A stretch of DNA of 36,700 nt from the IMG/VR virus record IMGVR_UViG_3300009008_000118, positions 1-36,700 of that record; one strand, 5' to 3'. Under the pieces are notes generated by a model. The model searched no databases, was not told the DNA's origin, and saw nothing but the letters and a program-made list of their open reading frames with translations. Numbering within the stretch: the first letter of the stretch is position 1; every line of letters starts with the position of its first letter. Positions 1-36,700 of this stretch are shown in pieces. This DNA is from a virus. A program made the translations under genes and the position numbers.

Positions 1-168
1 GTTCTTATTAAACTTAACCTCTACTTCATCCTTATGAAGCTCTTGAAGTTTGTTGAAAGGAGCCCAAGCTCTAAAGTAAGCGCACCCACCATCATTAGCT
101 GGGACTACTAATATTTTTAGCTTGTCCTGCTTTTTGGTAGCCTCTGTTTTTTCCTCTAGCTTTTCCAT
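1..168 (-). CDS. N-terminal fragment of a possible glycosyltransferase-like protein (runs off left edge)
   Basis: A minus-strand reading frame starts at the ATG at 166-168 and stays open for 56 codons to the window edge, so only the N-terminus is visible. After a charged leader of about 18 residues (Lys/Glu-rich) comes the segment KILVVPANDGGCAYFRAW. A hydrophobic strand followed by a glycine turn and an aromatic-Arg pair resembles the first strand of GT-B fold glycosyltransferases found in phages. That resemblance is weak and is an inference. There is no clear Shine-Dalgarno sequence. The start lies directly after the U-tract of the preceding terminator, so the gene probably has its own promoter or depends on readthrough. 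An in-frame GTG at 199-201 could extend it by 11 codons, but that start would lie inside the terminator stem. Confidence 0.55.
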   Translation of the reverse strand, partial: MEKLEEKTEATKKQDKLKILVVPANDGGCAYFRAWAPFNKLQELHKDEVEVKFNKN

Positions 169-170
169 AT

Positions 171-204
171 AAAAAAGGTGGAAGACTTTGAAGTCTTCCA
201 CCTT
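171..204 (-). terminator. Strong intrinsic terminator after the lipoprotein gene
   Basis: The arms 175-188 and 191-204 are perfect inverted repeats of 14 bp (AAGGTGGAAGACTT and its complement) with a 2-nt centre. On the minus strand the stem is followed by a run of six U. This is a textbook Rho-independent terminator. It ends the transcription unit containing SSB and the lipoprotein gene, which stops 32 bp upstream of the stem. Confidence 0.9.
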
Positions 205-235
205 ATAATAGTTGTGTTAGTAGTCCGATTTAAAA

Positions 236-796
236 TCAGATTACATTTTCTTCTTCTTCAAATTCCCACTCTTCGGCTTCAAATGCAGCCTCACTCTCAG
301 GAGAGGAGTGGGTCATACCTAGAGCAGCACCAACACTAGAAACTGCTGCTCCAACATCAACCTTCTTATCAAGAGGTACAATAGAACGGAAAGCGTTTAC
401 ATAGTGCTTACGCTTTCTACGGAACAGCAATACAAGTAAAGCTTCCCACCCAGCTAGGCCAGGAATAAACCCTTTAGCAATAGCCAAACCAGCATCAAAA
501 GCAGTACCGATAGCGGTATCTCCTAGAGCCCCAGAAAGGGGAATGTGGGCAGACTCTTCACTAGCAAGATCTTCCTTATTTACAACCACAACCTGAGTTC
601 CCTCAGGGATTGCTTCACGAACTGCCTCTGGCAGTTGGTCCATCGGTACAGGGGCATATTCTACTCCAGCAGCTACATTCTCAGGGGTAGTAACCACTAG
701 GTCACTATCCTCAAAGAAAGATTCGTAAGTGCGGCATGAGCTAAACCCAGCCACCATAATAATCCCTAAAATAAGGGGAGTAATAAAATTTTTCAT
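236..796 (-). CDS. Predicted phage lipoprotein with a C-proximal membrane segment (possible holin-like or envelope protein)
   Basis: The 186-residue protein begins with a classic signal sequence: MKN, then hydrophobic residues, then the lipobox-like GFSSC ending at Cys21. This predicts lipidation at Cys21. A second hydrophobic stretch at about residues 107-124 (FIPGLAGWEALLVLLF) is followed at once by the basic cluster RRKRKH. This arrangement of a Pro/Gly-rich helix, an Arg/Lys patch and then an amphipathic helix resembles some small phage membrane proteins, including holin-like ones. The C-terminus is strongly acidic. The start codon overlaps the stop of the SSB gene (ATGA, 793-796), so translation is probably coupled. 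It is the last gene before a strong terminator. Superinfection exclusion, lysis and envelope anchoring are all possible, and the sequence does not decide between them. Confidence 0.7.
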   Translation of the reverse strand: MKNFITPLILGIIMVAGFSSCRTYESFFEDSDLVVTTPENVAAGVEYAPVPMDQLPEAVREAIPEGTQVVVVNKEDLASEESAHIPLSGALGDTAIGTAFDAGLAIAKGFIPGLAGWEALLVLLFRRKRKHYVNAFRSIVPLDKKVDVGAAVSSVGAALGMTHSSPESEAAFEAEEWEFEEEENVI

Positions 797-1566
797 GACA
801 TTAATCTTTTTGTATAATCATCGTCAGACACCTCTTCTGAAGTATCCTCCTCGGGTAGAGAACGCTCTTTTACTCCCATAGCGGGTCGTAGTACTTGCGC
901 TGCCTCTTTAACTGCGTCATACTCTTCAAGTTTCACTAAACCGTGAACATCATGAAGGGATGACATAACCTCTGCAATAAGCTTCTTGCTTCCAAGAGAG
1001 GTTGCTTTAGGACGGAACATAGACTGGTCGTACTTAGGCCAACCACCTTCTTTCTTCATATGAAGTTTGAAGTCATGTCCGATTTCGGGATCAAGAATAC
1101 CGTTATCAGAATTCTCAAAGAGATCTGCGTAATCAGGATCCATCATAGTTTCCACTATCTTTTGGAAAAGAATTACTCCAATGGAGAAAATCTTAACCTC
1201 TTCCGAAGCTCTGTCAAAAACATTCAAGTAATAACGAGAGCGGGGTTTGATCTGCCTAGCAAGTGCTTCGTCATCTTTGCTACCAGTCTTCCAAAGACCA
1301 TAGTAAAGATCACACAAAGGACACTTCTCACCATGAATCTTACGACAATGAAAGTTCTTAACACTATCATCCCCTTGAGGGACACGATGAATTTTAGTCT
1401 CCGCATAGAAGGTATTTTCGGAGCCATCCTTTTCAGGAAGAATTCGCAGATAAGATTCACCTTCCTTCACTTGGTAAAATTTTGTCAGAAAATCCGCACT
1501 GCTAGATTGAGTGGGGTTAGTAAGTTGTTGGTGCTTCGCACGAAGCGCATTTAGGTCAATAGCCAT
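793..1566 (-). CDS. 32: gp32-like single-stranded DNA-binding protein
   Basis: This is a 257-residue homologue-like protein of T4 gp32, which coats single-stranded DNA during replication and recombination and recruits partner proteins through its acidic tail. The zinc-binding set is visible: His60 or His73, Cys74, Cys82 and Cys85 in the segment HCRKIHGEKCPLC. This matches the spacing of T4 His64/Cys77/Cys87/Cys90. The N-terminus carries Lys/Arg residues as in the cooperativity domain. The last 25 residues are acidic (EEDTSEEVSDDD), as expected for the protein-interaction tail. An AAGGA ribosome-binding site lies ahead of the ATG. The UvsY-like gene precedes it and the lipoprotein gene follows. 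It is slightly shorter than T4 gp32 (301 residues). Confidence 0.85.
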   Translation of the reverse strand: MAIDLNALRAKHQQLTNPTQSSSADFLTKFYQVKEGESYLRILPEKDGSENTFYAETKIHRVPQGDDSVKNFHCRKIHGEKCPLCDLYYGLWKTGSKDDEALARQIKPRSRYYLNVFDRASEEVKIFSIGVILFQKIVETMMDPDYADLFENSDNGILDPEIGHDFKLHMKKEGGWPKYDQSMFRPKATSLGSKKLIAEVMSSLHDVHGLVKLEEYDAVKEAAQVLRPAMGVKERSLPEEDTSEEVSDDDYTKRLMS

Positions 1567-1586
1567 AGTTTTAGTTTCCTTAGTTG

Positions 1587-2024
1587 TCAGTCATTAATCA
1601 TTCTTGTCTCTGCTCGACTGTTAGCAGAAAGCTGTATTAGTAAGTCCTTTCGGTGTTGCATGGAGGTAATCAAAGATTTGAGTAGTCCATACTTGTAAGT
1701 TTTTTCTTCAAGATCCTTCTTCATATCCTGAAGGGTAATATCAGTAGATACATAGTCTTGAATAGCAGCGACAGTAGTTTTTGAAAGAGTATTCCTTGCC
1801 GAATTCTTTAGTTCAGCTTCGTAAGCCTCAATCTCATTAGCACACTCTTTACTCTTTCTATTGGCGTACTCGCTTAACCCAGAATAATAAGAATACATAG
1901 TAGAGTGCCCCATAAGCTCTTCTTCTATAGAAAACTTATCAATTTCAAGAAGAGATTCAGAAAGGGTAATGTACAATTCCCAATCAAGGTCTTTGTATGC
2001 TTTAATTAAATCGTTAGCTCTCAT
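1587..2024 (-). CDS. UvsY-like recombination mediator (candidate)
   Basis: The 145-residue protein is mostly helical and charged. A YYSGLSEYANRKS segment is followed by a long predicted coiled coil and a C-terminal helix with Lys/Arg/His (SMQHRKDLL). Length, helical pattern and the position next to gp32 and the replicative helicase agree with UvsY, the T4 mediator that loads UvsX recombinase onto gp32-coated DNA. T4 UvsY has 137 residues and a comparable late segment around its Lys-Ser-Arg-Gly motif. Sequence identity by eye is low, so this is a contextual assignment. The gene overlaps the stop of the upstream HExxH gene by 11 nt. No UvsX is present in the window. Confidence 0.5.
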   Translation of the reverse strand: MRANDLIKAYKDLDWELYITLSESLLEIDKFSIEEELMGHSTMYSYYSGLSEYANRKSKECANEIEAYEAELKNSARNTLSKTTVAAIQDYVSTDITLQDMKKDLEEKTYKYGLLKSLITSMQHRKDLLIQLSANSRAETRMIND

Positions 2025-2379
2025 AAATTACTTTCCACAAATCAGGGTTTAACTTCTTGAATAATAATAGTCCTCTAGTTGCCTGTTCTACAATAAATTC
2101 ATTAGTTATTTTAATTTCTTCTTCAGTATCCTCATCTGTTGCCCTAACGCCCATTGTAGAAAATATAATATGGTTTATTTCGTGTATTAAAGTTATTATT
2201 AAGACCCTTTCAGACATATTATCATCTAACAATATCTCTAATTTATCAAAATCAACTAAACCTAGACAATCTTCCTTATCACTTTTTAAAGTCTTCTTAA
2301 AAAAGATAGGGAATACTGACCACCCATAATCTACCTGACCTATATCCTTAATTTGTTGTTTCAGATTCTTGGTCGGCAT
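2014..2379 (-). CDS. Small HExxH zinc-metallopeptidase-like protein
   Basis: This is a 121-residue single-domain protein with HEINH at residues 66-70 (His66, Glu67, His70) inside a hydrophobic helix (LIITLIHEINHIIF). An acidic stretch and a helix with Glu follow (EEEIKITNEFIVEQ), which could supply the third zinc ligand as in ImmA/IrrE-type or minigluzincin folds. Small HExxH proteins are common in phage genomes, but their substrates are mostly unknown. Here it is translationally packed between the helicase (32-nt overlap at its start) and the UvsY-like gene (11-nt overlap at its end), so it is co-expressed with the replisome. A proteolytic role is inferred only from the motif. Confidence 0.65.
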   Translation of the reverse strand: MPTKNLKQQIKDIGQVDYGWSVFPIFFKKTLKSDKEDCLGLVDFDKLEILLDDNMSERVLIITLIHEINHIIFSTMGVRATDEDTEEEIKITNEFIVEQATRGLLLFKKLNPDLWKVIYES

Positions 2380-3664
2380 CGTTCAGTTCTCTCATGACTA
2401 AGGTATTATAATTAACAGACATTGGAATAAGAAATCTAGCCTTGCCATTTCTAGCTTTCATAACATAAGTTCTCATAAGACCCTCATCAAACTCCTCCTC
2501 ATCTTGATTAAGAGAAATTGCTAAATCTACTACCCTAAACTTACCATAGGAGTCTCCTAAATGCTCATCAGTAATAATATTTGCAGATCTCCCTGCCCTA
2601 TTAGTTTGAGTAGCAGTCCATAATAGTATATCTTTCTCCACAGCCATGCCCCGTAGCTCCTCTGCTATCCTCTGTTGGCCTTCATACTCACTCATACCGT
2701 CTCTAAGAGGTCGTAACAGTTCCATGTAGTCCAATATAACTACATCAGGCTCAAAATCCTCATAGCTCTGTAGTTGATTAAGGTAAGACCTAATAGAATT
2801 TATATTAGCCATACCAGTAGGGAACTCTTTAATCCTTAAATCAGCTTTATTAAGAGTTTTCTTAAAGATGGAATGTCTTTGTCTAAGTAATTTTTGACCT
2901 GAATCCTGTCCCAAAGTAATTTGAGGGATTAATGTGGCTATTGAATCAATTCTTTGGGCAACCCTATCCTCACACATCTCCAAAGAAATATACACTACCT
3001 TAAGATTGTTTATCAAACAAGTAACAGCTTGATTGGCTAAGTACAAAGACTTACCACCACCAGGAAAACCAACCACCATGGCAAGTTCCTTTTTCCTCAA
3101 GCCTCCCCCTGTTAATCCTCTATCTAGGCTGGGTAGACAAGTCTTAATAAAGTCCCCTTCATTAATTGAAAGCAAACGCTCCCAACGAGCATCTACATCT
3201 TCAAAGTAATTCTGCCCGAAATCTTGCGAACGAGCTACTAGCAAAGCATCTTTAACTTCTTTCTCGATCTCATCAAAACGGCCATCCTTCATTAAATCTA
3301 CAGACTTGGTAATAGCCTGCTTCATGGACTCCCTTTTGGCAAATTTCTCTACACAATCAATAACAAACTCTGGGTTGTTACAGGAAGATGCATCTAAATT
3401 GTTTACAAGATATAGCTCATCCTCATACTCGGAAATACTCTCTGAGCCTTTCTTCTTATCCTTACAAAACTCTAGAAGGAAATCATCATTAGGTAACTTA
3501 TGATACTTGCGAAAGAACTCAGAAATACCATCGTAAAGAATACCGTGAATAGGGTATTCAAAGAACTCACTCCTGATTAGAGGAGCAGCCTCATTGAAAA
3601 AGTCTAGACTGCTCTTTGCAAGGTTTAAGATACCTCTCTGAATGTTGTCTGAAAAGTCGTACAT
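2348..3664 (-). CDS. 41: DnaB/gp41-family replicative helicase
   Basis: The 438-residue protein has a RecA-like motor. Walker A is GFPGGGKS at residues 199-206, the switch strand is VVYISLEM at 223-230, and Walker B is VVILDY ending near Asp312. A TQTNRAG segment near residue 355 corresponds to the conserved motif H3 region of DnaB. Residues 1-150 form a helical N-terminal domain. This is the ring helicase that unwinds the fork ahead of the polymerase. Its length is close to that of T4 gp41 (475). There is no Shine-Dalgarno sequence. Between the previous stop and the ATG lie only 11 nt, reading CTATATACTAC, which looks like a -10 box. No separate primase is seen in the window. Confidence 0.9.
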   Translation of the reverse strand: MYDFSDNIQRGILNLAKSSLDFFNEAAPLIRSEFFEYPIHGILYDGISEFFRKYHKLPNDDFLLEFCKDKKKGSESISEYEDELYLVNNLDASSCNNPEFVIDCVEKFAKRESMKQAITKSVDLMKDGRFDEIEKEVKDALLVARSQDFGQNYFEDVDARWERLLSINEGDFIKTCLPSLDRGLTGGGLRKKELAMVVGFPGGGKSLYLANQAVTCLINNLKVVYISLEMCEDRVAQRIDSIATLIPQITLGQDSGQKLLRQRHSIFKKTLNKADLRIKEFPTGMANINSIRSYLNQLQSYEDFEPDVVILDYMELLRPLRDGMSEYEGQQRIAEELRGMAVEKDILLWTATQTNRAGRSANIITDEHLGDSYGKFRVVDLAISLNQDEEEFDEGLMRTYVMKARNGKARFLIPMSVNYNTLVMRELNDADQESETTN

Positions 3665-3675
3665 GTAGTATATAG

Positions 3676-4119
3676 TTATTTGTTATTTAAGTTTCTGTAT
3701 CCAGCATGATTATCATACATGGAGTTGCGTAGTTTTTTGGATATTTCTTTTCCATTTTTTATTTCTTCTTGTGTTTTTCTAGTAAGTTTCCCTTGTTCAT
3801 GTAGGGTATCTAATGCACCTTTCTTTAAAGTAATTTTCTTGTAAGGGGAGGTTTTTTCTTCTGCCTGTTTTTTAGCTATATCCACTAAACCCTCATGTAC
3901 CTCCTTAGCCTTAGCCTTGTCCTTATATACTAGATTGTGTTGGTTCCTTTTTACAGTATGAAAATCACAACCATTGAAAATAACAGGTATATTGCCCCAA
4001 TGCCTATCTTTTAATTTTTTACATTCAGGACAATAAGAACGAGAAGGGGCCTTACTCATAGGGGCTTCTCGTTCCCAAAGTACTTTACAATCGTGACAAA
4101 TGAATTCGTATATAGCCAT
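3676..4119 (-). CDS. FmdB-type zinc-ribbon protein
   Basis: The 147-residue protein opens with MAIYEFICHDC and carries two CxxC knuckles, Cys8/Cys11 and Cys30/Cys33 (CPEC). This is the layout of the FmdB/CxxC-CxxC zinc-ribbon family. The rest is Lys/Glu-rich and probably helical (about residues 65-130). A nucleic-acid or protein-binding adaptor role is plausible. Because it lies directly ahead of the helicase it could act in helicase loading or regulation, but that is inference. It starts 6 nt after the stop of the adhesin gene. It lacks a Shine-Dalgarno sequence and has CTATAATAATAC immediately before the ATG. Confidence 0.65.
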   Translation of the reverse strand: MAIYEFICHDCKVLWEREAPMSKAPSRSYCPECKKLKDRHWGNIPVIFNGCDFHTVKRNQHNLVYKDKAKAKEVHEGLVDIAKKQAEEKTSPYKKITLKKGALDTLHEQGKLTRKTQEEIKNGKEISKKLRNSMYDNHAGYRNLNNK

Positions 4120-4125
4120 GTATTA

Positions 4126-7100
4126 TTATAGACACCAAGGAGGCCCACATGGAGCATTTCCTACCTCAATATCGAAATTATCTATAGCAGGACCAGTCCA
4201 AGGTATTCCTGCTGAAAGATCAGGGCAATCACCCAAACTTCTTCTTCCACCGCCTGTACTAAAATGAGGCAAGCCACTAAGAGGAATGCAAAGGTCATTC
4301 ATCCAGGCCGAACCTAGGGATGCCGTATCTGTCTGAGTGTTATAGTCAGGAAGACCTCCTGTAGGAGGGTTAGTACCAGGAGGACCCATAAGCTGATTAG
4401 TATAATCCCAGTAGTTTCCTGAAAAAAGCATTCCAGAAAGTGTTCCAGATAGAGTTAAGTCGTCACCACCCGAAATTAAATCATGACAGTCATTTGCCCC
4501 AACACTGCCCCCGAAACTGTGGTTAGAATATTCTCCCCACCTATTATCCGCAACTACAAAGTTAAGCATAGGTTTAGGTGCGTAGTTACTAGAGTTATTA
4601 CCATAATAACCAAGGCATTGACAGGAATCTTTATTTACAAGTCTGTAATCTCCTTTCATAGGGTCTTGCTCAGAGGAGGAGTTTGAAGTATATCTTCCTC
4701 CAGGTTGGTTATCTCCAAATTGATGTTCGGCTTCTAAAGTAGGTCTAAACATAAGATCACAAGGACGATCATCTTGATTAACCCATCCCCAAGCCGCATG
4801 GTAAGTATTTCCACTACATTGAGCTTCATCCCACCCACCAGCTACAGTAGCATCTCCAGAAACAATAATTCCAGAAGCATCAATATAAGACCAAAGCCTA
4901 CTAGGCACTTCCCACCAATAATCTTCACCAGACTTCTTGCATATTCTCTTTTGTATACTAAGGTTTGGATGATCTACACTTGACGCAATGAACTGTTTTG
5001 CTTCTGTAGGCGTACCAAAAAACTGACCAGAAGTTAAGCTAAAGCTCTCAGAGGCAGAAGTAGAAGTAGCAAGCCCCCCACTAACAGAGAAATCCTGGAA
5101 CTTTTCGCCCATTCCATAATATATCGCACTATTTCCTCCCATAGCCCAGTTACCTACAAATCTTGCATTAACAAGACTACCTTTAGTCTGCCCAGCAATG
5201 TAAACAGCATTAGACTTATAAGGAGAAATATTGAAATTTCCTGAATCACCAGGATTTGGCATATCTGCGAAGTTTCCAATAATATCAATCCCACTAGAAT
5301 GTGAGGTTGTCTGGAACGCATCTGCGTGGGCTCCTGCCGCAAAACCATTGTGATGTATCCAGTTACCTGCACAACAAACATCAAGTCCACTATTCTTAAT
5401 AGCGTCTCCACCACCTTCTGAAATATTGCATCGTTTAACAGTACAACCATTTCCAGTCAGTATCACAGTAGAAGTACCACCTTTAATAAGTCCATCTGTA
5501 ATTAAAGTATTTGTAGGGTCAGGATTGCTCCCACCATCATTAGACTGAATTCCATAGGATAAATGACCTGATTTCTTTTTATAATTATACCCAGTTTGTG
5601 AACTGTTATAATACATGCTAGGTCCTGCGCTTGTATCAGTAGTCCCTAATCCTTCTAATGCTACACCTGGATCATAATCATCAGTACTATTATGTAAGTC
5701 CCAAAGCCTTTGTCTTGCTGCTATGGCAGCAGGAGTGTTAACAATAGAGGGCGCACCCATGCAAGCATCCATAATAAAGTTCCTAAGAGTTACTCCAGCA
5801 ACTTTAATTTTAATAGGCTTATAACTAATGAAATTCTCATACACCCCTGGGGTTGTTATTTCTATCCTACCAGTACTTAAGCTATCCAAAGAAGGGTATA
5901 GTAGAGCGAACCCGCTAAGTTCAATATCAGGATCTATATTATGTGCATTAGCATTATAGGGTGAAGAATTCTCTATTTTAAAGTAATCATTGTTAGGCCC
6001 AGTAGTTGATTTCCAAGGAATTACCCAATCCATACCAAGAGAAGAGACTAAATCCCCTGATACTGGGCCTCCTGCAAAATTAATAATAGAATTTATATGA
6101 CCATATGGGGCCATCCTACCAGGAGGATTAAGATTATAATCAAATTCCTCGGTTGCTACGAAGTTTGTTCCAGCAGAAGCAACCGTAACATATACAGAAG
6201 CATCATTAGAAAGCTTACCGTGGCTATCTCTAAATCTATAAGTAAATACATCTACGCCTTCAGGAGTACTATCAGGCTGATCAAGTGCAGAATAAGTTAT
6301 CTTTCCTTCATTATTGTCCACGGTCACAGTACCACTAAGAGGGGCTATAGATCCAGGGAAGACAGTCCTTAAAGTTGCTACATCAATAGTTTTGCCACCA
6401 AAAGCTTGATCATTATGTAAAACATCTAATACTTTTACGAAACCGAAAGATGTACTATAGTGATCATTCCAGGCATAAGGAGGAGTCGCAAAAGTCCCTC
6501 CAGGTCTACCTTGTTGTCCACCAGGAGGAATTTGATTACAAGTTAGATCACCCTCAGGGCCATCTAAATAAAGATCATAAGGCATTCTATTGGGAAGGGA
6601 TGTATCCCAAAACCTTAATCTGTAAATTCCACCATCCCATTGCCTACTACCAGAGGTCCCTCCAGCATGACTAGAATCAAAAAGACTTAATATGTAAGAA
6701 TCATTCCAGTTATCAAAAATATCGTCATAAGTATAATCTATAGGCAAATCAATTTCATTAATCTCCTTAAGGCCTCCATCAACATAGATGCTTACTATAA
6801 CCTTTGCAGGTAAGGTATCATCAGGAGCTACACCTATACAATTTACTGTTACATGTTGCATTAACCCACCTCCACTTAAGCAGTTAGAGGCTACAGTTGC
6901 TTGATGACCCCAACCACCAAGATCAGTGGACTCATTTGTTGCTCTAAGCCTTACTTGAAGGTGTTGACCATTATATGGGTGACCTACACTTCCTTGAAGA
7001 ATAGAAATATTACAATTAGAATGAGAATTATTGCCAGTATCAGGGGCGATTTCAAGTATTCTAGGAGGACCTGTATCAGTGAAATCATGAGGTGTCATCC

Positions 7101-7488
7101 AGAAATCAATGGCGAATTGTTTATTAGTCTTAACACTACTTATAAAAGGTGCTAAAGTGCCTCTGGCATTTCCAGTAGACCCACTTGTAGTAATACCAGA
7201 AGTACATACGGAAAGATCTCTTACCCATTCCCCTCCAGTTTTAGCGAGGCTAGTTACTATTTGATTAGGGGCTCGGTTCCATACCGTGTTTTGACCATAT
7301 TCTGAAAAATCATAATCAACGATAATATGATCGTTGTAAAACATAGACCCATTTCTTAACTGATTCTCATTAGCATTTGCAGGTACCACCCCCGTTCTAG
7401 CAGCTACCCACGCCAATGCTCTATTGTAAAGGATTTTACTTCTCCCTAAATAACGATCTCTATAACCACCATGCGTATTCCAAGCCAT
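4126..7488 (-). CDS. Large LamG / Ig-cadherin-like / beta-helix adhesin or tail-spike protein
   Basis: The 1120-residue protein appears built from several extracellular-type modules. Residues of about 40-310 look like a LamG/concanavalin-type sandwich (FAIDFWMTP, and later a GGIYRLRFWD strand). About 345-440 is a cadherin/Ig-like repeat with VLDVLHND and VFTYRFRDSHGKLSND, as in tandem Ig domains of surface proteins. About 530-860 is rich in short G/N-turn strands typical of a right-handed beta-helix (NGCTVKRCNISEGGGDAIKN, HADAFQTTSHSSGIDIIGN), as in pectate-lyase-like spikes. The likely role is receptor or glycan binding, possibly depolymerisation, but no catalytic triad was confirmed. I chose the ATG at 7488 because GGAGG lies 8 nt upstream. 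An upstream start at 7503 would lie inside the hairpin. It sits among replication genes, far from the other virion genes. Confidence 0.75.
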   Translation of the reverse strand: MAWNTHGGYRDRYLGRSKILYNRALAWVAARTGVVPANANENQLRNGSMFYNDHIIVDYDFSEYGQNTVWNRAPNQIVTSLAKTGGEWVRDLSVCTSGITTSGSTGNARGTLAPFISSVKTNKQFAIDFWMTPHDFTDTGPPRILEIAPDTGNNSHSNCNISILQGSVGHPYNGQHLQVRLRATNESTDLGGWGHQATVASNCLSGGGLMQHVTVNCIGVAPDDTLPAKVIVSIYVDGGLKEINEIDLPIDYTYDDIFDNWNDSYILSLFDSSHAGGTSGSRQWDGGIYRLRFWDTSLPNRMPYDLYLDGPEGDLTCNQIPPGGQQGRPGGTFATPPYAWNDHYSTSFGFVKVLDVLHNDQAFGGKTIDVATLRTVFPGSIAPLSGTVTVDNNEGKITYSALDQPDSTPEGVDVFTYRFRDSHGKLSNDASVYVTVASAGTNFVATEEFDYNLNPPGRMAPYGHINSIINFAGGPVSGDLVSSLGMDWVIPWKSTTGPNNDYFKIENSSPYNANAHNIDPDIELSGFALLYPSLDSLSTGRIEITTPGVYENFISYKPIKIKVAGVTLRNFIMDACMGAPSIVNTPAAIAARQRLWDLHNSTDDYDPGVALEGLGTTDTSAGPSMYYNSSQTGYNYKKKSGHLSYGIQSNDGGSNPDPTNTLITDGLIKGGTSTVILTGNGCTVKRCNISEGGGDAIKNSGLDVCCAGNWIHHNGFAAGAHADAFQTTSHSSGIDIIGNFADMPNPGDSGNFNISPYKSNAVYIAGQTKGSLVNARFVGNWAMGGNSAIYYGMGEKFQDFSVSGGLATSTSASESFSLTSGQFFGTPTEAKQFIASSVDHPNLSIQKRICKKSGEDYWWEVPSRLWSYIDASGIIVSGDATVAGGWDEAQCSGNTYHAAWGWVNQDDRPCDLMFRPTLEAEHQFGDNQPGGRYTSNSSSEQDPMKGDYRLVNKDSCQCLGYYGNNSSNYAPKPMLNFVVADNRWGEYSNHSFGGSVGANDCHDLISGGDDLTLSGTLSGMLFSGNYWDYTNQLMGPPGTNPPTGGLPDYNTQTDTASLGSAWMNDLCIPLSGLPHFSTGGGRRSLGDCPDLSAGIPWTGPAIDNFDIEVGNAPCGPPWCL

Positions 7489-7492
7489 AATA

Positions 7493-7537
7493 AATACCTC
7501 CAAGTATTCATTAGTATGTAGAATACTTGGAGGTATT
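7493..7537 (-). promoter_or_regulatory. Perfect 17-bp inverted repeat sequestering the ribosome-binding site of the adhesin gene
   Basis: Arms 7493-7509 and 7521-7537 are exact complements with an 11-nt loop. On the minus-strand RNA the downstream arm contains GGAGG, 8 nt before the ATG at 7488. The upstream arm contains the matching CCUCC. Readthrough RNA from NrdJ should fold and hide the ribosome-binding site. The stem is followed by UAUUAUGG and not a U-run, so it is not a normal terminator. T4 controls genes e, soc and 49 in a comparable way, by hairpins in early readthrough RNA. I could not recognise a consensus late promoter in the loop. Confidence 0.8.
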
Positions 7538-7583
7538 AACTGTTAATTATTCCTCAAAATCATCCCCTTCTTTGGGTAATTTT

Positions 7584-10571
7584 TCAATCTCCGCACCCTC
7601 CTCCTGTGAGGGAACAGGCTTGCCCGTCTGCGGTAACGACTTCTTTAATTTGTTGCATATATTTATCGACATTTTCTTTAGTTAAAGGTATTGCTTGTAA
7701 AGGTTCATTTCCATGACTCCCCGCACGATAAATTGTTAAACCTTTCATGTAAGGCATAAAATCTAAAGCTTGGTTAATCAAATCAGAGGATTCAAAGTCC
7801 TCTGGTAAGTTAATAGTTTTGCTTAAGGCTGAGTCTATATAATGTTGAATAGTGGCTTGTACTCTCATGTGGTCTTCTGGGGTAATGTCATAAGCACCGA
7901 CAAAAGCGCCCAATTCCTTGCCCTCATTATGATACTTCTGGAACAAAGGGTCTACTACAAGAGTTTCTTTCCACACATTACCTTGGCGGTACCTTCTCTT
8001 GTACATTGCAGAAAAGATAGGCTCTATACCAGAGCTTACGCCCATCAACATGGAAATGGTCCCAGTAGGAGGAACCGTCAAAAGGACTGCGTTTCTTATA
8101 CCGTACTTACGAAGGTAATGTCTTATTCTAATAGGGAGAGTTTTACTAAACCCCTCTTTCATGTATTTGTCCCTATCAAACGCAGGGAAGGGCTGCTTGT
8201 CTCTTGCTAGGTATATTGAAGTTTTATAAGCCTCATCCCTAATGGTGGAAAATAATCGTTCAAGAAACTCTAAACATTTTTCGCTACCGTAGCGTAAACT
8301 AAGTTTAATAAGCATGTAATGAAGACCTAGTACACCAAGCCCTATCCTTCTAGAATTGTGCCCTACTTCTTGACATTTAGGAATAGGGAAATGATTTATA
8401 GTTAAAACATTATCTAAGAAACGAACACCTGTTCTTACTGTCTTCGCAAGTTTAGGCCAATCAACTTCTCCATCCTCAGTTACCATGTTGGAAAGATTAA
8501 CATTACCTAAACAACAATTCCCATAACTGGGTAGGGGTATCTCACCACACCCCTGAGAAACAATACCCTCAGAAATCCAAGTATCCGTAATAGGTTCGTA
8601 TAGATCATAAACATCTGCAAAACCATCCTGTTCAATTTTTTTAATTTTTGTTCTATGAGTATTAGTACCTAGCTTCCCAAAAATAACTGCTTTTTTTATT
8701 TTCTCTCTCTTTTCTGGGTGAGAAAGTTTTATATTATTATGGAAAGTAACTATATTACTTGCATTAACCCAAACATCATATTTTGGAGAATTACTTTTTA
8801 TTTTTCTACCATCGTAGGTATGCTCTTTCCTCTCCTGCTCATACATTCTAGCATGAATACCAAATAATAAAAGAATCCTTTTAACATCTGTTGCTAATCT
8901 TTTACTACCAGAACAAAAACGAATATGCGGCAAAGATCCCTTTAAATTTACTGTCCCATCAGTAGAAAATAGTCCGTCCAGAAGCCCTGAGAGGAATTGC
9001 TTGTTAGTATTAATATACTCTAAAGGAATATACTTATAAATAGCCTTACACTTAGGTATACTAGACTTTTCTAAAAGATGAACTACTTCGCTAGTAGATC
9101 CATAATTTAAAGTAACTGCTTTAGTTTGTCTACCTCTAGAATCATAATAATATTCCTTTGTTGTTTCCCCGAACACATCTTCTAATAAAGAATTCCATTC
9201 AACTTCTTCTATATTAGAAGATAATTTTAATCCCTTACTTTTTTCAGTAAAACAACCGTCCCCTAGTACAGTTCCTAAAATAAATCCATATTCTCTATCT
9301 GAATACTTCGATGGTTTGTTAGGAACTTTATTGTTTGGCATTTGTCCTGTAGCAACTCTTACCGTATCCCCTACTTCTAAATCTTTAAGAGAAAGCTGTT
9401 CCCAAAACTGATTAACTCCAGTACCCTTTACTGCATAAAACTTATGGGCCAAAGTACAAGATTGTTCCGATCCGTCCGAGAAAGTTACCTTAAAAACAGG
9501 AAAATTTTCATGTTTTTCAATCTCTTGAATTGGTCTATCAATACCCTCAACTGTTGTAATCTCATCCCCTACTTTAAAATCTTCTACCTTTTTATACCCG
9601 TCTGGGGTTAGAACTAATGATCCTTTTTTAAGGCATGGATTTGTACTATCTAAACTTTCAAAGTAACTAGTGTTAGTATGTCTGTTAGCAAGATCAATAT
9701 TATAAACCCCAGGATCTCCTGAATTAACAGAGTTCGTCCAAATCTTTTCCCAAATCCACTTAGCTTTAATATTCTCTTTCTTTACAAACTCAAATGTTTC
9801 GGACCAGTCCTGTAAGTGGAACCCTTTAGCTCGTTCTATAGCATCATCTTCATCAAGAGCAATAACATTTAAATACCTTTGAACCCCTTTGTTTGTAGTA
9901 GCTTGTAAAACATAGTTATAATACTCTCTGTTATTAAAAGTAAAGTACCAATCTTCGTCTAGCTGTACAGCCTCAACAAACCTATCAGTAATACCTACAG
10001 AAATATTGAAATTTGTAAGCTCACCCTCATCTAATTTAACATGTAAAAAATCCAAAAGGTCTGGGTGAGTTACATTTAGAATTCCTATAAGGGCAGTTCG
10101 TCTAGCCTTACCAGACTTTACATGCTCACCAACCTCATTTATCATCTTAAGAAAAGAGACTGCCCCTGGGGCTGAATTCTTAACATTAGAAATGTCATCA
10201 CCTTTAGGACGAATCTTAGATACATTAAATCCTATGCCACCACCAGCACAAGAGATATTATACATATCGTCAAGAGTTTTTCCTATACTCCCTACAGAAT
10301 CCTCTGGGGATATTACATAACAGTTAAGTAGATTATGCTTTCCAGCATTCCTGCCTGCTCCATAAATGATACGGCCCCCTGGTACAAAATCCCCATCAGC
10401 AATAGCGTCATGGAAGACCTTCTCATACTTAGCTTTATCATCGTCAGGCTCCGCAGAGGCTACAGCCCTTGCTACAATCTTAGCTCTCTCACTCCACTTA
10501 GTTTCCCCAGGATAGGCATATCTAGTGTTGAAAATCTCTTGTCCAAGGTCTGTTAACTTAAGTCTTGTCAT
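7584..10571 (-). CDS. nrdJ: Class II (B12-dependent type) ribonucleotide reductase precursor with an intein at the catalytic cysteine
   Basis: The 995-residue precursor reduces ribonucleotides to deoxyribonucleotides for phage DNA synthesis. Extein landmarks are NCYVI (Cys84), FNISVGITD, the active-site CGEIPLP at residues 675-681, GIEPIFSAMYKRRY, SKTINLP and IYRAGS. The C-terminal Cys-rich redox tail is ACSLTGGGCG. The GIEPIF/YKRRY region and tail, with no NrdB beside it, favour class II (NrdJ). An in-frame intein occupies residues 313-674, leaving 633 extein residues. A segment at about 216-262 (EYYNYVLQATTN to FEFVKK) looks like an extra insertion between the FNIS motif and the DPGVYN helix. 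An AGGAGAA site precedes the ATG. The start overlaps the gp46-like gene stop by 4 nt. Confidence 0.88.
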   Translation of the reverse strand: MTRLKLTDLGQEIFNTRYAYPGETKWSERAKIVARAVASAEPDDDKAKYEKVFHDAIADGDFVPGGRIIYGAGRNAGKHNLLNCYVISPEDSVGSIGKTLDDMYNISCAGGGIGFNVSKIRPKGDDISNVKNSAPGAVSFLKMINEVGEHVKSGKARRTALIGILNVTHPDLLDFLHVKLDEGELTNFNISVGITDRFVEAVQLDEDWYFTFNNREYYNYVLQATTNKGVQRYLNVIALDEDDAIERAKGFHLQDWSETFEFVKKENIKAKWIWEKIWTNSVNSGDPGVYNIDLANRHTNTSYFESLDSTNPCLKKGSLVLTPDGYKKVEDFKVGDEITTVEGIDRPIQEIEKHENFPVFKVTFSDGSEQSCTLAHKFYAVKGTGVNQFWEQLSLKDLEVGDTVRVATGQMPNNKVPNKPSKYSDREYGFILGTVLGDGCFTEKSKGLKLSSNIEEVEWNSLLEDVFGETTKEYYYDSRGRQTKAVTLNYGSTSEVVHLLEKSSIPKCKAIYKYIPLEYINTNKQFLSGLLDGLFSTDGTVNLKGSLPHIRFCSGSKRLATDVKRILLLFGIHARMYEQERKEHTYDGRKIKSNSPKYDVWVNASNIVTFHNNIKLSHPEKREKIKKAVIFGKLGTNTHRTKIKKIEQDGFADVYDLYEPITDTWISEGIVSQGCGEIPLPSYGNCCLGNVNLSNMVTEDGEVDWPKLAKTVRTGVRFLDNVLTINHFPIPKCQEVGHNSRRIGLGVLGLHYMLIKLSLRYGSEKCLEFLERLFSTIRDEAYKTSIYLARDKQPFPAFDRDKYMKEGFSKTLPIRIRHYLRKYGIRNAVLLTVPPTGTISMLMGVSSGIEPIFSAMYKRRYRQGNVWKETLVVDPLFQKYHNEGKELGAFVGAYDITPEDHMRVQATIQHYIDSALSKTINLPEDFESSDLINQALDFMPYMKGLTIYRAGSHGNEPLQAIPLTKENVDKYMQQIKEVVTADGQACSLTGGGCGD
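8550..9635 (-). mobile_element. Intein with LAGLIDADG homing endonuclease inside nrdJ
   Basis: This is a 362-residue in-frame insertion starting at Cys (CLKKGSLVLTPDGYKKVEDF, block A). Block B is CTLAHKFYAV, with Thr61 and His64 in intein numbering. Two LAGLIDADG-like helices are FILGTVLGDG (about 118-127) and FLSGLLDGLFSTDG (about 214-227). Block F is DVYDLYEP, followed by ITDTWISEGIVSQG. It splits the RNR motif TNP-CGEIPL exactly before the catalytic Cys, which would act as the +1 nucleophile. The C-terminal residues are Ser-Gln-Gly and not the usual His-Asn, so the normal Asn cyclisation step is not available as written. It could still be active by an unusual route, or it could be defective. 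Confidence 0.88.
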
Positions 10572-12142
10572 AATATTTTTGATTCTCCTCTTTCTTTTAC
10601 AACCATTAGTGTTTTGGATGATTCTAAATAACTTTTTAGTATAGGGTTATGGGTAATTAAGAAAACAGTCTTTTCTTTTTTCAATTCACATAGTAGATTA
10701 TAGAGACCCTTAATCCCATCTTCATCAAGATTCTCTGCTATTTCATCAAAAAATAGTAAGTTGCTTTTGTGTCCATTAGACATAGTTAGTAAGCTTTGAA
10801 GACCTAGCATAACAGCAAGATTCACTTTCCTTTTCTCACCGCCAGATAAGGATATATAGTGCCTGTAATTTTCTAAAACTTCAATTTTTTCGTTTAATTC
10901 TTCATCAAATTCTACACTAATCGTCCCGTTAGTTAAATATCCTAGATAATAATTACATTGTGTGTTTAAGTAGTCCTTAATTGTCCTTATAACAAATTTA
11001 ACCAGCCCCTTTTCTGAGAAAGCCTTGTCCCAGAAACCCATAATATCATGTCTATTATCTAGGTTTACTCTAGATTCATTAAGTGCAATTATCTCTTTGG
11101 ATACCTTATCTAAAAGGGTTCTGTAAGTATCTTGCTCCCTACGCTCTTTTAGTTTAGCATACTCTAAAGAGCTAATATTTTTATTAGAAAGTATCTTCTT
11201 ATTATCCTCTATTTGCTGCTGTATATCTTTCTTCTCTTTTTTAAATTTTTCTATACTTTTAAAACAGTAATCATAAAACTTTTTATCAATAGTATCATCT
11301 ATCTTAGTTCCACACTCAGAACACTCATAAGTATTCTTTGCTCCAACACCCTTCTTTACTACAGACTCACATCTACTTATCTTAGAAGGTTCAAATTCCA
11401 ATAACTTCCTTTTCAGGGTATTCAAATTATCTTTACATTGTCTTACCAAGTTTTCAGCAGCCAAAAGTGAATCTAACGAAGTAGAGTCTAACAAAGCTAA
11501 TTCCTCTAAAGTTAAAGGATCAGAGTACACTTTTAGTCTGTACGAGTCGGCATCATCCTGTAACCTTCTAATTAAAACATCTTTATCCCTAATTTCTCTC
11601 TTAAGCTTGCTCCTATTTGCCTTGATTTTATTCTTCATATCAAATATGTAATCAAGGTTTAAAAACTTGTTGAGTATCTTCCTCTTATCGTCTGGGGTAG
11701 CGTCTAGGAAGTCCATACAGGCATGTTGACCAAATACGCAGGCTGCCATGAAGGTTTTTATATCAGTCCCTAGGAGGTCTTCTATGCGCCCCTGGGTGTA
11801 TGATGCGTGTGCCTCCGAACAATCCTCACCATCAATATACAGGGTCAAAGAGGTAGGCTTCCTAGATCTTACAATCTTTATATTATCATTAATCTCAATA
11901 GATACTTTACATTTCTTACCTACGGAATGGTTAACCATAGCATCCTCTGTACTCTTACGAATGCTTTTACCAAAAATTCCGTATACAATAGCCTCCAAAA
12001 AAACAGACTTACCTGAACCATTACTCCCTCCTGAATCTTTATTAAGACCCTCAATTGTTATAATTCCATTATAATTAGAGAAGTCTACTTCTCCATGTTT
12101 ATAAGAATAAAAGTTATCAAACTCTACTTTATTAATCTTCAT
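10568..12142 (-). CDS. 46: gp46-like SMC/Rad50-type recombination nuclease subunit
   Basis: This 524-residue ABC-type ATPase pairs with the gp47/Mre11-like nuclease to resect DNA ends for recombination-dependent replication. Walker A is GGSNGSGKS (38-46). Coiled coils flank a CxxC zinc hook, CSEC (Cys274 and Cys277). The ABC signature LSGGEKRK is at 432-439. Walker B is LLFFDE at about 462-467, and a switch His lies in LITHNP (His498). It is slightly shorter than T4 gp46 (560), with short coiled-coil arms. It overlaps the gp47-like gene by 11 nt upstream and nrdJ by 4 nt downstream, so expression is coupled. Confidence 0.93.
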   Translation of the reverse strand: MKINKVEFDNFYSYKHGEVDFSNYNGIITIEGLNKDSGGSNGSGKSVFLEAIVYGIFGKSIRKSTEDAMVNHSVGKKCKVSIEINDNIKIVRSRKPTSLTLYIDGEDCSEAHASYTQGRIEDLLGTDIKTFMAACVFGQHACMDFLDATPDDKRKILNKFLNLDYIFDMKNKIKANRSKLKREIRDKDVLIRRLQDDADSYRLKVYSDPLTLEELALLDSTSLDSLLAAENLVRQCKDNLNTLKRKLLEFEPSKISRCESVVKKGVGAKNTYECSECGTKIDDTIDKKFYDYCFKSIEKFKKEKKDIQQQIEDNKKILSNKNISSLEYAKLKERREQDTYRTLLDKVSKEIIALNESRVNLDNRHDIMGFWDKAFSEKGLVKFVIRTIKDYLNTQCNYYLGYLTNGTISVEFDEELNEKIEVLENYRHYISLSGGEKRKVNLAVMLGLQSLLTMSNGHKSNLLFFDEIAENLDEDGIKGLYNLLCELKKEKTVFLITHNPILKSYLESSKTLMVVKERGESKIL

Positions 12143-13118
12143 CTTTAATATCCGATAGTACTGACATCAATTCTTTTTTACTCCAAGCAGTATGGGCTTG
12201 CTCTATGTAATCATCAATAATCTGGTCATTTATTTGGAACAACTCTACACTAGACTTATACCCACTTAGCTGTTCTTCGTCATAAGTAGGTTGGAATTTA
12301 ATATCCCACTCCTTCACCCAGGGGTACTTTTTCTTTAAATCATATACAGAAAAAGTAACATCATCCCTGTCAAACAATATTCTAGCAATAATATACCTAT
12401 CCTTATATTCAGTAAGAGTATCTAAGTTCCTAGTGGTTAAAACCAAGTGTATAGGACCTTCATCAAAAGGAAATACTTCTAAACCCTTCTCCGAAACAAC
12501 CCCATAATACTTCTGTCCCATATCTTGAAAACAAGTTGAGTAGGGTGTCCCAAGGATAGTAACATCCCCTTTTCTATCATAAGTGTGAATGTGCCCCAAA
12601 ATAGTCCTATTGTTAAAACTGTCCATACAGATAGAAAAATCAGCATCGCCAGCATTGTTGAGGGAACCATCAAAGCCAAAGTGACCATATACCATAGCCC
12701 CTTTAGGAGCAGAATCCAAAGCTGATTTAATAATTTCTTCATTTTCGTAATGTGGTATAAACCAAGCATCATGACCAAGAGCCATATAGCTTACCCTGGT
12801 TACACTATTTATTATAGATATTAACCCGCCACCCCAGGGCCTCTCTAAAATAGATAGTATAGTTAGCCCATCATCTGATTTAGTAGCAGAGTCATGATTT
12901 CCTCTAAGGATATAAGTATCTTTACTTACGCAATCAAAAAATCTCTTTACATCCAAAAGGCATTCAGGCGAAGGGCTGCGCTTATCAAAAACATCCCCGA
13001 GAAATATAACAGTATTAACATCGAGGTTGTAAAGATTTCTAATGGTTTTAAGTTGTTCATGTCTTAATTCTCTATTACTATTATGGAAATGAGTGTCCCC
13101 AATTACTAAAGTTTTCAT
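12132..13118 (-). CDS. 47: gp47-like Mre11-type recombination nuclease
   Basis: The 328-residue calcineurin-like phosphoesterase shows the Mre11 metal-binding motifs in order: GDTHFH (residues 7-12), GDVFDKR (41-47), GNHDS (72-76), and downstream YGHFGF and GHIHTYD. It should form the MR-like complex with the adjacent gp46-type ATPase and process double-strand ends. Its length matches T4 gp47 (339). A GGAGGG site lies upstream of the ATG. The start overlaps the thyX stop (ATGA) and the end overlaps the gp46-like start by 11 nt. Confidence 0.93.
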   Translation of the reverse strand: MKTLVIGDTHFHNSNRELRHEQLKTIRNLYNLDVNTVIFLGDVFDKRSPSPECLLDVKRFFDCVSKDTYILRGNHDSATKSDDGLTILSILERPWGGGLISIINSVTRVSYMALGHDAWFIPHYENEEIIKSALDSAPKGAMVYGHFGFDGSLNNAGDADFSICMDSFNNRTILGHIHTYDRKGDVTILGTPYSTCFQDMGQKYYGVVSEKGLEVFPFDEGPIHLVLTTRNLDTLTEYKDRYIIARILFDRDDVTFSVYDLKKKYPWVKEWDIKFQPTYDEEQLSGYKSSVELFQINDQIIDDYIEQAHTAWSKKELMSVLSDIKDED

Positions 13119-13786
13119 TTAAGTAAAGCCCTCCAAGACATAGGAAACAATTCAGACATAATATCATCAATAGCAAATGAGAAATGTTGTGTCTCTTCTT
13201 GTGCTGTATAGCTGCTGCGCTGATCTACTACTCTAGAAAAAGATGCTAGAGATCCTGTCCAATACCATTCTGTATACATACACTGAGGTAAAACCCCCCG
13301 TGCTATCTCAGGGGCTAACCCATTTATTATCGCAACTTCATAAGCTTCTTTAGCTAAGTCTACAGATTGTTTATAAAGGGACTTTACTGTTTCCTTATCT
13401 TCAATCTCTTTATCACCTGAGCCTTGTTTAATCTTCTTAGCTGGTCTCTCACGCCAGAAATAAGGGGTATAAAACTCAGGCTCATAATCTACATAACGGC
13501 GAGAGATCTCATTTTCTACCAAACCAACCTTGTGCTTAAAAAGTTGTGTTCTTACAAATACAGGTGCTTTTATATGAAGCTGGATCTGTGGGTGAGCGAA
13601 GGGAGTCCAATGATTATTATTTGCTAAATATCTAATTAACCGTTCATCTTTTTCATCTAATTCTGTGCTATGCTTATTAAAAGAAACCCTAGCCGAATTA
13701 ACAACCGTTAAATCAGAGCCCATCCAATCTACTAAACGAACAAACCCGTAATCTAAACAATAAACTGTATAATCTTTATTAATCAT
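13115..13786 (-). CDS. thyX: Flavin-dependent thymidylate synthase ThyX
   Basis: The 223-residue protein methylates dUMP to dTMP using FAD and methylenetetrahydrofolate. The family signature region is present in the variant form KHKVGLVENEISRRY (residues 84-98), ending in the usual NE-x-S-x-RY. The leading RHR of the classical signature is KHK or shifted here, a form I associate with phage ThyX proteins. The C-terminal active-site helix region reads ARGVLPQ, followed by SYTAQEE. An SFNKHS segment near the N-terminus and HWTPFAH also fit. It sits with nrdJ in a nucleotide-supply group. Its start overlaps the polymerase palm gene by 8 nt and its stop overlaps the gp47-like start. Confidence 0.92.
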   Translation of the reverse strand: MINKDYTVYCLDYGFVRLVDWMGSDLTVVNSARVSFNKHSTELDEKDERLIRYLANNNHWTPFAHPQIQLHIKAPVFVRTQLFKHKVGLVENEISRRYVDYEPEFYTPYFWRERPAKKIKQGSGDKEIEDKETVKSLYKQSVDLAKEAYEVAIINGLAPEIARGVLPQCMYTEWYWTGSLASFSRVVDQRSSYTAQEETQHFSFAIDDIMSELFPMSWRALLK

Positions 13787-14891
13787 TAAAATAATTTAAT
13801 AGTTCTGTAATATTTTTTACCTTACCATCCTCATAACATACTTCTTTGCCATCTCCAAAAGAGTGACCTACCTCAGCATCAATAGCAAGAGGTACATCAA
13901 AATGTATGCCAAAATCCTTACGAAGAGTAGGGGTAGATACCATTTCATTATAGCAAACCTCTAAGCATTCTTTTAAGGTTTCCTTAGGACAAACTAGCTC
14001 TAAAGAATCATGAACAGTTGATACTAGATCTGCCCCTAAAGGTTTCAACCTTGTAGAAAGACCTTTTATAGCACACAATATAATATCAGAAGCGGCAGAC
14101 TGTATAGTAAAATTTAACCCTTGCCTAAGAGCCCTTCGTACAATCTTATTATCTCTTGAGAAAGCGTTAGGTAGCCTGCGCTTACGACCAAATATAGACA
14201 CTACACTACCTGTCTCACTAATAGTATCGTAAGTGCTGTTTATATATTTACCTATTCCTGGGAACACCTCCATATAAGTGTTGATGATATGTTCCGCTCT
14301 ATCCATAGATATTCTATTATTGTTAGCTAAGGTGAACGCAGTTCCACCATAAACAATCAAGAAAGAAGTCGCTTTGGCAATTTGCCTCTCCCCCTTAGTA
14401 ACACTTTTTTGGCTCTTATTAAAAAGTAAGGAAGCAGAATAGCTATGAAGATCAGCGCCATCCTTAAAGGCAGAACACATACGCTCATCCTTAGCTACAT
14501 GAGCTAGAACTCTAAGCTCCATGCCTGCGTAATCTATTGTTAGGAATGCCTTATTGTCAGGTGCAATAAACATCCTTCTGATATTGGTATCAGTATCTCT
14601 AGGAAGAGTATGAAAGGATACCCCCATGGCTTTATCAGCATGATAAGATCCGCAGGATAGCCTGCCTGTTACTGTACCATCTAATTTATAATCACAATAA
14701 ACTTTATTCTCACCATTATACTCAATAGCCTTATGCAAGCCTCTTATATAAGTTTTATGTAGTTTTGCTGCCGCTCTCCAGTCTAACAGCTTACTTATCC
14801 ACTCTCTTGCTTGCTCTAACTCATCAGTTGTTCTCTCTTGAAGTACACTACGGGCTACTAGTTTTTCTTGATCTTTTCTTCTTCTTTGCAC
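13779..14891 (-). CDS. Family A DNA polymerase, palm/fingers piece (third of three consecutive pieces)
   Basis: This 370-residue piece contains the whole polymerase active site. Motif A is TIDYAGMELR (Asp120, Glu125). Motif B is RQIAKATSFLIVYGG (Arg169, Lys173, Phe177, Tyr181). The palm helix is GLNFTIQSAASDI. Motif C is TVHDSLEL (His294, Asp295), where Ser replaces the common Glu of HDE. The exonuclease and thumb regions are missing and are encoded in the two preceding genes. The only start available is a GTG at 14891, two codons after an in-frame stop. It overlaps the preceding piece by 44 nt, so either GTG initiation or a +1 frameshift must give the product. T4 itself uses a family B polymerase, so this is a different replication lineage. 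Confidence 0.88.
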   Translation of the reverse strand: MQRRRKDQEKLVARSVLQERTTDELEQAREWISKLLDWRAAAKLHKTYIRGLHKAIEYNGENKVYCDYKLDGTVTGRLSCGSYHADKAMGVSFHTLPRDTDTNIRRMFIAPDNKAFLTIDYAGMELRVLAHVAKDERMCSAFKDGADLHSYSASLLFNKSQKSVTKGERQIAKATSFLIVYGGTAFTLANNNRISMDRAEHIINTYMEVFPGIGKYINSTYDTISETGSVVSIFGRKRRLPNAFSRDNKIVRRALRQGLNFTIQSAASDIILCAIKGLSTRLKPLGADLVSTVHDSLELVCPKETLKECLEVCYNEMVSTPTLRKDFGIHFDVPLAIDAEVGHSFGDGKEVCYEDGKVKNITELLNYFND

Positions 14892-15360
14892 GGTCTTTTA
14901 ACTCATCTGTAATAAAATCTAATATTTCGTCAAGAGTAGCCTTATCAGTAGAAGGCTCTCCTTTGGCTGTAAGCTTAGGTGGATATAATAAAAACCCCTC
15001 CTCAGATGTAAAAAGTATTTCTCTTAAATCTACAGTAGAGGCTAGGTTAGCAGAGGTACTTACATGGGCGTTCATTAAAAGATCATCTTCTATAGACATA
15101 GCTTTAAAATCTAATGCTTTACCTACAGACCCTAGTTCTTTTTTCTCAACATGAAGACCCTCAAACTCCATATCAGCAAATACTGGTAATACTGGGCTTA
15201 AAAGTTTGGACATAATTTCCCAACAACCCTCATCCTTTAGCTTTTCCTCAAGAACATTAAATAACTTTAAAGTAAAGTAAGTATCAGCAGCATTACCATA
15301 AAGACAATCTGCTAAGGGAATGTTAACCCAATCAAAGTTTTTTCCATTTACTGTAAGCAT
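14848..15360 (-). CDS. Family A DNA polymerase, exonuclease-III motif plus thumb piece (second of three)
   Basis: The 170-residue piece begins within the 3'-5' exonuclease domain. LYGNAADTYFTLKLF (Asp26) aligns with the Exo III region of Pol I (Y..xD-x-x-x-TL), and the domain's first two motifs are in the preceding gene. It continues with a helix of the Pol I pre-thumb type (PVLPVFADMEFEGLHVEKKE). The Lys/Arg-rich end is KDRAKKKKRSRK. Its ATG shares one base with the stop of the previous piece (TAATG, 15358-15362). Its frame is offset -1 from the first piece and +1 into the third, so the first and third pieces share a frame. It is a real coding piece by homology. Whether it is a separate polypeptide is uncertain. 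Confidence 0.78.
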   Translation of the reverse strand: MLTVNGKNFDWVNIPLADCLYGNAADTYFTLKLFNVLEEKLKDEGCWEIMSKLLSPVLPVFADMEFEGLHVEKKELGSVGKALDFKAMSIEDDLLMNAHVSTSANLASTVDLREILFTSEEGFLLYPPKLTAKGEPSTDKATLDEILDFITDELKDRAKKKKRSRKTSSP

Positions 15361-16379
15361 TAGAGTTGGTCAATCCCTTCTGGGAAGAATAGTTTCACTA
15401 GTTCCTTAAGGCTCTTAGGAATGTCCTCGTTCCATAAATGGGCCATCAGCTTAGTATCATAGACATTTACTGGGTAAATTTCAATGTTATGAAGGAATTT
15501 CAGGTCAAATTTCGCATTATGAAATATCTTCCTGTTACGAGGGTTTATTAAAATCTGTCTTAGCAAATTAACTACATTTTCAAGCTCAGATTTAACAAAC
15601 GGAGTATCCTTATGGAATAAAGGTATAGCGTAGTTTCCATTGGAGAAAGAGATTGCTATAGTATTAAGCTTGTCTGTAAGGAAATTAAGCCCTGTGGTCT
15701 CTACATCAACAGCTATATCCTCATCAGTATCTACAAGCCAATCTAGCTTATTAAGATCATCATATTCCGTAATAAGGGTCACAGGTATTTTATCTGCCTT
15801 AACACCAACAATTACTTTAGTAAGAGCATTCTTTATATCCTGCTCAAAAATATAACGGTTCTTAGGTTCTGTCTGAACAGAGAAAGGGTGATATACTGGT
15901 ACGCATACGAATTTATGTCCATCATCAGTTTCTATATTGAAGGAGGACCCTCGTTTAGTGGTTATACCAGATTTCTTGGTCACCATCTTAAATGCTAAAT
16001 TACCACAAGCAATAACCAACTTAGGTTTAACCTTATCTATTGTTTTCCATAAATGCTGGCGACAAATATGAGTATCGCTAGTTTTCATGTCTGCTTCACG
16101 AACCGTAGGGCATTTAACAGAAGAACTAAAGGAAACCGTACAGTCACCAGGGAGATTGGTATTAACAAGTATATCAGTAAGAACCTGTAAGTCTCTATTA
16201 GTGAAGGCATTACTGCGTCCATTATTGTAAGAAAAGGAGTCAGAAAGGAACAATACATCAGACTCCTCTAAAGACTCATAATCTAAAATACAATGTACAG
16301 GCTTAGATCTCTTTAATTGTGAGCATCCTTTGCATAATTCGTGGATAGGGCATTCTTCATAAAGATTTAAAACTTCCAT
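15360..16379 (-). CDS. SPO1-type polymerase N-terminus: UDG family 4-like domain plus Exo I/II motifs (first of three)
   Basis: The 339-residue piece has two domains. Residues 1-190 resemble family 4 uracil-DNA glycosylases ('phage SPO1 DNA polymerase-related'). They carry cysteines fitting the Fe-S cluster (Cys16, Cys19, Cys90, Cys106), VKCPTVREAD, KPKLVIACGNLAF and YHPFSV (164-168). The usual GEAPG motif is degenerate (LSDSFSYNNG), so glycosylase activity is doubtful. Residues 215-339 are a DnaQ-like 3'-5' exonuclease with DVETTG (Asp225, Glu227) and HNAKFDLKFL (Asp292). The third exonuclease motif is in the next gene. Transcription probably starts in the short divergent interval shared with the sigma gene. 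Confidence 0.85.
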   Translation of the reverse strand: MEVLNLYEECPIHELCKGCSQLKRSKPVHCILDYESLEESDVLFLSDSFSYNNGRSNAFTNRDLQVLTDILVNTNLPGDCTVSFSSSVKCPTVREADMKTSDTHICRQHLWKTIDKVKPKLVIACGNLAFKMVTKKSGITTKRGSSFNIETDDGHKFVCVPVYHPFSVQTEPKNRYIFEQDIKNALTKVIVGVKADKIPVTLITEYDDLNKLDWLVDTDEDIAVDVETTGLNFLTDKLNTIAISFSNGNYAIPLFHKDTPFVKSELENVVNLLRQILINPRNRKIFHNAKFDLKFLHNIEIYPVNVYDTKLMAHLWNEDIPKSLKELVKLFFPEGIDQL

Positions 16380-16408
16380 CAGGATAACTAACTATAATAT
16401 TTTGTGGT
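16380..16408. promoter_or_regulatory. Divergent start region with TATAATA-type boxes
   Basis: Only 29 bp separate the minus-strand polymerase operon start from the plus-strand sigma gene start. The interval contains AACTATAATATTTT. On the plus strand TATAAT ends about 10 nt before the ATG, with no Shine-Dalgarno sequence. On the minus strand the same bases give TATTATAG about 16-24 nt before the ATG. A shared or bidirectional AT-rich promoter is plausible, but no -35 element was identified. Confidence 0.5.
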
Positions 16409-16759
16409 ATGGGTAAAAATTACATAGATAACGAACGATTTGAGGAACTTATTGTATTATATGTCAATAACCCTAGAAAATACGAAGATGAATTATTTTC
16501 TTTGTTCGATTTACTTATATCAAATGTAATGGGTGCATTTAACTTTAATGTAAACCCAGAAGACGCAAAACAAGATTGTTTCGTGTTAATTTTAAAAACA
16601 CTACAGAACTTCAATCCCCAAAAAGGAAGTGCTTTTAACTTCTTCACAACAGTTATTGTTAATAATTTAAAACTCATTTATACAAAAAATAAGAAGTATA
16701 ATGAAAAAATTAAGAACCTTGAGGAGATGCTAGGGTATCGAAACCCAAAACCCTCCTAA
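16409..16759 (+). CDS. 55: gp55-like late-transcription sigma factor
   Basis: The 116-residue plus-strand protein resembles sigma-70 region 2 as reduced in T4 gp55. The segment EDAKQDCFVLILKTLQNFNPQKGSAF, then NFFTTVIVNN and LKLIYTKNKKYNEK, matches the gp55 pattern of an acidic helix, F(D/N)P-x-KG, a short aromatic helix with N-x-(F/L), then a basic helix. gp55 directs host RNA polymerase to late promoters. The protein is shorter than T4 gp55 (185) and lacks a recognisable C-terminal clamp-binding tail. It is one of only two plus-strand genes and sits between the replication and virion modules, where a late switch is expected. Its 3' end overlaps the convergent minus-strand gene by 50 nt. Confidence 0.75.
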   Translation: MGKNYIDNERFEELIVLYVNNPRKYEDELFSLFDLLISNVMGAFNFNVNPEDAKQDCFVLILKTLQNFNPQKGSAFNFFTTVIVNNLKLIYTKNKKYNEKIKNLEEMLGYRNPKPS

Positions 16760-17057
16760 TTGACATTGTATTGTCTAGTATATCTGTCCTCTTTCCTCTA
16801 AGGCTTACTAGGCTAGGTGTCCTAGCCCTAAATATACAATAAGCATGTGGAAGTTCAAAATAATCTATCTCAAAATAGTCCAAATCATCCACCCTGGGTT
16901 TTAGATTATCCTTTGAACTTTCTAATTCATTAATAATCATATCACTTACAGGATCCCAAGGAGACCTAATAAGAAAGATAGCAGACTTATTATTTTGTCT
17001 ACAATTCTTTATAATCTTGTTTAACTGGTTTTCAGTTCTAATCTTCTGTAGAATCAT
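16710..17057 (-). CDS. Thioredoxin-fold-like protein lacking the redox cysteines
   Basis: The 115-residue protein has SAIFLIRSPWDPVSDMIINE (residues 25-44), which sits where thioredoxins have a beta-strand and W-C-x-x-C. RTPSLVSLRGKR (79-90) resembles the cis-Pro strand and turn. No CxxC is present, so a redox function is unlikely if the fold is correct. It could be a structural or binding version of the fold. I chose the ATG at 17057 because AAGGA lies 6 nt upstream. A longer reading to 17084 has no ATG start. It overlaps the end of the upstream acidic gene by 20 nt and the convergent sigma gene by 50 nt. The fold assignment is inference from pattern only. Confidence 0.6.
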   Translation of the reverse strand: MILQKIRTENQLNKIIKNCRQNNKSAIFLIRSPWDPVSDMIINELESSKDNLKPRVDDLDYFEIDYFELPHAYCIFRARTPSLVSLRGKRTDILDNTMSIRRVLGFDTLASPQGS

Positions 17058-17379
17058 CTTTATCCTTAGCTTCTTCCTCAACAAACTCTACAGAATCAGA
17101 AGAAATCCCCTCTGCTTTCTCAGCTTCTGCTTTTTCTAACTCTGTTTTCATTTTTTCTAAGACACTCTGCTCCATAGAACGGAGTCCTAAAATAAAAGCA
17201 GCTTTAATAAACTCCTCTTCAGTATTATTATTCACATTAATAGCAGTGAAAAAGTTTTTAAAAGCAGTTGCCTCTTCTGTACTCAAATTAAATGATAGTT
17301 TCATACGGCCATTTTTCCTCTCAAGGATACGCAGTTTTTTGAAAGATATGTTCTCTACTAACGACTTGGTATCGTTCAT
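17038..17379 (-). CDS. Small acidic-tailed protein of unknown function
   Basis: The 113-residue protein is unrecognised. Residues 1-35 are basic and amphipathic (SFKKLRILERKNGRMKLSFN). Then comes a helical stretch with EEEFIKAAFILGLRSMEQSVLEKM. The final 40 residues are strongly acidic (VEEEAKDKDDSTED). The pattern of basic N-terminus, helices and acidic tail could suit a nucleic-acid or clamp-binding accessory protein, but nothing specific supports that. The ATG shares the CATG palindrome at 17377-17380 with the divergent plus-strand nuclease gene. There is no Shine-Dalgarno sequence, and CTATTATAG lies 5-13 nt upstream. The thioredoxin-like gene is coupled at its end. Confidence 0.65.
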   Translation of the reverse strand: MNDTKSLVENISFKKLRILERKNGRMKLSFNLSTEEATAFKNFFTAINVNNNTEEEFIKAAFILGLRSMEQSVLEKMKTELEKAEAEKAEGISSDSVEFVEEEAKDKDDSTED

Positions 17380-17932
17380 GAACTATAATAGTGCTGGGAA
17401 CAATAATTTGAAAGACAATTTTGATTTATCACCGTTAAAGAAGAAAAAAAGAAAGAATAGCAAAGCCAAGGGTAGTTCCTTTGAAAGAAAGGTGGCAAAA
17501 ATACTTAATGAAAGGTTTAATACAAACGAGTTTGCTAGAACCCCTGGGTCAGGAGCCTTTGCTACAACACATACACTACCTAAGCATTTACAGATATGGG
17601 GAGATCTAATCACTCCTGAAAACTTTAAATATATCTTTGAATGTAAAAGTGGGTACAACAACGAGGGCATACATTCCTTGATAAACCCTAAGAGCAGGCT
17701 CTGGGGGTGGGTGACTCAAATGGAGCGTGATGCAGAAAGTGCAGAAAAACCATCAATTCTTTTAATTTCCCAGGATCGCAAACCTATAATAACATTTATT
17801 AAATATAAAGAAGAGATAGAAAAGAGTATTAATACTTATAGTATTGTAATAATAAACAATAACAAGTATATATTGTTATACCTTACTGACCTATTAGGTA
17901 TGGATGACAGTTTATTTATTAATAAGAATTAA
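17378..17932 (+). CDS. PD-(D/E)XK nuclease, Holliday-junction-resolvase-like
   Basis: This is a 184-residue plus-strand protein. After a Lys-rich leader come KGSSFERKVAKILNERF (catalytic-type Glu), RTPGSGAF, then GDL and the core FECKSGYN (ExK). WGWVTQMERDA supplies the downstream helix. This order (GSxFE, R-x-P-x-SG, D, ExK) is that of archaeal Hjc/RecU-type and related phage nucleases. It would fit resolution of recombination intermediates before packaging, the job done by endonuclease VII (gp49) in T4. I chose the ATG at 17378. The frame is open back to a GTG at 17246, but that extension runs opposite the acidic-tailed gene. Its stop shares TTAA with the convergent gene at 17929-17932. Confidence 0.75.
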   Translation: MNYNSAGNNNLKDNFDLSPLKKKKRKNSKAKGSSFERKVAKILNERFNTNEFARTPGSGAFATTHTLPKHLQIWGDLITPENFKYIFECKSGYNNEGIHSLINPKSRLWGWVTQMERDAESAEKPSILLISQDRKPIITFIKYKEEIEKSINTYSIVIINNNKYILLYLTDLLGMDDSLFINKN

Positions 17933-20241
17933 TTTTTAGTAGGAGTAAGGTGATGGGTGTTAATATAAGAATAAGCACCAGCACCTCCTCCTCCACTCCT
18001 ACCAGGATGAAATGCGGTAGATCCATCACCAGATACCCTCCAGGAGCTTACACCCATTGATAAGGTTCTACTACTTTTTACATCTAATAAATCTTTAAGA
18101 GGTTCTAGTATCATTTTATTTTGATCATGAACATACTTATTTCCTGTTTCTAATATATTTATATGTGATATAGGGTTGTTACCAGTAGAGTCCATACCTA
18201 CTGATGCTTGTATAGCAGCAAAAGCTGCTAGTCCACCAATGGATTCTGCTTTATTTATTTTACCATTCTTAATTGTCATGGATTTTTTTAATATAGCTAA
18301 TTGAATTGCACGATCTATCTCACCAAGAGCTTTCCCAGAAGTCCCGTTTTTCTTGTAATCTTCCATAACTTTATTTATAAGTTTAGTTTGAGAAAGGTCT
18401 CCTTTTCCTAACCCAGGGGTTCCTGTATTAGCTGTCAATATCCCTTTTATTTGTTCACTTACAAATTTTCTGACCTGAGTTTCACTCATACTTGGTGTTT
18501 TAAATTCTGTCATTATAGAATGGAGCTTTTCTGAAACGGTTTTCATGTTTGTTAAAACTGCTGTCCCCTCTTCTTTAGCCTTTTCGGCATATTTAGGATC
18601 CATACCCTCTAATACACCATTCCATACAGCATTTCCGTGATTATCGTTAGGGTCTATCAGCCTACTACATTCTGTCCCTAAACTACCAGCCTGTCCTAGT
18701 TTCACATATCCTTCAGTTACATAACTTTTAAGAGAGTCTCCTAATGTAAAATATTTTTCCTGTATAGGTTTTCCTGATTTTTTTATTTCTTCTTTAGCCT
18801 CTTTTGATAACTTTTCAAAGTCTATCTCTACTATGTTGCTGGCTAAATTAGAAGGAAGATCCTTAGGAAGTTCATTAAAAATATAATCAACATCAGATTT
18901 ATCCCCCTTACCAGCAGAACCACCAACCCTAACCGCATAGTCTGGGTTTAGTTTGGATATAAACTCTGCGGAGGAAATCATGAAAGTTTTAAGAGTATTT
19001 CCTATTGCTTGTTTTATGTCATCTGCAATTTCAATATTTAAATCTTCTATAAAGTCAATCATTTCTCCGTACTTTTCATTTAAAACATGATCACCTTCTT
19101 CGGCTGCCTTTTTCATTTTTAAGACATTAAATGCTTGAGAACCCCATGTTGAGGCTAATTCTGTTATAATCTCAGTTGCTTGTTCATAATTTCCTTTCAA
19201 AAGGTGAAATGCAGCAATCTGAATATTTTCACTTGAGTCTTTTACAATGTTACTTATATTACCACCATCATCAGAATGATTAGCTTTAATATCTTTTTCA
19301 GGGATAGTATAATCCTCTGAGTCTTTATCCTTACGGCAGTTTTCTACATTTTCATTATACTTTTTTGCCATTAAATTAATAGGATTCCAATCAGCTACAG
19401 ATAGCGAGACACCGTATCTTTTATCATCAACTGGGGCTACGAAAAAGTAAGTATTATGCTTAGGATCCTTTCTAACTCCGTCTTTAATTTCTTCCTGTAA
19501 GTCTACATCAAGATCTTTACAATTTTTTGATTTAACATAAGCATTAGATAATTTAGACATCATATCTAAAGAACCTGTAAGTTCTGATATATCTATATCT
19601 TCAAGACCGTAACCAATAGTCTTGGTTCTTTCAAATTTAATAAAACCTCCATCAATCTCTTGTTTTAAGTTCCAGGCAAGACTACCTCTAGACATACCTC
19701 CAAAAACTTTTTGTCTAAGCTTTAATTCTGATAATTCACGGTGCTTCCTACCGTTCTCTGTATAATCCTCTATTAATTCAAGTGAGTTACTATAAAGGTT
19801 TTTTAAATGTTCAATTGTTCCTGGGATTACTTCCTCTATAGAAAGTGCTTGTTCTATATCTTTTTCAGAAAGTCCTGCAAGAGTAGGATGTTCTGTATCC
19901 CATTCACCAAGAAGTCCTGGTCTACCAATTACTCCTTCTTTTTCTGATTCTGCTGCTCCTTCTCCTGCCCACCAATTTTGAAGAGTTGTTATTGTTTTTT
20001 GGTCTGCGGTCATTACATTAGCTTTTTCAAAACCTTTCATGGGACCACCTTCTATGAAAGGTTCTCCTTTATCATTTAATCCAACCTGTCCTGCATTTCC
20101 ACCATTAGGAGGCGTTATAGTATTTCTTGTACCATCTCCTTGTCCTAACCCCCCAGCCGCTGCCTTTATTGCACCAATAACATCTTCCCCTTGCTCATTA
20201 AGCTTACTGTAACTTTCTAGTAATAATCTTGCAAACTTCAT
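17929..20241 (-). CDS. Large protein with a Pol-beta-type nucleotidyltransferase signature, in the virion block
   Basis: The 770-residue protein begins MKFARLLLESYSKLNEQ, an amphipathic start like those on many T4-type head and tail proteins. It then has a Gly/Asn-rich linker. The centre is helical. Residues 440-453 read GGSAGKGDKSDVDY, the G-S-x(n)-SD-x-D signature of the nucleotidyltransferase superfamily (kanamycin nucleotidyltransferase, MNT, CCA-adding enzymes), with Asp450 and Asp452 as candidate metal ligands. A candidate third acidic strand is NIVEIDFEK about 25 residues later. The C-terminus is Gly/Ser-rich. It lies directly after the tail tube but is separated by a terminator, with TATATAATAATATT before the ATG and no Shine-Dalgarno sequence. 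It could be a packaged effector that modifies host targets. That role is inference. Confidence 0.65.
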   Translation of the reverse strand: MKFARLLLESYSKLNEQGEDVIGAIKAAAGGLGQGDGTRNTITPPNGGNAGQVGLNDKGEPFIEGGPMKGFEKANVMTADQKTITTLQNWWAGEGAAESEKEGVIGRPGLLGEWDTEHPTLAGLSEKDIEQALSIEEVIPGTIEHLKNLYSNSLELIEDYTENGRKHRELSELKLRQKVFGGMSRGSLAWNLKQEIDGGFIKFERTKTIGYGLEDIDISELTGSLDMMSKLSNAYVKSKNCKDLDVDLQEEIKDGVRKDPKHNTYFFVAPVDDKRYGVSLSVADWNPINLMAKKYNENVENCRKDKDSEDYTIPEKDIKANHSDDGGNISNIVKDSSENIQIAAFHLLKGNYEQATEIITELASTWGSQAFNVLKMKKAAEEGDHVLNEKYGEMIDFIEDLNIEIADDIKQAIGNTLKTFMISSAEFISKLNPDYAVRVGGSAGKGDKSDVDYIFNELPKDLPSNLASNIVEIDFEKLSKEAKEEIKKSGKPIQEKYFTLGDSLKSYVTEGYVKLGQAGSLGTECSRLIDPNDNHGNAVWNGVLEGMDPKYAEKAKEEGTAVLTNMKTVSEKLHSIMTEFKTPSMSETQVRKFVSEQIKGILTANTGTPGLGKGDLSQTKLINKVMEDYKKNGTSGKALGEIDRAIQLAILKKSMTIKNGKINKAESIGGLAAFAAIQASVGMDSTGNNPISHINILETGNKYVHDQNKMILEPLKDLLDVKSSRTLSMGVSSWRVSGDGSTAFHPGRSGGGGAGAYSYINTHHLTPTKN

Positions 20242-20260
20242 AATATTATTATATACATAA

Positions 20261-20297
20261 AAAAACCCAACCCAACAAAATGTAGGATTGGGTTTTT
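20261..20297 (-). terminator. Intrinsic terminator after the tail tube gene
   Basis: In the minus-strand RNA, AAAAACCCAAUCC pairs with GGGUUGGGUUUUU through 13 base pairs that include one G-U. The U-rich tail runs into 20257-20265. It separates the sheath/tube unit from the nucleotidyltransferase-like gene. Confidence 0.85.
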
Positions 20298-20314
20298 AGT
20301 TAAATCACTATGTT

Positions 20315-20911
20315 TTATACCGTCTTTCTTAGGTTCATGAAATCGTAACGGAATTTGACTTCAAAAGTATCAAACTCAGATGTTGCATAATTTTTCTCAC
20401 CTTTAGTGAATGACTTGGGATAAACACCCTTTAGTTCTACAACATTTTTAATTTGACCTTTTCCATCAAATTCTAAAACTTTCATAGAACCTTTATAACT
20501 CCCATCACCAGCAGAATTGTAAAATCCAGTCCTCATATCAAATACTGTGGCTAGATACTCATAAAACTGTATGCCAGGAGAGCTTTTAAGAAGATTATCA
20601 AAGGTTATAGTAACCTCTTCTTGCTGAACCTTACCAGGGTAGAAAACTTTATCATTCATTCTATGAACTTCAATGTCTGCAAATGCATAACTAAGACCAG
20701 TAACTTGTTTAGCAGCAAGAACTAAAGATTCCCCAGTAAAGTTAAAATTTGAATTTCTTTTCATTGTCGCAATATCAAATTGGACTTCCCACTGATATGC
20801 CCTTACTGCATCTAAATCAGTAGAAACTACGGGAAGCTTCTGAGGATCAGAGTCTCCCACAGCATTACGCCTAGTAGTTGTAGTATCTTGGTAAATTGAA
20901 TAATCAGCCAT
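20315..20911 (-). CDS. 19: gp19-like tail tube protein
   Basis: The 198-residue protein polymerises inside the sheath to form the tail tube. It has the T4 gp19-type order: AYQWEVQFDI near residue 40, GESLVLAAKQVTGLSYAFADIEV, FYPGKVQQEEVTITFDN, and a final EFDTFEVKFRYDFMNL strand. The size is close to T4 gp19 (163) with a longer N-terminus. An AGGAG site lies 9 nt upstream of the ATG. It follows the sheath gene by 16 nt, as in most T4-type genomes. Confidence 0.88.
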   Translation of the reverse strand: MADYSIYQDTTTTRRNAVGDSDPQKLPVVSTDLDAVRAYQWEVQFDIATMKRNSNFNFTGESLVLAAKQVTGLSYAFADIEVHRMNDKVFYPGKVQQEEVTITFDNLLKSSPGIQFYEYLATVFDMRTGFYNSAGDGSYKGSMKVLEFDGKGQIKNVVELKGVYPKSFTKGEKNYATSEFDTFEVKFRYDFMNLRKTV

Positions 20912-20927
20912 ATTTATTTCTCCTCAA

Positions 20928-22946
20928 TCAGCTAATTGATTCTGATTGATTAATTAAGTTAAGTTCGAAGACGATAATCTCTGCCGTCTTTGTGGGTCTA
21001 ATAACAACTTTACACCATAGTTCTCCTTTTTCGATTCTGTCAGGAGTATTAGTTGTAGAATCACATTGTACCTTATACTCAGTAATACCTCGTTTTCTAG
21101 CTATAGGATCAATAAGGGAAGTAGTAAGTGATTGAATTTCATTCCAAGTTTGAGGATCATTAGGCTCAAAAGCAAACTGTCTAGTAGATCTTAGGATTAT
21201 CTTACGAATAATAAGCATCATACGGCGAACATTAATTCTGTCCAATGCCGAAGGGGCTCTTTGAGTTGTTCTTTGTCCAAAGATAGTAATTCCTTGTTGA
21301 GGGAAGTTAACAATTGGGTTAATAACATTTCCATCTGAGTACAGAGCATCACGATCACCTTGCCCCAAACCAATTTCAACATCAGTAGGCTTAGTAAGCC
21401 TGCCTCTAGTAAACCCAGCAGGGGCAAACCAAGACTCAGCAATATCATCAGTTACGCACATTTGACGGATACCGTAAATAGAGGGATCATACCAACGATC
21501 TACACCGTCAAATGTACTGAAAACTTTAACCCAAGGCCAGTAAAGAGTAGCATATGAGCTATTAATAGCAGATGATCTTTCAGTAGAAAGACCGTTAGAC
21601 CAATCAATAGCATTTTGCACACTACCTACTCCATAAGGAGGTGAAAGCACTGCTAGGAATTCCTTAGTACCTTCAGCAAGAGTAACTAAAGCGTTCTGAA
21701 CGGCATCATTAGTTACACCAGGAACAGCAGCCATTGATAAGTTTAAAAGATCATTATCAAGAACTTGCATACCAGTTTTTCCAGAATCAGTAGACGCTCC
21801 TACTAAAAGAGTATTTATATCATCTGTATCGGTTGCTGCTGGGATGCCGTTAGTACCACCAGAAAGTTTACTACCAGTTTGAGCCACTAATTTTACAAAA
21901 GGAGGGTTTCCATCAGCGAAACTAGCAGAGCCTTGTAATCCTGTCCAAGTTCCTGTACCAACAAGCGTATCAAGTTTGTCTGAGAAGGTAGGCAAAGCGG
22001 TTACGGTAATATCATCCACCCCATTTACAATATTACCTTTTATAATATTAGACTTAAGGTTATCTGAACCGACATTAATTTTTGTTTCAATAAAGTCTTC
22101 GCCTGCAACAAAGTTAACCTGAAAACTCTCTGCGGCTACCCCATCCTGTAGGATATTAAGAGTGCCTACTGTTCCACCAGCAGTGGTCACAGATGCGGAG
22201 TTTCCAGTTTCTACGCCTGCATTAGTAATAGCGTAATTATAACCAGCACCAGGGTAAACACTTTGCAGTAGGTACGCTACCGATGAAGTATCAAACTCAA
22301 TTCCGCTTGCAGTTACATCAGACGCATCAGGGCCATCGGCAACCCCACTATGATTCAAGCCATTAAACCCTGATGCCCCGCCACTAACCTGGATACTCGC
22401 CCCAGAGCCAGCAAAGCCTCCTACAAGCACAGCAGACCCGCCAAAATCATATACAGACACCTTAGACGCATTGGTTGGATCACCTCCCATAACAGCTTTA
22501 AGGGCCGTTGTAGTGTCAACCGAACCAGAGGGTACACTAAAAGTTTTGCTAAGTTTAGTAGCACCCGTATGATCCTTAACAACCACAAGAATAGAAGATG
22601 TTTCGCCCACGCCTATGGAAGAAGACATAGCTACTGCTGGGCAAGCGCCCATTGCTACATACGAACTAGCGTCAGCGGCAGTCCCAGATGCAGATCTTAC
22701 AAAATATAGGGAATTGGTTGCTTCAAGAATCTCAAGAGATCCCTCTAAACCTTGTCCAACTATATCCTCATCAGGGAGACCGAACACAGAAACCAATCTT
22801 TCACCATTTGTAATCAAGGTCGCTTTGTTAACAGGACCTTTAGAAGCAAAACCTACTATACCTACAACACTAGGGTTAATTGCTGCGGGATAGTCGCTAG
22901 TATCTTTTTCAAGTACATATACTCCAGGGCTTACATAATTTGCCAT
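20928..22946 (-). CDS. 18: gp18-like contractile tail sheath protein
   Basis: The 672-residue protein opens with the diagnostic MANYVSPGVYVLEKDTSDYP and IVGFASKGPVNKATLITN of T4-type sheath proteins. The C-terminal conserved domain is also clear: FGQRTTQRAPSALDRINVRR, KIILRSTRQFAFEPND and a final RPTKTAEIIVFELNL strand. The length matches T4 gp18 (659). The middle third is Ser/Gly/Ala-rich and variable, as expected for the outward-facing domain. AAGGAG lies upstream of the ATG. Next to it are the 58-residue protein upstream and the tube gene downstream. Confidence 0.95.
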   Translation of the reverse strand: MANYVSPGVYVLEKDTSDYPAAINPSVVGIVGFASKGPVNKATLITNGERLVSVFGLPDEDIVGQGLEGSLEILEATNSLYFVRSASGTAADASSYVAMGACPAVAMSSSIGVGETSSILVVVKDHTGATKLSKTFSVPSGSVDTTTALKAVMGGDPTNASKVSVYDFGGSAVLVGGFAGSGASIQVSGGASGFNGLNHSGVADGPDASDVTASGIEFDTSSVAYLLQSVYPGAGYNYAITNAGVETGNSASVTTAGGTVGTLNILQDGVAAESFQVNFVAGEDFIETKINVGSDNLKSNIIKGNIVNGVDDITVTALPTFSDKLDTLVGTGTWTGLQGSASFADGNPPFVKLVAQTGSKLSGGTNGIPAATDTDDINTLLVGASTDSGKTGMQVLDNDLLNLSMAAVPGVTNDAVQNALVTLAEGTKEFLAVLSPPYGVGSVQNAIDWSNGLSTERSSAINSSYATLYWPWVKVFSTFDGVDRWYDPSIYGIRQMCVTDDIAESWFAPAGFTRGRLTKPTDVEIGLGQGDRDALYSDGNVINPIVNFPQQGITIFGQRTTQRAPSALDRINVRRMMLIIRKIILRSTRQFAFEPNDPQTWNEIQSLTTSLIDPIARKRGITEYKVQCDSTTNTPDRIEKGELWCKVVIRPTKTAEIIVFELNLINQSESIS

Positions 22947-22957
22947 TTATAATCTCC

Positions 22958-23134
22958 TTATACTGATTTAATTGTAAGAATTTTTCTTTTACTCATTATC
23001 ATGCATTGCCTAGAAATGCTCCCAGGCGGCACAACAATCGTTTCGTGAGGTTTTAGAAATATAGTTTTAACCCCAACAGGGTAGTCTAAATATATCTCAA
23101 AAGTCTGTAGAGAAGTGTTTGTTATTGATTTCAT
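22958..23134 (-). CDS. 58-residue protein between tail terminator and sheath
   Basis: A short ORF reads MKSITNTSLQTFEIYLDYPV and continues with a KPHE...VVPPGS turn, ending in SKRKILTIKSV. It has a good AGGAGAA site directly before its ATG and its stop lies 11 nt before the sheath start, so it is probably real. The hydrophobic/polar alternation suggests a small beta-domain. It resembles in pattern the small protein at 25322-25531. In T4 this position between gp15 and gp18 holds the terminase genes. The function is unknown, but a small neck or head decoration protein is possible. Confidence 0.7.
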   Translation of the reverse strand: MKSITNTSLQTFEIYLDYPVGVKTIFLKPHETIVVPPGSISRQCMIMSKRKILTIKSV

Positions 23135-23181
23135 TTTTCTCCTATATTAGTTAGGGGGTCTAGGAACTCTTTTTTGTTATT

Positions 23182-23904
23182 TTAAATCCAAAAATCCGTA
23201 TTAATACTTATAATTTTACCAGTATTAGTTAATAAAAATTTAGGACTTGGTATATATCCTTGAATTTCTAATATAAAAGACTTTCTAAGAAGTCTTTCTT
23301 CTTTATCAGAAATATCCGTTCTAGATATATCCTCCTCAGAGGAAAGGTAGCATTTTAATATATTAGTGTCCTTAATTATAAGATTTTTATGTGGGTTGAA
23401 TTTTGACCTTATTTGGGAAGATAACTGATCCAAATGTGAAATGTACTTAGACCAAATACTTAAGGTATACTCTATTTTTACAGGAATATCAACATAAGAA
23501 ACTACCCGTTGAGCCCTTTGAGTAGCATCATCCCACTGTTTACTCATTTGCAATAATCCCCACGCTCTGCGTTTATCAGAATCCTCACTAACAGATGACT
23601 GATATATCGTAGAGTATGGTAAAATTAAATTATTTTCTTGAAACTTCTTTGCAATAATCCTCTCTTGGCGACCATGATGCAATTTTACTTCTTTATAATC
23701 TGATTGATCATCAATATAAGATAACTTCATAGATGATAAAAGACTTCTAAGAACCTCTTTATAAAATACAGAGGACATCCTCATATCAGACATCATTTTA
23801 TCAATTCTATCAGTAAAATAGGATCTACCATAAAACTCTGGGGATTTTTTAGTCATTTCTATGTTATTAATGTCGTATGCGTATTCTTTAAATGAATTAT
23901 TCAA
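23182..23904 (-). CDS. 15: gp15-like tail terminator / sheath-stabilising protein
   Basis: The 240-residue protein aligns by eye with T4 gp15 in two blocks. One is VDIPVKIEYTLSIWSKYISH followed by a Q-x-x-SKFNP segment (T4: IKMIYELSIFTRYEDD, YFQPHFN). The other is FILEIQGYIPSPKF (T4: LTFEVNGWMYPP). gp15 caps the tail and joins it to the neck. The start is uncertain. The full frame begins at TTG (23904), overlapping the gp14-like stop by 8 nt, with a run of G upstream as a weak ribosome-binding site. The first in-frame ATG is at 23853. Confidence 0.8.
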   Translation of the reverse strand: MNNSFKEYAYDINNIEMTKKSPEFYGRSYFTDRIDKMMSDMRMSSVFYKEVLRSLLSSMKLSYIDDQSDYKEVKLHHGRQERIIAKKFQENNLILPYSTIYQSSVSEDSDKRRAWGLLQMSKQWDDATQRAQRVVSYVDIPVKIEYTLSIWSKYISHLDQLSSQIRSKFNPHKNLIIKDTNILKCYLSSEEDISRTDISDKEERLLRKSFILEIQGYIPSPKFLLTNTGKIISINTDFWI

Positions 23905-24475
23905 TATCTAAGTACCCCCCAATTTCATCAGCAACATCAGACACTTCTTGGTTAAGAGTATCTTCATCATCACGAAGAAGTTTAGCAGTGCATACTAAAT
24001 GGTAAACACCATACATCTCAAACCCATCTTCCTGTACCTCACTAATCTCATATTTTTGGTTCTGGAAGTATGGTTTAAGTTGATCTCCTACTTTAGGGGT
24101 TCTTCCCAAAGTAGATTCAATATACGATTTATTAAACACAAATGATTGGTCATTTGTAAGCTCTATACCGAAGTTTGAGAGAACCTCTTCCACAATAGAG
24201 GGTTCGTAATAAGCATGAACTGTTAAAGGCTCTGATACAATAGGTTTTCTTGAAGACTCTAGATATACCTCATCATAATCCTCATTGACAAGTTGTTTAA
24301 AATAGTGTAAAGGTGAACCAGAGATTCTAATTATCTCATCATCCACTAGATTAAATAAATTAACATCAGGGTTATCAGGATCATAAAAAGATAAGGGGGT
24401 TGCCCCCTCCACTTTAGGAAGATCTTGCATCTGCCTGTTAACTTTAAATCTTCTTGACATTATTTTAATTATCAT
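23897..24475 (-). CDS. 14: gp14-like neck protein
   Basis: The 192-residue protein matches T4 gp14. IVEEVLSNFGIELTNDQSFV is followed by KSYIESTLGRTPKVGDQL and FQNQKYEISEVQ, against the T4 sequence FFSNFGMQVQDEVTL, KEPKEGDLIYFP and SLFEINWVE. This protein closes the head-tail connection. It is shorter than T4 gp14 (256), lacking part of the C-terminus. Its first ATG (24475) overlaps the gp13-like stop (ATGA). A second ATG at 24460 (MSRRFKVNRQ) is a possible start. Confidence 0.85.
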   Translation of the reverse strand: MIIKIMSRRFKVNRQMQDLPKVEGATPLSFYDPDNPDVNLFNLVDDEIIRISGSPLHYFKQLVNEDYDEVYLESSRKPIVSEPLTVHAYYEPSIVEEVLSNFGIELTNDQSFVFNKSYIESTLGRTPKVGDQLKPYFQNQKYEISEVQEDGFEMYGVYHLVCTAKLLRDDEDTLNQEVSDVADEIGGYLDIE

Positions 24476-25344
24476 CCAGTAGTGAACATGGGCGGTTCTT
24501 CTACTTCATTTATTAGTTCTTCTTTAAGAGATTTTTTACTTTCAATTGCCTGCTGTATTAAAGAATCTCCATTAAGCTGAGTCCCACCCCCAGGACCAGG
24601 AACTACTTTAAATTTACCTCTAACTTGCCCCAAAAGTTGAGTAGCACAGGCAGTAGTATACTTTTGTATCCAGTTACGCATCTTAGGGGTCATAGTTGAA
24701 GAATTTAATGCTCTATATTCTAATATAGCTACATCATCTACAGAAGGTTTTGGGTATAGTTGTAAATATTGTCCATTAATAACATCCCAACCACCATCTT
24801 GACCAAGTATTCTTCTAGTAGTTTCTAAAGTTGATTGTAAAAGATAGTAATCACCTATTGATAAACCATCAAATAAATAGTTATCTTGGAAATATTTAAT
24901 AAAGAAATCAAATTCAAGAGTACCTGCCTGTGACTGTATACTAAGAAGTGTTTTCTTAAATGTAACATATACTAAATTTCTTAATATGTATTGAGGAATT
25001 TTATAAAGATTATAACCACTATTTGTATGAAATGCCACAAATTGTCTAGTTAATTGCGGGGCATGATAATCCAACTCAGTAACAGCTTCATCTATACAAA
25101 TTTTAAGCTGATGGTCATTTAATTCAACACGGACTACTGGGTGTCCTAAACTAGCTAAAACATAATCTTTAATTTGCTGCTCAAAATCTGTAAATTCTAT
25201 AATGCTAGATTGTTTAGACTTATTTAAATTATCAAGATCTATTTCTTGTGTATCAGGGGAGGATTGGTCCCCTATGGACTTACTTGCAACATTAGAAAAA
25301 CTATTTCCATACCCAGTAACATTAGGGATTACTACGGTTGCCAT
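24472..25344 (-). CDS. 13: gp13-like neck/connector protein
   Basis: The 290-residue protein contains VLASLGHPVVRVELNDHQLK, then a CIDEAV helix. This matches T4 gp13 (LGAPVVQINVSDDQIDDCIEDAL). FSNV and IVIP-type strands precede it. The middle holds the LFDGLSIGDYYLLQSTLE helix and QYLQLYPKP, and a YRAL motif follows. gp13 with gp14 forms the neck between portal and tail. Its length is close to T4 gp13 (309). AGAGGTGA precedes the ATG. It overlaps the upstream small gene by 23 nt and the gp14-like gene by 4 nt. Confidence 0.87.
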   Translation of the reverse strand: MATVVIPNVTGYGNSFSNVASKSIGDQSSPDTQEIDLDNLNKSKQSSIIEFTDFEQQIKDYVLASLGHPVVRVELNDHQLKICIDEAVTELDYHAPQLTRQFVAFHTNSGYNLYKIPQYILRNLVYVTFKKTLLSIQSQAGTLEFDFFIKYFQDNYLFDGLSIGDYYLLQSTLETTRRILGQDGGWDVINGQYLQLYPKPSVDDVAILEYRALNSSTMTPKMRNWIQKYTTACATQLLGQVRGKFKVVPGPGGGTQLNGDSLIQQAIESKKSLKEELINEVEEPPMFTTG

Positions 25345-25531
25345 TTTTCACCTCTGATTTACTTTTTCTAGATTTTTGAGGTCTAGGTTTTATGTTTTCT
25401 ATCTTCTTAAGAATAGTGTAATTAAGATACTCATTTGATTCTATGACTTGGTTAGGTCTTATGGTAAGTAATTCATTATTTACCATAATTAAAATAGGGA
25501 ACCTACAAGTACTTCTGTATTTATATACCAT
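25322..25531 (-). CDS. Small protein between capsid and neck genes
   Basis: The 69-residue protein starts MVYKYRSTCRFPILIMVNNE, continues with a LTIRPNQVIES turn and ends in a Lys/Ser/Arg-rich tail (RPQKSRKSKSEVKNGNR). It may be a small beta-domain with a basic tail. I chose the ATG at 25531, although there is no Shine-Dalgarno sequence (CTATATATAGAT lies before it). TATAAATA, the T4 late-promoter consensus, is at 25518-25525 on the minus strand. If it is used, translation could instead start at the ATG at 25483 and give 53 residues. The gene overlaps gp13 and follows the capsid terminator. Confidence 0.6.
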   Translation of the reverse strand: MVYKYRSTCRFPILIMVNNELLTIRPNQVIESNEYLNYTILKKIENIKPRPQKSRKSKSEVKNGNRSNP

Positions 25532-25554
25532 ATCTATATATAGGTTACTAAATA

Positions 25555-25599
25555 AAAAATAAGCCCACTTCCCCAAAAAAGAGAAGTGGGCTTATTTTT
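25555..25599 (-). terminator. Strong terminator after the major capsid gene
   Basis: Perfect 17-bp arms (25555-25571 and 25583-25599) enclose an 11-nt loop, with A and T tracts on both sides. The structure could terminate on both strands. It lies 12 nt after the capsid stop and probably limits readthrough into the neck genes, giving high capsid mRNA relative to the minor components. Confidence 0.92.
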
Positions 25600-25611
25600 A
25601 ACAATCAATTA

Positions 25612-27099
25612 CTAGACATTCTCAAACGGGATCGTAAGACCACCAGTACCGACAATTCTAATAATACGATAGAAACGGGAAGCAGGAGAAACTGCTGCCT
25701 TACCGTAACGAGTAAGGATACCCTTTCTGGGCTGGAAGCTTTCAGGGTCCGTAATGGTTGGTAGTGCCTGGAACGGGATATACGGGGCATAAATAAACCC
25801 ACCATCCATAGGACCAGAGCCCTTGTAACCCATAAGAATCTCACCTTCAGGGTAGAGAGGGTCTACATACAGGTCATAACGACCCATAAACTTACCACGG
25901 TACTGAATAGAACCAGGAGAGAAGTTAGTAGGTGCGTCAGACTTTTCAATACCCCCCGTTAGACGGGAAGCAGTTTCAAGTATAGTAGCCACTACTGGGG
26001 CGCAAAGCAACCAACTACCAGCACCACGCTGAGTAGTCTTATAAATATCTTGCGAAGCGAAGTTAATCGTAGCAAGAAGGTTTGCGTAAATGTCTCCAAC
26101 ATGACGAGGAGCAAGGTTAAGGGCGCTTGATTGGAAATCAACTAACCAAACATTAGGGTTACTCACTGACCTTTCAGCAAGACCTAAACTTCCACCAGTA
26201 TCACCACGGAAGTTAAACTGATCAAAAGTGGAGTCTGATGCAGGATCAAAATTCATGGTGTTAGTTGCCCCTGATTGATCAAGCATATCGTAAGAGAATA
26301 AACCCGCAGTACTTGTTATATCATAAGCAAGACCACGAAGATCTTCAATAAGCTCACGATCAACCTCTAGGCGAATCTCTTTACCAAGAATGTCAGTAAG
26401 CTCCCGCTCAAGGTCAAGGTTATGATAAGCCTTAAGGTCTTGAGAAGCCTCAAGAGTCCAAAGGGCTCTCATCTTCTTGGTACGAGCGACTACAGGCTGC
26501 TGCTCGATAGTCATACTTACTTCAGGAATACCAGTTCCGGTTAGATTTTCTCCAGCGGAAACAGACCAACCATGCCCTCCAGAGCCAGTTCCAGTCGGGG
26601 GCCAGTTATGAATCTCCGCATTATAAGACGGACCCGACAACGCAGAACTGCCGAAGTCCTGAGAATCTAAACCGTGATTTGTATCTAAATCAGGAGAAGT
26701 ACCATGTACAGAACTAGTCGTTAGACCTCTGTAAGTAAGGTTGTACTTACTGTACAGTTGCTGTCGGGTAGTATCAAAAGATCTAGCAGAACCTAGATAA
26801 AAGACTTGTGATACTGGGCCACTCATCGGCTGTACGCCACATAAACTGTTGGCGATTAATTCAGGGAAAACCCTGCGTACTAAGGGGAAAGCAAACTTCT
26901 GGAAAGTGCCGAGGGCACCAACAGTAGTCGTACCTTGACCAACAGCGGCTTCATCAAGACGCTCGGATTGTACGGACTTAAGTTGGTTTTCAAGAAGTTG
27001 TGCAGTCACTCTTTTGGTATAATCATTTTCGATGCCGTCAAGAGCAGGTTCCCATTTGGTAACTAGCTCGTCAGATGCACCCATTTCCATAATATCCAT
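25612..27099 (-). CDS. 23: gp23-like major capsid protein
   Basis: The 495-residue protein forms the head shell. Landmarks of the T4 gp23 family are FAFPLVRRVFPELIANSLCGVQPMSGP near residues 90-116, a K-x-RALWTLEASQDLKAYHNL segment near 207-226, GRYDLYVDPLYPEGEILMGY near 408-427, and PFQALPTITDPESFQPRKG followed by LTRYGKAA. The N-terminus of about 65 residues could be removed by the prohead protease, as in T4. The length is close to T4 gp23 (521). AAGGA lies before the ATG. It follows scaffold and protease genes in the usual T4 order 21-22-23. Confidence 0.95.
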   Translation of the reverse strand: MDIMEMGASDELVTKWEPALDGIENDYTKRVTAQLLENQLKSVQSERLDEAAVGQGTTTVGALGTFQKFAFPLVRRVFPELIANSLCGVQPMSGPVSQVFYLGSARSFDTTRQQLYSKYNLTYRGLTTSSVHGTSPDLDTNHGLDSQDFGSSALSGPSYNAEIHNWPPTGTGSGGHGWSVSAGENLTGTGIPEVSMTIEQQPVVARTKKMRALWTLEASQDLKAYHNLDLERELTDILGKEIRLEVDRELIEDLRGLAYDITSTAGLFSYDMLDQSGATNTMNFDPASDSTFDQFNFRGDTGGSLGLAERSVSNPNVWLVDFQSSALNLAPRHVGDIYANLLATINFASQDIYKTTQRGAGSWLLCAPVVATILETASRLTGGIEKSDAPTNFSPGSIQYRGKFMGRYDLYVDPLYPEGEILMGYKGSGPMDGGFIYAPYIPFQALPTITDPESFQPRKGILTRYGKAAVSPASRFYRIIRIVGTGGLTIPFENV

Positions 27100-27127
27100 A
27101 ACTACAATTCCTTTTGTTATCAGATGC

Positions 27128-27751
27128 CTATTTCATTAATTTAAGCATTTCTTCGGTTAAGAACTGATTACCAATGTTTTCCAATTGCTTCTCCTCAACC
27201 TCGTCATCCACATTACTAGTAAGGACTACTGCTTGTTCTGTGGATTCAAACAACATAGCCTCTTTTTCTCCTGCTAGAGTGTTAACGCTTTCAGATAGTG
27301 TTAGGATTTCCTTTTCACGATTTGAAACTTTAGATTCTAACAGTTGAATTGATTTAGCAAGACGGTCTTGCTCTTTTAGAGAATTAGAAAGGTCTCTAGC
27401 TAGAACTTCATTATCCTCAATAATTTCAGAAGCTTGGGATAGCCTCTTGTCGGATTCAGCATCTATATGCTCAGGACGATACTCTACTGCCATATAACCC
27501 ATAAGTTCTCTAAATCTTTGGGCATCACGGTAAATATCATGTGATTCATGAAGCTCATTAAGAGCAGATTCCTTAATCTGCTCTCGCTTCATGGACAGGT
27601 AAGCAAACACTTTATCAGTAAGTTCCCCTACTTCTTCTTGTACTCGTTCTTCAATGAGTCCTTGCATTACCTGGGCGATCTCTGAAATAGTTTCTTCAGT
27701 AATTCCCTCAGGAAGCAGTTCAGCAATATTATCTATTTTTTTCTTATCCAT
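27128..27751 (-). CDS. 22: gp22-like prohead scaffold protein
   Basis: The 207-residue protein is highly charged and helical (long EEERVQEEVGELTDKVFAY and SLKEQDRLAKSIQLLESK segments), with no Cys, as expected for a scaffold core. It assembles inside the prohead and is digested by the neighbouring protease. It is shorter than T4 gp22 (269). The identity rests on position between protease and capsid and on the composition. A GAGGTA site precedes the ATG. Confidence 0.78.
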   Translation of the reverse strand: MDKKKIDNIAELLPEGITEETISEIAQVMQGLIEERVQEEVGELTDKVFAYLSMKREQIKESALNELHESHDIYRDAQRFRELMGYMAVEYRPEHIDAESDKRLSQASEIIEDNEVLARDLSNSLKEQDRLAKSIQLLESKVSNREKEILTLSESVNTLAGEKEAMLFESTEQAVVLTSNVDDEVEEKQLENIGNQFLTEEMLKLMK

Positions 27752-27844
27752 GATTGTACCTCAATCTACCTATATCTATTATGTTAAGCTTGGTTAGTTT
27801 GTTTTTTACTAGTTTTTCTTTGTTTCCTACTATTTCCTAGATGT

Positions 27845-28702
27845 TCACACGCCAGGAATCTGCCACCCTCCACCTTGCGCCCTACGGTAACTTCTCATTC
27901 TCCTTCTGACCTCTTGCTGAATTCTGTTAGTTTCTGTGTTTTTTTCAGGTGTTGCTGGTTTTATTGGTTTCAATGCTGGCGTTGCTGCTGTTGCTTTTTC
28001 TGCTGCTGTTTTTTCTGCTGCTGTTTTCTTCTTAGTTTCACTTAATCTAGCCCTTACACCTCTAAAGATTTCTGTGTATTCTTTAGGAGATTTTTTTGAT
28101 TCAGTTAAACGCTCCCGTAGAAGAGTAGAAAATACCTTTTGCTCAGTTACACGGGGGAGAACCTCATTAAGTATTTCTTCAACAAGGATGCTTTGTCTGT
28201 TTTCTGCTAATGTAGGATATGCTCCTCTAGTGGAAGGGTCAGCTACAATATCCCAAGTAATAAGGCGAAAGTCTTCATTTACATAACGCTTCCCATCATC
28301 ACCTTCAGATAAAGTACCCATCCCTCTAGATGAAATACCTATTTGAACCCCACCTTCTACAAGAGCCCTAGCTACCTGACCCATAGGAGTATTTAATATC
28401 TCTGCTTCTCCAATAATTTCATTACCTTTAACATCCAATTTAGTAATTAGATGAGAAACATTAGAAAGCTTTACACTATCATGTTGAGGGTGATCAAGCT
28501 CACCCATCAATCTACGATTATTCATAGATTCAGTTAATTTTTCAACCTCTCTAGTAAGGAGAGCTTTAGGATAAATTCTTTTGTTATTATTCTCTTCATC
28601 TGCTCGTTGAAAAACACCTCTAACTTTCATAGAGGAGTTCTGCCCTTTACCCTCAGTGAGGATCTCCATTTTTTCAATAATAAAAACATCTTCTAATAAC
28701 AT
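27845..28702 (-). CDS. 21: gp21-like prohead maturation protease
   Basis: The 285-residue serine protease of the T4 gp21 / herpesvirus assemblin-like fold degrades scaffold and trims capsid. The motifs are GELDHPQHDS (His71), IGISSRGMGTL (Ser124 or Ser125 as nucleophile) and WDIVADPSTRGA (about 150-161). The C-terminal 65 residues are Ala/Thr/Lys/Pro-rich (KTAAEKTAAEKATAA), followed by an Arg-rich tail (EVRRRMRSYRRAQ). Their DNA contains imperfect GCTGCTGTT tandem units at 27968-28028. This tail may be an autoproteolytic target or a DNA-binding extension. AAAGGTAAG precedes the ATG. Next downstream is the scaffold. Confidence 0.92.
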   Translation of the reverse strand: MLLEDVFIIEKMEILTEGKGQNSSMKVRGVFQRADEENNNKRIYPKALLTREVEKLTESMNNRRLMGELDHPQHDSVKLSNVSHLITKLDVKGNEIIGEAEILNTPMGQVARALVEGGVQIGISSRGMGTLSEGDDGKRYVNEDFRLITWDIVADPSTRGAYPTLAENRQSILVEEILNEVLPRVTEQKVFSTLLRERLTESKKSPKEYTEIFRGVRARLSETKKKTAAEKTAAEKATAATPALKPIKPATPEKNTETNRIQQEVRRRMRSYRRAQGGGWQIPGV

Positions 28703-28703
28703 A

Positions 28704-29123
28704 TTACTTACCTTTATCCTTTTTTCTTCTAGCTTTCGCTTTTAGACTTGAAGCAGTGGACCCGCCATGCTTTATTTTTGTTCTTGCAGCATGGCTTCTA
28801 ACACTAGACCATTTTGCAGAAGGGGTTGCGCTGCCTGGGGTAAAACCTTTAGCGGTTCTACCAGAAACCCTCTGCTGCTTGCTTTTGCCCCACCCACCAG
28901 AGGTGGTTACATACATCCTATAGGACCCTTTAGTTGAAAATATAGTACCAGGGGTAGTTTTCCTTAAAGCATCTTTAATAGTTTTATAAATAGGGGCTCT
29001 ACTTTTACGAGAAGTTACCTTATCTTTTCGTTTATAAGTACCCCTACCAGAAGGATACCTATTAGACTTCTTCTCATTTAGGTTTCTTTCTTCTAGATCT
29101 TGTACCGTTTGAATTAAGCTCAT
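28704..29123 (-). CDS. Very basic small protein, possible head-core or DNA-associated protein
   Basis: The 139-residue protein is extremely rich in Lys, Arg, Ser, Thr and Gly (RYPSGRGTYKRKDKVTSRKS at the start, KAKARRKKDKGK at the end). It is not recognised. A Trp-Gly centre (TTSGGWGKSKQQRVSGRTAK) repeats the basic character. Its position immediately before the protease corresponds to the small prohead core proteins gp67/gp68 of T4. A virion or prohead DNA-condensing role is possible, inferred from place and charge. It overlaps the end of the previous gene by 50 nt in another frame, with GGGGAAG ahead of the ATG. The stop of this gene and the protease start are one base apart. Confidence 0.65.
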   Translation of the reverse strand: MSLIQTVQDLEERNLNEKKSNRYPSGRGTYKRKDKVTSRKSRAPIYKTIKDALRKTTPGTIFSTKGSYRMYVTTSGGWGKSKQQRVSGRTAKGFTPGSATPSAKWSSVRSHAARTKIKHGGSTASSLKAKARRKKDKGK

Positions 29124-29478
29124 TGGACTTCCCCCCTAACTTAACACCAAGTCCTCCTGTAGTTGTTGAGCCAGGAGTTACGCCAAGCTCAGTAAGGAGA
29201 GACTTTAATTCACTAATTTTTTGTTTAATTTCTTCTTTTAATTGCACTTTTCTATTTTTTTTAATACTAACTTCAGGCTTAGTAGGATTACTTATACCAA
29301 AAGAATTAGAAAGAACATTATCAACAGACTCTTGAATAACTTCTACATCAGAAATATCAGGGACATTTCCAGGCAAATTACTCCTCTTAGGTTTAGGGGT
29401 AGGACTAGCTATCTCTTGCTCAAACAAACTTTGAGCAAAATCACCAACGCTAATTCCTAAACTATTAGTAGAACCCAT
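29074..29478 (-). CDS. Small linker-rich protein upstream of the basic protein
   Basis: The 134-residue protein is not recognised. It has Pro/Ser/Gly-rich ends (IASPTPKPKRSNLPGNVPD; GVTPGSTTTGGLGVKLGG), a helical middle with IQESVDNVLSNSFG and QLKEEIKQKISELKSLLTEL, and a basic end RSRRKKPK. The last 17 codons are read in another frame by the basic gene. AAGG lies ahead of the ATG. A head-core or neck accessory role would suit its location. Confidence 0.65.
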   Translation of the reverse strand: MGSTNSLGISVGDFAQSLFEQEIASPTPKPKRSNLPGNVPDISDVEVIQESVDNVLSNSFGISNPTKPEVSIKKNRKVQLKEEIKQKISELKSLLTELGVTPGSTTTGGLGVKLGGKSNELNSNGTRSRRKKPK

Positions 29479-29486
29479 AAGAAACC

Positions 29487-29858
29487 TTACTTTGTTTCAA
29501 CCTTTTTAGATTTAAGTTCACGGGACATTTTAGCTAGAAATTGAATATCTTCCTCATCAAGACCCTCAAGAAGGTCTTCTTCATCACCCTCTTCCTCTTC
29601 TTTCTCAGACTCAACAATGATGTTCTCAGCCTCTTGGAATACCTCTAGCATTTGGTCAGCATGTTCAAGCAAAACCTCGTCAGAAAGCTGCTCATCAAGC
29701 TTAGATTCGCAAAGGGGACAGGAATGCTCCTCAGAAACCTCTTTACCCTCTTCAATAACCTCTTGCTCCTCAACAGCAGCAACAGATTCAGTAATTACAC
29801 CTACCTGTTTCCAAGCGGCAGTGCCTAGTACGGCTTCTCTCAATTGATCTTTGTTCAT
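29487..29858 (-). CDS. Acidic small protein, possible gp67-like prohead core protein
   Basis: The 123-residue protein is strongly acidic (EEEEGDEEDLLEGLDEED at about residues 90-107) with a single CxxC pair, CPLC, near residue 47. T4 gp67 is a short acidic prohead core protein encoded just before gp21, so the equivalent role is plausible by position and composition. AAGGAG precedes the ATG, and a 6-bp palindrome TACGGTAATACCGT-type element (ACGGTA/TACCGT, 29872-29884) lies just upstream of it. Confidence 0.65.
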   Translation of the reverse strand: MNKDQLREAVLGTAAWKQVGVITESVAAVEEQEVIEEGKEVSEEHSCPLCESKLDEQLSDEVLLEHADQMLEVFQEAENIIVESEKEEEEGDEEDLLEGLDEEDIQFLAKMSRELKSKKVETK

Positions 29859-29933
29859 AATAAAACTCCTTACGGTAATACCGTCTTAAATATGTATATC
29901 TAATTAAATTTAATAAACGATTTTTACTAATTT

Positions 29934-30254
29934 TTACTCATTACAAAACACATTTACGCTAATATTATCTAGATTGGTGATGGTTTCGTGAAGTAAGCAT
30001 GATCGGGAGTCGTTTTCTCTATGTAAAGGCTTCCCATTAACAAAAATATTAGGCGACCCTTCTGAAGGGTAACATCTTTTATCGGTTTGGGAAGTATGCA
30101 CTCCGTTACACCCATGCTCTAAATCAGTAACACCAAACAAAGCAACAAACCTCCCACCAGCAGTAACATTATCTGAAGATTCTTCTTCTGATAAGGCTCC
30201 ATCAAAAAGACAGGTTTCCCCAGTATCATCCCCCACCATTGCTATTCTTGCCAT
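29934..30254 (-). CDS. PAAR-type spike-tip protein
   Basis: The 106-residue protein has the PAAR pattern: MARIAMVGDDTGE at the start, a central HGC, and SPNIFVNGKPLHRENDSR near residues 67-84, with a final NVFCNE strand. PAAR proteins form the sharp conical tip of the phage tail-spike trimer. Extra Cys and His residues (CNGVH, CLLHE) could hold the metal ion at the tip. It lies between the large structural protein and the head-core genes and has a clear AGGAGAA site. The spike itself (gp5-like) is not in the window. Confidence 0.85.
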   Translation of the reverse strand: MARIAMVGDDTGETCLFDGALSEEESSDNVTAGGRFVALFGVTDLEHGCNGVHTSQTDKRCYPSEGSPNIFVNGKPLHRENDSRSCLLHETITNLDNISVNVFCNE

Positions 30255-30255
30255 A

Positions 30256-33200
30256 TTATTCTCCTGGGAATTCCTCTAGGGAATCCTCCACTAACTTTTC
30301 TATAGTTAGTTTTCCTGCTACTTTAGGAACATATTTAGAAATATTTTTAATATTTGAATTCACTGAATCTTTTATTTTCCCGAATTCAGCATTGATAGTA
30401 TCATTACTACTGATTTTACCCAAAAGGAACTTAGATTTTAAATCTTGGAAATTAAAGGAATCTACTAAAGCAATAGATTTCTTATCTTGCTTACTCATCC
30501 TTTTATAAACTGATCCCCAAGTGATAGTATTAGAATTTCTTTCTACAAACTCATTCCCATCTTCAATTACTCCTCGTATTGCCTTAAATAAGGCCCTAGT
30601 GGCTGGTTCTGGTCTTGGTAATATCTCATAACCTTTCTTGAAAGGTTTTAGAGTATCCTTTACTTTTGAATCATTATACTCGTAAGTAAAGGATTCAAAA
30701 TACTTGTCACCAGTAGCAGTATTTAAATAATAATCAGAATGAACCTCATCTAAAATAGGAGAATTAAAATTTTGTTTATAATCAGATGTTTTAGAAGTTA
30801 TATTGAAATTAAGAATCCTTGTTTGATAATCAACCAACTTAGAAGTACCTATTGAGGTTATAATATCATTTCTGTCCGTAGGTATAACAACTATGTACCA
30901 AGGTATTCTTCTAGGAAGTACGGCAAAATCTTCAGATTCTGAGGGAGCAAAGGTATCAAAACTTATATCTTTATACTCCACATTCAATTGTTTCTTTTTT
31001 TCCATATGATCTAAAAATAAATCAGTATGATGAATATAGAAATTATAAAAGGGGTAAACTTTTGTTTTTACCCAATCCTCAATCTCAACAGGGTCCGTTA
31101 TAAGATCATAATTACAAGATGTTAACCTTATTAGTGAATTCTCCCTATCTAAATCTGTTAAAGATGCTGTATTTAGTTTGAAGACATATTTACTAGACCT
31201 TTCAGAACTTAATGAAGCATCTTCCTCAATTTTAGCAACAGCAGCAGAACTTACTGTTAATTTAATATTAAAGGTATCCTTTATTTTCTTAAATGAATTA
31301 GTAAGATCTTCAAAATCCATAACTTTAGATCTATGAATTTGAGTGTCTAAGTCTAAAATAGAGTGATTCCCGTCTGCATACACGAAGTTTATTTGATCGA
31401 AATCTGTTATAGGGAGTGATGAAGTAGTCCCGTCACTTAAAGCCAAATCAATAACATCTGTATCATGAACAAATAATTGTTCTACACTTAAATCAGACTC
31501 TATTATAGGTAAATTCTTACTTAAATCACTAGCAATAGTTTTCCATCTAAGAACCCTTTCTTTATTTGATCCCCAATATTCTCTAGGATTTAGACTTTTA
31601 GAATTATTAACAGTTTTAATAATCTCATTAAGAGCAGTAAAAGTAGGGTTAACTACTAAGCCTGGATTACTCTTTTTACTTAAAGTGCCCATATTATCAA
31701 TATCAGATATATCAAAACTGCTTAACTGGTCTTTGATAATCAAATCTTTGATTTTCTGTAGAATAGTGTTCTTTAAAGGGCTCCCATCAGCATGTTTTAA
31801 ATTGTTTACCTTAACTCTAAATTCTTTTGTAAGACTAAGATGGATGTTTTCAAGTGTTAGATCTGAGAATATAGATTCACTATAGTCTGTTTCATTATCT
31901 GTAGAATTATAATACTTATTAATAAGGTGTATCCTATAATCAATTATGTTTGAAAATATATTATTATAATATCTCCCCGTAGGCTTATAAGGAATAAAGG
32001 GTAATCTTCTCCTTGGGGCGTATCTTTCATTAGAGGTAACTGGATCAAAAAGTAATTCACTAGATCTCCTATTAGATAAGTGATTTAAGTAGTCTTTTTG
32101 AGCGGAAGCTTTTGATAATTGCTTAGTTGAATATGATGCCCTAAAATTTCTAAGACTATTCCTACCTGACAAAAAGTTTAATATTTTTGTACCTAACCCT
32201 ACTGTTTCACCTGTTCCTGGTCCTCCTGGGTCAGTGGGATCAGAATCACCACAATTACTACCTGTTGGAGGGGGAGAACTAGGCAAGTTGAAGGATGCAG
32301 TATTATCCACTCCATTTACTCCAACATGAAATGCTGTAGTACTAGCATTTGTTAGTGTCATTGTTAAAAATAGTTTTAATAGACCCTGCCCGTTTGTTTC
32401 TATAATGCCTGGGGGTAAATTCCAGAACTTTGCCTTATATCTATAAGCATCTCCTTGAATAGGAGAAAATTGCCAATCTCCTAAAGTATTACCTTGCGAT
32501 GGAGCTAGAACAATACTATCAATTTTAGTAATAGCTCCTGTATTATCCAACGCTTCTATAATTAAAGTTCCACGGTTTTCTATGTCTTGTCCAATGTCTG
32601 GGTCAGTCCAAGTATTAGTACACATTATTATGTGTGGCGCAGGATCTCCAACCCAGTAGCAACTAGCCCCAGTGCCAGTAAATATTAACTCTTCTGTAGT
32701 ATTTTGTATTTGTTTAATATTTAAACCAGCTATAGGGTTGGTGTTAGGAGCTACACATTGAAATGGTTGAGGATACTCAAAATCAGGGATTTCGCCCCCT
32801 GCGTTATCTGCTCGACAATGCAATTTAAGAAATTTAAAACCTACCCAATCAGTAAATGTTAATCTAGTAAAATGAAACCCATTGTTCTTTTCCGCATCCC
32901 TAGCATCCCCAGCCATATTAACAAGTTCAACCCTTTTTCTACCTTTATCTATAGTAGTAATATTATGTATGTCAAATGATAATCCAGGAGTCGAAGGAAA
33001 ATCAAAATTAATGCTGGTAACATTTACTGGTTCCCCAAGGTCATTAAAAGTTAATACATCAATAACAGAAGTCCCGTCTTCTGTACACTTCTTCCAAGCA
33101 GTGTTCTCAGCAAAACCTGTTGCAGTTAAATAAGCCTCTCCTCCTGGAGGAGCATCAAACTGAATTTGATCTGACCCATTAATGATATCATTAATAGGCT

Positions 33201-34560
33201 GAACTTGGATAATTTGAATTTTAGCTACAGTGTCTTGGTCTGAAGTATATCCACAATTATTGGAATCAAAAGAGCAAGACTCGAAACTGTCACATATGGT
33301 AAGATCTTCTGGATCAAACTGTAATAGCACAGAACCAGTTAAGGGTTCAGTTGCACACCCACCGACTGTTAAAGTTACTGTTAAGGTTTGTGTTCCAGTT
33401 GAATTATTCAGAGCAGTAGTGCTTATAGTTATATGCCCAGAATTATTATCAATTGTAGAACCTAATCCTCCATCAATAGAAAGATTAGTGTTTATATTAG
33501 GATCAGATATCAGAACCGCTAAAGAGCCTCCCTGAGGGGAGAAAACTATAATATTGTCATCTGGGCAAACTGTCCAACCAAGATCACCTGCAGGATCATT
33601 AAAAGGTTCATTTATATGACTATAAGCGTCTGATAAAATTGTCTCTACTTCATCTGGGTCTGGGCAGTTATTAGGTACACATTTCAATACTACTACCATA
33701 TCATCACAGTCCCCACCGCAAGAACCTTGATCCATACAGTCTGCATAAAGGTTCCCAGTTTCTGACACTGTTGTACAAAAAAGACCAGCCCCGACAGTAG
33801 CTTTCCAATTAGTAATTATTGCTCGATTTTCAGCCTCCCCTATTTGAGCCTCCTGGGGAGTAACGCCGTCACATACTTGGGTAAATGTTGCTTCTTTTAT
33901 AAACCCCCCAGGGGATATTGGGGTAGTCTGTATCTGAGGGTTATTTGGGTTTATTTCACATCTACAAAATTCAATAGGGCCAGACCCCCCTCCACCTCCA
34001 CCACCTCCATCACCAGGAGCGTCAAAATCTCTACAACAACCGTTGTTTGCATCCTTACAATCTTGTGGGTCTTTATACCCTGTTTTATTAGCAAAAACGA
34101 ATACATCTGGGGTATTACTCTCATTTTCACTATTAAATGAGACATCTATAAAAGTTGTACACCCCTGAGAATTATCGCAAGGATTGGCCGCATGTATAGG
34201 TGAACAATAATAATAACGGACAGTAGTGCAACAAGTAGTAGGTTGTGTTATAAAATATGTAACACCATCCTTAGTGAAAGAATCAACAGTTACTATGTCA
34301 CTACACTCATCTATAACTCCCAAGACTACTAGTTCTTCTTTGGTAAAAGTAGTATTATTTTGACCAGTACTTGCGCCACAATTAGGTGAGTCACTATAAG
34401 TACAATAGAAAACAGTAACTTCTATATCGCAATCACTACCACCACCGCCAGGGGGATCTCCTCCTCCACCACCAGGGTCTCCTCCTCCTCCACCATCAGG
34501 GGGTTGAGGCCCCCCAACAATGTTTATAGCCTTAAGTATACATGAATAAAGGGTTCCCAT
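30256..34560 (-). CDS. Large Gly-tract and Cys-rich virion structural protein
   Basis: The 1434-residue protein is not recognised as a whole. Residues 1-45 hold a (GGGGGDP)-type tract, and another G-run lies near residues 183-195. The first 480 residues contain more than 25 Cys, with paired or close cysteines (TTCCTT, GCCRDF, FCRCE, CGGDC). Residues 350-800 have strand-rich GT/NT repeats like Ig-type modules. After a DPTDPGGPGTGE linker near 770, the C-terminal half becomes Lys/Asp/Ser-rich and globular. It lies between the partial tail/fibre-like gene (8 nt) and PAAR (1 nt), so a baseplate, whisker or receptor-binding role is likely. The ATG at 34560 has no Shine-Dalgarno sequence. Confidence 0.75.
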   Translation of the reverse strand: MGTLYSCILKAINIVGGPQPPDGGGGGDPGGGGGDPPGGGGSDCDIEVTVFYCTYSDSPNCGASTGQNNTTFTKEELVVLGVIDECSDIVTVDSFTKDGVTYFITQPTTCCTTVRYYYCSPIHAANPCDNSQGCTTFIDVSFNSENESNTPDVFVFANKTGYKDPQDCKDANNGCCRDFDAPGDGGGGGGGGSGPIEFCRCEINPNNPQIQTTPISPGGFIKEATFTQVCDGVTPQEAQIGEAENRAIITNWKATVGAGLFCTTVSETGNLYADCMDQGSCGGDCDDMVVVLKCVPNNCPDPDEVETILSDAYSHINEPFNDPAGDLGWTVCPDDNIIVFSPQGGSLAVLISDPNINTNLSIDGGLGSTIDNNSGHITISTTALNNSTGTQTLTVTLTVGGCATEPLTGSVLLQFDPEDLTICDSFESCSFDSNNCGYTSDQDTVAKIQIIQVQPINDIINGSDQIQFDAPPGGEAYLTATGFAENTAWKKCTEDGTSVIDVLTFNDLGEPVNVTSINFDFPSTPGLSFDIHNITTIDKGRKRVELVNMAGDARDAEKNNGFHFTRLTFTDWVGFKFLKLHCRADNAGGEIPDFEYPQPFQCVAPNTNPIAGLNIKQIQNTTEELIFTGTGASCYWVGDPAPHIIMCTNTWTDPDIGQDIENRGTLIIEALDNTGAITKIDSIVLAPSQGNTLGDWQFSPIQGDAYRYKAKFWNLPPGIIETNGQGLLKLFLTMTLTNASTTAFHVGVNGVDNTASFNLPSSPPPTGSNCGDSDPTDPGGPGTGETVGLGTKILNFLSGRNSLRNFRASYSTKQLSKASAQKDYLNHLSNRRSSELLFDPVTSNERYAPRRRLPFIPYKPTGRYYNNIFSNIIDYRIHLINKYYNSTDNETDYSESIFSDLTLENIHLSLTKEFRVKVNNLKHADGSPLKNTILQKIKDLIIKDQLSSFDISDIDNMGTLSKKSNPGLVVNPTFTALNEIIKTVNNSKSLNPREYWGSNKERVLRWKTIASDLSKNLPIIESDLSVEQLFVHDTDVIDLALSDGTTSSLPITDFDQINFVYADGNHSILDLDTQIHRSKVMDFEDLTNSFKKIKDTFNIKLTVSSAAVAKIEEDASLSSERSSKYVFKLNTASLTDLDRENSLIRLTSCNYDLITDPVEIEDWVKTKVYPFYNFYIHHTDLFLDHMEKKKQLNVEYKDISFDTFAPSESEDFAVLPRRIPWYIVVIPTDRNDIITSIGTSKLVDYQTRILNFNITSKTSDYKQNFNSPILDEVHSDYYLNTATGDKYFESFTYEYNDSKVKDTLKPFKKGYEILPRPEPATRALFKAIRGVIEDGNEFVERNSNTITWGSVYKRMSKQDKKSIALVDSFNFQDLKSKFLLGKISSNDTINAEFGKIKDSVNSNIKNISKYVPKVAGKLTIEKLVEDSLEEFPGE
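34438..34504. repeat. Low-complexity Gly/Pro-encoding tandem in the structural gene
   Basis: Imperfect GGAGGAGGA/CCAGGGGG-type units on the minus strand code the GGGGGDP tract at the protein's N-terminus. A shorter related run lies around 33985-34010. Slippage could vary the length between isolates. Confidence 0.75.
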
Positions 34561-34568
34561 GACATGTT

Positions 34569-36700
34569 TTAAATTGTTCCATCGGCTTCCTCACCATTTA
34601 CACTAAAGACTTGCTTTCTAGCATAAGGAGGTACATCGTCCTTATAACCCACAATAGTAAAGTTAACTGTAGGATAAGTTACCAGCATTGGACTAAAAGT
34701 TTGCTTTTGGTTTCCCGATACACCATCATCAAAGGTATCAAAGCTAGTTCCGTGGAAGGTCATTGCTGTGCCTTGGGGTGTTGTTCTAGCTCCCGCTATG
34801 TTAGGGGTTTTTGTTGCGCCTGCATCAATTAACTTACTGGTAATTACACCAACTCTACTAAAATAATGACTCTTTCTAAAAAATTCTTCTTGAGACCTAT
34901 TATAGCTATGACCAACAATATTATTAGAATTATCAGGCTGTCCAAACCAAGGTGCCCCTTCATGAGCGGCAGGACTCCCAACACATACAAAAATAGTAAA
35001 CCCAAGGGGACCACCAGCAGCATCACGGTTCTTTTCTACAAAAATACCTGTTTGGTGAGCCCCAGTTCTAATATCAGCGTTTCCTCCAATATCAATCGAA
35101 GGCGCACCAGCCATTAACGAGCAATTTATTAAATCAACTCTAACATCAAAATCAGTATATCCTAGTTCTTGTAATAGTAGTTGACTAAATGTAAATGTCT
35201 TTTTTACAAAAAGTGATCCATACATAGGGCACATACGCCCGTGACTAGTGGCTGCTCCTATATAACCAAACTGACTTACAGGCATATCTGTTATGAGAGG
35301 ATTACCTTCTGCATCAAATTCATTTATATTAGTTGGAAAATTGAATTTTCCCTCAGCGTTATGTTTAACAGCGGAAAATAATCTATCATTCCTATGATTA
35401 CCTCCACCAGGAAACCATTCCTCGTTAATATCCCACCCAGGAAACCTAGGAAGTTCTCCCACTATAGAAGGGACATGATAAGTTTTTAAAATACCCAATG
35501 CTTTTTCCTCTGGATCAGTAATGTCATTCCATTGGGCCCACTCCAGTTCCGTTAATATACCTTCTGGTCCCCATAAAGTTCCTCCATAAATGGTTCCCAT
35601 AGCTACTGGTTGAGATATTGGGTTTGGTTTATTGATCTCAGTCATTAAAACATCCCTAACATCAAGAATGTCTTTTTGAACCTCTACTTTACCAACAGCG
35701 GGGTTAGCAAAAGATAAAGGAGGGTTTGCTGCCGCAACTCCAGCCCTTTCGTTATAGGATAGTTCCGCAGTTCTCATGAACGGTCTAATATCAAACAGGT
35801 CATTAGTTACAATAATGGGTTGTCCCCTCTTAACAATTACATAAGCAATAGGTAAAACACTTTGACCAACTAAAGCTAAGTTGTCTTTAGACAACTGACT
35901 CTCAAACAAAGGTGTTAAATTTAATAAATCTTCTGGGGACGGTATATTTGAAAAATTCCCTCTTAGCCCAATTTGTGTTTGCTGAGTATCCGCTAAAGTA
36001 GAAATCATTCTATTATGTAGGATATCTAAATCTACTGTATTTTCTGAAGTAAAGTAATTTGCTGAATTACCAGAGGCTGTTGCATAAGCCCCAGTATCAA
36101 AATAACCAGCCTCATTATCATAATTATTTACCCCATTACCATGACCTTGATTAAGAGCTATGACACCAGCCCCCTTTAAAATACCTAATCTTGGTGCTGA
36201 TATTTGTTCTGGTGTCCCTGGGGGGTTCATAATTGTAGTTGAAACAGAATCAATAGGATGGGAATAAACGAATAATAAATCTATTCTAGTTGCTGGGGTT
36301 AGGTCAGTAGTGTTTGCGTAATCATTTTCATCAAAGTCGGGAATGGATATTGATAAAGTTTCAGCTACATCAACAATAGCAGTTCTAATAGAACCTCCCC
36401 AAAAACGAGTAAATTCTACGGACTCTTGTTGAAGGTCATTTTGAAATGCTGTAATACCATAGTTATGTCCAAAAGATCTCCAAATCGCAGCCTTGCTTTT
36501 AGGCATACCAGGAACAGTTAATCCTGAGTTAATTCTAAAGTCCACACTGTTAGAAAACTCAAGAGTATTTCCAACTAACGGTTCAGAGTTATGATGCTGT
36601 AAAAAGGTATAAAGACCAGTATCAAGTAAGGGTTGATCAATTATCTCTCCTGCTAAAGTCTTAAGAACATTTAAAGGTAGAGTAAATTCTTTAGTCTTTC
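34569..36700 (-). CDS. Tail/fibre-like virion protein, N-terminal part outside the window
   Basis: The frame is open from the right edge to its stop at 34569. A GTG at 36545 is in frame, but the codons before it (36698-36546) are also open and protein-like (LNVLKTLAGEIIDQPLLDTG), so the protein continues beyond the window. At least 709 residues are present. It is not recognised. It contains strands and Gly/Asn turns (GSIRTAIVDVAETLSISIPD), an extended NYDNEAGYFDTGAYATASGN loop and a C-terminal globular part (DYSRV-like SHYFSRVGVITSKLIDAG). Its location next to the Cys-rich protein and PAAR suggests a baseplate wedge, fibre or large structural protein. Confidence 0.7.
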   Translation of the reverse strand, partial: KTKEFTLPLNVLKTLAGEIIDQPLLDTGLYTFLQHHNSEPLVGNTLEFSNSVDFRINSGLTVPGMPKSKAAIWRSFGHNYGITAFQNDLQQESVEFTRFWGGSIRTAIVDVAETLSISIPDFDENDYANTTDLTPATRIDLLFVYSHPIDSVSTTIMNPPGTPEQISAPRLGILKGAGVIALNQGHGNGVNNYDNEAGYFDTGAYATASGNSANYFTSENTVDLDILHNRMISTLADTQQTQIGLRGNFSNIPSPEDLLNLTPLFESQLSKDNLALVGQSVLPIAYVIVKRGQPIIVTNDLFDIRPFMRTAELSYNERAGVAAANPPLSFANPAVGKVEVQKDILDVRDVLMTEINKPNPISQPVAMGTIYGGTLWGPEGILTELEWAQWNDITDPEEKALGILKTYHVPSIVGELPRFPGWDINEEWFPGGGNHRNDRLFSAVKHNAEGKFNFPTNINEFDAEGNPLITDMPVSQFGYIGAATSHGRMCPMYGSLFVKKTFTFSQLLLQELGYTDFDVRVDLINCSLMAGAPSIDIGGNADIRTGAHQTGIFVEKNRDAAGGPLGFTIFVCVGSPAAHEGAPWFGQPDNSNNIVGHSYNRSQEEFFRKSHYFSRVGVITSKLIDAGATKTPNIAGARTTPQGTAMTFHGTSFDTFDDGVSGNQKQTFSPMLVTYPTVNFTIVGYKDDVPPYARKQVFSVNGEEADGTI

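Follow-up and report, generated by a model that had tools for sequence, protein, structure and literature searches.

Can a phage polymerase be encoded in three pieces if one of the breaks runs through the active site of its proofreading exonuclease? Such exonucleases are the standard example of a compact active site formed within a single fold. The question is raised by a viral DNA stretch of 36,700 nucleotides (IMG/VR record IMGVR_UViG_3300009008_000118, positions 1 to 36,700; hereafter the window), in which a reading made from the sequence alone had noticed a DNA polymerase in three consecutive frames. Here, we analysed these frames together with their relatives. Each is a gene of its own, an arrangement fixed throughout a diverse clade of phages, and the three products very likely form one polymerase assembled from three chains, as judged from sequence comparisons.

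One family-A polymerase in three frames

The three open reading frames (ORFs), which we call p1, p2 and p3, follow one another on the minus strand. The first, p1 (15360..16379, 339 aa), carries a UDG-like domain and the motifs Exo I and Exo II, p2 (14848..15360, 170 aa) comprises the Exo III segment and the first half of the thumb, and p3 (13779..14891, 370 aa, GTG start) contains the thumb segment leading into helix I, the fingers and the palm. At the first junction (J1, TAATG, 15358..15362, minus strand), the p1 stop codon TAA (15362-15360) and the p2 start codon ATG (15360-15358) share one base. The second junction (J2, 14848..14891, minus strand) is an overlap of 44 nt between the p3 GTG at 14891 and the p2 stop codon TAG at 14850-14848, and p1 and p3 stand in the same frame. 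All of this agrees with the sequence-only reading. Pfam searches returned PF03167 (UDG, residues 58-173) and PF01612 (DNA_pol_A_exo1, residues 203-331) for p1 and PF00476 (DNA_pol_A, residues 18-346, E 9e-75) for p3; p2 had no Pfam match. The phrog_17 DNA polymerase profile was matched consecutively by p1 (481-784), p2 (794-942) and p3 (927-1251). Together, the three ORFs are one family-A (SPO1-type, UDG-Exo-Pol) DNA polymerase in three frames. Polymerase motif A was found in 91/92 p3 proteins, motif B (R-x3-K-x3-F-x3-YG, with its Phe) in 92/92 and VHD likewise in 92/92; p3 thus has motifs A, B and C of family A with the catalytic Asp, Lys and Asp.

Profile alignments to the Klenow chain placed the two cuts in the fold. 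The exonuclease part of p1 (profile of the relatives) aligned to chain residues 4-132, a profile of 22 p2 proteins to residues 159-294 (E 1.5e-12) and the p3 profile to residues 302-587, the latter also aligning to Bst polymerase. With the chain numbering presumed to start at residue 324, J1 falls at about Klenow residues 455 to 482, in the loop that precedes the Exo III helix and contains the C-terminus of p1, and J2 at about residues 617 to 625, in the thumb before helix I; both cuts are in loops of the fold. As p3 opens with the thumb segment leading into helix I, the second cut lies within the thumb and not between thumb and palm as originally proposed, while the assignment of Exo I/II to p1 and Exo III to p2 stood. 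The thumb is shared out between p2 and p3 at all 94 distinct J2 junctions analysed, a departure from the single polypeptide expected of family A.

The acidic residues of the proofreading site are divided over two ORFs, as had been claimed. Exo I (DxE, D225 and E227 of p1, 15699..15707, minus strand) and Exo II (NxxFD, N288-D292 of p1, 15504..15518, minus strand) are invariant in the p1 alignment and kept in 103/103 and 102/103 full-length distinct p1 proteins, respectively. Exo III (G-N-x-x-D, G22-D26 of p2, 15283..15297, minus strand) is invariant in the p2 alignment, and its Asp (Klenow D501, p2 Asp26) is kept in 91/91 p2 proteins. Measured against a DEDDy exonuclease, the four acidic residues are all found (D, E and D on p1, D on p2), but the Exo III Tyr is not: the position of Klenow Y497 is Gly in 91/91 p2 proteins and Tyr in the fused relatives aligned. 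This Tyr is helpful, yet less critical than the carboxylates, and a composite site may therefore be weaker, or might use another residue in place of Tyr.

The N-terminal domain of p1 has a UDG fold (PF03167; Foldseek match to 4zbx, TMt 0.66), and the four Fe-S cysteines of family-4 UDGs (C16, C19, C90 and C106) are invariant in the alignment. The catalytic motif GExPG of this family is absent from the p1 alignment and LSDSxxxx stands in its place, and we thus regard the domain as UDG-like and probably structural in role. An AlphaFold2 model of p1 (pLDDT 82.5) had the family-A DNA polymerase of phiLo (9qhs) as top PDB match over 333 alignment columns, followed by family-4 UDGs and exonuclease domains of apicoplast polymerases; superposition of the whole model on 9qhs was poor (rmsd 18.6), and only the domain order is drawn from this match. 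Modelled alone from a shallow 22-row alignment, p2 formed helices whose tertiary arrangement was not predicted with confidence (pTM 0.29), in keeping with a piece that would depend on partners. A search of 50,697 phage records with p2 gave a single, distant match, and no close deposited relative of the clade was found there.

Junctions and inserts in related phages

A search of IMG/VR with p3 yielded the best 80 loci, down to approximately 53% identity. Adding profile searches with p1 and p2, again with the best 80 loci kept per scan, and a genome search raised the number of fetched loci to 232, which after removal of repeats provided 101 distinct p1/p2 and 94 distinct p2/p3 junctions. One locus is nearly identical to the window, differing at 1 of 17,110 bases; the others are not. 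The Prochlorococcus single-amplified genome AG-409-P03 contains another relative, on a contig of 130.6 kb. All fetched relatives show both junctions wherever their sequence spans them, which goes beyond chance. At J1, stop and start codon overlap by one base (TAATG, TGATG or TAGTG) in 56 of the 101 junctions and are separated by an insert in the remaining 45, and p1 and p2 are fused in none. The frame offset at J2 is +1 in 73 and +2 in 21 of the 94 junctions, and never in frame. The search for relatives with the same junctions, which the sequence-only reading had suggested, was thus successful, and with 0/101 and 0/94 junctions restoring one frame, a normal single-chain polymerase of the SPO1 type fails as an explanation.

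That the genes are separate is most strongly supported by the inserts at J1. These measure 176-2406 nt, extend exactly from the p1 stop codon to the p2 Met and hold a 91-aa sense ORF in some loci and antisense ORFs in many, one type of the latter having a lipoprotein-like N-terminus. In 18/18 antisense loci examined, CTATATATTA or a near variant in the antisense reading abuts the p2 start codon. This putative promoter resembles the late promoter of phage T4, described as an 8-bp TATA box at -10 without a -35 element (PMC2988020). On the p3 tree, presence of the insert changes 10 times, of which at least 6 are forced; with inserts coming and going in this way, p1 and p2 are not needed in one chain, unless the pieces are spliced. 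Four representative insert proteins matched no endonuclease in PHROG (best hit phrog_6764, unknown function, E 0.007), and an Rfam search at gathering thresholds found no intron in the window and seven relatives, insert-bearing ones included. The class of polymerases split by homing endonucleases was considered; neither an endonuclease gene nor an intron was found at the split among these representative inserts and Rfam searches.

J2 has the properties of a normal overlap between two translated genes. On the p3 tree, its frame changes 3 times; the start codon of p3, GTG or ATG, is homologous in all loci examined, and the overlap ranges from 4 to 44 nt, with a short spacer instead in four loci (L009-L012). 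The window, at 44 nt, stands at the upper limit; relatives have a GTG at the position aligned to its p3 start, and its p2 has a longer C-terminus. A Shine-Dalgarno-like core (GGAG, GAGG or AGGA) was found upstream of p3 in 54/75 loci, a raw count among loci that share descent, and upstream of p2 in 33/46 loci with adjacent genes versus 4/29 insert loci, likewise with shared descent. For p3 of the window itself, whose GTG follows GATGAGTTAAAAGACC, the Shine-Dalgarno is weak, which counts against separate translation of p3. Selection for a Shine-Dalgarno upstream of p3 was not significant in a test for Glu-codon bias (75 GAG/35 GAA versus 1980/1268, p = 0.14), and the argument is hence made from the motif counts.

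A proposed three-chain enzyme and its alternatives

All three genes are under purifying selection: among ten pairs, every finite dN/dS value was below 0.2 for p1, p2 and p3 each, and the distances of the three proteins correlate (r 0.85-0.90). Our preferred explanation, to which we assign a probability of roughly 0.8, is that three independently translated subunits form one polymerase with a composite exonuclease site. Translation of p2 would re-initiate at the stop/start overlap, coupled to that of p1, or, where genes intervene, begin independently at the p2 start codon; p3 would be translated from its own GTG or ATG inside or just past the end of p2. The three chains would assemble without covalent joining, p1 contributing the UDG-like domain and Exo I/II, p2 the Exo III helix that completes the exonuclease fold together with half of the thumb, and p3 the remaining thumb, the fingers and the palm. 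That the proofreading site is built in trans appears likely from residue conservation, with the change from Tyr to Gly as the main caution: as this residue is Gly in all p2 proteins aligned, the explanation by three chains is weakened, and proofreading may be reduced.

Could the pieces nevertheless end up in one chain? An A-rich overlap at J2 in a metagenomic viral record would be a plausible place for sequencing or assembly indels in a normal polymerase gene, which the sequence-only reading had named as an alternative; recurrence of the same junctions in some 100 distinct sequences, drawn from many samples and independent assemblies, and in the contig of a single-amplified genome rules this out. 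The same A-rich overlap, across which the downstream frame is open, might instead be taken for a site of programmed ribosomal frameshifting yielding one or two fused products, as had also been proposed. At J1, frameshifting is ruled out by the inserts, many of them with antisense ORFs, and in the window the p2 frame stops 10 nt ahead of the p1 stop codon; at J2, it is very unlikely, as the required shift is +1 or -1 depending on the clade and some relatives have a spacer. Splicing of RNA or protein, by a group I intron, trans-splicing or a split intein, would rejoin the pieces and has precedents, since SPO1-like phages have introns in their polymerase genes (PMC10580990 and references therein), the SP8 polymerase gene is interrupted as described below, and the ribonucleotide reductase (RNR) of the window contains an intein. 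We nonetheless give it hardly any weight: besides the negative Rfam result, the p1 stop and p2 start lie exactly at the junction, so that no intein halves are left, and the commonest form of J1, the one-base overlap, leaves no space for an intron.

A different kind of objection is that p2 and p3 might form a polymerase deficient in exonuclease, with p1 as an independent DNA-binding or UDG-like protein. Loss of the Exo III Tyr throughout the clade would fit, as would the up to 2.4 kb, with antisense genes, that can lie between p1 and p2. We nevertheless consider this improbable, as the acidic residues of Exo I, II and III are essentially invariant while the proteins diverge to approximately 60% difference, the end of p1 and the beginning of p2 always fall at the same point of the fold, and the spanning loci contain all three genes, whose evolutionary rates go together. 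A more specific version of our preferred explanation, which we put forward as tentative, is an obligate heterotrimer whose exonuclease site is shared by two chains in trans (DxE and D from p1, D from p2) and has a changed Exo III motif (Tyr to Gly), in which p1, and with it proofreading, might be added or withheld during infection. Loci with an antisense late gene block between p1 and p2 are an example of where p1 could be withheld or added.

A close fused relative that could serve as outgroup was not found among the best 80 loci per scan, the nearest fused polymerases being approximately 30% identical; both splits hence predate the sampled diversity. The phages with this three-gene polymerase appear to form a large uncultured group, with many members from marine datasets. 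Other phage genes appear to have been inserted repeatedly at the J1 break of a split that is old and fixed across the group. The clade serves as a natural model for asking how much division a replicative polymerase tolerates without losing function, and whether the supply of one chain can regulate proofreading. Gene callers and surveys that use polymerases as marker genes will miss or mislabel it, p2 being without any Pfam match.

Comparison with known polymerases

Split phage polymerase genes are already known. Among the open-licence PMC papers searched, we found no family-A polymerase in three pieces, with breaks in both the thumb and the active site of the exonuclease, and no report of one that is broken within the exonuclease site. 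The closest counterparts in architecture are polymerases of the SPO1/phrog_17 type (SP8/SPO1, Rhizobium phage P11VFA, Caudoviricetes MW202455 and phiLo 9qhs), which share the domain order and to which p1, p2 and p3 align end to end, although their polymerase domain is merely approximately 30% identical. Unlike the three genes described here, the polymerases of P11VFA and MW202455 are encoded in one ORF and have the Exo III Tyr. For Bacillus phage SP8, the annotated polymerase gene consists of two CDS on either side of an HNH endonuclease, at a different place from J1 and J2.

The far-T4 Rhodothermus phage RM378 had been brought forward as a parallel. Two of its genes, Rm378p024 and Rm378p092, are indeed each annotated as a DNA polymerase, but the ORFs of its genome gave no match to the p1, p2 and p3 profiles, and Rm378p024 may, from its sequence, be a PolB exonuclease; the comparison holds as an analogy without homology. 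The marine OM43 phages MEP401 and MEP402 of the Zobellviridae have a family-A polymerase split into two ORFs that are separated by a small gene (PMC10580990). In MEP401, the cut lies in the palm before motif A and the exonuclease and thumb segments are intact in gp13.

But, would a polymerase in separate chains work? The Aeromonas phages 25 and 44RR likewise encode their replicative polymerase, gene 43, in separate genes (PMC2988022). Their enzyme, a PolB (family B), comes in two pieces, and the split is associated with either a seg endonuclease or an untranslated insert; gp43A and gp43B of phage 25 co-purify and are active (PMC2988022). NrdA of phage Aeh1 is a different enzyme and was split by insertion of the homing endonuclease mobE, while no homing endonuclease was identified at J1 or J2, as judged from representative inserts; it is nevertheless cut in a functionally critical region and is fully active from separate chains (PMC2988022).

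Exonuclease and UDG-like domains

In p2, the second of the three minus-strand polymerase genes, the Exo III segment (15283-15297, minus strand) carries a glycine at the position of the tyrosine of DEDDy exonucleases, and this glycine is invariant throughout the clade, in the window and all relatives alike. The first 190 residues of p1 (15360-16379, minus strand) form a UDG-like domain, in which four cysteines are invariant at the Fe-S cluster positions of family-4 UDG; the GExPG catalytic motif is absent from these 190 residues.

Genomic surroundings and relatives

Elsewhere in the window, an intein with a LAGLIDADG endonuclease splits the ribonucleotide reductase large subunit (7584-10571, minus strand). 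A relative whose polymerase is split like that of the window was found on a 130.6-kb contig (L082, QCKN01000003.1 / L047) of the Prochlorococcus single-amplified genome AG-409-P03, possibly reflecting a host link or else a co-sorted virus. In seven relatives (L024, L050, L062, L066, L067, L015 and L020), MNSYDRIYxLLxE and GxSIWxTYRxxxYxLxE are examples of motifs that occur in the antisense proteins encoded by the p1-p2 inserts. Some of the motifs recur inside a single protein, and the proteins perhaps belong to the virion or are injected.

Promoter-like element and possible sigma factor

Directly upstream of p2, the element CTATATATTA is conserved in L014, L026, L059, L062 and 14 further loci (for example L026:7502-7514, minus strand). 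It is oriented antisense, touches the p2 start codon and lies ahead of the antisense insert genes; its sequence resembles a T4-type late promoter. Divergent from p1 runs a gene (16409-16759, plus strand) whose small product matches sigma-70 region 2 only weakly (E 0.0011, which falls below Pfam's cut-off); this protein is possibly a late sigma factor like gp55 of T4.
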